53,689 bases of DNA, from the NCBI GenBank assembly GCA_001612575.1, contig LJRV01000092.1, positions 1-53,689 on the forward strand. Reading direction: 5' to 3'. The notes beneath the pieces are model-generated. The model did not search any database and had not been told where the DNA came from. It was given only the letters and a program-made list of their open reading frames with translations. This DNA is from Streptobacillus notomytis (GTDB lineage: Bacteria > Fusobacteriota > Fusobacteriia > Fusobacteriales > Leptotrichiaceae). Both the position numbers and the translations under genes were made by a program. Shown one piece after another: positions 1 through 53,689 of this stretch; within the stretch, counting starts at the first letter, position 1; the number at the start of each line of letters is the position of its first letter.

Positions 1-925
1 TTCCATCTAATATAGCATTAGCAACGTCTCCTGCTTCTGCTCTTGTAGGTCTTGGATTTTTTTGCATAGAATCTAACATTTGAGTAGCTGTAATTACTGG
101 TTTACCAGCTGCATTACATTTTTTAATCATCATTTTTTGTGCAAATGGAACTTCTTCAACTGGAATTTCTACTCCTAAATCTCCTCTTGCAACCATAATT
201 CCATCAGATAACTCTAATATTTCATCAAAGTTATCTATACCTTCTTGGTTTTCTATTTTAGAAATTATTTTAATGTGTTCTCCACCATTTTCATCTAAAA
301 CTCTTCTAACTTCTGCAACATCTGATGCCTTTCTTATAAATGATGCAGCTATAAAGTCAACTCCAACTTCACAACCAAATTTTAAATCTCCTTTATCTTT
401 TTCAGCTAAAGCAGGTAATGAAACTGATACTCCTGGTAAGTTAACACCTTTCTTTTGTCCTAATGCTCCTGAGTTTTTAACTTTACAGAAAATTTCATTT
501 CCTTCTATTTTTTTTACTTCTAAACCTATTAATCCATCATCTATTAATATCGTATCTCCTGGTTTTAAGTCTTTAGTCATGTTAGGGTAAGAAACTGAAA
601 TTTTTTCAGGTGTTCCTTTAAATTCATAATCTGTAGTAACTATGAAATCTTGTCCTTCAACTAATTCATATTTAACGTCACCTTCAGCATGAGAACCTGT
701 TCTAATTTCTGGTCCTTTAGTGTCTAATAAAATTGCAACATGCTTTCCTGTTTCTTTTGATATTTCTCTTATAGTTTTAATTCTACTTCCATGTTCTTCG
801 AAATCTCCGTGTGAGAAGTTTAATCTCATAACATTCATTCCACTTAAAATTAATTGTTTTAAAACGTCTTTCTTTTCACTTTTTGGTCCTATAGTACATA
901 CAACCTTAGTCATTTTAATTTTCAT
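1..925 (-). CDS. pyk: Pyruvate kinase, C-terminus cut by window edge
   Basis: Pyruvate kinase converts phosphoenolpyruvate and ADP to pyruvate and ATP in the cytosol, the last step of glycolysis. The reverse strand reads [15 protein letters not shown] at the N-terminus, then [35 protein letters not shown] and [10 protein letters not shown], ending at the window edge in [10 protein letters not shown] and [13 protein letters not shown]. These are the classic substrate, metal and active-site blocks in order. About 308 residues are present; the C-terminal regulatory domain lies outside. A GGAGG ribosome site precedes the ATG at 925. It lies 24 bases downstream of pfkA and is probably cotranscribed with it. 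Seen directly; the family is certain. Confidence 0.96.
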
Positions 926-949
926 CTAAATCCTCCTAAATATATATTT

Positions 950-1915
950 TTAAACTGATAACATCATTGCAATATCATGATCTTCTTGTGATTTTTTATG
1001 ATAATTTTCCCATGCATATGATAATTTATGAGTAACTACAGTTGAACTTTCAATTCCAACCATTAAACCTGATTTTCCTTCTAATAATAATTCCACTGCT
1101 TTAACTCCTAATCTAGTAGCAAGTAATCTATCTGCTGCTGTAGGATTTCCACCTCTTTGAATATGCGATAATGCAGTATGTTTAACATCTAACTCAGGCA
1201 TTCTTTCTTTTAATTCCTTAAGTATATTCTCTTTGTTTTTATATCCTTCTGACATTATTATTACATCATAGAATTTTCCAGCTTCTCTTCTTTTTTGTAT
1301 AATATTTATTATATCCTCAATAGAAGTTTCAACCTCTGGAATTAATATACCATTTGCTCCTGCTGCAATTCCAGCATTTAAAGCTAGATCTCCACAATTT
1401 CTTCCCATAACTTCTATAAAGAAAGTTCTATCATGAGATTTAGCAGTATCTCTAATTTGGTTAAATGATTCAAGTATTATATTTAATGCTGTATCATAAC
1501 CTATAGTATAATCTGTTCCTGCAATATCATTATCTATAGTTCCAGGTATTCCTATAGTTTTTATTCCATGCTCTTTATATAAATAATGAGCACCGTGGAA
1601 AGAACCATCTCCACCTATTACTACTAATCCTTCAATACCAAATTCTTTTAAAATATTAGCTGCTCTAGTTCTTACTTCTGGGTCCTTAAATTCTGGTAAT
1701 CTCGCTGATAATAACATAGTACCACCTTTTCCTGCAAGACCAGCTACATCAAGTAATGACATTTTAAATATATCTCTATTCAAAATTCCTTTATACCCTC
1801 TTCTAATTCCATAAACTTCTATACCCTTATGCATAGCAGTTTTAGCAACTACTCTTATAGCGGTATTCATTCCTTGTGAATCTCCACCACTAGTTAAGAT
1901 TGCTATCTTTTTCAT
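950..1915 (-). CDS. pfkA: ATP-dependent 6-phosphofructokinase
   Basis: PfkA phosphorylates fructose 6-phosphate to fructose 1,6-bisphosphate, the committed step of glycolysis. The 321-residue length matches the bacterial PfkA type. The ATP-binding glycines (SGGDSQGMN, residues 9-17), GGDGS (101-105) and the catalytic TIDND (126-130, general base D128) are all intact, as is EVMGRNCGDLA. The start has a strong GGAGG site. It is first in a pfkA-pyk pair, a common arrangement that couples the two regulated steps of glycolysis. GGDG followed by S rather than a PPi-type signature supports ATP as phosphoryl donor (family knowledge). Confidence 0.97.
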   Translation of the reverse strand: MKKIAILTSGGDSQGMNTAIRVVAKTAMHKGIEVYGIRRGYKGILNRDIFKMSLLDVAGLAGKGGTMLLSARLPEFKDPEVRTRAANILKEFGIEGLVVIGGDGSFHGAHYLYKEHGIKTIGIPGTIDNDIAGTDYTIGYDTALNIILESFNQIRDTAKSHDRTFFIEVMGRNCGDLALNAGIAAGANGILIPEVETSIEDIINIIQKRREAGKFYDVIIMSEGYKNKENILKELKERMPELDVKHTALSHIQRGGNPTAADRLLATRLGVKAVELLLEGKSGLMVGIESSTVVTHKLSYAWENYHKKSQEDHDIAMMLSV

Positions 1916-1956
1916 TATGTCCTCCGTTTCATTCTAACTTTATTAATTACTTAAGT

Positions 1957-1985
1957 ATTTTATCATTTTTTAGCAAAAAAATCAA
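1957..1985 (-). promoter_or_regulatory. Predicted sigma-70 promoter of pfkA-pyk
   Basis: On the minus strand a TTGATT box (1985-1980) and a TAAAAT box (1962-1957) are separated by 17 bases, about 45 bases upstream of the pfkA ATG. The spacer is A/T-rich. Inferred from sequence only. Confidence 0.5.
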
Positions 1986-2003
1986 TATATATCATTATTT
2001 AAA

Positions 2004-2029
2004 AAAACAGTAGTTAATACTACTGTTTT
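2004..2029 (-). terminator. Rho-independent terminator of the OMP cluster
   Basis: A perfect 10-11-bp stem (arms 2004-2014 and 2019-2029) with a 4-base loop is followed on the minus strand by seven T residues (2007-2001). It overlaps the stop codon of the last barrel gene and ends the four-gene cluster before the pfkA promoter. Confidence 0.85.
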
Positions 2030-2534
2030 AAAATGTATATCCTGTTTCTATTCCAAGCAATCCTTTCCTATCTCCTATATAAAAAGCAATATTAAACTTA
2101 TCTTTTATTTTAACTCCTAATGATATTTTATTTACATTTATAATTTCATAACGTTTAAATTTATTAGATTCAAATTTAATTCCTCCACCTATACCAACTT
2201 CTATACCAGAATATAATCTAACATTTTCTTTTAATCTATAATTAAAATCTACCTCTCCTCCAAAAACTAACCCACTTAAAAATTCAGTTTCTGAAAACTC
2301 ATAATTTGAAAAAATTAAATTGACTTTTGGACCAAAAGTTAAGTCTATCTTATTATTAATCTGATATTTCAATTCAGGTAAAACCCCCATAGATGTAGAA
2401 ATAAGCACTTTGCCATTATCTTTTACCCATAATCCTAAAGATAAATCTACTCTATATCTAGGTCCAATAATATTATTTGAAAATGAAGTTAGTCCTATTC
2501 CAACAAACAATATCATTAATAACATCTTTTTCAT
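2028..2534 (-). CDS. Small outer-membrane beta-barrel protein, paralog 4
   Basis: This 168-residue protein has an N-terminal signal peptide (MKKMLLMILFVGIGLTSFS) and then the family start IIGPRYRVDLSLG. Further conserved blocks are KIDLTFGPKV, GGEVDFNYRLKENVRLYSGIE and a C-terminal strand ending GYTF. The terminal F and alternating pattern are typical of proteins inserted by the BAM complex. The size suits a small barrel of about eight strands. It is the last of four tandem paralogs 16-18 bases apart. Function is not recognised: porin, adhesin or immune-facing antigen are all possible. Expression should follow the variable promoter at 4351-4380. Confidence 0.85.
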   Translation of the reverse strand: MKKMLLMILFVGIGLTSFSNNIIGPRYRVDLSLGLWVKDNGKVLISTSMGVLPELKYQINNKIDLTFGPKVNLIFSNYEFSETEFLSGLVFGGEVDFNYRLKENVRLYSGIEVGIGGGIKFESNKFKRYEIINVNKISLGVKIKDKFNIAFYIGDRKGLLGIETGYTF

Positions 2535-2552
2535 ACATTTTATTCCTTTCTT

Positions 2553-3179
2553 CTAAAAAGTATAACTTGCTTCTATTCCAATCAATCCTTTAACATTTCC
2601 TACATAAAGTCCTACATTATACTTATCATTTAATTTAAATCCTAAAGAAATTTTAGCTGCAGATAATAAATATTCTTCTCCTGGAACTACTTTTGTATAC
2701 AAAGTCCCAATACCTCCTCCTACTCCAAACTCTATTCCTGTGTATAATTTAAAATTTTCAATTAATCTATAATTAAAATCAGATACTACACCTAAAATTA
2801 AACCATAATTAATATACACCATATTTTTTAATGGAATACTAGAAATATTTAAAGTTATCTTTGGTCCAAATGTTATATCAAAATTTTTATTAACTATAGT
2901 TTTCCATTCAAATGAAAATCCAGCGGAAAGAGAAATATAATTTTTAGCATTTTCTGAAGATTGAATATATCTATCATTTATTATACCTAATGATCCATCA
3001 ATCTTATATCTTGGTCCTATTATTTTATTTAAAGTCTCACTATTATTAACTTTATTTTTAAAGTCTGAAGATTTAGTTGAAACTTTTTTAGTTACATTTT
3101 TTCTATTATTTGCTTTCGTTGAAATTGAAAAAGAATTTAATCCTAATCCAATAAACAATATTATTAATATCTTTTTCAT
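2553..3179 (-). CDS. Small outer-membrane beta-barrel protein, paralog 3
   Basis: At 208 residues this is the longest of the four paralogs. After the signal peptide (MKKILIILFIGLGLNSFS) it has a unique insert of about 35 residues rich in K, N, S and T before the shared IIGPRYKIDGSLG. The rest follows the family: FDITFGPKI, DFNYRLIENFKLYTGIEFG, AKISLGFKLNDKYNVGLYVG and terminal SYTF. The insert would sit between the signal peptide and the barrel as a flexible, probably surface- or periplasm-facing tail (inference). The ribosome site and spacer are nearly the same as those of its neighbours, supporting recent tandem duplication. Function unknown. Confidence 0.85.
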   Translation of the reverse strand: MKKILIILFIGLGLNSFSISTKANNRKNVTKKVSTKSSDFKNKVNNSETLNKIIGPRYKIDGSLGIINDRYIQSSENAKNYISLSAGFSFEWKTIVNKNFDITFGPKITLNISSIPLKNMVYINYGLILGVVSDFNYRLIENFKLYTGIEFGVGGGIGTLYTKVVPGEEYLLSAAKISLGFKLNDKYNVGLYVGNVKGLIGIEASYTF

Positions 3180-3195
3180 ATATTATTCCCTTCTT

Positions 3196-3768
3196 CTAAA
3201 AAGTATAGCCTAATTCTATTCCTAACACTCCTTTAGTATTTCCTGTATAAAGAGCTACATTAAATTTATCTTTTATTTTAACTCCTAATGACATTTTACC
3301 TATAGTAGCTAATTCTGTCCTATTTAATTCTAAAGGAGAATTATTATTATTATTGTTTCTAACTCTTTTATCTAAAGGTATATGCTTCATGTGTATTGCA
3401 ACTCCTGTTCCAATTTCTATACCAGTATATATTTTAATATTATCTTTTAATTTATAGTTAAAATCTACTTCTCCTCCTAAAATTACACTAGGTCTAATTT
3501 TTGATTTACTTTGATAACTATGAAAGTCAATATTTACTGTAACTTTAGGCCCAAATGTTATATCTATCTTTTTATTAATTTGAGCTTTAAATTCAGGCAA
3601 TATTGAAATAGATCCTGAAGTATATCTAATATTTTCAAATTTACTTTCTTGTTTAGTACTAATAAAACCTAATGCTCCTTCAACCCTATATTTTCCACCA
3701 GTAATATTCGTTGAAAATGAAATCATTCCTACAACAGATAGCATTATTGATAATATTAATTTTTTCAT
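3196..3768 (-). CDS. Small outer-membrane beta-barrel protein, paralog 2
   Basis: This 190-residue protein has a signal peptide (MKKLILSIMLSVVGMISFS), GKYRVEGALGF, KIDITFGPKVTVN, GGEVDFNYKLKDNIKIYTGIE and a C-terminal ELGYTF. Near residue 140 is a run of six asparagines encoded by an AAT repeat (3340-3357 on the plus strand), in a segment that looks like an extracellular loop. Gain or loss of repeat units would keep the frame and change loop length. It lies 16-17 bases from both neighbours. No enzymatic motif is seen and function is unknown. Confidence 0.85.
   Translation of the reverse strand: MKKLILSIMLSVVGMISFSTNITGGKYRVEGALGFISTKQESKFENIRYTSGSISILPEFKAQINKKIDITFGPKVTVNIDFHSYQSKSKIRPSVILGGEVDFNYKLKDNIKIYTGIEIGTGVAIHMKHIPLDKRVRNNNNNNSPLELNRTELATIGKMSLGVKIKDKFNVALYTGNTKGVLGIELGYTF
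3340..3357 (-). repeat. AAT trinucleotide repeat encoding six Asn
   Basis: Five AAT units plus AAC on the minus strand encode an asparagine run inside paralog 2, in a region absent from the other three paralogs. It is short, so present-day variability is only a possibility. Confidence 0.7.
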
Positions 3769-3784
3769 ATATTATTCCTTTCTT

Positions 3785-4318
3785 TTAAAAAGTATATCCT
3801 AACTCTATTCCAATCATTCCCTTTATATCCCCTGTATAAATAGCAATGTTATATCTATCTTTTAATTTTATACCTAATGCAAATTTACTTATAGATGTAA
3901 ATTCTGGACCTTGGATATGTTTATCTTCTGAAATAATTGGAACCTGAAATCCTATTCCTGTTCCTACTTCTATACCTGTATACACTTTAATATTTTCTTT
4001 TATTTTATAATTAAAATCTACTTCTCCTCCTAAAAGTATACTAGGTCTTATTGTTGGTTGACTGGGATTATCAAAGTTAACTGCAACATTTCCTGTAATT
4101 TTAGGCCCAAATGTTATATCTAATTGTTGATTAATCTCTACTTTCCATTCAGGAAATAATGAAATAGAACTTGAAAAAAATTTATAACTTCTAAAAATAT
4201 CTTTTTCTCTACCACTTAAAGTTCCTAAAGAACTTTCTACTCTATATCTTGGTCCAATAATATCTTCTGAAAACGAAATTAATCCTATAAATATTGGTAT
4301 TAATAACAACTTTTTCAT
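3785..4318 (-). CDS. Small outer-membrane beta-barrel protein, paralog 1 (first in cluster)
   Basis: This 177-residue protein has a signal peptide (MKKLLLIPIFIGLISFS), IIGPRYRVESSLG, QLDITFGPKI, GGEVDFNYKIKENIKVYTGIEVGTG, KFALGIKLKDRYNIAIYTG and terminal ELGYTF. It is the promoter-proximal gene of the four-paralog operon and is nearest to the phase-variable-looking promoter, so all four genes should switch together. The ribosome site is GGAG just upstream of the ATG at 4318. No catalytic motif is seen; the molecular role is unknown. Confidence 0.86.
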   Translation of the reverse strand: MKKLLLIPIFIGLISFSEDIIGPRYRVESSLGTLSGREKDIFRSYKFFSSSISLFPEWKVEINQQLDITFGPKITGNVAVNFDNPSQPTIRPSILLGGEVDFNYKIKENIKVYTGIEVGTGIGFQVPIISEDKHIQGPEFTSISKFALGIKLKDRYNIAIYTGDIKGMIGIELGYTF

Positions 4319-4350
4319 TAACTATTCTCCTATTCTTTCTTATATATTTA

Positions 4351-4380
4351 ATTATACCCCCCCCCCACATATTTTGTCAA
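4351..4380 (-). promoter_or_regulatory. Promoter with G10 tract in the spacer (putative phase-variable)
   Basis: On the minus strand a consensus TTGACA (4380-4375) and a consensus TATAAT (4356-4351) flank an 18-bp spacer. The spacer consists of eight mixed bases followed by ten consecutive G (4366-4357). Homopolymer slippage would change the -35/-10 distance, 17 bp being optimal. It lies just upstream of the four-gene barrel operon. The sequence is direct; switching is inferred from known cases such as Neisseria poly-G promoter tracts. Confidence 0.85.
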
Positions 4381-4450
4381 TATTTTAAAAATAATTTAAA
4401 TTATATTTTCATATAGTATAAGAAATTAAATACGAATATATGTATAATTA

Positions 4451-4482
4451 AAAAAATGAATATATATTAAATATATTCATTT
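4451..4482 (-). terminator. Rho-independent terminator downstream of crr
   Basis: A 12-bp inverted repeat (4454-4465 with 4471-4482) is followed on the minus strand by a T run (4456-4450). It ends the long pnp-to-crr gene run. Confidence 0.8.
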
Positions 4483-4489
4483 CACATAA

Positions 4490-5011
4490 TTACTTTTCTA
4501 GATTAATTATTACTGTTTCTCCTGAAATTGCTGTATCAATTCCTTTTACTGGTATAACTGATTTATATTCCTCAGTTTCAAGTATAACAACAGGTGTTAT
4601 TAAAGAATCTGCATTAGATTTTAAGAAATCATAATCAAATTTAACTATAGGATCCCCTGCTTTAACTTTACTTCCTTCTTTAGTAATTATTTCAAACCCT
4701 TCTCCTTTTAATTTAACTGTGTTTAATCCAAAATGTGTTAACACTTGAACTCCATCTTCAGTTTCAACTACAAAAGCATGCTTAGTTTCAAATAATTGTA
4801 TAATAGTCCCATCTACTGGTGATTTAACTACACCACTTTTTAAAGGTTCAATACCTATACCATTACCAAGTAATGCTTGTGCAAATGTTGGATCTGGAAC
4901 TTCTTCTAACGGAATTACCTTTCCATCTATTGGTGATACAATCTTAATTTCATTATTTTTCTTAACTGCTTCTTTTTTACATTTACCGAATAAACGACAC
5001 AAAAATCCCAT
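4490..5011 (-). CDS. crr: PTS glucose-type EIIA component
   Basis: EIIA of the sugar phosphotransferase system accepts phosphate from HPr and passes it to an EIIB domain. The 173-residue soluble protein has the EIIA-Glc fold markers: SPIDGKVIPLEEVPD, KSPVDGTI, KHAFVVET with the supporting His at 78, and THFGLNTV with the phosphorylated His at 93. No EIIB or EIIC gene is nearby, so its membrane partner must be elsewhere. A predicted promoter lies at 5033-5062 and a terminator follows. A regulatory (inducer-exclusion) role is possible but not shown. The N-terminal sequence FLCRLFGKCKK contains two cysteines, which is mildly unusual. Confidence 0.93.
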   Translation of the reverse strand: MGFLCRLFGKCKKEAVKKNNEIKIVSPIDGKVIPLEEVPDPTFAQALLGNGIGIEPLKSGVVKSPVDGTIIQLFETKHAFVVETEDGVQVLTHFGLNTVKLKGEGFEIITKEGSKVKAGDPIVKFDYDFLKSNADSLITPVVILETEEYKSVIPVKGIDTAISGETVIINLEK

Positions 5012-5032
5012 ATTTTCCTCCTAATTATCTTC

Positions 5033-5062
5033 ATTATATCATATTTTTTTATTTAAATTCAA
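5033..5062 (-). promoter_or_regulatory. Predicted internal promoter for crr
   Basis: TTGAAT (5062-5057) and TATAAT (5038-5033) on the minus strand are 18 bp apart. The -35 box lies inside the end of the upstream lipoprotein gene. It would allow crr to be expressed apart from the upstream genes. Confidence 0.5.
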
Positions 5063-5510
5063 CTACTATTGCATTATCTCCTACATATATATCTTTAATT
5101 TTATCAGGATTAATAGTTTCACCAACATTTAATATTTCTTTATTAATTAATATGGTATTAACTATTATATTAAATATATCTTTCATAACTTTTTCATATT
5201 TGGCATTAGAAATACTTCTAATATTTGCATTTGTAGTATATAGTTTTGGAGGATAGTATTTTAATTCAGTTTCAATTAAAGCAAGTATAGGTTCATCTAA
5301 TTTTTTTAATTTAAGCCCTACTTCTATATTCAACTTCTTATTTTCAACAAATACTCTAGTTACTTTAGTTTCAGCTTTAAAAATATAGAAATTTTGCTCA
5401 CCATCAAATCTTTTAGAAAGAGAATTTTTAATTGAAGATGTTGATATCTTTATACTAGAACAAGATAATAAAAATAATCCCATAAATATTGCTACTAATA
5501 TTTTTCTCAT
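5049..5510 (-). CDS. Small lipoprotein of unknown function
   Basis: This 153-residue protein begins MRKILVAIFMGLFLLSCSS, a clear lipoprotein signal peptide with lipobox LLSC and the lipidated cysteine near residue 17. The mature part is basic and predicted mixed alpha/beta, with no family recognised. Its ATG overlaps the trpS stop codon as ATGA, so translation is probably coupled. The operon also contains lgt, the enzyme that would lipidate it. Cell envelope location is inferred from the signal; the role is unknown. Confidence 0.8.
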   Translation of the reverse strand: MRKILVAIFMGLFLLSCSSIKISTSSIKNSLSKRFDGEQNFYIFKAETKVTRVFVENKKLNIEVGLKLKKLDEPILALIETELKYYPPKLYTTNANIRSISNAKYEKVMKDIFNIIVNTILINKEILNVGETINPDKIKDIYVGDNAIVVEFK

Positions 5511-6481
5511 ATCTCATCACTTATAAGTCCAACAGCTTTTCTTACTTCTATCATTTTATCTAATGCTATTTTATTAGCTCTTTCTCTACCATTTCTTAAT
5601 ACTTCTTTCACATAATCTAAATTATTTTCTAAAGCTATTCTTCTTTCTCTTTGCTCCTTGAAATAATCTAAAATTCTTTCTAACAATTCTTTTTTAGCAT
5701 GACCATATCCATAATTTCCTGCTACAAATTTTTCTTTCATAACCTTTATTTCATTTTCATCAGCAAATAAAGAATATAATTTAGTAATATTATTATCTGG
5801 ATTTTTAGAATCCTCAAGTCCTGTCGAGTCTGTAACTATACTCATAACTTGCTTTTTCAATACTTTTTCAGTGGCATACATATTTATTATATTCCCATAT
5901 GATTTAGACATTTTTTCACCATCTGTACCCACAACAGTTGCAACATTATCAAGTATTAAAGCTTCAGGTAATTTAAATACTTCTTTTCCATAAAATTCAT
6001 TAAATTTAACGGCAAAATCTCTAGTAAATTCAATATGTTGTTTTTGATCTCTCCCTACTGGAACAAAATCAGGTTGATAAAGTAAAATATCTGCTGCCAT
6101 TAATACAGGATAATTAAATAATCCAACATTTGCTTTTATACCTTTTGCCACCTTATCCTTATATGCATGCCCTCTTTCAAGTAATGCCATAGGTGTAAGA
6201 TTAGATAATATCCACATAAGTTCTGTATGTAATGGTATAGATGATTGTAAAAATATTGTAGATTTTTTAGGATCTAATCCTGCTGCTATATAGTCCATAA
6301 CTACATTCATGCTTTGTGTTTTTAATGTTTCTGGATTTATTTGACTTGTAAGCGAATGATAATCAGCTACAAAATAAATTCCTTCATAATTATCTTGTAA
6401 ATCAACAAATTGTTTTAAAGCTCCAAAATAATTACCTAAGTGAAGCACTCCACTAGGTTGTATTCCTGATAAACTTCTCAT
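5507..6481 (-). CDS. trpS: Tryptophan-tRNA ligase
   Basis: TrpRS charges tRNA-Trp. It is a class I synthetase with the HIGH-type motif HLGN (residues 14-17), KMSKS (190-194), QPSG near the N-terminus and the DADILLYQP-like AADILLYQPDFVPVGRDQ block. The ATG at 6481 is chosen because a longer reading from a TTG at 6496 would lie on the ribosome site AAAGGAGA itself. That start gives 324 residues, normal for the bacterial enzyme. The gene lies between lgt (16-base gap) and a small lipoprotein gene (ATGA overlap). Confidence 0.96.
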   Translation of the reverse strand: MRSLSGIQPSGVLHLGNYFGALKQFVDLQDNYEGIYFVADYHSLTSQINPETLKTQSMNVVMDYIAAGLDPKKSTIFLQSSIPLHTELMWILSNLTPMALLERGHAYKDKVAKGIKANVGLFNYPVLMAADILLYQPDFVPVGRDQKQHIEFTRDFAVKFNEFYGKEVFKLPEALILDNVATVVGTDGEKMSKSYGNIINMYATEKVLKKQVMSIVTDSTGLEDSKNPDNNITKLYSLFADENEIKVMKEKFVAGNYGYGHAKKELLERILDYFKEQRERRIALENNLDYVKEVLRNGRERANKIALDKMIEVRKAVGLISDEI

Positions 6482-6497
6482 AATATCTCCTTTCAAA

Positions 6498-7373
6498 TTA
6501 ACCTAAAGATTTATTATTTTTCTTTCTTAAATATAAAATTCCTAATATTCCAATTAATATCATTATTAAACTTACTATATATGGTGCTCTTATACCCTTT
6601 ATTAATAAATCCTCTGCCCTAAATGTTGAAACAATTATTCTAATAATACCATATGAAATAATATATATCATAGTAAGTATTCCTTTTGAATATTCTTTTT
6701 TCCTAAATACAAGCCATATTATATAAAAGGCAATAAAATTAAGTATCATTTCATATATCATAGCTGGATGTAAACTCATGTTAGGAAATTCTTGACCAGC
6801 TGGTGTATCTGATGGAAATTTAATACCCCAAGGTACTAATTCTTTAAATTCAAGTTGTTTCATTAAAGACATAGCTTGAAATTCTTGCCACCAACTTGTA
6901 AAATTCCCTTTTAATATTACTGAAAATGGTGTAATAGTTGGAAATCCATGTATTTCTCCATTTGCTAAATTTCCTATTCTTCCAAGTCCTTGTCCTAAAA
7001 TCAAAGGCCCTACTGCCATATCCATTAATACTAATGGATTTACATTTTTCATTTTCGCAAAAATTATAGTTCCTATTAATCCACCTATAATTCCTCCATG
7101 TATTGCAAGTCCTCCATTCCATACTTTAAGGATTTCTGATAAATTTTGACTATAATAATCCCATTTAAGTAACACATAATACATTCTTGCTCCTATTAAT
7201 CCACTAACAATTGCAAAGTATGCATAATCTTCAACTATATTTTCATTAATCCCTCTTTTTCTTGAAATCTCATCTTTTTTTGCAATAAATATTCCTAAAA
7301 ATAAGGATATAATATACATTAATGAATAAATTCTAATTTCAAAATTTCCTATTTTAAATAAGTATGGTCTCAT
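6498..7373 (-). CDS. lgt: Prolipoprotein diacylglyceryl transferase
   Basis: Lgt transfers diacylglycerol from phosphatidylglycerol to the lipobox cysteine of prelipoproteins at the inner membrane. The 291-residue protein has about seven hydrophobic segments and the family blocks NGGLAIHGGIIGG (His 92), the signature GRIGNLANGE (131-140) and the late LHPAMIYE block. It overlaps the upstream carboxypeptidase gene by four bases. Its neighbours include two predicted lipoproteins, one at each end of the run, and pgsA, which makes the precursor of its lipid donor. Confidence 0.96.
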   Translation of the reverse strand: MRPYLFKIGNFEIRIYSLMYIISLFLGIFIAKKDEISRKRGINENIVEDYAYFAIVSGLIGARMYYVLLKWDYYSQNLSEILKVWNGGLAIHGGIIGGLIGTIIFAKMKNVNPLVLMDMAVGPLILGQGLGRIGNLANGEIHGFPTITPFSVILKGNFTSWWQEFQAMSLMKQLEFKELVPWGIKFPSDTPAGQEFPNMSLHPAMIYEMILNFIAFYIIWLVFRKKEYSKGILTMIYIISYGIIRIIVSTFRAEDLLIKGIRAPYIVSLIMILIGILGILYLRKKNNKSLG

Positions 7374-8224
7374 TCTTCCTCACTCTCTTTCATTAATTCT
7401 AAGGTTTTTAATCCTAGCCTTTCTCTACTATTAATAGTATTTGATCCTAAAATTACCTGCACTATCTTTTCATTTCCATTATCAATTAAATATACTATAT
7501 TATATCCTACTCTTCTATGAAAGCCTGTTTTGAGTCCAAAAACTTTATCAAATTGAACTAAGGTATTAGTTGATTTAATTTTAATTCCATCAGAAGTTTC
7601 ATAAGAATATTTTTTTGATATTTCAAGCAATTTTGGGTTATTTAAAGCAGTAAGTGCTAATAAATATATATCTCTTGCATTACCAACATCCATTCCCTTA
7701 TTTGTATTTACTGGTGGTAATCCATGAGGTGTTTTAAATTTTAGGGATCTAAGCCCTAAAGCTCTAGCTTTTTCATTCATTTTATAAACAAATTCATCTA
7801 TATCTCCATTACTAGAAAATAAGGCTAGTTGATGTGCAGAAGAATTAGATGAGTTTATTAATAATAAATGTAATAATTCTTCTATAGTATACACCTTTTT
7901 GGCCTTAATAACTACTCCATATGGGACCTTAGAAGCTTCCTTACTAACTACAACTTTTCTATCAAGTCCATATTTACCTTCTTGTATATCATCAAATACT
8001 ATTAATGCTGTCATAATCTTAGTTAGTGATGCCAAAGGTCTTACACTTGTTTCATTATGAGAATAATATTTATTATTCTTATCATCTCCTATATACATAC
8101 TTTTATATATCCTATAATCTTCATTTAAGATATTATACATCTCATCTTCTAACTTTTTAGATAAATTTATAGAAAATGAAAAAGAAAAAGTAGTAAATAA
8201 AATAGATAATATGATTTTTTTCAT
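7370..8224 (-). CDS. dacA: D-alanyl-D-alanine carboxypeptidase (S11 family, PBP5-like)
   Basis: It is predicted to trim the terminal D-Ala from peptidoglycan pentapeptides in the periplasm. A signal peptide (MKKIILSILFTTFSFSFS) is followed by all three penicillin-binding motifs: SLTK (Ser 66, Lys 69), SSN (125-127) and KTG (232-234). At 284 residues it is shorter than PBP5 and appears to lack the C-terminal beta domain and membrane-anchoring helix, so it may be soluble in the periplasm (inference). It overlaps lgt by four bases and follows a TPR lipoprotein gene. Confidence 0.92.
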   Translation of the reverse strand: MKKIILSILFTTFSFSFSINLSKKLEDEMYNILNEDYRIYKSMYIGDDKNNKYYSHNETSVRPLASLTKIMTALIVFDDIQEGKYGLDRKVVVSKEASKVPYGVVIKAKKVYTIEELLHLLLINSSNSSAHQLALFSSNGDIDEFVYKMNEKARALGLRSLKFKTPHGLPPVNTNKGMDVGNARDIYLLALTALNNPKLLEISKKYSYETSDGIKIKSTNTLVQFDKVFGLKTGFHRRVGYNIVYLIDNGNEKIVQVILGSNTINSRERLGLKTLELMKESEEE

Positions 8225-8260
8225 TTTTACCTCTTATTTTTATATATCTTTTCTTTATAA

Positions 8261-9175
8261 TTAATTATAGAAACCTTTTAATTTTTCTAATTCTAAATTT
8301 CTTTCAACTATACCTAAACTTCTTGATATCTTATACCATTTAAGTGCTTCTTTATTATTTAATAACCTATAATTAACAAAATATAGCATTCTTGCATATT
8401 CTATTTCACCTACCATGTATAATTCTTCAAATAATTTAAGTGCTTTATAAATTTGATCGTTATGATAATATATTTCAGCAAGGTCTTTTTTAGCATTAAT
8501 ATTCTTATTATTCGATGCTATTATTAACCATTTAATTAAATTTTCCTCATCACCTTTAGTTCTATACACATTAGCAATTTCATAATCTAATTCTTTAAAC
8601 TCTAAATTATATGCATTAATTAAGTTTAAAGCACCTTTATCATAATCTTTATTTTTTAATGCAATTGAAGCAATATTTAAATATATTGCTATTTTGAAAC
8701 TTTCTATTTCCTTTTTCTTATAATTCTTAGGTAATTTATTAAAATGTAATAATGCTTTTTCATAATTACCTCTACCTAACTCTAATAATGCTAAATTAAA
8801 TATTGCTTCCTTCACATTATTTTTAAGACCTAACTCTAATATTTCCTTTAATTTTACATTATCTTCTAAAAGATAATATATATATGAAAGTGAATTAATC
8901 GCATTAGCATCTCCATTTTTTGCTTCTTTTATATATCTATATACTTGATTTGCATCTATATTTTTATCATTAAATTTATTAAGTTCATTTCTAGTAAAAT
9001 GCATATTATTTATATTATTTTTACTATCTAATATTTTAGTAAAATGAGCTGAATCTACACTAACAATTTCTACTTCTATACCATTTTCATCTAATTTGTC
9101 AACACTAACTTTTTCTTGAACATTTTTAGAACATGATATTAAAAATATACATAAAAAATATATTAGCTTTTTCAT
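8261..9175 (-). CDS. TPR/Sel1-like repeat lipoprotein
   Basis: This 304-residue protein has a lipoprotein signal (MKKLIYFLCIFLISCSKN, lipobox LISC). A low-complexity stretch is followed, from about residue 85 to 290, by alpha-helical repeats of the TPR/Sel1 type (for example GDANAINSLSYIYYLLED, GNYEKALLHFNKLP, ALKLFEELYMVGEIEYARM). TPR lipoproteins act as scaffolds in outer-membrane or cell-wall complexes. The adjacent D-Ala carboxypeptidase gene suggests a link to peptidoglycan, but no partner can be named from sequence. Confidence 0.8.
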   Translation of the reverse strand: MKKLIYFLCIFLISCSKNVQEKVSVDKLDENGIEVEIVSVDSAHFTKILDSKNNINNMHFTRNELNKFNDKNIDANQVYRYIKEAKNGDANAINSLSYIYYLLEDNVKLKEILELGLKNNVKEAIFNLALLELGRGNYEKALLHFNKLPKNYKKKEIESFKIAIYLNIASIALKNKDYDKGALNLINAYNLEFKELDYEIANVYRTKGDEENLIKWLIIASNNKNINAKKDLAEIYYHNDQIYKALKLFEELYMVGEIEYARMLYFVNYRLLNNKEALKWYKISRSLGIVERNLELEKLKGFYN

Positions 9176-9194
9176 AAATTCAGCTCCTCCTTAC

Positions 9195-11807
9195 CTATCT
9201 TTTAAATTTAATAAATACTTTTATTATTTCATTTATTATAAACGGAATAATTGCTAAGATTATAACTATATCCCAATCAAAAATTCCTAAACGTTGTACC
9301 TTAAATATGTTTGCTAAAAAAGGTATATTTATTAATAAAATCTGTAAAATAATACCTATAACAAAAGATATATTTAAGTACTTATTAGTAAATAATCCGA
9401 CTTTTAATGTAGTTGTATCTTCTACTCTCATAGTATATGAATAAAATAATTGTGAAACTGTAAGTACAATAAATGCCATAGTTCTTGCATGAATTAGAGC
9501 ACGATGTCCTTCAGTAAGACTTCTAATCTCAGCTAAAGTTCTAAACCCTTCTTCTCTTAAAGCTATATAAAAGGCAAGTAATGTAAATATTCCTATTAAT
9601 GAACCACCTATAATTGCACGAATAGCTGCCCCTCTTGCAAAAAAGCTTTCCTTAGGGTTACGTGGTTTTTCATTCATAACTAATTTATTGCCAGGATCAA
9701 GTCCTAATGAAATAGCTGGAAGAGTATCAGTAACAAGATTAATCCACAATAACTGTGTTGCAATTAAAGGAATAGGTAATCCCATTAACGTTGCAAAGAA
9801 TATACATATTACTTCTCCTAAATTACATGAAAGTAAGAACATTATTGTTTTCTTAATATTATTATATATATTTCTACCTTCTTCTACAGCTTTAACTATA
9901 GTTGTAAAATTATCATCTAATAATATCATATCAGCAGCACCTTTAGAAACATCTGTTCCAGTAATACCCATAGCAACTCCTATATCAGCCTTTTTAAGTG
10001 ATGGTGCATCATTAACCCCATCTCCTGTCATAGATACTATGTTCCCTTTTAGTTTTAATGCTTCAACTATATTAACCTTATGTTCAGGTGATACTCTTGC
10101 AAATACAGAGTATTTATCCACATTATCATAAAAATATTTCTTATCTAATTCATCTATTTCAGGTCCTGTTATACTCTCTGAAATATCTTTTGCAATATTT
10201 AATTCCTTAGCTATAGCAACAGCAGTATTTTTATGATCACCTGTTATCATAACAACTTTAATTCCTGCTTTTTGAGCAGTTAATATTGAAGCTTTAACTT
10301 CTTCTCTTGGTGGATCTATCATACCAACTATACCAACTAATACTAAATCTTTTTCTAAATCTTCCTTTTCTAAGTATACATCACTTTCCTTATATCCCAG
10401 TCCTAAAACTCTTAAAGCTTCATTAGACATTTCTATACTTTTTTCTAAAATATGTGCCTTATACTCATCTGTAAGTTCTACTACTTCATTGCCTATCTTA
10501 ATATATTTACATAGTGAAATAATATTATCTATAGCACCTTTAGTAAATGAAATATATTCATTTCCATTTTCATGTAAAGTTGACATTAATTTCCTATCTG
10601 AATCAAATGCGAACTCATTTACACGTTTATTTTTAATATTTAAATCATCTTTATTTAATCCATGCTTATTTGCATAAACTACTAAAGCTATTTCCGTTGG
10701 ATCTCCAACTGTTTCGGTAGCATCTGAACAAAGAGAAAGTCCTGATATTAGTAATTCTTTATTATCCATAGAATAATCTTTAACTACTGTCATCTTATTC
10801 TGAGTTAATGTTCCAGTTTTATCTGAACAAATAACATTAACAGAACCTAAAGTTTCAACAGCTGGTAATCTTTTAACTATTGCCCTATTCCTACTCATTC
10901 TAGTTACACCAGTAGAAAGTACTATAGCAACTATAGCAACTAATCCCTCTGGTATGGCTGCAACAGCAAGAGAAACAGCAGTAATCATCATTTGAGTAGC
11001 ACCTCTACCTTGAAGTACACCTAAACCAAATATAATTATACATACAATTATTGCTATATATCCTAATGTTTTACCTAATTTATCAAGTTTTTTTTGCAGT
11101 GGTGTAGTGCTATCTTCATCAGAATTTAAAGCTTTAGCTATTTTACCTATTTCTGTATTCATTCCAGTTTTAATAACTACACCTTCTCCTCTTCCATAAG
11201 TTACAAGTGTTGATGAATAAGCTAAATTAATCTTATCTCCCATAGGTATATTATCTTTTTCTGATATATATTTAGCATCCTTATTTACCACATGTGATTC
11301 ACCTGTAAATGCAGATTCTTCAACCTGTAAATTCTGAGTTTCTATTAATCTTAAATCTGCTGGTATAAATCTACCTGCATCTATTATTAATATATCTCCA
11401 GGTACTAAATATTTAGAGTCTATTTCATATATTTTGCCTTCTCTTTTAACTACTGCCCTTGGAGATGATAATTTTTTTAATGCTTCAAGAGTTTTTTCAG
11501 CCTTAGCTTCTTGAATAACTCCTACTACAGCATTAATTAATACAACCATTAATATTATTCCGGCTTCTGTAAATCCATCCGGATAATGTGCTACTACATT
11601 TAATATTGATGCAATAATTAATACATAAATTAATACATCTTTTAATTGGTCTATAAATCTTGAAATTAAAGTTTTTTTCTTAGTTTCCTCTAACTTATTT
11701 TCTCCATATATTTCAAGTCTTTTTTTTACTTCTTCCTCACTAAGACCTAATTTCCTATCTACATTTTCTTTTTTCAATACTTCTTCTATACTTTGTTTAA
11801 ATTCCAA
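9195..11807 (-). CDS. P-type cation ATPase, calcium-transporting (P2 type)
   Basis: This 870-residue membrane ATPase probably exports Ca2+. It has an N-terminal cation-ATPase domain, the actuator motif TGES (168-171), the transmembrane PEGL motif (286-289), the phosphorylation motif CSDKTGTLTQ (Asp 329), the P-domain hinge MTGDGVNDAPSLKKADIGVAMG and a C-terminal transmembrane block with LLWINLVTDTLPAISLG. PEGL together with NLVTD favours Ca2+ over heavy metals or K+ (family knowledge). Na+ or Mn2+ transport cannot be excluded. Its stop lies directly beside the pgsA stop/start junction, so it is in the pnp operon run. Confidence 0.92.
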   Translation of the reverse strand: MEFKQSIEEVLKKENVDRKLGLSEEEVKKRLEIYGENKLEETKKKTLISRFIDQLKDVLIYVLIIASILNVVAHYPDGFTEAGIILMVVLINAVVGVIQEAKAEKTLEALKKLSSPRAVVKREGKIYEIDSKYLVPGDILIIDAGRFIPADLRLIETQNLQVEESAFTGESHVVNKDAKYISEKDNIPMGDKINLAYSSTLVTYGRGEGVVIKTGMNTEIGKIAKALNSDEDSTTPLQKKLDKLGKTLGYIAIIVCIIIFGLGVLQGRGATQMMITAVSLAVAAIPEGLVAIVAIVLSTGVTRMSRNRAIVKRLPAVETLGSVNVICSDKTGTLTQNKMTVVKDYSMDNKELLISGLSLCSDATETVGDPTEIALVVYANKHGLNKDDLNIKNKRVNEFAFDSDRKLMSTLHENGNEYISFTKGAIDNIISLCKYIKIGNEVVELTDEYKAHILEKSIEMSNEALRVLGLGYKESDVYLEKEDLEKDLVLVGIVGMIDPPREEVKASILTAQKAGIKVVMITGDHKNTAVAIAKELNIAKDISESITGPEIDELDKKYFYDNVDKYSVFARVSPEHKVNIVEALKLKGNIVSMTGDGVNDAPSLKKADIGVAMGITGTDVSKGAADMILLDDNFTTIVKAVEEGRNIYNNIKKTIMFLLSCNLGEVICIFFATLMGLPIPLIATQLLWINLVTDTLPAISLGLDPGNKLVMNEKPRNPKESFFARGAAIRAIIGGSLIGIFTLLAFYIALREEGFRTLAEIRSLTEGHRALIHARTMAFIVLTVSQLFYSYTMRVEDTTTLKVGLFTNKYLNISFVIGIILQILLINIPFLANIFKVQRLGIFDWDIVIILAIIPFIINEIIKVFIKFKR

Positions 11808-12380
11808 TTACATATCCTCCATTAGGTATTTTTTTACTAATTGATAATATTCTAACATTGAAATTACAGAAAATATTACCGAAGGAAATAAAACTATAGA
11901 ATTAATAAACTTACCAAAAGGGAAAATAAGTATGAATAATAATGCTATAATTTGAGTAGCAGTTTTTAATTTAGCCGTTGAACTTGCAGCTACAACCTCA
12001 CCACCATTTTCTAATATTAACATTCTAATAGCCATAACAACAAATTCTCTAATAAGTAATATTAATACTAACCATATTGAAAGTATATTATACTTAACAA
12101 GTACTATTAATACTGAAAATACAAATACTTTATCTGCTATAGGATCAAGCAATTTACCAAAATTAGTAACTAAGTTATCCCTTCTTGCTATATATCCATC
12201 AAAAAAATCTGTTAACGCTATTGTTGCAAAAAGTAAAACAACTAAAATATGTAGAAATATTACTTCTAAAATAGAGGCATGATTACTACCATATTTAAAT
12301 AACATCAGTAAAATTAATATTGGTGTTAATAATATTCTTATTAAAGTTAATTTATTTGGTAAATTAAGTTTACTTATCAT
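11808..12380 (-). CDS. pgsA: CDP-diacylglycerol-glycerol-3-phosphate 3-phosphatidyltransferase
   Basis: PgsA makes phosphatidylglycerophosphate, the first step to phosphatidylglycerol, at the inner membrane. The CDP-alcohol phosphotransferase signature D-x2-DG-x2-AR-x8-G-x3-D-x3-D is present as DFFDGYIAR, then GKLLDPIADK. Several hydrophobic segments agree with a multi-pass enzyme. The ATG at 12380 is preferred over the earlier reading start at 12398, because an AAGGAGAG site lies at the right distance within the end of pnp. That gives 190 residues. The short gap to pnp suggests cotranscription. Confidence 0.93.
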   Translation of the reverse strand: MISKLNLPNKLTLIRILLTPILILLMLFKYGSNHASILEVIFLHILVVLLFATIALTDFFDGYIARRDNLVTNFGKLLDPIADKVFVFSVLIVLVKYNILSIWLVLILLIREFVVMAIRMLILENGGEVVAASSTAKLKTATQIIALLFILIFPFGKFINSIVLFPSVIFSVISMLEYYQLVKKYLMEDM

Positions 12381-12384
12381 AGTC

Positions 12385-14586
12385 TTACTCTCCTTCATTT
12401 GAAATTTCTTCTTTAACTTCTTCTTCCTTTTCTATTAATGCTTTCATACTTAAACTAAATTTATTATTATCTTCTAAAGCTATTACCTTAACATCAACTA
12501 TATCATCAACTTTTAAAACATCTTCAACTTGTTTAATTCTCTTATGTGATATTTCAGATATATGTAATAATCCTTCACTTCCTGGTGCTATTTCAACAAA
12601 TGCTCCAAATTTTGCAAGTTTAGTAATTCTTCCTTTATATACCTTATCTAATTCAACTGTAAGTGTATACTGTGTTACAAGTTCAAATGCCCTATTCATC
12701 TTTTCTTGATCTACACCAAATATAGCTACTCTTCCATCATCTTCAACATCAATTTTAACTCCAGTTTCTTCAATAATAGATTTAATTATTTTACCTGCTG
12801 GTCCTATTAATCCAGCTATCTTACTTGGATCTATTCTTAAATTAATTATTTTAGGTGCATTTTCTGGTAAGTTTGGTCTTGGTTCTTCTATAGTTGCTTC
12901 CATAACCCCTATAATATGCATTCTTCCTTTATGTGCTTGAGTTAATGCTATTTCCATTATTTCTTTATTAATACCTTCTATTTTGATATCCATTTGTATA
13001 GCAGTAATACCTTTTTTAGTTCCTGCAACTTTAAAGTCCATATCTCCTAAATGATCTTCTAAACCTTGAATATCTGTAAGTACTGTAAAGTTTTCTTCTT
13101 CTTTAATTAATCCCATTGCAATACCTGCTACTGTTCCTCTTATAGGAATACCTGCTGCCATTAATGCAAGAGAACCACCACATATAGAGGCTTGAGATGA
13201 TGAACCATTAGATTCTGTTATTTCAGATACTAATCTAACTGTATATGGAAAATCATCTATTGAAGGCATTACTGCTTTAAGTGCTCTTTCAGCTAAATTA
13301 CCATGTCCTAATTCTCTTCTTCCTGGAGCTCTCATAAACCCTGCTTCTCCAACTGAAAATGGTGGGAAATTATAGTGTAAGAAGAATTTCTTATTATACT
13401 CCCCTTCCATACCATCTATTATTTGTTCATCTTCCTTAGAACCTAAAGTTACTGTAACTAAAGCTTGTGTTTCTCCACGAGTAAACAGAGCTGAACCATG
13501 AGGTATTTTAAGTACATCAATTTGAGCATTTAATGGTCTAATTTCATCAATTTTTCTTCCATCTGCTCTATATTTATCAAATATTATCAATTCTCTTACT
13601 ATTTTCTTTTCTAAGTCATGATAGTATTTTTTAAATTCTTTAACTAACTCATCTATAGATTTTTCTTTATTTTCTCCAATTAATTCTAACAATCTTTCTT
13701 CTTCTGTTTTTTCTTTTGATAATATTTCTTTTGCTATTTCTAATTTAAATGTAGAAAGTAAGCTATCACATAAATTATCTATAGCCTCATATTTTTCTAA
13801 TTTACCTGGCACTAAAATTGCATTTTTTAATTCAACTTGGTATTTATCTAAAAAAGATGTTACTCTTTCATCATAACTAATACCTTTAAATTCCATTTTT
13901 TCTACTGCTAAAGTATTTAAAATAATTTCTTGTTGTTCACATATTTTTTTAATTTCTTCATGCCCCAACATAATAGCATTTAACATTTCTTCTTCACTTA
14001 CTTCATTTGCTCCTGCCTCAACCATAGTTATAGCACTTTTAGTCCCTGCAACAGATAAGTAAATATCCATATTATCTCTTTGTTCTTTATCTGGATTAAT
14101 AATGTATTCTCCATTCATATATCCTACAGTAAGACCTGCAACAGGTCCACTAAATGGAATATCTGATAATCCTAGAGCAAATGATACACCTATAGTAGCT
14201 ATATCTTCTGGCATATTAATACCATCAGAGCTAACTACATTAATTACTACATGCACTGCATTAAAAAATCCTTCTGGAAATAAAGGTCTTATTGGTCTAT
14301 CAATTAATCTTGAAATTAAAATCTCTTCTGTTGAAGGTTTAGATTCACGTTTTATAAATCCCCCTGGAAATTTCCCTGTAGCATAAAATTTTTCAATATA
14401 GTCTACAGTTAATGGAAAAAAATCTTGCCCTTCTCTTACTTCTTTACTTCTAGTGGCTGTAACAAGTACTGTTGTTCCTCCTTTAGTTACTAGAACAGAG
14501 CCTCCTGCTTGTCTTGCAATTTCTCCTGTTTCAATTTTTACTTCTTTTCCTGCTACATCTAAGATGTAGTTTTTTTTATCAAACAT
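12385..14586 (-). CDS. pnp: Polyribonucleotide nucleotidyltransferase (PNPase)
   Basis: PNPase is a phosphorolytic 3'-5' exoribonuclease of the RNA degradosome. The 733-residue protein shows two RNase PH-like domains (first with TVDYIEKFYATGKFPGGF; second with FTRGETQALVTVTLG, RRELGHGNLAERAL and ITESNGSSSQASICGGSLALM). These are followed by a KH domain (GLIGPAGKIIKSI, about 575-590) and an S1 domain (KVYKGRITKLAKFGAFVEI). The length is standard. A GGAGG site precedes ATG 14586. A promoter (14692-14720) and a leader of about 100 bases with a hairpin lie upstream. Confidence 0.97.
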   Translation of the reverse strand: MFDKKNYILDVAGKEVKIETGEIARQAGGSVLVTKGGTTVLVTATRSKEVREGQDFFPLTVDYIEKFYATGKFPGGFIKRESKPSTEEILISRLIDRPIRPLFPEGFFNAVHVVINVVSSDGINMPEDIATIGVSFALGLSDIPFSGPVAGLTVGYMNGEYIINPDKEQRDNMDIYLSVAGTKSAITMVEAGANEVSEEEMLNAIMLGHEEIKKICEQQEIILNTLAVEKMEFKGISYDERVTSFLDKYQVELKNAILVPGKLEKYEAIDNLCDSLLSTFKLEIAKEILSKEKTEEERLLELIGENKEKSIDELVKEFKKYYHDLEKKIVRELIIFDKYRADGRKIDEIRPLNAQIDVLKIPHGSALFTRGETQALVTVTLGSKEDEQIIDGMEGEYNKKFFLHYNFPPFSVGEAGFMRAPGRRELGHGNLAERALKAVMPSIDDFPYTVRLVSEITESNGSSSQASICGGSLALMAAGIPIRGTVAGIAMGLIKEEENFTVLTDIQGLEDHLGDMDFKVAGTKKGITAIQMDIKIEGINKEIMEIALTQAHKGRMHIIGVMEATIEEPRPNLPENAPKIINLRIDPSKIAGLIGPAGKIIKSIIEETGVKIDVEDDGRVAIFGVDQEKMNRAFELVTQYTLTVELDKVYKGRITKLAKFGAFVEIAPGSEGLLHISEISHKRIKQVEDVLKVDDIVDVKVIALEDNNKFSLSMKALIEKEEEVKEEISNEGE

Positions 14587-14611
14587 TTTGTCCTCCTATT
14601 TTAATATTTTA

Positions 14612-14644
14612 TAAGAGTGAGCAAATAACATTAAAAAACTCTTA
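14612..14644 (-). promoter_or_regulatory. Hairpin in the pnp 5' leader
   Basis: Seven-base arms (14612-14618 and 14638-14644) can pair across a 19-base loop in the predicted pnp leader. In enterobacteria PNPase autoregulates through a leader stem cut by RNase III; whether this shorter stem does so is inference only. Confidence 0.3.
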
Positions 14645-14691
14645 CTAAAAGTCCTTTAAAATTACTTACTCCACTCTTTTCATTACTTTAT

Positions 14692-14720
14692 ATTTTAACA
14701 CAATTTTATTAGTTTTTCAA
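14692..14720 (-). promoter_or_regulatory. Predicted sigma-70 promoter of pnp
   Basis: TTGAAA (14720-14715) and TAAAAT (14697-14692) on the minus strand are spaced by 17 A/T-rich bases, leaving a leader of about 100 bases before the pnp ATG. Confidence 0.55.
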
Positions 14721-14741
14721 TTCTTGTTATATTTAAACAAA

Positions 14742-14783
14742 AACTGCACACTAATCCTTTTTCATAAGATTTTGGGTGCAGTT
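14742..14783 (-). terminator. Probable terminator after the methyltransferase pseudogene
   Basis: Eight-base perfect arms (14742-14749 and 14776-14783) enclose a 26-base loop that contains a weaker inner stem. T-rich sequence follows on the minus strand. It lies just downstream of the last methyltransferase codon. The long loop lowers confidence. Confidence 0.5.
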
Positions 14784-14820
14784 CTATTTTTATTTCATAT
14801 TGATTTTAAATTTAATTTGT

Positions 14821-15872
14821 TTAATAGTTTACAATCAAAAGATGCTTTACATCCTTATTATTTCTATTTTTAAAATTTACTGTATAATTTTTTTCAAATT
14901 TTTTTATATTAAAATCTTTATATAATTCTAAAATAAAATCTGTTTCTTTTATTATTAACATAAAATTCGCTTTTGTTTTCTTACAAAAATTTCTAAGTCT
15001 TATTTGATCTTCTAAAACAAAAGGATTGTTATCATAAGTAGAAAATTCAATATCATAAGGTGGATCTAAAAATATGAAATCATGTTTTTTAGGTTTATTA
15101 TTTTTAAAAAATATTTCAAAGTCTTCATTTCCAATTACAGTTCTTTTTAACTTCAATATTATATCTTTATTTTTTAAAAATTCAATTTTTTACCTAAATC
15201 TTTATTATCATAACTTATGCCACCATAAGGAACATTAAGATCTCCATTACTATTATACCTAAACATTGATGAAAAACAAAAATCTCTTATATAGTAAAAA
15301 ATTGCTGATTTCAGTTCTTTTTTATCTTCATGTTTCAAATCATTGTACAATCTTCTATAATAAGTATAAAGTCCTGAATTTATTCCATTTCTTATATTCT
15401 TAAATATTTCTACTCTTTTTTCATCATCTTCTTTATTTATCTTATCAATTGATTTTAATTTAATTTTTAAAGAAGAAATTATATCTTTTTTCAAACTATC
15501 TAAATCATTTATTTTAATATTAGATAAAAAACATTCTAAAAATTCATCATAATATTCTAAACCATTTTTATATTTTATATATAAATCGCATGCCTTTTCC
15601 ATTGACATTTCTTTACTTAGTTTTATATTATGATTTATTTTTTCTAATTCCTAAAAGAATAATTTATTTTGATTTTTTATATAATTATATACACTTATTA
15701 AGTCTTCAGATAAATCGTTTATATAATATTTGCCATTAAAATCAAGCGATAAATAAACAGAACCACCACCTATAAAAGGTTCATAATAATCACATATTTT
15801 ACTAGGTAACTTTTCTTTTATAATTGCAGTTTCTTTTTGTTTACCACCTGGATATTTTAAAAATGACTTCAT
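14821..15872 (-). pseudogene. D12-class adenine-specific DNA methyltransferase (Dam/DpnM-like), broken
   Basis: Three reading-frame pieces together form one adenine-N6 methyltransferase of about 350 codons. The N-terminal piece has FLKYPGGK (AdoMet binding) and YYEPFIGGGSVYL. An in-frame TAG at 15651-15653 interrupts it; reading through continues in the same frame to the target-recognition part, with FCFSSMFRYNSNGDLNVPYGG. A one-base deletion in an A6 run (T6 on plus, 15186-15191) then shifts the frame. With A7 the protein would continue IEFLKNKDIILKLKR to the catalytic DPPY. The ATG at 15872 is chosen by its GGGGA site. It is very A-rich and has no nearby nuclease gene, so it may be an acquired orphan methylase. 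Sequencing error in the A run alone would not remove the TAG. Confidence 0.88.
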
Positions 15873-15908
15873 TATACTTCCCCTTCTCATTTCATTAATA
15901 ATTATATA

Positions 15909-16595
15909 TTAATCTCTTCTTTTTCCAAATAATGATAACATACGAAGGAATATATTAATAAAGTCAGAATAAAGCATTAAAGCTCCAAAAATTTTAACCT
16001 TATCTACTAATTCTCTATCTCCTTCATAATATGCATCTAATATCATACTTTTAATTCTTTGAGTGTCTACTGATGTGTATATTACAAACACAAATAACCC
16101 TACCATAGAAAGTAACATGTCTCCAGAATTACTTTTAAATATATAAACATTTAAAATAGACATTACTATTATTCCTAATAGAGCACCAAATAAGTATTTT
16201 GAATAAACTTGTAGGTTATTTCTTGTAAAATATCCATAAGCACTCATACCTACAAACATAGCAGATGAAGCTCCTATTAAAGTAATTATAGATGTCATTT
16301 CATAAATATACATTATAGGGATAAGTAATATACCTAAAAATATTGAATATCCTATAAATAGTAATTTTAAAACAAAAGAACTTGAATTTACAACTATATA
16401 TCTCATAAGTAACGCTATAACTATCATAAGTAATATTGCAAATCTTTGTAAACCAAAAGATATGCTCACAAGTTCTTTAGAATACAATGAATAATACATA
16501 ATTCCAAAAGTAATTAAAAGTCCTATACCCATCCATAAATATGAACCTAATATCCCTGCTTCAATCTTTTCATTTAAATTTCTTTCATTATACAT
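15909..16595 (-). CDS. Bax inhibitor-1 / YccA family membrane protein
   Basis: This 228-residue protein has about seven hydrophobic segments and family traits: a short cytosolic N-terminus, GASSAMFVGMSAYGYFTRNNL, and a C-terminal part with VDTQRIK, DFINIFLRMLSLFGKRRD. The last block, with Asp near the end of the final helix, is typical of BI-1/YbhL/YccA proteins. These have been linked to calcium leak and membrane-protease regulation (FtsH in E. coli YccA). The role here is unknown. It is 18 bases downstream of thrS. Confidence 0.9.
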   Translation of the reverse strand: MYNERNLNEKIEAGILGSYLWMGIGLLITFGIMYYSLYSKELVSISFGLQRFAILLMIVIALLMRYIVVNSSSFVLKLLFIGYSIFLGILLIPIMYIYEMTSIITLIGASSAMFVGMSAYGYFTRNNLQVYSKYLFGALLGIIVMSILNVYIFKSNSGDMLLSMVGLFVFVIYTSVDTQRIKSMILDAYYEGDRELVDKVKIFGALMLYSDFINIFLRMLSLFGKRRD

Positions 16596-16613
16596 TTTTT
16601 CTCCTTTTATTAA

Positions 16614-18515
16614 CTAAAATTTTATGTTGATTTCATCAAGTAATTCAGTTATAAATTCATCAGCTTTTTTAGTTACACTATCAGTTGAACCAAATCTTCT
16701 AACATTTACTGTATTTTCTAACATTTCATTTTTACCAATTACAAGTTGAACTGGTATTTTTTGATCTCCATTTGCTTCTCTTATCTTATACCCAATTTTT
16801 TCATCTCTAATATCTAATTCTGCATATACTCCTAAATCAATCAATTTTTTATGTAATTTAGTTGCATATTCTACTTGTTCTGCAGATATAGTCATTATTT
16901 TTACTTGCGTTGGTGCAAGCCAAACAGGGAATGCTCCTGCATAATGTTCTATTAATATACCCATAAATCTTTCTAAAGATCCAAACATAGCTCTATGTAT
17001 CATTACAGGTTCATGTTTTTCTCCATCTTTACCTATATAGCTCATATTAAATCTAGTTGGTAAATTCATATCAAGCTGTATAGTTCCAGTTTGCCAAATT
17101 CTTCCTATAGAATCTTTCATTTTAAAGTCTATCTTAGGACCATAAAATGCCCCGTCTCCTGCATTAATCTTATAATTTATACCTAATTCTTTTAATGTTT
17201 CTTCTAATGCTTTTTCAGAAATTTCCCAAACTTTAGCATCTCCTACGGCCTTTTCAGGTTTAGTTGATAATTCTACATGGAAATCAAATCCAAATAATCT
17301 ATAATATTTATCATAAAGATTTACAATTTCTTTAATGCTATCTTTAATTTGATCAGGAGTACAGAAAACATGTGCATCATCTTGAGTAAATGCTCTAACT
17401 CTCATTAATCCATGTAATGCTCCTGAAAATTCATGTCTATGTACATGTCCCATTTCAGCATATTTTAAAGGTAAATCCTTATATGAATGTAAATTATTTT
17501 TATAAGCTATTATAGAACCTGGGCAATTCATAGGTTTAATTGCATAAACTTTCTCATCTATTTCAGAAACATACATATTTTCTCTATAATTAAACCAATG
17601 TCCTGAAATTTCCCATAACTCTTTATCTAACATTATAGGAGTTTTAATTTCATCATACCCTTGTTTATTATGTTCTATTCTCCATAATTGTTGTAATCTA
17701 TTAAATAATCTTGTCCCCTTAGGCATGAAAAATGGAAATCCCGGTCCATGTTCATCTATGAAGAATAAATTAAGTTGTTTACCTAATTTTCTATGATCTC
17801 TTCTTTCAGCTTCTTCAACCTGTTTTATATATGCATCTAATTCATCTTGACTATAAAAAGATGTACCATAAACCCTTTGAAGCATCTTATTATTAGAATC
17901 TCCTCTCCAATAAGCACCTGCAGAGTTTAATAATTTAAACGCTTTAATATACCCTGTTGAAGGAAGATGTGTTCCTCTACAAAGATCGACAAATTTACCT
18001 TGAGTATATATAGTAAATTCTTCTCCTTCAAGTGAATCAAGTATTTCTACTTTATAGCTTTGACCTTTATTTTCAAAATAAGCTCTAGCTTTTTCTCTAC
18101 TCCAAACTTCTCTTGAAAATTTTTCATTTAATTTAATTATTTTTTTCATTTCTTTTTCTATATTAACTAAGTCTTCTTCAGTAAATGGTCTTTCTGTATC
18201 AAAATCATAATAAAACCCATTTTCTATAGCAGGTCCTATTGTCACCTTAGTATTAGGGAATAAACTAATTACAGCTTCAGCCATAACATGAGCAGAGCTA
18301 TGTCTTAAAATTTCTAATCCTTTTTGACTATCAGTTGTTATTAATTCTAAAATTCCATCTTCATCTAAGTTATATGTAATATCTACTTGGGTTCCATTAA
18401 AGAGGGCTCCAACAGTTTTCTTAGCTAAACTAGTAGAGATAGTTTTAGCAAATTCTATAACACTCATATTCTCTACTTCTCTCAGTGCTCCATCTGGCAA
18501 AGTAATCTTTAACAT
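16614..18515 (-). CDS. thrS: Threonine-tRNA ligase
   Basis: ThrRS charges tRNA-Thr. The 633-residue protein has the N-terminal TGS domain (MLKITLPDGALREVE), the editing domain with HSSAHVMAEA and CRGTHLPSTG, and the class II core. Zinc/substrate ligands appear as MNCPGSI, HRHEFSGALHGLMRVRAF and MIHRAMFGSLERF. An anticodon-binding domain (APTQVKIM) ends the protein. A GGAGG site precedes the ATG. The 50-base gap upstream holds a possible promoter and is too short for a T-box leader. Confidence 0.97.
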   Translation of the reverse strand: MLKITLPDGALREVENMSVIEFAKTISTSLAKKTVGALFNGTQVDITYNLDEDGILELITTDSQKGLEILRHSSAHVMAEAVISLFPNTKVTIGPAIENGFYYDFDTERPFTEEDLVNIEKEMKKIIKLNEKFSREVWSREKARAYFENKGQSYKVEILDSLEGEEFTIYTQGKFVDLCRGTHLPSTGYIKAFKLLNSAGAYWRGDSNNKMLQRVYGTSFYSQDELDAYIKQVEEAERRDHRKLGKQLNLFFIDEHGPGFPFFMPKGTRLFNRLQQLWRIEHNKQGYDEIKTPIMLDKELWEISGHWFNYRENMYVSEIDEKVYAIKPMNCPGSIIAYKNNLHSYKDLPLKYAEMGHVHRHEFSGALHGLMRVRAFTQDDAHVFCTPDQIKDSIKEIVNLYDKYYRLFGFDFHVELSTKPEKAVGDAKVWEISEKALEETLKELGINYKINAGDGAFYGPKIDFKMKDSIGRIWQTGTIQLDMNLPTRFNMSYIGKDGEKHEPVMIHRAMFGSLERFMGILIEHYAGAFPVWLAPTQVKIMTISAEQVEYATKLHKKLIDLGVYAELDIRDEKIGYKIREANGDQKIPVQLVIGKNEMLENTVNVRRFGSTDSVTKKADEFITELLDEINIKF

Positions 18516-18546
18516 TTTTCCTCCTAATTTTTATTTTCTATCTAAT

Positions 18547-18576
18547 ATTTTAACACATTTTATCACTATATTACAA
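18547..18576 (-). promoter_or_regulatory. Possible promoter of thrS
   Basis: TTGTAA (18576-18571, overlapping the end of the upstream gene) and TAAAAT (18552-18547) on the minus strand are 18 bp apart. Weak; thrS may also be read from the upstream promoter. Confidence 0.35.
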
Positions 18577-19180
18577 GCGCATTTTCTACTGATTCTATAG
18601 ACTCAAAACCCTTCATTTTCACAACTTCTTTATGTGTTTCATAAATTAAATTAATTCCTTTTTTTACACATTCTTCTATATAATCAGAATAAAACAATAC
18701 TGTTTTTAAAGAATAACTACATAATTCTCCTCTTAGGTATGTTTGTACAGAAGCTCTTTCAGGTTTATCTCCTTCACTTCTTAAAGGTCTGCATAATTTT
18801 GAAAATTTAGGGAATTTACCTTCAAATTCATCACCCCATGAAAGATATATTTTTTCTATTTTTTTAATTAATACCTCTATACCAGGTGATAATAAAGGTA
18901 GTAAATGTTTAACTTCTTCAAATTCTTTTGGAGCTGAAAATTCCATCATTCTAATATATTTTTCTTCTAATAAGTTTCTTCCTATTTCTTCTGCTTTTTT
19001 TAAGTCTATAAGATAACTATTAAGTATATTAAGTGGCAAATTATCCCATTGCCCTTTTCTCATAACCTCAAATTCAGGTTTATTATTCTGGCATTCTGCA
19101 AGTCCACCTGTATTTTTTAATACTTTAAACATTTCCCATTCTCTAACTATTATTTCATTTATAAGTTCTTCTTTTTCCAT
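18566..19180 (-). CDS. DUF4125 family protein
   Basis: This 204-residue soluble protein begins MEKEELINEIIVREWEMFKVL and contains NTGGLAECQNNKPEFEVMRKGQWDNLP and ETYLRGELCSYS-like PSVQTYLRGELCSYS elements that I recognise as DUF4125. The conserved Glu/Trp/Met-rich helices and absence of membrane segments suggest a cytosolic all-alpha protein. It lies eight bases downstream of a DUF4037 gene. The two domain families are often neighbours or fused (from memory), implying a common function. That function is not known to me. Confidence 0.75.
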   Translation of the reverse strand: MEKEELINEIIVREWEMFKVLKNTGGLAECQNNKPEFEVMRKGQWDNLPLNILNSYLIDLKKAEEIGRNLLEEKYIRMMEFSAPKEFEEVKHLLPLLSPGIEVLIKKIEKIYLSWGDEFEGKFPKFSKLCRPLRSEGDKPERASVQTYLRGELCSYSLKTVLFYSDYIEECVKKGINLIYETHKEVVKMKGFESIESVENALVI

Positions 19181-19188
19181 ATTATCTC

Positions 19189-20964
19189 CTAATCTTCAAA
19201 TGCTGTCCATAACTTTAAAAACTCATCATCTATACTCTTTTGTATTGCTATTGCATGATTTATTAAAAAATATCCTTTTTCTTTACTTAGACCCTGTTTT
19301 TTGATTTCCTCTACAAGAAAGTAGCATATTTCTTCCATTCTATTAGAAATTTGATATTTATCTAATGATGTATTATCTATTAATTCAAGTATTCTTTTTT
19401 CCATCTCCTTACCTAAAATAGGTAAATCTTTCAATCCTCTTGCTGACCACTTATAAAAAGGCATGTATTTAAAATTTAATAAGTATATTAAATGTATCAC
19501 ATTTTCTATAAAGATTGTTTTTGCCATATTAGATGCAATTTTATCTTCTCTTTTCATTAATCTTAAATAATTATACTGTCCACTTTGTGCAATACGTGTA
19601 CATACTGTTGCAATCTTATTTTCTCTAATAACATTAGGATAATATTTTAATCTAGATAATATGTTAGTTAATTCATCATTACCTGAAAAAAATATTTCAC
19701 CACTTGTTAATGCAAATAGAGCATGTTCTGGTATTTTCCTATAATCTTCTATACTTAAATCAGCATTTTCTTTACCTATAAACCTATATATATACTCTCC
19801 TATTTTTTTAACTCCACGTCTTTCATTTACTACATCATTACTTATATGTTTTATACCTAAAAATTCTTGTGGTAAAGATAATAATATATCCTCAAGATCT
19901 CTATGATGTTTTTCATAATCTTCATCATTTAAAAAAATTATAGGCATAAATGTATAATCATGATCTTTTGAATACTCATCATCACATCCTATTATTTCTG
20001 ATCCTTCTCCTATTAAAGCTATAGTAATCTTAGATAATAAAGTCTCATTTTTTTCCTTAATCTTAGGTAAAATATATTTTTTAGTATATTCTCTTGATTT
20101 ATCTATAAGTTTTGAATCACTTGTAACCTCTAATTCTACTACTTGTTGATTTTTATTAACTATTTCTCTAATACATTCTACATTAGATAATAGATTATTG
20201 TAATTTAAACTATTTTCTCCAAAAGATTTTCTTGTAATTTCTAGTGCTATTTCAAAAATATTTAAAGCACTTACATAATCCCTTTCTTCAAACTTAAGTA
20301 TAGCCTTATTATTTAACGCTGCACCATACATAGAATGTTCCTTACCTAAAGTAACTTCATATATTTCTAATGCATTATTTAAGTTGGAATAAGCCTTTTT
20401 AAGCTCTCCCTTTTCCTTATATGGTATAACTAAATTATTGTATGTTGTTGCAAGTTCAACTAAATGATCTGGCATATCTAATAATATATTAAGGCTTATC
20501 TCATGATATGAAATTGATTTATCTATCTTACCCAAGTTTTGATAAAAAAGTCCAATATTGTTACATAAACCTGCATAGATATATTCTTTTTGCATATTAT
20601 TTTCATCAAAAATAGATAAGCTTTCTAAATATATACTCTCTATTTTATCTAAATCTCCTCTAAATCTATATACTTCAGCAAGATTAAGTAAAGATGTAGC
20701 ATAAGCAACAGATCTTTTACCTTCTCTAACTTCTATTAAAGAAAGGGCTTCTTTTAAATTTTTAATACCTAATTCATATTCTCCTATATATTTAGAAGAA
20801 CCACCAAGTTCATTTAAATAATAAATATATTCATTAGACATTTCTCCATAAATATCCTTGACCATTTTTACTATTTCACATAATATTTTTACTTCAGATA
20901 CATTATCTGATCTTTTCTGAAATTCTTTTCTTTCATTAATCAATTCATCAAACTTATTTAACAT
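19189..20964 (-). CDS. TPR protein with C-terminal DUF4037 nucleotidyltransferase-like domain
   Basis: This 591-residue protein has two halves. Residues about 40-270 form tetratricopeptide repeats of the kinesin-light-chain style (GEYELGIKNLKEALSL, AYATSLLNLAEVYRFRGDLD, NNIGLFYQNLGKIDKS, ATTYNNLVIPYKEKGELKKA, AALNNKAILKFEERDY). Residues about 290-590 match DUF4037, with an NTase-like active-site pattern GEGSE (319-323), DDE (328-330) and SKDHD (332-336), giving the GS...DxD acidic pair. This suggests nucleotidyl transfer to an unknown target chosen by the TPR part (inference). It leads a gene run with DUF4125 and thrS. Confidence 0.8.
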   Translation of the reverse strand: MLNKFDELINERKEFQKRSDNVSEVKILCEIVKMVKDIYGEMSNEYIYYLNELGGSSKYIGEYELGIKNLKEALSLIEVREGKRSVAYATSLLNLAEVYRFRGDLDKIESIYLESLSIFDENNMQKEYIYAGLCNNIGLFYQNLGKIDKSISYHEISLNILLDMPDHLVELATTYNNLVIPYKEKGELKKAYSNLNNALEIYEVTLGKEHSMYGAALNNKAILKFEERDYVSALNIFEIALEITRKSFGENSLNYNNLLSNVECIREIVNKNQQVVELEVTSDSKLIDKSREYTKKYILPKIKEKNETLLSKITIALIGEGSEIIGCDDEYSKDHDYTFMPIIFLNDEDYEKHHRDLEDILLSLPQEFLGIKHISNDVVNERRGVKKIGEYIYRFIGKENADLSIEDYRKIPEHALFALTSGEIFFSGNDELTNILSRLKYYPNVIRENKIATVCTRIAQSGQYNYLRLMKREDKIASNMAKTIFIENVIHLIYLLNFKYMPFYKWSARGLKDLPILGKEMEKRILELIDNTSLDKYQISNRMEEICYFLVEEIKKQGLSKEKGYFLINHAIAIQKSIDDEFLKLWTAFED

Positions 20965-20984
20965 AATTAAACCTTTTTATTTAA

Positions 20985-20990
20985 ATTATA
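20985..20990 (-). promoter_or_regulatory. Probable -10 box upstream of the TPR/DUF4037 gene
   Basis: A consensus TATAAT lies 21 bases upstream of the ATG at 20964. No good -35 is seen at the right distance; a 16-bp palindrome (21011-21026) occupies that region instead, which could point to activator dependence. Confidence 0.4.
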
Positions 20991-21010
20991 TCATAAAATG
21001 AATATTTTAA

Positions 21011-21026
21011 AAAATAGATCTATTTT
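21011..21026. promoter_or_regulatory. 16-bp perfect palindrome, candidate operator
   Basis: AAAATAGATCTATTTT reads the same on both strands and overlaps the expected -35 region of the TPR/DUF4037 promoter. It contains a GATC, the usual Dam target. No cognate regulator can be named. Confidence 0.4.
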
Positions 21027-21060
21027 CATCCATATATTTATGTCACTTTAATCTTTAAAA

Positions 21061-21091
21061 AAAGACGATAGATTTTACTTCTACCGTCTTA
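21061..21091 (-). terminator. Rho-independent terminator of the autotransporter gene
   Basis: Arms 21061-21072 and 21080-21091 form a stem of about 11 bp with one G-U pair and a short loop, followed on the minus strand by T residues. It is just after the stop of the autotransporter. Confidence 0.75.
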
Positions 21092-21092
21092 T

Positions 21093-24000
21093 TTAAAAAT
21101 TGTAATCTATTCCCAAATTTAATCCAACATTTAATTTACTATTTATATTTGCCTTACCTATTACATTTAAACCATCCATAACCTTTAATTTTACACCTAA
21201 ATTATAGTTTGCACTTATCTTATCTAAACCTTTTCCTATTGTCTTATGTAAATTATCTGATAATCTCTGATTTAACTTTATATTTTCAAGGCTGTTATAA
21301 TCAAAAACTAATCTATTATGTACACTTATATACTTATTTAATTTACTATCTATTTCTATTCCTAATTCTACATTATGATTCATTAAGTTTGTTATTTCTA
21401 TATTTCTTAATTCATTTATTATATCAGTATAAGTAATGCTTTCATCTTTTCTTCCCCATACTATTACATAATTAAATGTATAACCTACATATGATTTTAA
21501 TACACTATTTATAGAGTTTATATTAAATTCCATTCCCAGTCTTATACTTGGGTTTATACTTAAACTATGTAATATGTTTGTCTTTTTATTAGTATTACTT
21601 GTTTCATTATATACATCACTTTTACTATATCCTATATTATTATCAGCACTAAGTTTAAAATTATTTAGAAACTTTACACTTACATTTCCACCTATGTTAT
21701 ATAGATTATTTATACTTCTTGCTTTATTACTTCCACTATTTTTAAATTCAACATTTCCATATTGATATATTCCATATAAATTTAAAACATTTCCATTTGA
21801 TAATTTTCTTGAATATCCTATTATTGCTCCATAATTCTTATCTACAAATGGGCTAAATTTTTCCTCATTTAATATATTAGTTCTCACATAAGTATCAAAG
21901 TATAGTCTATTTCCTTTTTCTAAGTTATTTAATATTATATTTGTCCTATTATACTTATTATCTATCTCATTTTTTATTATATTCCCCACTATACTTGCAT
22001 AATTATCTGTAAATATATTTTTAACTTCTGAACTACTTGAACTTAACAACATTGATTTTACAGAACTTGGTATAGCTTTCATTACTCCATATCTACTAAA
22101 GAACATTTTCTTGTTTGTATCATAACTTGGTATGTCCTTTAATTTATTTTCATCTATTTCATCCAATGTTTTAAATTCTTCTTCTAATGTACTCACAAAC
22201 TTTATACTTACTATCTTGTCCTTATTTATTACAACTGGTTTTAAAAAGGGGTTTGACAAATTATTTAAAAAGTCACTATCCTCTTTTAGATAATTTTCCA
22301 TAACTAATTTAGGTCCTGTAATTTCATTATTATTTTTAATATCTTCTTCTTTTAACCTTACTATATATTCTCCAGTTGTTCTAAACTCTTTTATGTTTAT
22401 TTCTTTTCCACTAAACTCTACATCAGATGTATAAGTTCCATGTAGTTTATCTATACTTGTTTTAGTACTATCTATCTTTAATTTTCCATCTGTATATATA
22501 TTCTTTAAATTTATAGTACTTTCTTTATCATCTTTATTTTCTACAACTAATGTTCCTTTTTCAGCTATAGTGTAATCTGATTTACTATCATTTTTTAAAA
22601 CTAGTGTTCCATTTAATACTTGTGAAGGAGCAGTATATTCTTGTTTTCCTGTTAATATAAGCTTTCCTTCTCCATCTTTTCTAAGTCCTGCTTGGGCTAC
22701 ATTAGAGTAAAATAGTTTTTCACTTTCCAGTACCTTGGGAATTTTGTAATCATAATCAAAAGCATAATAATCTCCATCATACCAATTTTTTACTCCCTTT
22801 ATTTTCACAATTTTACTTGTTGTATCTTTTCCATCACCTTTTAATCCACTAACTATATCATTTTCAAAAGTATACTCTTTTCCATTCTTTATATTTACAT
22901 AAAAGTATCTATTTCCATTCTCATCAAATATTTTATCATAGTTTCCCTTAAAATATTTCATTTCATCTATTAGACCAGCATTGAAATCAGATGGTCCTTT
23001 TAATGCCTTCTCTCTATTTGCATTACCCCAACCTACATTATCATCTAAGTATCCACTAATATCATGATTTGCAGTTCCAAGTATTACCTGTTTTACCTGT
23101 TGGTATGTTAAGAAAGGATATTTTTCTTTAATATCATAAGCTAGTCTTGCTATCCTTGGTGATGAAAATGATGATCCAAATTTAGGTTCATCTTGTTCAT
23201 TATCTGGTTTCAATAAACCATTTTCTCCAACAGTAGCTGATCTTAATAATAAGGCTTTAGTTTGTGGATCATCAAAATACCTTTCTGTATATTGATTATT
23301 ATCAGAATCTATATATGATGTTTTTATCTTATCTTTATATTTTTCTACCAATTTTTCATTTGTTCTAAAAGAATTTTTTACAAATATACTCTCACTTCTA
23401 GTAAGTGCTTGCATATTAGGAGACATTATTTGATAAATATTAAGTATGTTATTAGAAAAGAATTCTGTTTTTATAGTGCTATGATTACCATTACCTATAG
23501 CACTTATTAATAACCTTTCATTATATACATAATTTTTATCAATTAATCTATTAGTTAAAAAATCTTCTAAATAGTTTATATCCCTAGGATATATTTTATC
23601 TAAATACCTACTATTACTGTATAAATATCCAAAATTTCTGTTATAGTTAACAATACTATATGACATATTTATTATACCTGCTGTATTAATAACATTATCA
23701 TTATCATCACGTTTAGCTAACTTTATTTTTACATTTTTATTATTAAATACATTTTTTTCAGCTTCACTTACAGAACCATCATTATCTGTGTCCATAAATG
23801 CTTCTGTTACATCGAAGGCATGATTATTAAAAACTCCACCTTCTTCATTTGGATTACTATAATTTTCATTTGAATTTTCTTGTAGGAAACTGTATTTCTC
23901 TTTTGCTTTTTTTCTTGTATATCTAGTTAATATTAGTTCATATATAGTAACAGGATTTTCATTTTCATTTAATGGTGTTTCGGCTTTTTTTACTTCTTGT

Positions 24001-24167
24001 AAAGTTTCGTTTACACCTAAACTATATCTTGAAGTATTACTTAACGGTATATATTCTACTGCACTTTTTCTTAAACTTTTAACTCTATATTCTTCAGCAT
24101 AAAATGATGTACAACTTATTGTTGTAAACAACATTCCAAAACAAAGTCGAAATATCCTACTACTCAT
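21093..24167 (-). CDS. Subtilisin-like (S8) autotransporter, catalytic His not recognisable
   Basis: This predicted type V secreted surface protein of 1024 residues uses the ATG at 24167, which has a GTGAGG site; an upstream in-frame reading has none. A signal peptide (to about YAEEYRVK) leads to a subtilase region with ISAIGNGN (221-228, oxyanion-hole type) and the Ser motif FGSSFSSPR (330-338, Ser 333). The Asp block could be AFMDTDNDG (Asp 126), but no HGTH-like motif is present before NMSYSIVN (167-174). Residues 126-137 (DTDNDGSVSEAE) match a 12-residue EF-hand loop. A beta-helical passenger region and a C-terminal barrel (about 770-1024) ending in YNF follow. It may be inactive or degenerate as a protease. 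Confidence 0.88.
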   Translation of the reverse strand: MSSRIFRLCFGMLFTTISCTSFYAEEYRVKSLRKSAVEYIPLSNTSRYSLGVNETLQEVKKAETPLNENENPVTIYELILTRYTRKKAKEKYSFLQENSNENYSNPNEEGGVFNNHAFDVTEAFMDTDNDGSVSEAEKNVFNNKNVKIKLAKRDDNDNVINTAGIINMSYSIVNYNRNFGYLYSNSRYLDKIYPRDINYLEDFLTNRLIDKNYVYNERLLISAIGNGNHSTIKTEFFSNNILNIYQIMSPNMQALTRSESIFVKNSFRTNEKLVEKYKDKIKTSYIDSDNNQYTERYFDDPQTKALLLRSATVGENGLLKPDNEQDEPKFGSSFSSPRIARLAYDIKEKYPFLTYQQVKQVILGTANHDISGYLDDNVGWGNANREKALKGPSDFNAGLIDEMKYFKGNYDKIFDENGNRYFYVNIKNGKEYTFENDIVSGLKGDGKDTTSKIVKIKGVKNWYDGDYYAFDYDYKIPKVLESEKLFYSNVAQAGLRKDGEGKLILTGKQEYTAPSQVLNGTLVLKNDSKSDYTIAEKGTLVVENKDDKESTINLKNIYTDGKLKIDSTKTSIDKLHGTYTSDVEFSGKEINIKEFRTTGEYIVRLKEEDIKNNNEITGPKLVMENYLKEDSDFLNNLSNPFLKPVVINKDKIVSIKFVSTLEEEFKTLDEIDENKLKDIPSYDTNKKMFFSRYGVMKAIPSSVKSMLLSSSSSEVKNIFTDNYASIVGNIIKNEIDNKYNRTNIILNNLEKGNRLYFDTYVRTNILNEEKFSPFVDKNYGAIIGYSRKLSNGNVLNLYGIYQYGNVEFKNSGSNKARSINNLYNIGGNVSVKFLNNFKLSADNNIGYSKSDVYNETSNTNKKTNILHSLSINPSIRLGMEFNINSINSVLKSYVGYTFNYVIVWGRKDESITYTDIINELRNIEITNLMNHNVELGIEIDSKLNKYISVHNRLVFDYNSLENIKLNQRLSDNLHKTIGKGLDKISANYNLGVKLKVMDGLNVIGKANINSKLNVGLNLGIDYNF

Positions 24168-24198
24168 AAAATCCTCACTTAATGTATAATATATAATT

Positions 24199-24227
24199 AT
24201 TATACCTACCACCTTATTATTTGTCAA
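24199..24227 (-). promoter_or_regulatory. Autotransporter promoter with interrupted G-rich spacer
   Basis: Consensus TTGACA (24227-24222) and TATAAT (24204-24199) on the minus strand flank an optimal 17-bp spacer ending AAGGTGGTAGG. The layout is that of the two G10 promoters in this window, but the G tract is broken, so slippage should be low. Confidence 0.75.
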
Positions 24228-24242
24228 CGATTAATACTTTAA

Positions 24243-24286
24243 AAAAAGGACTAATTCCTGCTTATTACAGAAATTAATCCTTTTAT
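24243..24286 (-). terminator. Rho-independent terminator of the META lipoprotein gene
   Basis: A long imperfect hairpin (about 15-bp arms 24246-24260 and 24268-24283) is followed on the minus strand by seven T residues. It lies just after the stop at 24296. Confidence 0.75.
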
Positions 24287-24295
24287 ATATCTTTA

Positions 24296-25024
24296 CTATT
24301 TTATTTCTTCAAATATTAATTTTTGATTGTCTTTAGTATAAAGAGTTAATATTTTGTTTTCATATTTTATTCCATTTATATTATTTAACATTCCTAGATA
24401 TTTAGACTCAAGTTCCATAAGTTCAGGTGCTCCAGCCATTAAAGTTGTCCCTATATTTTGTAAAAACAACACATTATTTTCAGTTTCATAGCTACTGAAA
24501 TATCTATTTATTCCACTCTTACCAAAAATATTATTTTCTTTAAATCCTATAGTAATTTCAGCCTCTTTAAATTCACTATTAATTAATTTGAAATTCTTAT
24601 TTTCCAAACTTCCATTATTTAATTCTTGTATATATACAAGTTTCATTCCATTTTGAGCTTCAAGTATTAATTTTTCTCCTTTTTTACTAATATGTTTATT
24701 AGTTGATAAAGCATTTAAATATTCACTTTCTAAAGCCATATCTTCTGGACTTCCAGCCATTCTAGTTAGATTTATACCATCTAGTATCAATTTATTATTC
24801 TCTATTTTATATGAAGTAAAAAAGTTGTTTATAGAACTTTTACCTGATAATTTTTTTGATTTAAATTGTAAAACCATTCCTTTGCCTATGGTATTTATAA
24901 CATTATTTTCAGTGTATTCTATAGTTTCAAGAATAAAATCCTTATTTTCAACATCCATTGATTTAATACTACTACAAGCAAATATCGTAACCATTGATAA
25001 TATTGTTAAAATAATCTTTCTCAT
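24296..25024 (-). CDS. Lipoprotein with two META (HslJ-like) domains
   Basis: The 242-residue protein has a lipoprotein signal (MRKIILTILSMVTIFACSS, lipobox IFAC). Two tandem META/DUF306-type domains follow, about residues 30-130 and 135-240. Each repeats the pattern GKSxINxxFxSY, then a strand, then TxMAGxPExMxLESxYLxxL: GKSSINNFFTSYKIENN with AGSPEDMALESEYLNAL, and GKSGINRYFSSYETENN with AGAPELMELESKYLGML. Typical META domains have a Cys in the GCN position; here it is Ile (SIN/GIN). HslJ-type proteins are linked to novobiocin or heat stress in E. coli, but the role here is unknown. Confidence 0.85.
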   Translation of the reverse strand: MRKIILTILSMVTIFACSSIKSMDVENKDFILETIEYTENNVINTIGKGMVLQFKSKKLSGKSSINNFFTSYKIENNKLILDGINLTRMAGSPEDMALESEYLNALSTNKHISKKGEKLILEAQNGMKLVYIQELNNGSLENKNFKLINSEFKEAEITIGFKENNIFGKSGINRYFSSYETENNVLFLQNIGTTLMAGAPELMELESKYLGMLNNINGIKYENKILTLYTKDNQKLIFEEIK

Positions 25025-25055
25025 AATATTTCCTTTCTATTCTTTGTATAATATA

Positions 25056-25084
25056 ATTATACTAAATATGAAAATCTATTACAA
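25056..25084 (-). promoter_or_regulatory. Predicted promoter of the META lipoprotein gene
   Basis: TTGTAA (25084-25079) and TATAAT (25061-25056) on the minus strand are 17 bp apart, 32 bases before the ATG. The rest of the 25025-25142 gap shows no clear terminator for potC. Confidence 0.55.
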
Positions 25085-25142
25085 CTCTGTTATGAATATT
25101 CTAAGATAATTACCATGAAAAACATACCTATTACTAACCTTC

Positions 25143-25925
25143 TTAACTTAACATATATTTTTGTAATTTTCTACTTGATAATGCTAATACTAAAGTGCCA
25201 AATATCAGTATAGTTGATAAAGCATTAATAGTTGGACTTACACCAAATTTTAACATTGAATATATTTGTATAGGTAAAGTATCAGAATTATTTCCTGTAA
25301 CAAAGCTTGTTATTACAAAATCATCAAGCGATAGTGTTAAAGACATTAAAAATGCTGATATTATACCTGGTATCATAGTTGGTAATATTATCTTATTTAA
25401 TGTTTGTAATTCTGTTGCACCTAGATCTCTTGAAGCTTCTACTATAGAAAAATCAAATTCAGATAACCTTGACATCAGTATAAACAATGAAAATGGTATA
25501 TTAAATGTAGTGTGTGCAATAAATATTGTAAACATACCTAAAGGTATTTTAGCAAAATTCATGTTAAAGAATAATAGTAATGATACTCCTATTATTAAAT
25601 CTGGTATAACCAGTGGAATATAGTTTAATATCTTAACATATGATTTAACTTTAAAATTATACCATTTAATTCCTATAGCACCTAATATTGCTATAACTAC
25701 TGAAATTGTTGAAGAAGATACAGCTATGATTATACTTCTTCCAAAAGCCTGCCAAAGTCCTGGCGATTTAGTAAATAATTCTATATACCATCTTAACGAA
25801 AATGATTTAAATTCATAACCTTTACTTGAATTAAATGATAAAATAATTAACATTATTATTGGTAAATAAAAAAATATCATAACTAACACAAAAAAGAATA
25901 AAGAAAATTTTCTTTTTTCATTCAT
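25143..25925 (-). CDS. potC: Spermidine/putrescine ABC transporter permease
   Basis: Inner-membrane permease of the polyamine importer. The 260-residue protein has six hydrophobic segments. The EAA loop that contacts the ATPase is visible as EASRDLGATELQTLNKIILP (about 175-195), with the PotC-like LDDFVITSFVTG after it. It overlaps potB by one base. No potD binding-protein gene follows; downstream is the META lipoprotein locus. PotC rather than another MOI-type permease is inferred from motif and order A-B-C. Confidence 0.92.
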   Translation of the reverse strand: MNEKRKFSLFFFVLVMIFFYLPIIMLIILSFNSSKGYEFKSFSLRWYIELFTKSPGLWQAFGRSIIIAVSSSTISVVIAILGAIGIKWYNFKVKSYVKILNYIPLVIPDLIIGVSLLLFFNMNFAKIPLGMFTIFIAHTTFNIPFSLFILMSRLSEFDFSIVEASRDLGATELQTLNKIILPTMIPGIISAFLMSLTLSLDDFVITSFVTGNNSDTLPIQIYSMLKFGVSPTINALSTILIFGTLVLALSSRKLQKYMLS

Positions 25926-26788
25926 TATTCATCACCATCCTTATCTGCTTTAATCCCTAACCATACAAACATTGAAGTAATAAGTATAAATAAGGTAGAA
26001 ATAGCCGATGCTGATGGCCAATCTCTTAAACTAAACATTCTTGATGCAATAATATTTCCAAGCATTATACCATCTGTACCACCAACAATATCTGGCACGG
26101 CATATGACCCTATTGCTGGAACAAATGTTAATACTAACGCTATAATTATACCATTTTTTATTCCAGGTAAAAATATTTTAATATGTGCAATAAAATTATT
26201 TGCACCTAAATCTCTTGCTGCATCTATTAGTGAAAAATCAAATTTTTCTATTGCAGTGTATAAAGGTAATATAGCATAAGGTAGTAATATATATACAGAT
26301 ATTATTATTACTGCATTTCTATTGTATAATAAATCTAACGGTTTATCTAAAAAGAATATCTTTACTAATAATTTATTTAATATACCATTATTACCTATCA
26401 ATGCAACTATTGAAAATATTCTAACTAAAAAATTAGTCCAAAAAGGTATTACTATTAATAATAACCACATATTTTTTCTCTTTGAACGAGATATGAAATA
26501 TGCTGTAGGTATAGCTACCAGTATTGTAATTATTGTTATTATCAAAGATAGATTTAAAGTTTTTAAAACTATCTTAAATATGTCCTTTGATGAAAATATA
26601 TCTATATACGCCCTTAAAGTAAAGGTTGTATAACTTGCTATTCCACCATAAGCACCTTTTTTTAAAAAACTAAAGTATACTATTATTGCTGTTGGTATTG
26701 CAAAAAATATACTCATCCATATCGTAATTGGTAAGAAGTATAAGTATTTTAATGTTGATTGTTCTTGTAATGTATTTTTACGTGCCAT
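25925..26788 (-). CDS. potB: Spermidine/putrescine ABC transporter permease
   Basis: Partner permease of PotC, with six membrane segments in 287 residues. The EAA-type loop reads DAARDLGANNFIAHIKIFLPG and is followed by FVPAIGSYAVPDIVGGTDGIMLGNII, the PotB signature region. It shares single-base junctions with both potA and potC, so the three subunits are translationally linked. Substrate assignment to polyamines is by family; putrescine and spermidine cannot be told apart here. Confidence 0.93.
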   Translation of the reverse strand: MARKNTLQEQSTLKYLYFLPITIWMSIFFAIPTAIIVYFSFLKKGAYGGIASYTTFTLRAYIDIFSSKDIFKIVLKTLNLSLIITIITILVAIPTAYFISRSKRKNMWLLLIVIPFWTNFLVRIFSIVALIGNNGILNKLLVKIFFLDKPLDLLYNRNAVIIISVYILLPYAILPLYTAIEKFDFSLIDAARDLGANNFIAHIKIFLPGIKNGIIIALVLTFVPAIGSYAVPDIVGGTDGIMLGNIIASRMFSLRDWPSASAISTLFILITSMFVWLGIKADKDGDE

Positions 26789-27891
26789 TATAATACCTCC
26801 ACTAGATACGCATCTTCATAATTCCAGTAGAAATACACCTTTTCTTTCCATTCAAATAATTCTTCTTCTTCCAAAAATTCTCTATGTTGATCAAATGCTC
26901 TAATTATTCTATTTGATCCCTCAACTTTAATAAATAGTTTTGATTGAAACCCAGAGTAAATAACTTCATCAACTACTCCTCTTAATACTTTGTATTTAGA
27001 GTTTTCACGTGGTGGTTTAACATCAACTTTAATCTTTTCTGGTCTTAAAGTTAGTTTAACCTTATCTCCTAATTTAACAGGTTTATCAAGTTCAACCTTA
27101 TATTCTCCAATTTCATCTGAAATTGCAACTGCATAATTATCATAAACTTCTGTAATTTCTCCAGTTAAAAAATTAGTTTCACCTATAAAATCTGCTATAA
27201 ACTCATCTTTAGGTTTTTCATAGATTTCATTAGGTGTTCCAATTTGTAAAATATCACCTTTATTCATTACAGCTATTCTATCAGATACTGAAAGAGCTTC
27301 TTCTTGATCATGAGTTACAAATACGAAAGTAATACCTACTTCATCATGTATACTATCAAGTTCTATTAATAATTTTTGACGTAATTTAGCATCAAGTGCT
27401 GATAATGGTTCATCAAGTAATAATACATCTGGTTTACCTATTAGGGCTCTTGCAATAGCAACCCTTTGTTTTTGACCACCAGATAAATTTTCAGGCATCT
27501 TATTTTTATGTTCTAATAATCCAACTAAATCTAAATATTTATTTACTTCTTTTTCTATTTCACTTTTGGAATAACCCTTAAGTTTCAATGGAAATGCAAC
27601 ATTATCATATACAGACATAGTTGGAAATAGTGCATAGTTTTGAAAAACTGTATTAACATTTCTTTTCTCAGGTGGTAATTTATCTATTCTTTCACCATTA
27701 ACTATAATCTCACCACTATCAGGATAAATAAATCCTGCTATCATTCTTAAAAGTGTAGTTTTTCCACATCCACTAGGTCCAAGTATAGAAAAAAACTCTC
27801 CCTTTTTTATTTCTAAACTTACATTTTTAAGTATTTTATCTCCCCCAAAACTTTTTGAAATATTTTTAATTATTATATCACTTCTTTCCAA
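26788..27891 (-). CDS. potA: Spermidine/putrescine ABC transporter ATPase
   Basis: Cytosolic ATPase powering PotBC. The 367-residue protein shows Walker A GPSGCGKTT (38-46), Q-loop VFQNYALFP, signature LSGGQKQRVAIARAL, Walker B LLLDEPLSALD and the switch His in VFVTHDQEEAL. A C-terminal TOBE regulatory domain follows (about 270-367). It lies 20 bases downstream of an M18 aminopeptidase gene, so polyamine uptake and peptide use may be cotranscribed from the promoter at 30797-30825. Confidence 0.95.
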   Translation of the reverse strand: MERSDIIIKNISKSFGGDKILKNVSLEIKKGEFFSILGPSGCGKTTLLRMIAGFIYPDSGEIIVNGERIDKLPPEKRNVNTVFQNYALFPTMSVYDNVAFPLKLKGYSKSEIEKEVNKYLDLVGLLEHKNKMPENLSGGQKQRVAIARALIGKPDVLLLDEPLSALDAKLRQKLLIELDSIHDEVGITFVFVTHDQEEALSVSDRIAVMNKGDILQIGTPNEIYEKPKDEFIADFIGETNFLTGEITEVYDNYAVAISDEIGEYKVELDKPVKLGDKVKLTLRPEKIKVDVKPPRENSKYKVLRGVVDEVIYSGFQSKLFIKVEGSNRIIRAFDQHREFLEEEELFEWKEKVYFYWNYEDAYLVEVL

Positions 27892-27911
27892 TTATCGATC
27901 TCCTTTATGCT

Positions 27912-29249
27912 TTAATTTTTACTGAAAAACTCCTTTGCTAACTCTTTTAAATAGAATAAATCTCTTACTCCACATAATTCTCTAACTGAATGCATTGCTA
28001 ACATAGGAACTCCTAAATCTATTGAATCTATATCTAAATGTGTTGATGATATAGGTCCTATAGTTGAACCTCCAATCTCATTTGATTGGTTTACAAAAAA
28101 TTGTATTTTAATATCAGTTCCTTCTATGATTTGTTTTACCACTGCTATAGAGAAACCATCTGATGTATATCTTTGATTTGCACTTATTTTAAGCTGAACT
28201 CCATTATTTATTTTTCCAAGGTTAGTTGGATCACTTTTACCTAGGTATGCAGGGTGAGCAGCATGTGCTCCATCAGCAGATAAAATAAATGAAGAAGAAA
28301 GCATAGTAAGGAAAGTATTTCTATCCATACCAAGTGAATATATTATTCTTTCTAATATATTAGATAAATAATTAGAATCTGCTCCTTGTTTTGTAGCAGA
28401 ACCTATTTCTTCATTATCAAATCCTACAAATACATTAATTTGATTATTTGCATTTTCCGCCTCTACTAATCCTAATAATCCAGAGTAAACTGAAACTAAA
28501 TTATCAAGCTTTGGAGCAGATACAAATTCTTGATTTACACCTACTAAAGAACCTTTTTCAGTTGCATATACATATAGGTCAAAATCAAGTATATCTTCTT
28601 TTTTAATATTACATTTCTTTGAAATTAAGTTTATTAAATATCCATCTTTTTCAAAATTTTCATTTACTAATCCTATTATTGGTAATATATCATTTTGTTT
28701 ATCTATTTTAATACCATTATTAACTTCTCTATTTTGATGTATAGCTAAATTAGGTATAATTAATACAGGTTCATCTATCTTAACTTTTATAGTTTTTGGT
28801 CTAAATATATCATCAGTTTTTATTATAACCCTACCTGCTACAGATAAAGGTCTATCAAACCAAGTGCTTAATATAGGTCCACCATAAACTTCTGTATTTA
28901 ATCTTATTAATCCATTTACAGTCATCTCAGGATTAGGTTTAATTCTAAATCCAGGAGAATCTGTATGAGAACCAAATATTTTAAATCCTTTATTTACATC
29001 TAATTTCTCACCTATAGTAAATGCAACAATTGATGAATTAGATCTTTTAATAAAATATTTTCCACCTTTTTTTAATTCCCATTTTGATGTTGGTTCTAAT
29101 CTTTCAAAATTATTTTCAAGTAATATTGTTGAACAATTTCCAACCACATGATAAGTACTAGGTGAATCATCAATAAATTCTATCATTTCTCTGGCAAAGC
29201 TTTTAATTTCTAAATCAAGAAATTCTGCCTTAAGTTTCTTATTATTCAT
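27912..29249 (-). CDS. apeB: M18 family aminopeptidase
   Basis: A zinc-dependent cytosolic aminopeptidase of 445 residues. The metal and catalytic blocks are FGSHTDSPGFRIKP (His 95, Asp 97), APKLDNLVSV (bridging Asp), DNEEIGSATKQGA (catalytic Glu pair), SADGAHAAHP and the late MHSVREL (His). The length is standard for M18. Its start shares one base with the stop of the upstream M32 carboxypeptidase, so the two peptidases probably act together in peptide breakdown. Confidence 0.94.
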   Translation of the reverse strand: MNNKKLKAEFLDLEIKSFAREMIEFIDDSPSTYHVVGNCSTILLENNFERLEPTSKWELKKGGKYFIKRSNSSIVAFTIGEKLDVNKGFKIFGSHTDSPGFRIKPNPEMTVNGLIRLNTEVYGGPILSTWFDRPLSVAGRVIIKTDDIFRPKTIKVKIDEPVLIIPNLAIHQNREVNNGIKIDKQNDILPIIGLVNENFEKDGYLINLISKKCNIKKEDILDFDLYVYATEKGSLVGVNQEFVSAPKLDNLVSVYSGLLGLVEAENANNQINVFVGFDNEEIGSATKQGADSNYLSNILERIIYSLGMDRNTFLTMLSSSFILSADGAHAAHPAYLGKSDPTNLGKINNGVQLKISANQRYTSDGFSIAVVKQIIEGTDIKIQFFVNQSNEIGGSTIGPISSTHLDIDSIDLGVPMLAMHSVRELCGVRDLFYLKELAKEFFSKN

Positions 29250-30760
29250 TATTTCACCTCTACTTCATATATTTTAGAAAATTTATTTTTTAAGTAATCT
29301 ACATAGTATTTAGGAGAAAATTCCTCTCCTGTTGCATTTAATATTAGATCTTTAGGATCTTTAAATGAACCATATTGATGTAATTTTTCCTTAAGCCAAC
29401 TATTAATATTACTAAATTCATTATTTTCTAATTCTTTAGATATGTCTATATCTTTTTCCATAGCATTATATATCTGTGCTGAATAAGCTGATCCTAATGC
29501 ATATGATGAAAAGTATCCAAATGAACCTTGAGACCAATGCACATCTTGTAAAATTCCTTCAGAATAAGTCATAGGTCTAACACTTAAATATTCCTCATAT
29601 TTATCTGCCCATTTTTTAGCTATATCTTCTGCATTTTCTTTTCTTTCTAAATCAGAAAATATTTCTTTTTCTAATTCATATCTTATCATTACATGTATAG
29701 GATAAGTTAGCTCATCTGCTTCAACTCTAATAAGTGATGCATTTACTTCATTTAATAATAATTTAAATTCATCTAATGTAATGTCCATACCAAAGTATTT
29801 ATCCATTAAGTTATATAAAGATTTAGTAAAGCTATCATTTTTACAGAACATATTTTCAAATATTCTTGATTGTGATTCATGTATACCCATAGATACTCCA
29901 CCACCTAGGAAATTATCTTGGTATACATTTAATATTTGTTGTTCATATAGTGCATGTCCTGTTTCATGTATAGTTGAATATATTGCTGAAAGAGGATCAT
30001 TTTCATAATAGTGAGTAGTAATTCTAACATCCTTATTGCTTGTATTAGTTGTAAATGGATGCTCACTTTCTTTAATAACACCTGAGTTATAGTCAAATCT
30101 TAAGATTTCTGATATTTCCTTAGATAATTTCTTTTGTTTATCTATAGGGTAAGATTTTGATAAAAATCTAGCTTTAATATCTTTTAATTCTTCTCTTTTT
30201 TTAGTAATTACTTCCTTAATAAATGGTGTTAATTCATCTTTAATATTTTTGAAAAATTCATCAACTATTTCTACTGTCAATTCATTTTCATAATCACTTA
30301 ATAAAAGATTATATGGATGCCCATTATATCCTCTATATTTTATAAACTCCTTATTATATCTTATTATTTCTTCTAAATATGGAGCATATACTTCTAAATT
30401 ATTACTTCTTTTAGCTTCTCCCCATTTTTGAGTAGATATAGTAGAAAGTTCAGAATATTTAGAATACACATCTACAGGTATCTTACTCATTTTATCAAAA
30501 ATATCTTTTTTTAGATTTAATACTAATTTCTTATCTATTTCATTAAGTTCATCAAAATTTAAACCGTACACTATATCTTTTACTTCATCATTTACTAATG
30601 TTAAATAAGAAAGTTCGCTTAAAGTTCCTAACGTTTTAGATATACTTACAGCAGCATTTACTGGTGCTTCAGTTTCTAAATCCCAAGATAAAATTGTCAT
30701 TGCATGTTGATATGCTCTATTTTTTTCAAGTATCTCTTTTAATCTAGTTATTTTATCCAT
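29249..30760 (-). CDS. M32 family metallocarboxypeptidase (Taq type)
   Basis: This 503-residue cytosolic enzyme removes C-terminal residues from peptides. The zinc-binding HETGH (265-269) and the downstream ESQSRIFENMF, which carries the third ligand Glu, are present. The family blocks NxxPFT (HPFTTNTSNKDVRITTHYYENDP) and LSVRPMTYSEGILQDVHWSQGSFGYFSSYALGS segments are also intact, and length is standard. It is the first gene of the M32-apeB-potABC run. Fusobacteria commonly live on peptides and amino acids, which fits this pairing. Confidence 0.95.
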   Translation of the reverse strand: MDKITRLKEILEKNRAYQHAMTILSWDLETEAPVNAAVSISKTLGTLSELSYLTLVNDEVKDIVYGLNFDELNEIDKKLVLNLKKDIFDKMSKIPVDVYSKYSELSTISTQKWGEAKRSNNLEVYAPYLEEIIRYNKEFIKYRGYNGHPYNLLLSDYENELTVEIVDEFFKNIKDELTPFIKEVITKKREELKDIKARFLSKSYPIDKQKKLSKEISEILRFDYNSGVIKESEHPFTTNTSNKDVRITTHYYENDPLSAIYSTIHETGHALYEQQILNVYQDNFLGGGVSMGIHESQSRIFENMFCKNDSFTKSLYNLMDKYFGMDITLDEFKLLLNEVNASLIRVEADELTYPIHVMIRYELEKEIFSDLERKENAEDIAKKWADKYEEYLSVRPMTYSEGILQDVHWSQGSFGYFSSYALGSAYSAQIYNAMEKDIDISKELENNEFSNINSWLKEKLHQYGSFKDPKDLILNATGEEFSPKYYVDYLKNKFSKIYEVEVK

Positions 30761-30796
30761 TTAAATCACCTTTTCTATTTTTTTATTTTTTTCTTA

Positions 30797-30825
30797 ATTA
30801 TACATTCTTTTATATATTTTTTCAA
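30797..30825 (-). promoter_or_regulatory. Predicted promoter of the peptidase-potABC run
   Basis: TTGAAA (30825-30820) and TATAAT (30802-30797) on the minus strand are separated by 17 A/T-only or near A/T-only bases, 37 bases before the ATG at 30760. Confidence 0.6.
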
Positions 30826-30890
30826 TTAAAATTAAAAACTATTTATTGTAAATTTTCTTGATTATTGATACATGTATTAATTTTATTAAA

Positions 30891-30920
30891 AAGATGTTTA
30901 AGTTTTACCCTAAACACCTT
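30891..30920 (-). terminator. Probable terminator of the large OMP pair
   Basis: Ten-base arms (30891-30900 and 30911-30920, one G-U) around a 10-base loop lie just after the stop at 30926. The following minus-strand sequence is T-rich but interrupted. Confidence 0.6.
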
Positions 30921-30925
30921 TAATA

Positions 30926-33900
30926 TTACCACTTATAGTCAATATTTAATATTGCTTTTGCATTTGTTGATTTATACTTGTATGTTGGATATGAATCATT
31001 AGTAAAGTTTACTTGAACTTCTACTTTTGGTTTTACAGTTAATCTATCATTTAAAATTTTAAATTCTCCCTCTATACCAGGTTTTATTGCTATTACTGAT
31101 AAGCCACTTTTAGATTCATATTTAGACTTTTCTTCTTCTATTTTTTTCTTTTCATTATTCCCTATTCCTATTATTCCATTTTCATCCATTAATTTTCTTT
31201 TTATATCTTTTAATACACTGTATAACTTATCTGATTTATACCCACTTAAATATGAAAATTCTAAATTACTTATTAACTTTATTCCATCTACTATTTCATA
31301 ACCTAAACTATTTTTATTATACACCTTATAACTATGAGTAGGGTCTAATAACAATTCTTTTAATACTGGACTTTGTTGTTTTGAAGAACTTGATATAGAA
31401 TTATTTCCATTTTTAAAGTCAAATAATACTATTGCATTTAATCCTGTTTCATTCTTAAACTCAACTTTATCACTTAAATTAGCTTCTATTATACCTTTTA
31501 AATCTCCTAAAGCTAATATTTCCATTCCTTTTTTCTCTAATAATTTAACCTTATTTGAACTAGTTAAGTTTAGTTCTCCTTTTAATCTTAAATTATTGTT
31601 TACTCTATAGTCTACATTATTATCCATCCATGCATTTATTATAGAATAATCCTCATTATCAGAATATGATATTAAATATCTTGCATCTATACTATTTTTT
31701 AACATTAAGTTATTTGTTTTTCTATCATATGTTATTCCTACTCCTACTAATCCTAAATGTTTATGTGTTAATTTTTTACTATCATTCATATCCATATTGT
31801 ATCTATATTTTGATGAAAGTCTTAAAGTAATATCTCCTAGCTTTGTATTTAACTCATTATCTGTGTAAGCTAATAAGACTGTAAAATCTTTGTTCTTATT
31901 GTTTGTATCATTTTTATTATATTTATTAGTATCTATTTTAATTCCATTTTTAATATCTGTTAATATTTTACTTCTTACTTTAATATTTGATTTAAGTTCA
32001 ATATTCTTATTGATGTATCCTAAATTAAATAAAAACTCTTCTTTTTGAACCAAGCTATTAGTCTTGTCTTTTTTAGGTCTTGGTTTACTATATATCTCTT
32101 TACTTTCATTCTCACTATAATCATACATAGTTTCATGTTTTAAAGTTGTCTTTAAATTAATATTTCTGTTTTTATATACTAAACTTCCTTCTCCTCCAAA
32201 TGTTCTATCCTTATCACTCCTTATTATAGAACCTATGTGTACATATGTTTTCCCTATTATTTCTAAATTTCCTACTTTTCCTGATAAAGATACATCTCCC
32301 TTTACTCTACCCATTCTATCTAATACTTCATGTATGTCTTTTAGTTTGTAATTAAAATTTCCATTTATGTTAAAATTACCTAATCTTTGATTTAGATTTA
32401 AGAACCCTTCAAACCTACTTTTCTCATATACTAGTTCTTCAGCAGAATATATTATACCTATCTTTGATTTAGTTGTCTCATAATCTAAATCTAATACTCC
32501 TGATATTAATACCTCATCATTTTTAAATCTTAATCCCTGTGAATGATAAAACTCTTTTCTTGCCATTTCATCTTCTTCATATTTCTTATCCCATAATCCT
32601 CTTAACTTTAACCCCTCTTTTACATTTGCCTCCATTCCACCTTTATGTTGGTATCCTCCATTAAATGTAAGCTCTATATTCTTATTTAACTTCCTTTTAA
32701 AGTTTAATCCAATGTTAGCTATCCCATCTAGTCCTTCAATTGTTTTTAAATTAGTTTTTTTATCCATTTTGTATTTTAAATCTTTTCCTACTACTTCTCC
32801 ACCAAGGAATACAAATAGGTCTTTATTCTTTCCTATTAAAGCTCCTATATTAAGTTCTTTTTTCACTTCATATTTAATTAAAGGATTATTACTAGCTAAT
32901 TGTTTATTATTCTCTTTTTTTTCATGTCTTAATCTTAATTCTGTATTATCTCTTACATATATATTCTTTTTAAATATCTCATTTGATGAACTTGAATTTA
33001 AATCTAATACATCTATTATTGATTTACCACTTAATTTCTCCCCTGTATATTTCAATCCTGTTCTTATCTTATTACCCATTACTATATATCCAGTTTTATG
33101 AAATAGTATACTAGCTTCATATTCTACTTCTATATTAAGGTTATCATTAACCTTGTATTTTAATCCTAATTGCGGACTTATTGTTGCAAAGGAGTTATTA
33201 TTTATAGTAATTGGTCCCCAATCTCTAATAACCTCCACCTCACCATCATCATTAAGTTCACTCCTATCACTAATGATTTGTTTATCTAAATTAGCCCCCA
33301 CTTTACCAACAAGTCCTAACTTACTACTTTCATTTAACCTCTTCTCCCATTCATATCCCACATATCCCCTAAAGCTAAAGCCTTTATTATATATTGAATT
33401 AAGATCATGATTTGTACTATGTTCATCATCTATAAATCGTTGTTCTCTTTTATTATAATGAGCTATATATATTCCAGCTAATACATTATTCTTGTAATCT
33501 AATCCTGCTCCTATTGAAAGATTATACATAAAAAAATTATTAAGTAATTTCCAAGTAGATGCACTTAAATTTAAATCTGTTATTAATTTAAAATTATTCC
33601 CTAGGTTATATCCCAAATTAGCATTTAATGCATAAAGATGTTCTACCCTTATTTCATTATCTGTGCCAGCTAATTTACGAGCTGCATTAAAAAGAGAATA
33701 TGATGTGTTTAAATTAATATCTAAATCCTTTAATTTCTTCTCATACTCATACTTTAAATCTAATTTCTTACTAGAATGTAATTTTAACTCTATACTACCA
33801 AATTCTTTAAAGTCTAGTCCTAATGCTCCATAGTAATTTTGAGGTTTAAATGTTTTAGCTCTGAAATCCAATCCACCAGATAATTTTAAAAATTCATATA

Positions 33901-34189
33901 TTTTAGCAGAACCATAAAGTTCATTCTTTAAAAACATATTCCTTGTACTTAAAATAGTACTCTCACTATTAACCTTTAATAACAACTCTATCTTCTTTGC
34001 CTTACTAAAGTTAAAGAAGTCATCCTCCTCTTTTACTTCATTTACTTTCTTTATTTCATTTGCTTTCTTTGATATAGATGTGTTTCTTCTCTTAGATGAT
34101 AATATTAATGCATTAGTTTCTATATTATCTGATAATGATATATTAACCATCATTATAGATAATAATGTTAAAGTCTTTATTCCCTTCAT
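30926..34189 (-). CDS. Very large outer-membrane beta-barrel protein
   Basis: This 1087-residue protein has a signal peptide (MKGIKTLTLLSIMMVNISLS) and, after a charged linker, almost continuous amphipathic beta strands to a terminal Trp (NIDYKW), a BAM-type C-terminus. Residues from about 430 to the end align by eye with nearly the whole of the neighbouring 680-residue protein (GKNKDLFVFLGGEV, HSQGLRFKNDEVLISGVLDLDY, VGVGITYDRKTNNL, LTSSNKVKLLEKKG). The first roughly 400 residues are an extra beta-rich part (YGALGLDFKEFGSIELKLHSS). No enzymatic motif, plug domain or TonB box is seen. Function unknown; adhesin or large pore are options. It is second in an operon driven by a G10 promoter. Confidence 0.82.
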   Translation of the reverse strand: MKGIKTLTLLSIMMVNISLSDNIETNALILSSKRRNTSISKKANEIKKVNEVKEEDDFFNFSKAKKIELLLKVNSESTILSTRNMFLKNELYGSAKIYEFLKLSGGLDFRAKTFKPQNYYGALGLDFKEFGSIELKLHSSKKLDLKYEYEKKLKDLDINLNTSYSLFNAARKLAGTDNEIRVEHLYALNANLGYNLGNNFKLITDLNLSASTWKLLNNFFMYNLSIGAGLDYKNNVLAGIYIAHYNKREQRFIDDEHSTNHDLNSIYNKGFSFRGYVGYEWEKRLNESSKLGLVGKVGANLDKQIISDRSELNDDGEVEVIRDWGPITINNNSFATISPQLGLKYKVNDNLNIEVEYEASILFHKTGYIVMGNKIRTGLKYTGEKLSGKSIIDVLDLNSSSSNEIFKKNIYVRDNTELRLRHEKKENNKQLASNNPLIKYEVKKELNIGALIGKNKDLFVFLGGEVVGKDLKYKMDKKTNLKTIEGLDGIANIGLNFKRKLNKNIELTFNGGYQHKGGMEANVKEGLKLRGLWDKKYEEDEMARKEFYHSQGLRFKNDEVLISGVLDLDYETTKSKIGIIYSAEELVYEKSRFEGFLNLNQRLGNFNINGNFNYKLKDIHEVLDRMGRVKGDVSLSGKVGNLEIIGKTYVHIGSIIRSDKDRTFGGEGSLVYKNRNINLKTTLKHETMYDYSENESKEIYSKPRPKKDKTNSLVQKEEFLFNLGYINKNIELKSNIKVRSKILTDIKNGIKIDTNKYNKNDTNNKNKDFTVLLAYTDNELNTKLGDITLRLSSKYRYNMDMNDSKKLTHKHLGLVGVGITYDRKTNNLMLKNSIDARYLISYSDNEDYSIINAWMDNNVDYRVNNNLRLKGELNLTSSNKVKLLEKKGMEILALGDLKGIIEANLSDKVEFKNETGLNAIVLFDFKNGNNSISSSSKQQSPVLKELLLDPTHSYKVYNKNSLGYEIVDGIKLISNLEFSYLSGYKSDKLYSVLKDIKRKLMDENGIIGIGNNEKKKIEEEKSKYESKSGLSVIAIKPGIEGEFKILNDRLTVKPKVEVQVNFTNDSYPTYKYKSTNAKAILNIDYKW

Positions 34190-34203
34190 TATCTAGCCCC
34201 TCT

Positions 34204-36246
34204 CTACCATCTATATTCCACTTGTAATCTTGCTTTTACATTTACTGCTTTGTATTCTAACTTACTCTTATCCTTACCTACCTTAGCACTTACATCTACC
34301 CCTAAGCTTGGCTTAACATGTAGCTTATCATTTAAGTATTTTAAACTTAATTCTGCACTCGGTGATATTAATAAGATTGCTTTGTTATCTTTTCCAAATG
34401 ATGTCTCTTCTTCTGTTATCTTCTTAAGATCTCCCTCTGTATGTGTTATTATCCCATCTTCTCCTATTCTTTCTCTCTTTATCATTGTTAAACTCTCATA
34501 TAACTTATCTGATTTTAATCCATATGCAAAACTTGTATCTATTCTACCTACTATATCTATATTATTATTTAATTCATATGTTACCTTATTTTCATTTGAA
34601 ACCTTAAATGCATATTTTACATCTAAGTGTAAACTTTCATCTCCATGTTTATTCATATTACCACCATTATTATTGTTATGTTCTTTAAACAGTGATATAG
34701 TCTTTAACCCTAGTGTTGAAGTAAGGTCTGTTTTGTTATTTAGTTTGTATTCTACTGTCCCCTTTGTGTCTGCTAATAATAGTATTTCATTTTTATCTGA
34801 GTTCTTGTCTATAAATGAGAATCTATTTGAACTTGTAAAGTTTACCTCTCCCTTTAATGATAACTTATCATTTACCTTATACTCTTGTCTATTATCACTC
34901 CAAAAGTTTATTACACTAAATGTCTTCTTATCCTTATACCCTATCTCATATCTTATATCAAAACTATGTTTTAATTTAAGTTCCTTTACCTTACTCTCAT
35001 ATGTTATTCCTGGTCCTACAAAGGCATATTGGTTATATGCTTCAATTTCACTAGCATTATCTTTAATATTTACTACCCCTACATATCTTCCTGCTAACCT
35101 AAAGTTGAAAGCCCCTAATTTATATCCTGCTCTACTATCAACATATATATTAGAGATTGTTTTTTTAATGTCTGTATTATTAGATGTTATTTGATTATTT
35201 TTCTTGTATTCATCCATTTCTAATTCTATTTTTTTCTGTTTTTCTTTCTTAAGATCTACCCTACCCTTTATTAGCCCATTTGTTTCAAAGTCTATATTCT
35301 TATTAGCATACTTTAATCCTAGTTTTAATTCTGGTTGTAATCTTATCTTTAATTTATCAGGATTTATTTTATCTACTTGTCTAAAGGCTAACTTATTATT
35401 AAAGGCTGTTGATAGCTCAAAGTTATTAATAGTATATTTAACTTCATTCTCACTTGTTATTTGATAATCCTTCTTACTTGGTATTATTGTCCCTAAATAT
35501 ACTATACCCTTATTATATGTCTTTAAATTTCCTACATTACCTCTTGCACTTAATTCTATGTTTAATCTTCCTCCTTTTGAATAAGTGCCGTTGTCTTTAT
35601 TTGTGTCTGGTCTTTCATACTTAAACTTATGATCTATGTCTAACTCTATATCATAGTTTGATTTATTTGTCTTTAAATTTAAAAAGCTTTCTAATCTATT
35701 ATTTGAATTTGCTGCATATCCTGCTGTATATATTACTCCACTTTGTAGTTTAAATAGTTTATGGTTATAATCTACTACTCCTGAAAATAAAGTCTCTTCT
35801 CCTTTAAATCTTAATCCTTGTCCACGGTAATATCTTTTTAGTTTATATTTGTCTTTTTCTATTTCTTCTTTCCATTCTCCTCTACTTTTTAATACTTCTC
35901 TTATATTTTCTTCAAAGGCTTTCTTATTCATTGCTTTATCATTATATTGATAGGCTGCATTTAATATTAAGCCTATATCTTTTGTTATTGCTTTTTTTAC
36001 ATTTATTCCTAAAAGGATTTCTCCTCCAAAGTTAGTATCTTTATCTAAGTTTACTTCACCTCCTACAAATGTAAATACTTCTTTGTTTTTACCAAATATT
36101 CCTCCCCAGTTTAATTCTGTTGATGCTTTTTTGGTAAAGGCATTTTCATAACCAAATTCTGTTTTACTATCGTTTTTAACGTAGTATTCTGCACTTAATG
36201 ATGCTACTCCTATAGCTAATAAGCTTATCATATTATACTTTGACAT
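34204..36246 (-). CDS. Large outer-membrane beta-barrel protein, paralog of the next gene
   Basis: This 680-residue protein has a signal peptide ending near LSAEYYVK and repeated amphipathic strands through to a terminal Trp (QVEYRW). Shared blocks with the 1087-residue neighbour are GKNKEVFTFVGGEV, YRGQGLRFKGEETLFSGVVDYN, FVGPGITYESKVKELKLKHSFDIRYE, NFTSSNRFSFIDKNS and YGLKSDKLYESL. A GGAGG site precedes ATG 36246. It is first in the operon and 14 bases from the second gene. The two look like a duplication followed by N-terminal extension of the downstream copy. Function not recognised. Confidence 0.82.
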   Translation of the reverse strand: MSKYNMISLLAIGVASLSAEYYVKNDSKTEFGYENAFTKKASTELNWGGIFGKNKEVFTFVGGEVNLDKDTNFGGEILLGINVKKAITKDIGLILNAAYQYNDKAMNKKAFEENIREVLKSRGEWKEEIEKDKYKLKRYYRGQGLRFKGEETLFSGVVDYNHKLFKLQSGVIYTAGYAANSNNRLESFLNLKTNKSNYDIELDIDHKFKYERPDTNKDNGTYSKGGRLNIELSARGNVGNLKTYNKGIVYLGTIIPSKKDYQITSENEVKYTINNFELSTAFNNKLAFRQVDKINPDKLKIRLQPELKLGLKYANKNIDFETNGLIKGRVDLKKEKQKKIELEMDEYKKNNQITSNNTDIKKTISNIYVDSRAGYKLGAFNFRLAGRYVGVVNIKDNASEIEAYNQYAFVGPGITYESKVKELKLKHSFDIRYEIGYKDKKTFSVINFWSDNRQEYKVNDKLSLKGEVNFTSSNRFSFIDKNSDKNEILLLADTKGTVEYKLNNKTDLTSTLGLKTISLFKEHNNNNGGNMNKHGDESLHLDVKYAFKVSNENKVTYELNNNIDIVGRIDTSFAYGLKSDKLYESLTMIKRERIGEDGIITHTEGDLKKITEEETSFGKDNKAILLISPSAELSLKYLNDKLHVKPSLGVDVSAKVGKDKSKLEYKAVNVKARLQVEYRW

Positions 36247-36292
36247 CTTTCCTCCTATATTTATTATTAATATCTTTCATTGTTTTCAGTTA

Positions 36293-36323
36293 ATTATACC
36301 CCCCCCCCTGACCTTTTTGTCAA
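36293..36323 (-). promoter_or_regulatory. Promoter with G10 tract in the spacer (putative phase-variable)
   Basis: On the minus strand consensus TTGACA (36323-36318) and TATAAT (36298-36293) are separated by 19 bp, made of nine mixed bases and ten consecutive G (36308-36299). At 19 bp it should be weak; loss of two G would make it optimal. It drives the two large barrel genes. From 36324 to 36453 nothing else is recognised. The switch is inferred. Confidence 0.85.
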
Positions 36324-36453
36324 TGATTAATAAAGTATCATAAACTTCATAAAATCTAGCTTTGTGAATAAATTCTCTAATCATATTATTACAACTTTAA
36401 TTAAAAAACTGAAACTATATTTTTATTTAAAATTTAATAGATTTCAAATAAAA

Positions 36454-36491
36454 AATGTCTTAAAACCTTTCTAAACTAGTTTTAAGACATT
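36454..36491 (-). terminator. Strong terminator of the XRE regulator gene
   Basis: Perfect 13-bp arms (36454-36466 and 36479-36491) enclose a 12-base loop and are followed by a T run on the minus strand. It lies four bases after the regulator's stop codon. Confidence 0.85.
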
Positions 36492-36494
36492 AAG

Positions 36495-36860
36495 TTATTT
36501 ATCAAATTTAGATTTATAGAACATTTCATTCATAACTTCTAAAAGTTTCTTTTTATCATCTTCATCTACATTTTTATCATTAAAGAATAAAGTCGCTTTT
36601 TTTACTATATCATTTAACTCTACAAATTCTTCTATGTTAGCACCAGCTAAATTCATGATATTTATTTTATCTAAAGAATAAACTTCACAAAGTCCTGCCA
36701 AAACTTTTATAGATGTCTTATTATTTTCACCATCTTCTATTCTCTTTATATTAGTATGTGCATAACTTATTCCTTTTTCATTTAATTTACCTTCAACTTC
36801 CCTTAATGAATATCCTTTTCTTTCTCTGGCATTCTTTAAAGTTTGTCCTAGATCCATCAT
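36495..36860 (-). CDS. XRE-family helix-turn-helix regulator
   Basis: This protein has an N-terminal HTH_XRE domain (MDLGQTLKNARERKGYSLREVEGKL, with recognition-helix region SYAHTNIKRIEDGENN, about residues 8-60). A short acidic C-terminal helix follows (NDKNVDEDDKKKLLEVM). ATG 36860 or the adjacent ATG 36857 is chosen because GGAGGGAAGTTT sits directly upstream; earlier in-frame codons lie in the promoter. That gives 120-121 residues. It is divergent from a 65-residue membrane protein across a symmetric promoter region and is likely autoregulatory. Role otherwise unknown: phage-type repressor, antitoxin or dedicated switch. Confidence 0.85.
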   Translation of the reverse strand: MMDLGQTLKNARERKGYSLREVEGKLNEKGISYAHTNIKRIEDGENNKTSIKVLAGLCEVYSLDKINIMNLAGANIEEFVELNDIVKKATLFFNDKNVDEDDKKKLLEVMNEMFYKSKFDK

Positions 36861-36881
36861 AAACTTCCCTCCAGCTTTAAT

Positions 36882-36976
36882 AATATAACATATTATATCA
36901 TTAGAGTTAGAAAAAAGCAACATTTTTTTATTTTTTTAAATTTATTGTTGCGTTTTTAAAACAAATATGTTATATT
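36882..36976. promoter_or_regulatory. Divergent promoter/operator region of the XRE cassette
   Basis: Minus strand: TTGCTT (36920-36915), 17 bp, TATAAT (36897-36892). Plus strand: TTGCGT (36949-36954), 16 bp, TATATT (36971-36976). The two -35 elements lie in a near-perfect 12-bp inverted repeat (36911-36922 and 36946-36957). A second perfect 13-bp inverted repeat (36882-36894 and 36964-36976) covers both -10 regions. TGTTATA also recurs at 36979-36985, eleven bases after its copy at 36968. These are good operator candidates for the adjacent XRE protein. Confidence 0.65.
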
Positions 36977-37009
36977 AGTGTTATAAAAATAAAACGATGG
37001 AGTGATAAA

Positions 37010-37207
37010 ATGATGGAAGCATTATTAAAAATAACAAATTTTGAATACTTATTAGAAATGATACTTAATTTATTACCATATACATTAATACTTAATATTA
37101 TCCCTTTATTTATAATAGAATTCTCTTTAAAATCTATATTAATATTATCTATAACATTTATATTACAAGTTTGTTTATTATTTAAGCTTGCAGATATTTT
37201 TGAATAA
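37010..37207 (+). CDS. Small two-helix membrane protein, divergent from XRE gene
   Basis: This 65-residue protein (start MMEALLKITNFEYLLEM) has two long hydrophobic stretches, about residues 17-36 and 39-58, separated by a charged turn (EFSLKS) and ending LADIFE. A ribosome site GGAGTG lies seven bases before ATG 37010, and a predicted promoter and a bidirectional terminator bracket it, so it is a real transcription unit. No family recognised. A membrane-active toxin, holin-like protein or sensor for the XRE regulator are possibilities, none proven. An opposite-strand reading frame over it lacks start signals. Confidence 0.7.
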   Translation: MMEALLKITNFEYLLEMILNLLPYTLILNIIPLFIIEFSLKSILILSITFILQVCLLFKLADIFE

Positions 37208-37217
37208 ATTTTCAAAA

Positions 37218-37243
37218 TAAAAAAACACCTTAGGTGTTTTTTT
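37218..37243. terminator. Bidirectional terminator between the XRE cassette and apt
   Basis: A symmetric A-run/CACCT/AGGTG/T-run hairpin lies between two convergent genes (small membrane protein, plus; apt, minus, stop at 37246) and can serve both. Confidence 0.85.
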
Positions 37244-37245
37244 AA

Positions 37246-37776
37246 TTAAAATTTTAATATAGAATATATTTCTTTTCCTTTTAATATATCTTTTCCTTTT
37301 AGGTCTACAAGTTCTATTAGAAACGCTAATTCATATACTTCTGCCCCTAATTCTTCTACTAAATCTAACATAGCTTTTGCAGTTCCACCAGTAGCTAATA
37401 AATCATCAACTATTAAAACCTTCGCACCTTTTTCAAATGCATCTTTATGAATTTCTAAAACACTTTTACCATATTCTAATGAGTATTCAGCTCTTACAGT
37501 CTCAGCTGGTAATTTACCTGCTTTTCTTGCTGGAACAAATCCTGCACCTATATTATATGCTATTGCAGATGCAAAAATAAATCCTCTGGCATCAGCACCT
37601 AACACATAATCAATTTCTTTATCTTTATATCTATTAGTGAAATCTTCTATTATAAGTTTTAATCCTTCTTTATCTTTTAATGCAGTAGTAATATCCCTAA
37701 ATATTATACCTTTTTCTGGAAAATCAGGTATACTTCTAATCATTTCATCTAATTTTTGAATTTCTAATTTGTTCAT
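37246..37776 (-). CDS. apt: Adenine phosphoribosyltransferase
   Basis: Apt salvages adenine to AMP using PRPP in the cytosol. The 176-residue protein has the family N-terminus (IRSIPDFPEKGIIFRDITTAL), GADARGFIFASAIAY and the PRPP-binding loop VLIVDDLLATGGTAKA. Length is standard. It lies eight bases downstream of the CNNM/CorC-type gene and probably shares its transcript. Confidence 0.96.
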   Translation of the reverse strand: MNKLEIQKLDEMIRSIPDFPEKGIIFRDITTALKDKEGLKLIIEDFTNRYKDKEIDYVLGADARGFIFASAIAYNIGAGFVPARKAGKLPAETVRAEYSLEYGKSVLEIHKDAFEKGAKVLIVDDLLATGGTAKAMLDLVEELGAEVYELAFLIELVDLKGKDILKGKEIYSILKF

Positions 37777-37784
37777 TTTCGCTC

Positions 37785-39017
37785 CTATCTTTTGATAATA
37801 AGCTTTACTTTTTCTATTTTCTTATTATCAACCTTTAAAACTTGTATTATATAACCATCATTTATAACCTTATCATTTTCTATTGCTACTCTTTCAAGCT
37901 TATATTGTATATATCCTGAAATAGTATCATATTCTTCAGATTCTTCTATATCTAAATCATATTTTTCATTAATCTCTTCAACTAAAGTTTCTCCTAATAG
38001 TTCATATACATTTTTTGATATAGATTTAAAATTTTCTTCTTCTATATCATATTCATCTCTAATTTCCCCTACTATTTCTTCAAGTAAATCTTCTATAGTT
38101 ATTAATCCTAATGTTCCACCATATTCATCTATAATTATAGCCATATGTTGTTGTTTTTGTCTAAAAAACTCTAACATATATGTAAGCGTTACTGTTTCTG
38201 GAACATATACTATATCTTTCATTAAATTTTTAAGTTTAATATTTCTATCATTACATTTTAATAAATCCTTAGTATACATAACACCACAAATATTATCTAT
38301 ACTCTCATTATATAATGGTATACGTGAAAACTCATGCTCTATTATATCATCCCAAACATTATCTAAAATATCTTCACCATCATAGGCTATTATAGAAGTT
38401 CTTGGAGTCATAATTTCTTTAACTGTAGTATCGGTAAAATTAAATATACTATGTATCATTTCTTTTTCTTCTTTTTCAACTTCAGTATTATCTGCATAAT
38501 TAATAATATTTCTAATATCTTCTTCGGTAAGATCTCTTTCTTCTTTATTTTTACCATCACTAAATATATTATTAATTTTCATATATATACTTTCTACTAT
38601 TAATACAAACGGGAATAAAACTATCATTAATACATCAATAAAATCTATAGTATTTATTAATGTCTTATATACATCTATCTTAGATATTGCTTTTATAAAA
38701 ATCTGAAGTAGTATTAATAATGATATAATTATAGCAAAAAATAGTATACTAAAATTAAAAAATCTTCCTACATTAAAAATAATAATTTTTAAATACATAG
38801 TTATTAATACTATGTTTAAAATATCAGATGTTACCTTGTATCTTATTAATTTTTCCAAAAATTTTGCTACTTTTTTTCTATTATCCTCTTCGACTTCTTT
38901 TAAATAATTTTTTTCTATATAATTAATATACATAAAACTTGTATTAAAAGCACTTAGTATAGAAAAAAATAATAAAATTATTAAAAAAGTTACTATAATA
39001 TTAATACTTATCTTAAT
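37785..39017 (-). CDS. CNNM/CorC-family (hemolysin-like) membrane protein with two CBS domains; non-AUG start likely
   Basis: The protein has an N-terminal CNNM transmembrane domain, a CBS pair with the family hallmark KEIMTPRTSIIAYD and PLYNESIDNICGVMYTKDLL then AIIIDEYGGTLGLITIEDLLEEIVGEI, and a C-terminal CorC_HlyC transporter domain. Relatives transport or sense Mg2+/Co2+. The first in-frame ATG (38933) would cut the first membrane helix and has no ribosome site. In the same frame 28 more codons (…IILLFFSILSAFNTSF) complete that helix as in the family, reaching an AAGGAGA site followed by ATT AAG ATA. No ATG, GTG or TTG occurs in that stretch. The start is therefore probably ATT (39017) or ATA (39011), giving about 410 residues. 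Confidence 0.78.
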   Translation of the reverse strand: MKISINIIVTFLIILLFFSILSAFNTSFMYINYIEKNYLKEVEEDNRKKVAKFLEKLIRYKVTSDILNIVLITMYLKIIIFNVGRFFNFSILFFAIIISLLILLQIFIKAISKIDVYKTLINTIDFIDVLMIVLFPFVLIVESIYMKINNIFSDGKNKEERDLTEEDIRNIINYADNTEVEKEEKEMIHSIFNFTDTTVKEIMTPRTSIIAYDGEDILDNVWDDIIEHEFSRIPLYNESIDNICGVMYTKDLLKCNDRNIKLKNLMKDIVYVPETVTLTYMLEFFRQKQQHMAIIIDEYGGTLGLITIEDLLEEIVGEIRDEYDIEEENFKSISKNVYELLGETLVEEINEKYDLDIEESEEYDTISGYIQYKLERVAIENDKVINDGYIIQVLKVDNKKIEKVKLIIKR

Positions 39018-39021
39018 ACAT

Positions 39022-39025
39022 CTCC
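39022..39025 (-). promoter_or_regulatory. Ribosome binding site deciding a non-AUG start
   Basis: AAAAAGGAG on the minus strand, 4 bases before an ATT and 10 before an ATA codon, both in the CNNM frame. The ATG formed inside GGAGATG is out of frame and stops after two codons. Confidence 0.55.
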
Positions 39026-39047
39026 TTTTTAAAAAATATTATAATTA

Positions 39048-39076
39048 ATTTTATCATATCATATATTTTTTTTCAA
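39048..39076 (-). promoter_or_regulatory. Predicted promoter of CNNM gene-apt
   Basis: TTGAAA (39076-39071) and TAAAAT (39053-39048) on the minus strand are 17 bp apart. Transcription would start about 15 bases before the ribosome site at 39022-39025, supporting initiation there. Confidence 0.55.
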
Positions 39077-39934
39077 TTATATATTATTAAGCTCAAATGC
39101 CCTAATAGTATTTTTAATTAAAGAATAAATAGTCATAGGTCCAACTCCACCTGGGACAGGTGTAATGTACCTAACTTTAGAATTTTCAATAACATCTTTA
39201 AAATCAACATCACCTGAAATTTTACCTTCAAATTCTGAAATACCTACATCTATAACCACTGCCTCATCTTTAATATGTTCACCTTTAATTAATCTTGGAA
39301 CTCCTGTAGCACTAATTAATATATCTGCCTGTTTTACTTTATGGAATAGATCCTTAGTTTTACTATTACATACCTGAACTGTTGCTCCCTCGTTAATAAG
39401 CATTAATGCAAGTGGTTTTCCAACTATGTTTGATCTACCTATAATTACAACATCTTTAGATTCTATACTAATGTTATAGTAATTGAGTAATTCCATTATA
39501 CCTTGTGGTGTACAAGAATAAATTCCTTTATCTTTAAATAATAGGTTACCCACATTTTCAGGATGAAATCCATCTACATCTTTTTTAGGATTTATGGCTG
39601 ACATAACTGAGATATAGTTAATATGTGAAGGTAATGGAAGTTGTAATAATATACCATCAATTTTTTCATCATTATTTAATTTATTTATTTCAGATATTAG
39701 TTCCATTTCAGATATATTTTCTTCAAAAATTATTGTTTCTTGATATATTCCTAATTCATAACATTTTTTTGCCTTATTCTTTAGATATATAATAGAAGCT
39801 TTATCATTACCTACTCTAATAAATGCAAGACCTGCTTTTCTTCCTATTTTTTTAACTAAGATTTGATATTCTATTTTTAATTTATCATATAGTATATTTG
39901 ATACATGAATGCCATCTAACATACTTTTAATCAA
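39077..39934 (-). CDS. folD: Bifunctional methylene-THF dehydrogenase/cyclohydrolase
   Basis: FolD interconverts 5,10-methylene- and 10-formyl-tetrahydrofolate with NADP. The 285-residue protein shows YLKNKAKKC (catalytic Lys region), DGILLQLPLPSH, NPKKDVDGFHPENVG, GRSNIVGKPLALML and the ending TPVPGGVGPMT. TTG 39934 is chosen because a GGAGG site lies eight bases before it; the ATG 12 bases on would be too far. It overlaps the end of rex by eight bases. Its product, formyl-THF, is the formyl donor for Fmt, encoded two genes upstream. Confidence 0.95.
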   Translation of the reverse strand: MIKSMLDGIHVSNILYDKLKIEYQILVKKIGRKAGLAFIRVGNDKASIIYLKNKAKKCYELGIYQETIIFEENISEMELISEINKLNNDEKIDGILLQLPLPSHINYISVMSAINPKKDVDGFHPENVGNLLFKDKGIYSCTPQGIMELLNYYNISIESKDVVIIGRSNIVGKPLALMLINEGATVQVCNSKTKDLFHKVKQADILISATGVPRLIKGEHIKDEAVVIDVGISEFEGKISGDVDFKDVIENSKVRYITPVPGGVGPMTIYSLIKNTIRAFELNNI

Positions 39935-40595
39935 AATTAATTCCTCCTCTTAATTCTGGGTTTATTCTCCAAAAGTTTAATTCTTTTAATTTAGCAGAAA
40001 TATCAGCATTTACAACTGCTGTATTAGTAGTTAATTCTAATTTATAATCTGTCATATTAAGTATTGCCTGTATTCCTGCACCTATTAGTTCATCAGCTGT
40101 GTCTTGAGCAAATTCACTATTTACTGCTAAGATTACAGTATGTACATTATTTTCATTAATATATTCTTTACATTTTTTAGCATCAGTAACTTTAATATCT
40201 AAATTAGGTATTTCCTTACCAATTTTTTGAGGATCTATATCAAATATTGCAGTTAATTTAAATCCTTTACCTAAAACATCAGTATTACGTGCTATCATAG
40301 TACCTACATTACCATATCCTAAAAGGATTACCTCATTTTCCTTATCTATACCTAATATACTTTCTATTTCTCCAATCAAAGCATTAATGTTATATCCTTT
40401 ACCTCTTACTCCAAATTGTCCAAATGTAGAAAAATCCTTTCTTACTTGCACTGCTGTAGTATTCATCTTTTTAGATAATTCTATAGAATTAACTTCTGAT
40501 TGTATTTTTTCTAAATCTTTTAAAACACTTAGATACAAAGTAAGTCTTGAAATTATCCGACCTGAAATTTCTTTTGCACTGTATTTTTTTGACAT
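39927..40595 (-). CDS. rex: Redox-sensing transcriptional repressor Rex
   Basis: Rex senses the NADH/NAD+ ratio and represses fermentation and anaerobic genes. It has an N-terminal winged helix (ISGRIISRLTLYLSVLKDLEK, with MNTTAVQVRKDFSTFGQFGVRGKGYN) and a Rossmann domain with GYGNVGTMIAR and FDIDPQKIG. ATG 40595 follows a GAGGAGG site inside the fmt end; that gives 222 residues. It sits between fmt and folD in one run, so its level follows the translation/folate operon. Confidence 0.95.
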   Translation of the reverse strand: MSKKYSAKEISGRIISRLTLYLSVLKDLEKIQSEVNSIELSKKMNTTAVQVRKDFSTFGQFGVRGKGYNINALIGEIESILGIDKENEVILLGYGNVGTMIARNTDVLGKGFKLTAIFDIDPQKIGKEIPNLDIKVTDAKKCKEYINENNVHTVILAVNSEFAQDTADELIGAGIQAILNMTDYKLELTTNTAVVNADISAKLKELNFWRINPELRGGINFD

Positions 40596-40606
40596 TAAAA
40601 TCCTCC

Positions 40607-41533
40607 TCACTTCAATACATCTAATTTATTTATTTGTCTCCCATTAATAAAATCTAATGAACTTTGTTTCTTCTTCCCTTCTAATTTAAGCTCCTTAATT
40701 ACTATAGCTCCATCTCCCGTTTTAACTACTATTCCTTCTTTCGTTAAATCTATTACAGTCCCTGGTTTTTCATCTCCAATATATTCTATAATATCTGAAC
40801 TATACAATTTTAAAACTTTTCCATTTAAAGTAGTAAAAGCTTCAGGAAAAGGATTCAATCCTCTAATCTTATTAAATATAGTCAAACTATCTAAACTAAA
40901 ATCTATTCTTGTTTCTTCTTTTTTAATAGGTCTTACAAAAGTCGCTAAGCTATGATCTTGTTTAGTTGCTTTTACTGTATTATTTTTCATCATTTCTATA
41001 GCATTCTTTACTCCAAGTGCTCCTAAAACTTTAAGTCTATCATGTAAGCTACCTAAAGTATCTCCTTTTAATATTTCAGTTTCAAGTCTACAAATTATAT
41101 CTCCCTCATCAAGATTTTCATTTATATACATTATAGATACACCTGTTTTATCATCACCATTTAATATTGCTGCATGTATAGGAGCTGCTCCTCTATACTT
41201 AGGTAATAATGAAGAATGTACATTTATTATACCATATTTTGGAAGATCTATAATATTTTTAGGTATTATCATTCCATATGCCACTACAACTATTAAATCT
41301 GCATTATATTTTTTCAATATCTCATATGTTTCTTCAGTTCTCAAACTTTTAGGTTGTACTATTTCTATATTGTTGTCCAATGCATATTGTTTAACAGGAG
41401 AAAAAACTATCTTATTTCCACGAGCATTAACTTTATCTATTTTGGTAAAAACAGCTAGTAGTTCTGTATTTTTATGTAAGTATTTTAAAGTTTCTATTGC
41501 AAAATCCGGCGTTCCCATAAATATTGTTTTCAT
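40607..41533 (-). CDS. fmt: Methionyl-tRNA formyltransferase
   Basis: Fmt formylates initiator Met-tRNA. The 308-residue protein has the N-terminal formyl-transferase domain (MKTIFMGTPDFAIETL, YGMIIPKNII, NVHSSLLPKYRGAAPIHAAILNGD with catalytic Asn/His, and DEGDII) and a C-terminal OB-like domain. It lies nine bases downstream of def, the classic def-fmt pair, whose product removes the formyl group after translation starts. Confidence 0.97.
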   Translation of the reverse strand: MKTIFMGTPDFAIETLKYLHKNTELLAVFTKIDKVNARGNKIVFSPVKQYALDNNIEIVQPKSLRTEETYEILKKYNADLIVVVAYGMIIPKNIIDLPKYGIINVHSSLLPKYRGAAPIHAAILNGDDKTGVSIMYINENLDEGDIICRLETEILKGDTLGSLHDRLKVLGALGVKNAIEMMKNNTVKATKQDHSLATFVRPIKKEETRIDFSLDSLTIFNKIRGLNPFPEAFTTLNGKVLKLYSSDIIEYIGDEKPGTVIDLTKEGIVVKTGDGAIVIKELKLEGKKKQSSLDFINGRQINKLDVLK

Positions 41534-41542
41534 TTCTCACCC

Positions 41543-42052
41543 CTAAAATTCTCTTGGTTTACCATTCTTCTTCATAATTTCTAATTTTTTTCTGATAAGA
41601 TTTCTACTCATAGGACTTATTCTGTCTATAAATAATATTCCATCTATATGATCTAATTCATGCTGGAATGCACGTGATTTAAGTCCATTTAATTCTCTTT
41701 CTATAATATTACCATTCTCATCTTGATATCTTACAGTTATAATCTCAGGTCTTAATACATTTTTAAATATACCAGGTATACTTAAGCAACCTTCTTGAAA
41801 TTCTACCATTTCCTCTCCAAAGCTTAATATTTCTGGATTTACTACCTTTACTATTTCATTATCTACTTCTAAAACAAAAAACCTTTTATCTATCCCAACT
41901 TGATTAGCAGCAAGACCTATCCCATTAGCAAGTCTCATTGTTTTAATCATCTCATCTAATGTATTTCTTAATTCATCATTAAATTCAACAACTTCATCTG
42001 ATTTTTTTCTTAAAATTGGTGCTTCATAAACGTAAATGTTCAATTTTATCAC
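41543..42052 (-). CDS. def: Peptide deformylase
   Basis: Removes the N-formyl group from nascent proteins, using an Fe2+ or Zn2+ centre. The three motifs are GIGLAANQ (44-51), EGCLS (87-91, metal Cys) and HELDH (131-135). The start is uncertain: GTG at 42052 gives 169 residues and a TTG at 42043 gives 166; neither has a strong ribosome site, so translation may be coupled to the upstream priA, whose stop is six bases away. Confidence 0.95.
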   Translation of the reverse strand: MIKLNIYVYEAPILRKKSDEVVEFNDELRNTLDEMIKTMRLANGIGLAANQVGIDKRFFVLEVDNEIVKVVNPEILSFGEEMVEFQEGCLSIPGIFKNVLRPEIITVRYQDENGNIIERELNGLKSRAFQHELDHIDGILFIDRISPMSRNLIRKKLEIMKKNGKPREF

Positions 42053-42058
42053 TACTTT

Positions 42059-43990
42059 CTAATATAAGGTTAGAGGATCAATATCAACTAAAATTCTTGT
42101 TATATTATTACTTGATCCTTTTATAGCAAAAAGTAATTTTCTATTTTTTGCTATTTCATTTTTATTACTTTTGATATATATATTATATCTAAAATCATCA
42201 TTTATTTTAAATATTGGGGCTTTTTCAATATGGGATACTTCTGCAAAATTTTTGGTAATATCTTCATATATTTTTTTAATTACCTTTAATGCTCTTTCTT
42301 CTTTTTTATCAGAAACTATTATTTTAATCATTCTACTAAAAGGTGGTAAATTAAGTAATCTCCTTATATGTATATCATATTCAAAATACCCTTCAAAATC
42401 TCCTGATACTATTGATTTTATTAATTTTGAATCAGGAAGATAACTTTGAAGTATTACCTTACCTTTTTTATTACCTCTACCTGCTCTACCTGCTGATTGT
42501 GTTACAAGTTGATAAGTTTTTTCTCCTACTCTAAAATCACTTAAAGATAATAATTGATCTGTATTAATTACTCCAACTAAGGTAACATTAGGAAAATGGA
42601 ACCCTTTAGCAAGTATCTGTGTTCCAATAGCTATTTGATACTTATTTTCACCAAATTCTTTATATGCCCTGTCAAAATCTTTTTGACTTGTCATAGTACT
42701 TGAATCCATTCTAAGTATATTTTCACTACCAAATAATTCTGATAATTCTTCTTCTAATTTTTCTATTCCTACACCTAAAAATTCTAAGTTTTTACTATTA
42801 CAATAAGGGCAAATATCATACATCTTCCTTCTATATTCACAATGTGAACATTCTAAAATATTTTTAGACTTTGAATACCTTAGATTAACACTACACTTTG
42901 GACAAGTCATTTTTTCTTTACATTCTATGCATCTAACTAATAGTGAATGTAATTTTCTATTTAATATTAATATGACCTGTTCCCCTTTTGATAATACATC
43001 CTTCATGTTTTGAAGTAATTTTTCAGATAACATAGATTTTTCATTAGATAAATCCACTACTTCCATTTCTGGTAAATCCATATTATTAAATCTTTTATTT
43101 AAAGTAATTAATTTAAACAAATTTTTCTTTGCAAGATAATAACTTTCAAATGAAGGAGTTGCACTTCCTAATATGACATTTGCTCCTTCTTGCATAGCCC
43201 TTTTTATAGCTACATTTCTACTATGATATCTTGCATTATCCTCTTGTTTATAAGTATTTTCATGCTCTTCATCTATTATTATATATCCTAAATTCTTAAC
43301 AGGAGAAAACAGTGCTGATCTTGCACCTAGTATAACCTTTGAGTTACCAGAATATATATTAAGCCATTCTTTAAGTTTAGTTGATGGACTCATTTTACTG
43401 TGAATTAAACTTACACTACTACCAAATACTTTTTTTATACCTTTAACCATTTGTGAACTTAAAGAAATTTCAGGTAACAAGAATATACTTGATTTATCTT
43501 TTCTAAGTGCCTCTTCTATTAACTTAATATATATCTCTGTTTTTCCACTACCTGTTATTCCATGTAATAGAAAAATACTTTCATCAGAATTTAATATTTC
43601 TTCATAAGCCTTTTGTTGATATTCATTTAAAACTACATTATTATTAATAACTACTTCTTTTTTTTCTATTTCTAATAATTTTTCCTTATACATTTTCTCA
43701 TAAGGTCCTAATATCTTAAAACTAGCATTAAAATCAGTTATGTAATATGAATTAATAAATATAGCTAAGTTTAATATGCTTTCTGGTATTTTAACCATAT
43801 TTTCCATGATTCTATTTATTTTTTTAATTTTAAAATCACCTATTTCTTCTTTCTTAGTTTCTCTAATAACTACTCCTAATACTTCCTTATTTCTAAAATT
43901 AATCTCAACAAAAGTTCCTATATCTAAAGGGAAGTCAGATTCATAAGTATATGTGTTAATATATTTTTTTACATATATCTGATAATACAT
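42059..43990 (-). CDS. priA: Primosomal protein N' (replication restart helicase)
   Basis: PriA rebuilds stalled replication forks. It shows the N-terminal 3'-DNA-binding domain, Walker A HGITGSGKTEIY, the IIDEEHENTYKQ box, GSATPSFESYY, and eight cysteines in the zinc region (CIECKEKMTCPKC, CSHCEYRRKMYDICPYC). The helicase C block QLVTQSAGRAGRG follows. ATG 43990 is chosen over 43996 because AAGGGGGA abuts the first ATG and is correctly spaced to the second. That gives 643 residues, shorter than E. coli PriA but usual for such genomes. Confidence 0.95.
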   Translation of the reverse strand: MYYQIYVKKYINTYTYESDFPLDIGTFVEINFRNKEVLGVVIRETKKEEIGDFKIKKINRIMENMVKIPESILNLAIFINSYYITDFNASFKILGPYEKMYKEKLLEIEKKEVVINNNVVLNEYQQKAYEEILNSDESIFLLHGITGSGKTEIYIKLIEEALRKDKSSIFLLPEISLSSQMVKGIKKVFGSSVSLIHSKMSPSTKLKEWLNIYSGNSKVILGARSALFSPVKNLGYIIIDEEHENTYKQEDNARYHSRNVAIKRAMQEGANVILGSATPSFESYYLAKKNLFKLITLNKRFNNMDLPEMEVVDLSNEKSMLSEKLLQNMKDVLSKGEQVILILNRKLHSLLVRCIECKEKMTCPKCSVNLRYSKSKNILECSHCEYRRKMYDICPYCNSKNLEFLGVGIEKLEEELSELFGSENILRMDSSTMTSQKDFDRAYKEFGENKYQIAIGTQILAKGFHFPNVTLVGVINTDQLLSLSDFRVGEKTYQLVTQSAGRAGRGNKKGKVILQSYLPDSKLIKSIVSGDFEGYFEYDIHIRRLLNLPPFSRMIKIIVSDKKEERALKVIKKIYEDITKNFAEVSHIEKAPIFKINDDFRYNIYIKSNKNEIAKNRKLLFAIKGSSNNITRILVDIDPLTLY

Positions 43991-44008
43991 CTTCATTCCC
44001 CCTTTCTA

Positions 44009-46021
44009 TTATCTTAATTCTAATCTAATTTTATCTCCTGGTCTAATTTTTGCTCCAGCTTCTGGATACTGTTTTATTACCTTTCCATTACCTGTAATGG
44101 AAACAGCATATTTATCTATGCCTAATTCTAATAAATTTTTCTTAGTTACTCCTATTAAATTAGGCATAATATTCATAGAAAATTCATTTTTAATATCTTC
44201 TATTTTCTTATTTCTATTTTCCTTAATTTCTACAACCTCTAATTCAGAAATATTTTGTACTACTTTCTCACTTGGATTAACATTTTTATACTTTATTATC
44301 TTATCTAAAATATCTCTAGCAAGTGGTAGTGCAACTGATGCTCCATAATATTCTCCACGTGGTTCATCTACAGTAATTAATATACTGTATTTAGGTTTAT
44401 TAGCTGGAAAAAATGTGAAAAATGATGAAAAGTATTTTCCTGCTTCATATCCCCTAGGTCCTGCTTTTTGAGCTGTACCTGTTTTTCCACCTATTCTATA
44501 CCCATCAAGTTTTATTCCACGTCCAGTACCACTTGAAACTACTTCTTCAAGTATTTTCTTTATCTTATTACTTACATTTTCACTAATTACTTTACCCTTA
44601 CTATGAGTCTCAAAATTTTTAACTATTTTCCCATCACTTTCAACTATTTTTTCTACTATCTGTGGAGTTATTAAATCTCCACCATTAATAGTTGCATTTA
44701 ATGCTACTAATATTTGAAGCTGTGTCATATTTATCCCTTGACCAAAAGATACATTAGATCTTCTAACTTCTGTAAATTCTTTTAAAGTCATTAAATTACT
44801 ACTAGTTTCATAAGATGTATCTATACCTGTTTTCATACCTAACCCAAATTTTGATAAATAGTTATAAAAAACTTCAGGGGTCATCATTTGTGATATTTTT
44901 ACTAAACCTACATTCCCTGAATGTACCATTATTTTAGATACTGGTAATGTTCCTTTAGTACTCTCATCATGATCTCTTATTATTCTATTTTTTACCTTAA
45001 TATATCCATCAGAATGTATTAATGTATTCTCATTAATTAATCCCTCATTCATAGCCATTGATATAGTTAAAGGTTTAAATATAGAACCCGGCTCAAATAA
45101 TGAAGTAATATTATGATTTTTTATTTCTGCCCTATTAGATGCTTTAGGATATGAACTCATAGCAACTATCTTTCCTGTATCACTTTCCATTACTATACCC
45201 ATAGTAGTAGTTGCTTCAAATTTATCATGTGCATCTTTTAAAATATCATCAAGTGAGTATTGTAATAAAGAGTCTATAGTTAATACTACATTATCTCCAT
45301 CTTTTGCTTTTTTAACTATTTTTTCATCTACCAAATATGGTAATGTATACTCTGCTAAAGATGCTGAAAAAGGTGCTGTTCCTGTTGATTGTCCATTTTC
45401 ACCTTTAAGCATTTTATTGTATCTATGTTCTACTCCATATACACCATTTTCTTCATTATTAAGAAAACCAACTATAGTTTCAAATACAGAATTATTAATA
45501 TATTCTCTTTTAAATTTTCTAGTAAAGTAGACAAATCTTGCATTAAAAGTCTCTCTATCTTTTTTTCTAGCTTCTTTAAGTAATTCATCAATTTGATCTT
45601 TTTGAGCAACGTTAACTAATACATTTTTAAACTCATAATATTTCTTATTTTTCTCTTTTAATTCAAAAATTTTATTAACAGTTTCTTCAATTTTAATATT
45701 TCGTATTACTTTATTAATAATCTTTACAAATTTTTCTATTTCTTCTCTATCTTTAAATAATGTCGGATCTACAACTATACCTTGATATTCTAAATCAACA
45801 GCTAATTCTAAATTATCACTAGTAAGGATAGAACCACGTTTAGCTTTTATTTCTTTAATATATGACCTTATAGGTGTAATAACGTCAAATGAAAAATCTC
45901 TATGTAATACTTGTAAAAAAAACAATCTTACTATTACTAACAATAGAAATAAAAAGAAAAATGTAAAGTATACTCTTCTTTTATTTTTTTCTTTTAAAAA
46001 CCATCTATCTAATTTACTCAT
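44009..46021 (-). CDS. Class B penicillin-binding protein with PASTA domain (FtsI/SpoVD type)
   Basis: A septal or elongation peptidoglycan transpeptidase. A short cytosolic N-terminus and one membrane anchor (about 17-38) are followed by the PBP dimerisation domain and the transpeptidase domain with SIFK (Ser 313, Lys 316), SGN (368-370) and KTGTAQ (513-518). One PASTA domain closes the protein (MPNLIGVTKKNLLELG, about 610-670). It lies in the gatCAB-priA run, not in a division cluster. FtsI and SpoVD cannot be told apart from sequence alone. Confidence 0.93.
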   Translation of the reverse strand: MSKLDRWFLKEKNKRRVYFTFFFLFLLLVIVRLFFLQVLHRDFSFDVITPIRSYIKEIKAKRGSILTSDNLELAVDLEYQGIVVDPTLFKDREEIEKFVKIINKVIRNIKIEETVNKIFELKEKNKKYYEFKNVLVNVAQKDQIDELLKEARKKDRETFNARFVYFTRKFKREYINNSVFETIVGFLNNEENGVYGVEHRYNKMLKGENGQSTGTAPFSASLAEYTLPYLVDEKIVKKAKDGDNVVLTIDSLLQYSLDDILKDAHDKFEATTTMGIVMESDTGKIVAMSSYPKASNRAEIKNHNITSLFEPGSIFKPLTISMAMNEGLINENTLIHSDGYIKVKNRIIRDHDESTKGTLPVSKIMVHSGNVGLVKISQMMTPEVFYNYLSKFGLGMKTGIDTSYETSSNLMTLKEFTEVRRSNVSFGQGINMTQLQILVALNATINGGDLITPQIVEKIVESDGKIVKNFETHSKGKVISENVSNKIKKILEEVVSSGTGRGIKLDGYRIGGKTGTAQKAGPRGYEAGKYFSSFFTFFPANKPKYSILITVDEPRGEYYGASVALPLARDILDKIIKYKNVNPSEKVVQNISELEVVEIKENRNKKIEDIKNEFSMNIMPNLIGVTKKNLLELGIDKYAVSITGNGKVIKQYPEAGAKIRPGDKIRLELR

Positions 46022-46030
46022 ATATTTACC

Positions 46031-47458
46031 TTATTTCATATTTTTTATTAATAAATCTTGAACTAATTTAGGATTCGCTTTACCTTTAGATATTTTCATA
46101 GCCTGTCCCATTAAAGCTTTAATAGCCCTATCTTTACCATTTAAAAAATCTTGAACAGATTCAGGGTTTTCAGAAATTACTTGTTTAACAATATTTTCTA
46201 TTTCTCCCTCATCAGATATTTGTAACATACCCTTTTCTTTAACAATTATATTAGGATCCTTATCATCACTTAGCATTATTTCAAATACTTCTTTAGCTAT
46301 TTTTGAACTTATTGTTCCAGATTTTAATAAAATAATTAATTTTGCTAAATTTTCACTACTTATACTAAAATTATCTATACTAATATATTGCTCTTTAAGT
46401 ACTCTTAATACTTCTGTTAACATCCAGTTAGTTGAAAGTCTTGGATCTCCTGAAAACTTAACTAGCTCTTCAAAATAGTTTGCAAGATTAATAGATGTAA
46501 CTAAATTTCCAGCATCAACCTCAGAAATATTATATTCATTTACAAATCTTGCTAATTTCTCATCAGCAAATTCAGGCATTTCTTCTTTTAATCTAGTTAT
46601 TCTTTTTTCACTAATTATTACTGGCGGTAAATCAGGTTCTGGAAAATATCTATAATCCATAGCTTCTTCCTTATTTCTCATAGCTCTTGTTATGCCCTTT
46701 TCATCATCCCAAAGCCTTGTTTCCTGAATTACTCTTTCTCCTCTTTCTATCAATTCCATTTGTCTGTTTGCCTCATATTCTATAGCCCTTACAACAGCTT
46801 TAAACGAATTTAAATTCTTAGTTTCAGTTCTAGTTCCCAATTTATCTGAACCCTTTTCTTTAATAGATACATTGGCATCACATCTAAGTGAACCAAATTC
46901 CATACTTACATCACTTACACCAGTATATTTAATTCTTTCCTTTAAATTATTTAAATATATATATGCATCTTGAGGATTAGTAATACATGGTTTAGTAACT
47001 ATTTCTATTAATGGTATACTTGCTCTATTAAAGTTTAATATAGATTCATGTTTTGTATGTATACTTTTAGCCGTATCTTCTTCTATTTGTATTCTTTCTA
47101 TTTCAACCTTAACATCTTTATCATTTCTTTTAAATTCTAAATAACCATTTTCTGCATAAGGTTTAAAATATTGTGTAATTTGATAATTTTTAGGAGAATC
47201 TGGATAAAAATAGTTTTTTCTATCAAAATAGCTTAATTTATTAATATCACAATTTAAAGCAAGTGCCGCTTTAATAGCATAATCTAAAACTTCTTCATTT
47301 AATCTAGGAAGAGCACCAGGTTGACCTGTTGACACTGGAGAGATACAAGTATTAGGATCTTTTTCATCATAATTTGCATCAGCATCACACCATATTTTAG
47401 TTTTAGTTTTTAATTGGCAATGAACTTCCAGACCTATTACTATATCATACTCTTTCAT
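46031..47458 (-). CDS. gatB: Asp/Glu-tRNA amidotransferase subunit B
   Basis: GatB binds misacylated Glu-tRNA-Gln or Asp-tRNA-Asn and activates it for amidation. It has the signature KEYDIVIGLEVHCQLKTKTKIWC start, DRKNYFYPDSPKNYQITQ, EDTAKS and RCDANVS blocks, then the tail GatB/YqeY domain. ATG 47458 is chosen from its GAGGAAAG site, giving 475 residues; an earlier reading start lacks one. It overlaps gatA by 14 bases. Confidence 0.96.
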   Translation of the reverse strand: MKEYDIVIGLEVHCQLKTKTKIWCDADANYDEKDPNTCISPVSTGQPGALPRLNEEVLDYAIKAALALNCDINKLSYFDRKNYFYPDSPKNYQITQYFKPYAENGYLEFKRNDKDVKVEIERIQIEEDTAKSIHTKHESILNFNRASIPLIEIVTKPCITNPQDAYIYLNNLKERIKYTGVSDVSMEFGSLRCDANVSIKEKGSDKLGTRTETKNLNSFKAVVRAIEYEANRQMELIERGERVIQETRLWDDEKGITRAMRNKEEAMDYRYFPEPDLPPVIISEKRITRLKEEMPEFADEKLARFVNEYNISEVDAGNLVTSINLANYFEELVKFSGDPRLSTNWMLTEVLRVLKEQYISIDNFSISSENLAKLIILLKSGTISSKIAKEVFEIMLSDDKDPNIIVKEKGMLQISDEGEIENIVKQVISENPESVQDFLNGKDRAIKALMGQAMKISKGKANPKLVQDLLIKNMK

Positions 47459-48884
47459 AATCAATCTTTCCTCTTTCCATCTCATATTTATGTGTAACAT
47501 TTAATAATAAATCTTCTCTAAAATAGTTAGAAATTATTTGCATTCCTACTGGTAATTTATCTACAAATCCTACTGGTACAGAAATTGCTGGAAGTCCTGC
47601 AAGTGATACTGAAACAGTATATATATCAGATAAATACATTTCTATAGGATTATTTGATTTTTCTCCTTTTTTAAATGCTACATTAGGTGTTGTAGGTGTT
47701 ATTATTACATCTACATTCTCAAATGCTTTTTGATAATCATTTTTTATTAATCTTCTTACCTGAGATGCTTTTTTATAATACGCTTCATAAAATCCTGAAC
47801 TTAAAACATATGTTCCTATCATTATTCTTCTTTTAACCTCTTTACCAAATCCTTCAGTTCTAGATTTAACATATATATCTTCTATATTATCAGCATCTGC
47901 CCTATATCCATAACGCATTCCATCATATCTTGAAAGATTAGATGAAGCTTCAGCTGATGAAATGATATAGTAAGTTGGGATAGAATACTTACTGTATTCA
48001 AGATTAATATCTACTATACTTGCTCCCATTTTTACTAATACATCTAAAGCAGCTTCTATACTTTTTTTAATCTCTTCAGATAACCCTTTAAAGAAGTTTT
48101 TATCTATTCCTATTCTTAAACCATTAATATCCTTATTTAATAATTCTGAGTACTTAGGAACTTCAACACTAGCTGTAGTAGGATCATATATATCCTCACC
48201 TGCAATTATTTCTAAAGTTTTAGCAACATCTTCAGAAGTTCTTGCAATTATTCCTACTTGATCAAGACTTGAACCAAAAGCCATAAGCCCATATCTTGAA
48301 ACTCTACCATAAGTAGGTTTTAATCCAACAGTACCTGTAAAAGCTGCTGGTTGTCTAACTGATCCTCCTGTATCTGTTCCTAGAGCTATAGGCACCTCTA
48401 AAGCTGCAACTGCTGCTGCTGAACCACCACTTGAACCACCAGGAACTCTTTCTAAATCCCAAGGATTTGACACCATTTTAACGCTAGAATTCTCATTAGA
48501 TGACCCCATAGCAAACTCATCCATATTAGCCTTACCAACTAAAACTACATTTGCATCCTTTAATCTTTTTACTACAGTTGCATCATATGTCCCATAATAT
48601 CCTGATAATATTTTAGATGCTGATGTAGTAAGTTCTCCAAATGAAACTATATTATCCTTAAGAGCTATAGGAACTCCATGTAAAGAACTAGATATTTCTG
48701 TTTCATCTGCTTTTTTAGCTGAATTTATAGCATTTTCTCTATTAACAGAAACAAATGCTCCTATCTTATCTTCCATTTCATCTATTCTATTTAAAATTGA
48801 GTTAGTAACTTCACGAGAAGTTAATTTCCCCTCTTTTATTAATCCAGCTATTTCACTAGCTGTTAAAGTATATATTTTATTCAT
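47445..48884 (-). CDS. gatA: Asp/Glu-tRNA amidotransferase subunit A
   Basis: GatA is the amidase that supplies ammonia from glutamine. The amidase catalytic triad is present: Lys in VPIALKDNI, Ser in PGGSSGGSAAAVAA and Ser in GTDTGGSVRQPAAF. ATG 48884 follows AGGTG at normal spacing, giving 479 residues. It overlaps the gatC stop. Confidence 0.97.
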   Translation of the reverse strand: MNKIYTLTASEIAGLIKEGKLTSREVTNSILNRIDEMEDKIGAFVSVNRENAINSAKKADETEISSSLHGVPIALKDNIVSFGELTTSASKILSGYYGTYDATVVKRLKDANVVLVGKANMDEFAMGSSNENSSVKMVSNPWDLERVPGGSSGGSAAAVAALEVPIALGTDTGGSVRQPAAFTGTVGLKPTYGRVSRYGLMAFGSSLDQVGIIARTSEDVAKTLEIIAGEDIYDPTTASVEVPKYSELLNKDINGLRIGIDKNFFKGLSEEIKKSIEAALDVLVKMGASIVDINLEYSKYSIPTYYIISSAEASSNLSRYDGMRYGYRADADNIEDIYVKSRTEGFGKEVKRRIMIGTYVLSSGFYEAYYKKASQVRRLIKNDYQKAFENVDVIITPTTPNVAFKKGEKSNNPIEMYLSDIYTVSVSLAGLPAISVPVGFVDKLPVGMQIISNYFREDLLLNVTHKYEMERGKIDYERV

Positions 48885-49173
48885 TTCCATCACCTATCAT
48901 AACTGGTAAAGAAATAAAGTTTTCATCGCTTTTAGGAGCATTTTTTAAAAACATTTCCTTATCCATTTCAACCTTTGGTTCATGCTTATATATCTTACCT
49001 TCATTTTCTAAAATACTATATAAAGGTTCTACATTTTCTAAATTTAATTCATTTAAGCTTTCCATATGTTTAAAGACATCATTTAGATCTTTTTGAAAAG
49101 ATTCTAATTCATTTTCTTCAAATGATAATTTAGATAGTTTTGCTAATTTAACTATTTCTTCTTTAGTAACCAT
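48877..49173 (-). CDS. gatC: Asp/Glu-tRNA amidotransferase subunit C
   Basis: GatC is a small subunit that stabilises GatA and GatB. The 98-residue protein has VTKEEIVKLAKLSKLSFEENEL and the family block NELNLENVEPLYSILE. It is first in a nine-gene run of translation, replication and cell-wall functions. The presence of gatCAB suggests that Gln-tRNA and/or Asn-tRNA are made by the indirect route. Confidence 0.95.
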   Translation of the reverse strand: MVTKEEIVKLAKLSKLSFEENELESFQKDLNDVFKHMESLNELNLENVEPLYSILENEGKIYKHEPKVEMDKEMFLKNAPKSDENFISLPVMIGDGNE

Positions 49174-49207
49174 TTTCTACCTACTTTCTTAAATTCGTCT
49201 ACTTTAG

Positions 49208-49236
49208 ATAATATCATATTTGAGTAGATTTTTCAA
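49208..49236 (-). promoter_or_regulatory. Predicted promoter of gatCAB run
   Basis: TTGAAA (49236-49231) and TATTAT (49213-49208) on the minus strand are 17 bp apart, 35 bases before the gatC ATG. Confidence 0.55.
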
Positions 49237-49257
49237 TTGTTTTAAACCCACACAAAC

Positions 49258-49283
49258 AAAAAAAGCCCATTAAATAGGCTCCT
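49258..49283 (-). terminator. Possible terminator of the YadA-like pseudogene
   Basis: AGCC/GGCT arms around a short A/T loop are followed by seven T residues on the minus strand. The stem is short; moderate confidence. Confidence 0.5.
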
Positions 49284-50645
49284 TATTTTTTAAACATCGC
49301 TTTAATTAAATTCTCTAATTCATTAAATTTACCTTTTAACTCTTTTAATTCTATATAAATTTCATAAACTCTCTCATCAAGTAAATTAATATTTCCATTT
49401 CTTTGTAATTTTAATATTTCCTTACTTCTTGAATCAATATTATCAAATCTATATCCAATACCTGCACCAAATGATACATGTCCTTTTGTATTTAATGATC
49501 CACTCGCTTTATATATCAAATTAGTTATATCATTTGTTCCTAATAAACCTAATGCAATTGCATGTTCTCCATAAAATATCCATAAGATCCTGATATGCTA
49601 TGACCTTTTCCACTTATTTGTGGTAAATTAGCTATAACTATAGCGACACTCCAGAATTTGCAGCAACACCCTTAGATATGTCTAATTTTGTCTTATATGA
49701 TAAATCTATACTAACATCATTTCCACTTGCCATAGTTCTTATACTATCAGAACCTTTAATTCTAAATTTAAGTCCACCCTCTTTATTTAACTTCTCCATA
49801 GTAGTTTCACCTGTATCACCACTTAATGATAGAGTATTGTTAGATAATTTTTCTAATTTATCATTGGTTTTCTTATTTTCATCCAAATTATGTTTTATAG
49901 CATCATGTATAGAATGTTTACCTATTTCTCCAATATTTGAAAAAGTTATGTTATCAGCAGTTACATTACCAGTATTTTGTAAAGCTGCTCCTCCACCAAA
50001 TATCGTTTTAACTGAATCAGAAAAATTCGATAGAACATTATTAGTAGAATAAAGTTGTGAATCATTTACTGCATCAGTAGACTCCTTAGTTATTTGACCC
50101 GCTGCTACATTTTGCAATTGTCTTTCCTTACCTTTATCTCCTATAGAAACAACTGAATCAGGTGTTCCTCCTGCAAAACCATCAAATTTTAATCCTCCAA
50201 TAGTAACATCTTTTGTCCCCTTTTTTCACCTGTTTTACTATAAGATCCCATAGCTACTGATTTTTCATGCCCTGCTACAGTATGATTCCCTATAGCTATG
50301 GATTCGTTTTTAGTAGTAGAACTATTTTACCCAAATACACTAGAATAATCTCAACTTGCTCCATTATCTGCACCTACTGAAACAGAATATTTTCCACCAG
50401 CATAATTATGTATACCTACAGCAGTCGAATGATCTTTAAATGCTGTATTTTCATGTCCTATTACAGTTACATGATCTGTCTTAGCTTCATTTTTATCTCC
50501 TAATACATGCGTATTATTTCCAATACCTTTATTTGTCGTAGCGTCATTACCAATATGCGTTTGACTAAACAACATGGAGGGTAGTGATAAAATTAACACT
50601 ATTTTCAACTTTTTTATTTTCCCAGGATATACCACTTTTTCTCAT
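49283..50645 (-). pseudogene. YadA-like trimeric autotransporter adhesin, decayed
   Basis: Pieces in three frames make one trimeric autotransporter: signal-like segment (KLKIVLILSLPSMLFSQ), head repeats (VTVIGHENTAFKDHSTAVG, SVSVGADNGAS), a neck/stalk (QNVAAGQITKESTDAVNDSQLY) and the C-terminal YadA anchor (AIVIANLPQISGKGHSISGSYG, then HVSFGAGIGYRF). Lesions are an in-frame TGA (50351-50353), TAA (50327-50329), a one-base loss in an A6/G4 stretch (50217-50226), another near 49645, and one in a T4 run (49573-49576). The start is either GTG 50635 or, with a further frameshift, ATG 50645. After the barrel a 60-residue tail with a coiled coil follows. Its promoter spacer has also shrunk to 12 bp. 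Confidence 0.85.
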
Positions 50646-50671
50646 AACCTTTCTTTTTATTTCTGTTCTAA

Positions 50672-50695
50672 ATTATACTCCCCTCTTTTTGTCAA
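50672..50695 (-). promoter_or_regulatory. Contracted surface-gene promoter of the YadA-like pseudogene
   Basis: Consensus TTGACA (50695-50690) and TATAAT (50677-50672) on the minus strand enclose only 12 bp, containing GAGGGGAG. Normal spacing is 16-18 bp, so it should be inactive. It appears to be a decayed form of the G-tract promoters. Confidence 0.65.
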
Positions 50696-50716
50696 GATAA
50701 TTATTTGTAATCAATT

Positions 50717-50745
50717 TTACTTTAAATAAAATTTTATGATATAAT
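50717..50745 (+). promoter_or_regulatory. Predicted promoter of holA
   Basis: TTACTT (50717-50722) and TATAAT (50740-50745), 17 bp apart on the plus strand, 20 bases before the ATG of the next gene, which has an AGGAGG site. Confidence 0.5.
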
Positions 50746-50765
50746 TAAGCGAACAGGAGGCATAA

Positions 50766-51653
50766 ATGAACTATTTTATTTCAGGAAAAAGTGGAAGAAA
50801 AATTTACATGAGTAAAATATTGGATAATAGTTATAAAAATAAGATGTATTTCGATGAAAATACTGTATATGAGTTTTTAAGTGAATTAAATGCAGGATCA
50901 CTTTTTAGTGAACCTACTCTTTTAATACTTAGAAATGCAAATAAGATAAAAGATATAAATAATGTAATAAAGAACATTAATTCTAATAACTTTACTGATA
51001 AGGATATAATTGTAGATTATGAAACAAATAAAGAAAATAAAAAATTAAAAGATTTACTTATTAATTTTGAAATACATGAAATTTTAGATGATAGAGAAAA
51101 TAAGAATATTTTAATAAAATATATACAAGAAAGACTTAAATGTAGCACTAAAGATAGTAATAATTTAATAGAAATTATCGGACAGGATTTTTATTCTATA
51201 AAAAATGAAATAGATAAAATAGATACATACTTAAATGGTAATGAGTTTTCATTTGACAATATTAAACCTGTTTTATCTAAAAATACTAATTTTTTTATCT
51301 TTAATCTTACAGAAGATATACTTAATAAAAAGGATGTAACTTTTCCTATAAAAGAACATATGGCATTACTTGCTTCTTTAAGTAATGATTTTGAAATTAT
51401 GTATAAATTACATCTACTAGATATTAAAAATATTAGTTATAATAACTTTAAAAGCCAATATGAAAATCACAAATTTTTTAGAAATCTTAACCCGTATTAT
51501 GTATTTAAAAAAATACAGTTTCTAAAAAATTTTACTAAAAACAGAACAAAAGAATTAATAGATCTTTCTTTTGAAGTTGATTTTAAAATTAAGACTGGAT
51601 TATTACCTTTAGAAGATGGGGTTGAATCATATATATTAGAAATATTAAAATGA
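50766..51653 (+). CDS. holA: DNA polymerase III delta subunit (HolA-like)
   Basis: HolA opens the sliding clamp within the clamp loader. The 295-residue protein has the family layout: FISGKSGRKIYMSKILD start, middle NNLIEIIGQDFYSIKNEIDKI and ending ELIDLSFEVDFKIKTGLLPLEDGVESYILE. The last block is the delta-like C-terminus. No Walker motif is intact, as is normal for delta. It has a strong AGGAGG site. Sequence is diverged, so the family call is by pattern and length rather than by strong motifs. Confidence 0.82.
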   Translation: MNYFISGKSGRKIYMSKILDNSYKNKMYFDENTVYEFLSELNAGSLFSEPTLLILRNANKIKDINNVIKNINSNNFTDKDIIVDYETNKENKKLKDLLINFEIHEILDDRENKNILIKYIQERLKCSTKDSNNLIEIIGQDFYSIKNEIDKIDTYLNGNEFSFDNIKPVLSKNTNFFIFNLTEDILNKKDVTFPIKEHMALLASLSNDFEIMYKLHLLDIKNISYNNFKSQYENHKFFRNLNPYYVFKKIQFLKNFTKNRTKELIDLSFEVDFKIKTGLLPLEDGVESYILEILK

Positions 51654-51660
51654 TATTTTC

Positions 51661-51703
51661 TTGACATAAATTTTGAAATAGTGTATTATAAGACTATAAT
51701 AGT
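51661..51703 (+). promoter_or_regulatory. Promoter and candidate operator of the GntR-ABC genes
   Basis: Consensus TTGACA (51661-51666) and TATTAT (51684-51689), 17 bp apart. A dyad TATTATA/TATAATA (51684-51690 and 51695-51701) covers the -10 and start region, and ACTAT-A-ATAGT (51693-51703) overlaps it. These are likely sites for the GntR regulator encoded next. Confidence 0.6.
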
Positions 51704-51717
51704 ATGGAGGTGTAATT

Positions 51718-52071
51718 ATGGAGTTTAATAATAAGTATCCTATATATAGACAACTATTTGAAATATTTTTATCAGATATTATTAATGGTAAATTAAAACC
51801 AGGCGATAAATTTATGTCTATTAGAGAAGCTTCAATAAAATTTAATTTAAATCCTAATACAGTCGTGAATGCTTTCAAAGAACTTGAACTTCAAAAAATT
51901 GCTGTAACTAAAAGAGGACTTGGGACTTTTGTTACTGAAGATCTCGAAATACTAAAAAATTTAACAGCAAATCATTCGCAAACTATATTAGACGATTTTT
52001 TATCTAAAATGTATTCCTTAGGGTATTCTAATGATGAAATAATAAATCAAATTAAAGAAAGGGGAAAATAA
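51718..52071 (+). CDS. GntR-family regulator, YtrA/YhcF subfamily
   Basis: This 117-residue protein has an N-terminal winged helix of the GntR type (YPIYRQLFEIFLSDIINGKLKPGDK, IREASIKFNLNPNTVVNAFKELE, GLGTFV, about 8-78) and a short helical C-terminal dimerisation part (SKMYSLGYSNDEIINQIKERGK), as usual for YtrA-type regulators of ABC transporters. It is first in a three-gene operon, with one base to the ATPase gene, and is likely to repress its own operon. Confidence 0.93.
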   Translation: MEFNNKYPIYRQLFEIFLSDIINGKLKPGDKFMSIREASIKFNLNPNTVVNAFKELELQKIAVTKRGLGTFVTEDLEILKNLTANHSQTILDDFLSKMYSLGYSNDEIINQIKERGK

Positions 52072-52072
52072 G

Positions 52073-52783
52073 ATGAAAAATGTATTAGAAATTAAAAATT
52101 TAAGTAAAGTATATTCAAAAAAAATAGTTTTAGATAATTTGAATTTAACACTAAGCGAAAATAAGATAGTCGGGATATTAGGTCCTAACGGTAGTGGAAA
52201 AACTACTTTATTAAAGATAATTGCAGGACTTGCAAGAAAAAGTAGTGGTGAAATATTAATAAATGGATTAGAACCATCAAATAAAACTAAATCTATAGTT
52301 AGTTATCTATCAGATAAAAACTTTATAGATAATTCTCTTAAAGTATATCAAGCATTAAATCTATATAATGATTTTTTCGATTTTGATATAAATAAGGCTG
52401 TAAGACTTTTAGAAGAAATGAACATAGATATTAAAGCAGAAATTGCATCTTTATCTAAAGGTATGAAAGAAAAAGTCTTTTTAATTCTAACTTTATCAAG
52501 AAATGCTAGAATATTCATATTAGATGAGCCTATAGCAGGTGTAGATGTTATTACTAGAGATCAAATATTAAATATTATTATAAATAACGTATTTGAGAAT
52601 TCTACAGTTATCGTTACTACTCATTTAATAAGAGATATAGAAAGAATTTTTGATGAAGTTGCTTTCTTAAAAAATGGAAAAATTGATAAGGTTTATTCAG
52701 TAGATGAATTAAGAGAAAATAATGAATTAACTATAGAAGAATTATACAAAGAAGTATTTAAAGAAGGTGATAATAATGCTTAA
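52073..52783 (+). CDS. ABC transporter ATP-binding protein
   Basis: This 236-residue ATPase has Walker A GPNGSGKTTLL, a signature in the form SLSKGMKEK (diverged LSGGQ), Walker B IFILDEPIAGVD and the switch His in VTTHLI. The diverged signature and short form are typical of YtrB/CcmA-like exporters paired with a YtrA regulator. The substrate is unknown; such systems in Firmicutes respond to cell-wall antibiotics. It overlaps the permease gene by eight bases. Confidence 0.92.
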   Translation: MKNVLEIKNLSKVYSKKIVLDNLNLTLSENKIVGILGPNGSGKTTLLKIIAGLARKSSGEILINGLEPSNKTKSIVSYLSDKNFIDNSLKVYQALNLYNDFFDFDINKAVRLLEEMNIDIKAEIASLSKGMKEKVFLILTLSRNARIFILDEPIAGVDVITRDQILNIIINNVFENSTVIVTTHLIRDIERIFDEVAFLKNGKIDKVYSVDELRENNELTIEELYKEVFKEGDNNA

Positions 52784-53480
52784 GTTTTTAAAATATGAAT
52801 TTAAAAGAAATTGGAAATTTAATATACTACTATTATTTTCATTTATTATATTAACAATTACAATAAAAATATTATACTACACTGAAGACCATAAATATAC
52901 TTTAGCAAAATCAATAGCAATTTTATGTCTTTTAGGTGCTTCTTTTTCTGTATTTTTCTATTATATAAAGAACTTTTCTAAAGATCTTTATTCAGATACA
53001 GGATATTTTACTTTCTCATTACCTATATCTGGTTATACCTACTTTTGGGGTAAAATAATATTTTATTTAACATATAGCGTTATTCTATTTCCATTAAGTT
53101 TTATTTCATTTTCGATAATATCGGAAAGAGATATAATGAATATTATTTCATCAATAAATTTTAATGATCATAATTTAATATTAACAGCTATATCATCTAT
53201 TTTATTTACTATATTTTTCAATGTTTCAGTTTATTTAAGTATAACTATAACACATTATATTTCTAAATCAAAAAATATATATTTTTTATGGATATTTATA
53301 CTTGTATTTATAATGGTATCTGGTTCATATTTACAACTTAAAATAAACTCTTTATTTGATCCTATAAGTTTTATAAACAACACAGTATTATATACTAATA
53401 TTTCAATATTATTAATTTATATCATAATATCTGGAACATTAGGTGGATATTTAATAGATAAAAAATTAGAATTGCAATAA
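52776..53480 (+). CDS. ABC transporter permease
   Basis: This protein of about 234 residues (ATG 52776, eight-base overlap with the ATPase gene; GGTGATAAT provides the ribosome site) has six hydrophobic segments. It starts MLKFLKYEFKRNWKF, with SDTGYFTFSLPISGYTYFWGKI, a pattern of ABC-2-like permeases. It should pair with the preceding ATPase as a homodimeric exporter. Substrate unknown. Confidence 0.88.
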   Translation: MLKFLKYEFKRNWKFNILLLFSFIILTITIKILYYTEDHKYTLAKSIAILCLLGASFSVFFYYIKNFSKDLYSDTGYFTFSLPISGYTYFWGKIIFYLTYSVILFPLSFISFSIISERDIMNIISSINFNDHNLILTAISSILFTIFFNVSVYLSITITHYISKSKNIYFLWIFILVFIMVSGSYLQLKINSLFDPISFINNTVLYTNISILLIYIIISGTLGGYLIDKKLELQ

Positions 53481-53488
53481 CCTTTCTA

Positions 53489-53515
53489 CCAGAGACATAT
53501 GTCTCTGGTTTTTAA
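53489..53515 (+). terminator. Terminator of the GntR-ABC operon
   Basis: A perfect 20-base palindrome (53489-53508) forming a 9-10-bp stem is followed by a T5 run on the plus strand. Confidence 0.9.
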
Positions 53516-53540
53516 TTAAAAAAGACCCCTAAGGGTCTTA
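53516..53540 (-). terminator. Terminator of the OmpA-like gene
   Basis: AAGACCC/GGGTCTT hairpin (53522-53539) followed by a T run on the minus strand, just downstream of the stop at 53541. It lies back to back with the plus-strand terminator. Confidence 0.88.
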
Positions 53541-53689
53541 TCATCTAACCTCAATCTCCACTCTTCTATTTGATTGTTTACCTCTCTTATTCTTGTTTGT
53601 CTCTACTATATTATTATAGCCACTTGAACTTACCTTTACTATCTCTACCTTTAATCCATGTTCCATTAACTTCTCTAATACCTTATTTG
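53541..53689 (-). CDS. OmpA-family protein, C-terminal end only
   Basis: The last 48 codons of a minus-strand gene, cut by the right window edge. The translation KVLEKLMEHGLKVEIVKVSS... ends SNRRVEIEVR, the hallmark NRRVEI terminus of the OmpA/MotB peptidoglycan-binding domain, with TNKNKRGKQSNRR as the preceding loop. It probably anchors the outer membrane to peptidoglycan. Nothing upstream can be judged from here. Confidence 0.85.
   Translation of the reverse strand, partial: NKVLEKLMEHGLKVEIVKVSSSGYNNIVETNKNKRGKQSNRRVEIEVR

Follow-up and report, generated by a model that had tools for sequence, protein, structure and literature searches.

The window, a stretch of 53,689 nucleotides, is contig 92 of a Streptobacillus genome close to that of S. 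moniliformis. On its minus strand, at positions 36323-36293, it carries a promoter that reads TTGACA AAAAGGTCA GGGGGGGGGG TATAAT. The -35 hexamer TTGACA (36318..36323) is read directly from the sequence and is followed by a 9-bp segment, AAAAGGTCA (36309..36317), that is the same in the S. moniliformis type strain. A run of ten G residues (36299..36308), the candidate slippage site, then leads into the -10 hexamer TATAAT (36293..36298), giving a spacer of 9 + 10 = 19 bp. A ribosome binding site, AGGAGG (36251..36256), can also be read directly, and the ATG of the first gene lies 47 bases downstream of the -10 box. The promoter is of the sigma-70 type, and a slippage-prone G tract determines the distance between its -35 and -10 hexamers. 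The homopolymer lies between two recognizable boxes, as in known phase-variable promoters of the spacer-length type.

Two open reading frames follow on the same strand, both real, co-directional, and 14 bp apart. The first (34204..36246) encodes a 680-amino-acid large outer-membrane beta-barrel protein with a signal peptide and a C-terminal aromatic residue, and the second (30926..34189) encodes a protein of 1,087 amino acids. Terminator-like hairpins flank the unit on the minus strand. One (36445..36500; -15.6 kcal/mol, z -4.3) follows the upstream helix-turn-helix (HTH) gene and has a T-rich tail; its stem is so rich in A/T that a consensus terminator scan missed it, and it would insulate the focus promoter from the HTH gene. 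The other (30885..30925; -14.2 kcal/mol, z -3.2) follows the 1,087-aa gene and precedes a T run. With hairpins bounding both ends, the simplest reading is a two-gene operon, as the arrangement suggests, in which the 1,087-aa gene is probably cotranscribed with the 680-aa gene.

The initial annotation described these as two giant barrel genes, a description that suits the 680-aa protein and the C-terminal ∼650 aa of the 1,087-aa protein. An AlphaFold model of the 680-aa protein, built from 14 paralogues, has ∼28 beta strands (pLDDT 78, pTM 0.66). Its sequence found no match among PDB sequences, and neither focus barrel fell into a significant Pfam family. The best Foldseek matches of the model were generic large barrels, e.g., LptD and TonB-dependent receptors, at TM scores of 0.25-0.40 and rmsd >11 Å; with no PDB or Pfam match and only generic structural matches, we do not assign the protein to the LptD or TonB-dependent transporter barrels. 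In the 1,087-aa protein, the C-terminal ∼650 aa form a barrel of the 680-aa family, which a structure model supports, while the first ∼400 residues have no confident model. The N-terminal ∼390 aa occur as a separate open reading frame at several paralogous loci, so the 1,087-aa gene looks like a fusion of this ∼390-aa unit with a 680-like barrel.

Paralogues of the 680-aa protein are numerous within the genus (16 matches in S. moniliformis and 13 in the source genome, some of them fragments), and a search of genome contigs found no relatives outside it. Likewise, among 33 genomes of the family, relatives of the 1,087-aa protein were found in this genus only, and a plasmid search gave no match. 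S. moniliformis also holds a full-length copy (C1, 72083-74089) that is 94% identical to the focus protein and has no start, signal peptide, or promoter, as well as a partial 94% copy (902678-903274) adjoining another tract promoter. These two copies are possible silent donors or rearrangement scars. Gene conversion from silent cassettes was considered as the main mechanism and rejected because the focus genes are preceded by a promoter of their own; at most, it would be an additional process.

The same promoter module occurs elsewhere in the window. At the first locus, 4380-4351 on the minus strand reads TTGACA AAATATGT G10 TATAAT, with a spacer of 18 bp, and drives a gene (3785..4318, minus strand) for a 177-aa small outer-membrane protein of the GPRYR-motif family. 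The initial annotation gave both loci the layout of TTGACA, nine bases, G10, and TATAAT; this is exact for the 19-bp focus promoter, but only eight bases precede the G10 of the first locus. Within the window, G9 runs occur at these two places only, against a mean of 0.02 in shuffled sequence. A third member, TTGACA-N17-TATAAT (24199..24227, minus strand), has an interrupted G-rich spacer, AAGGTGGTAGG, and is presumably of a locked type. It lies upstream of a subtilase autotransporter gene (21093-24227, minus strand), identified by Pfam. The TTG that a simple open reading frame finder takes as its start (24227) belongs to the -35 hexamer, so the true start must lie further downstream.

Across the source genome, the pattern TTGAC..G6+..TATAAT was found 21 times and the reversed-pattern control 0 times; two more tract promoters have TACAAT or TATACT as the -10 box. 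The focus promoter, noted initially as a second, independent promoter, is present as described, yet it is one of ∼23 rather than one of a pair. Runs of eight or more G number 27 in this genome, and 23 of them sit in promoter spacers. The remaining four, G9-G10 in length, lie in signal-peptide codons (two tracts, contig 236, 18245 and 20764), in the gap between ribosome binding site and ATG (contig 347, 26577), and in the coding sequence of a small outer-membrane protein (contig 497, 9326). All four are at the start of surface-protein genes and may form another class of slippage sites, one that acts on translation. The highly fragmented assembly (1.73 Mb, 823 contigs, 3.17% contamination) is broken up at these repeats, with many contigs ending close to tract genes. 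MutS is present in the genome, so the G tracts must persist despite mismatch repair.

Every readable open reading frame downstream of these promoters encodes a surface protein (one tract, on contig 265, is at a contig end, with its downstream gene outside view), and the proteins belong to few families. Small outer-membrane proteins with the GPRYR motif follow many of the promoters, that of the first locus among them. YadA-like trimeric autotransporters, with head, stalk, and anchor domains recognized by Pfam, often stand behind a 180-aa accessory open reading frame. A pertactin-like autotransporter, a family of 458-483-aa proteins, and the large-barrel pair of the focus locus complete the set. 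Combinatorial surface states had been proposed from two loci; the tracts are indeed independent, but by the genome-wide pattern count such states would concern roughly two dozen loci.

The module is concentrated in this genus, each species being represented by one genome. The S. moniliformis type strain has 22 tract promoters under the strict pattern, or 25 once variant -10 boxes are allowed, and two further Streptobacillus genomes, G002 and G003, have 14 and 5, respectively. Other genera of the family have 0-4 and other families of the order 0-1. In a Clostridia control, 3 of 245 genomes had any such site, and the five sites in total are too few for a survey of spacer preference. Outside the phylum, a rabbit-gut Bacilli metagenome-assembled genome of 1.0 Mb (Lapin-033__bin54) carries ∼20 poly-G spacer promoters, with spacers mostly of 19 bp (18-21), an apparent case of convergent evolution with Streptobacillus.

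Between Streptobacillus species, we compared six orthologous promoters whose flanking sequence can be aligned on each side. The spacer length differs at five of the six, while the flanks are mostly well conserved. The first locus has an 18-bp spacer (G10) in the window genome and in G002 and a 19-bp spacer (G11) in S. moniliformis. Other orthologous spacers are 18 versus 19 bp (L116/L092), 20 versus 19 bp (L122/L102), 17 versus 19 bp (L117/L087), and 20, 17, and 16 bp (L109/L103/L293); a G5 control promoter nearby is unchanged (16/16). The focus promoter is the same in both genomes that have it (G10, 19 bp), and its surroundings show one substitution in 431 bp, compared with 5-55 at the remaining five, which makes the unchanged focus tract uninformative. 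With five of six orthologous tracts differing, the first locus included, the initial proposal of slippage-prone spacer promoters before outer-membrane genes, and of tracts independent of one another at several loci, is supported.

Homopolymer lengths are platform dependent: the S. moniliformis genome was determined by Sanger and 454 sequencing (PMC3035246), long homopolymers are prone to miscalls in 454 and short-read data, and the fragmentation of the source genome near tract genes adds to the concern. The lengths seen could thus be sequencing or assembly artifacts that permit no inference on states. We regard this as quite unlikely because genomes that were assembled independently carry tracts at the same orthologous sites, which no artifact can explain, and several of the spacer differences between species also include non-G bases. 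A neutral origin is less likely still. Spacer sequence is weakly constrained in promoters, and G runs might have expanded there as a mutational by-product, leaving promoter activity about equal at all lengths seen. However, this AT-rich genome has long G runs at surface genes and nowhere else, and the tracts have been kept at orthologous sites between species while adjacent bases changed. We give this explanation very little weight.

What a 19-bp spacer means for expression is a separate question. In S. moniliformis, TTGACA/TATAAT sites without a long tract (n = 45) peak at 17 bp (23/45), with 35/45 at 16-18 bp, whereas the tract promoters peak at 19 bp (14/25), with 8/25 at 16-18 bp (Fisher P 0.0003). 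Interruption of a G-rich tract should make slippage rarer, and promoters of this kind have spacers of 16-18 bp; for example, two nonslipping homologous promoters of S. moniliformis, at 323675 (GGGGGAGGA) and 1072954 (GGGGGTGGGT), are both 17 bp, and each drives an intact paralogue of the focus gene. In addition, the G-tract promoter of Treponema pallidum tp0126 is transcribed best at 17 bp (PMC7864442). Together, the 17-bp peak of tract-free sites, the interrupted tracts, and tp0126 favor 19 bp as a weak spacing.

The G tract may instead be a fixed structural element, either an A-like G-tract helix that needs 18-19 bp or a regulator site, in which case 19 bp would be fully active and any change of length incidental. 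It is consistent with this that 19 bp is the commonest spacing both in S. moniliformis and in the Bacilli genome with its 20 such promoters; if 19 bp were off, most loci would be in a low state. Moreover, in meningococcal porA, 11G, the longest of three tracts compared, expresses most, with 10G at half and 9G at a thirteenth of that level (PMC3639595). Yet a fixed element sits poorly with orthologous tracts that change length between species, with interrupted relatives and tp0126 at the shorter spacings, and with the four like tracts in signal-peptide or coding sequence or in the gap before an ATG, where promoter spacing cannot be set. On balance, we think a fixed element improbable, though it deserves more credit than either artifact or neutral expansion. 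For the focus locus, we lean toward 19 bp being a reduced state, and the initial prediction that 19 bp is weak or off, and 18 bp partly on, is plausible given the spacer lengths of related promoters.

Length distributions offer some further context. The 19-bp mode in S. moniliformis is sharper than in shuffles (P 0.012), but its spacers vary no less than shuffled ones (P 0.47); spacer variance is reduced relative to shuffles in G002 (P 0.012) and not in the source genome. The idea that spacer length is held tighter than the number of G residues, as if selected, was dropped given these inconsistent results across the three genomes. In a broad scan of many taxa that required at least nine G, the matches listed comprise at least 120 poly-G promoters, of which 31 have spacers of 15-16 bp, 5 of 17 bp, and 79 of 18-20 bp; the scarcity of 17 bp among these listed matches is only suggestive. 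By a crude test, 66 of the 95 listed matches with a readable downstream open reading frame appear to have an exported or membrane-bound product.

We now have a promoter anatomy that is read directly, its recurrence across the genome only at surface genes, and a change in length of orthologous tracts between species. Altogether, slipped-strand phase variation of transcription is by far the most convincing explanation, and a probable one, for the 680/1,087-aa pair as one of about two dozen surface loci. Under slipped-strand control, DNA polymerase would slip at the G10 tract within a strain, leaving daughter cells with spacers of 18, 17, or 20 bp. RNA polymerase would read the -35/-10 spacing as promoter strength, and transcription of the two barrel genes would then vary from cell to cell. 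With about two dozen surface genes behind the same module, a clone would be a mixture of surface states, which may serve interaction with the host. A broader proposal, which we put forward tentatively, is a genome-wide stochastic surface regulon built on one shared slippage module, with a default spacing one or two bases off a working 17 bp, occasionally locked at 16-18 bp by interruption of the tract, and independently arisen in distant gut bacteria.

Streptobacillus is rat associated and causes rat-bite fever. If roughly two dozen surface promoters do slip independently, this would explain antigenic heterogeneity and would complicate serology and thinking about vaccines. The tracts also provide strain-level markers. 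In addition, near-identical promoters with spacers of 15-21 bp, some slipping and some locked, make a natural series for the effect of G-tract spacers on promoter strength.

None of the literature that we searched describes phase variation for Streptobacillus. The mechanism of spacer slippage is already known from porA and tp0126, while a fusobacterial genus with this mechanism at about two dozen loci, for several surface families, appears to be undescribed in the searchable literature. A close parallel is Neisseria meningitidis porA, which likewise has a poly-G tract (G9-G11) between its -35 and -10 boxes and an outer-membrane protein gene downstream, with graded expression to be expected (PMC3639595). 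However, porA is a single locus whose length dependence has been measured, whereas Streptobacillus has ∼23-25 loci with one promoter module, known from sequence alone. The adhesins behind several of the Streptobacillus poly-G promoters resemble the YadA family of trimeric autotransporters in their head, stalk, and anchor domains, but this type of protein is not the one at the focus locus, with its barrels outside any significant Pfam family. The T. pallidum tp0126 gene, an OmpW homologue, and the poly-G tpr promoters also combine poly-G with outer-membrane protein genes, with the best spacing at 17 bp (PMC7864442), though T. pallidum has fewer promoters of exactly this geometry, and the tpr poly-G adjoins the transcription start rather than lying between clear boxes. 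Finally, expression of the Neisseria outer-membrane protein gene opc is likewise set by the length of a homopolymer in its promoter (PMC3447861), but there the tract is poly-C and overlaps the -35 region (PMC7864442).
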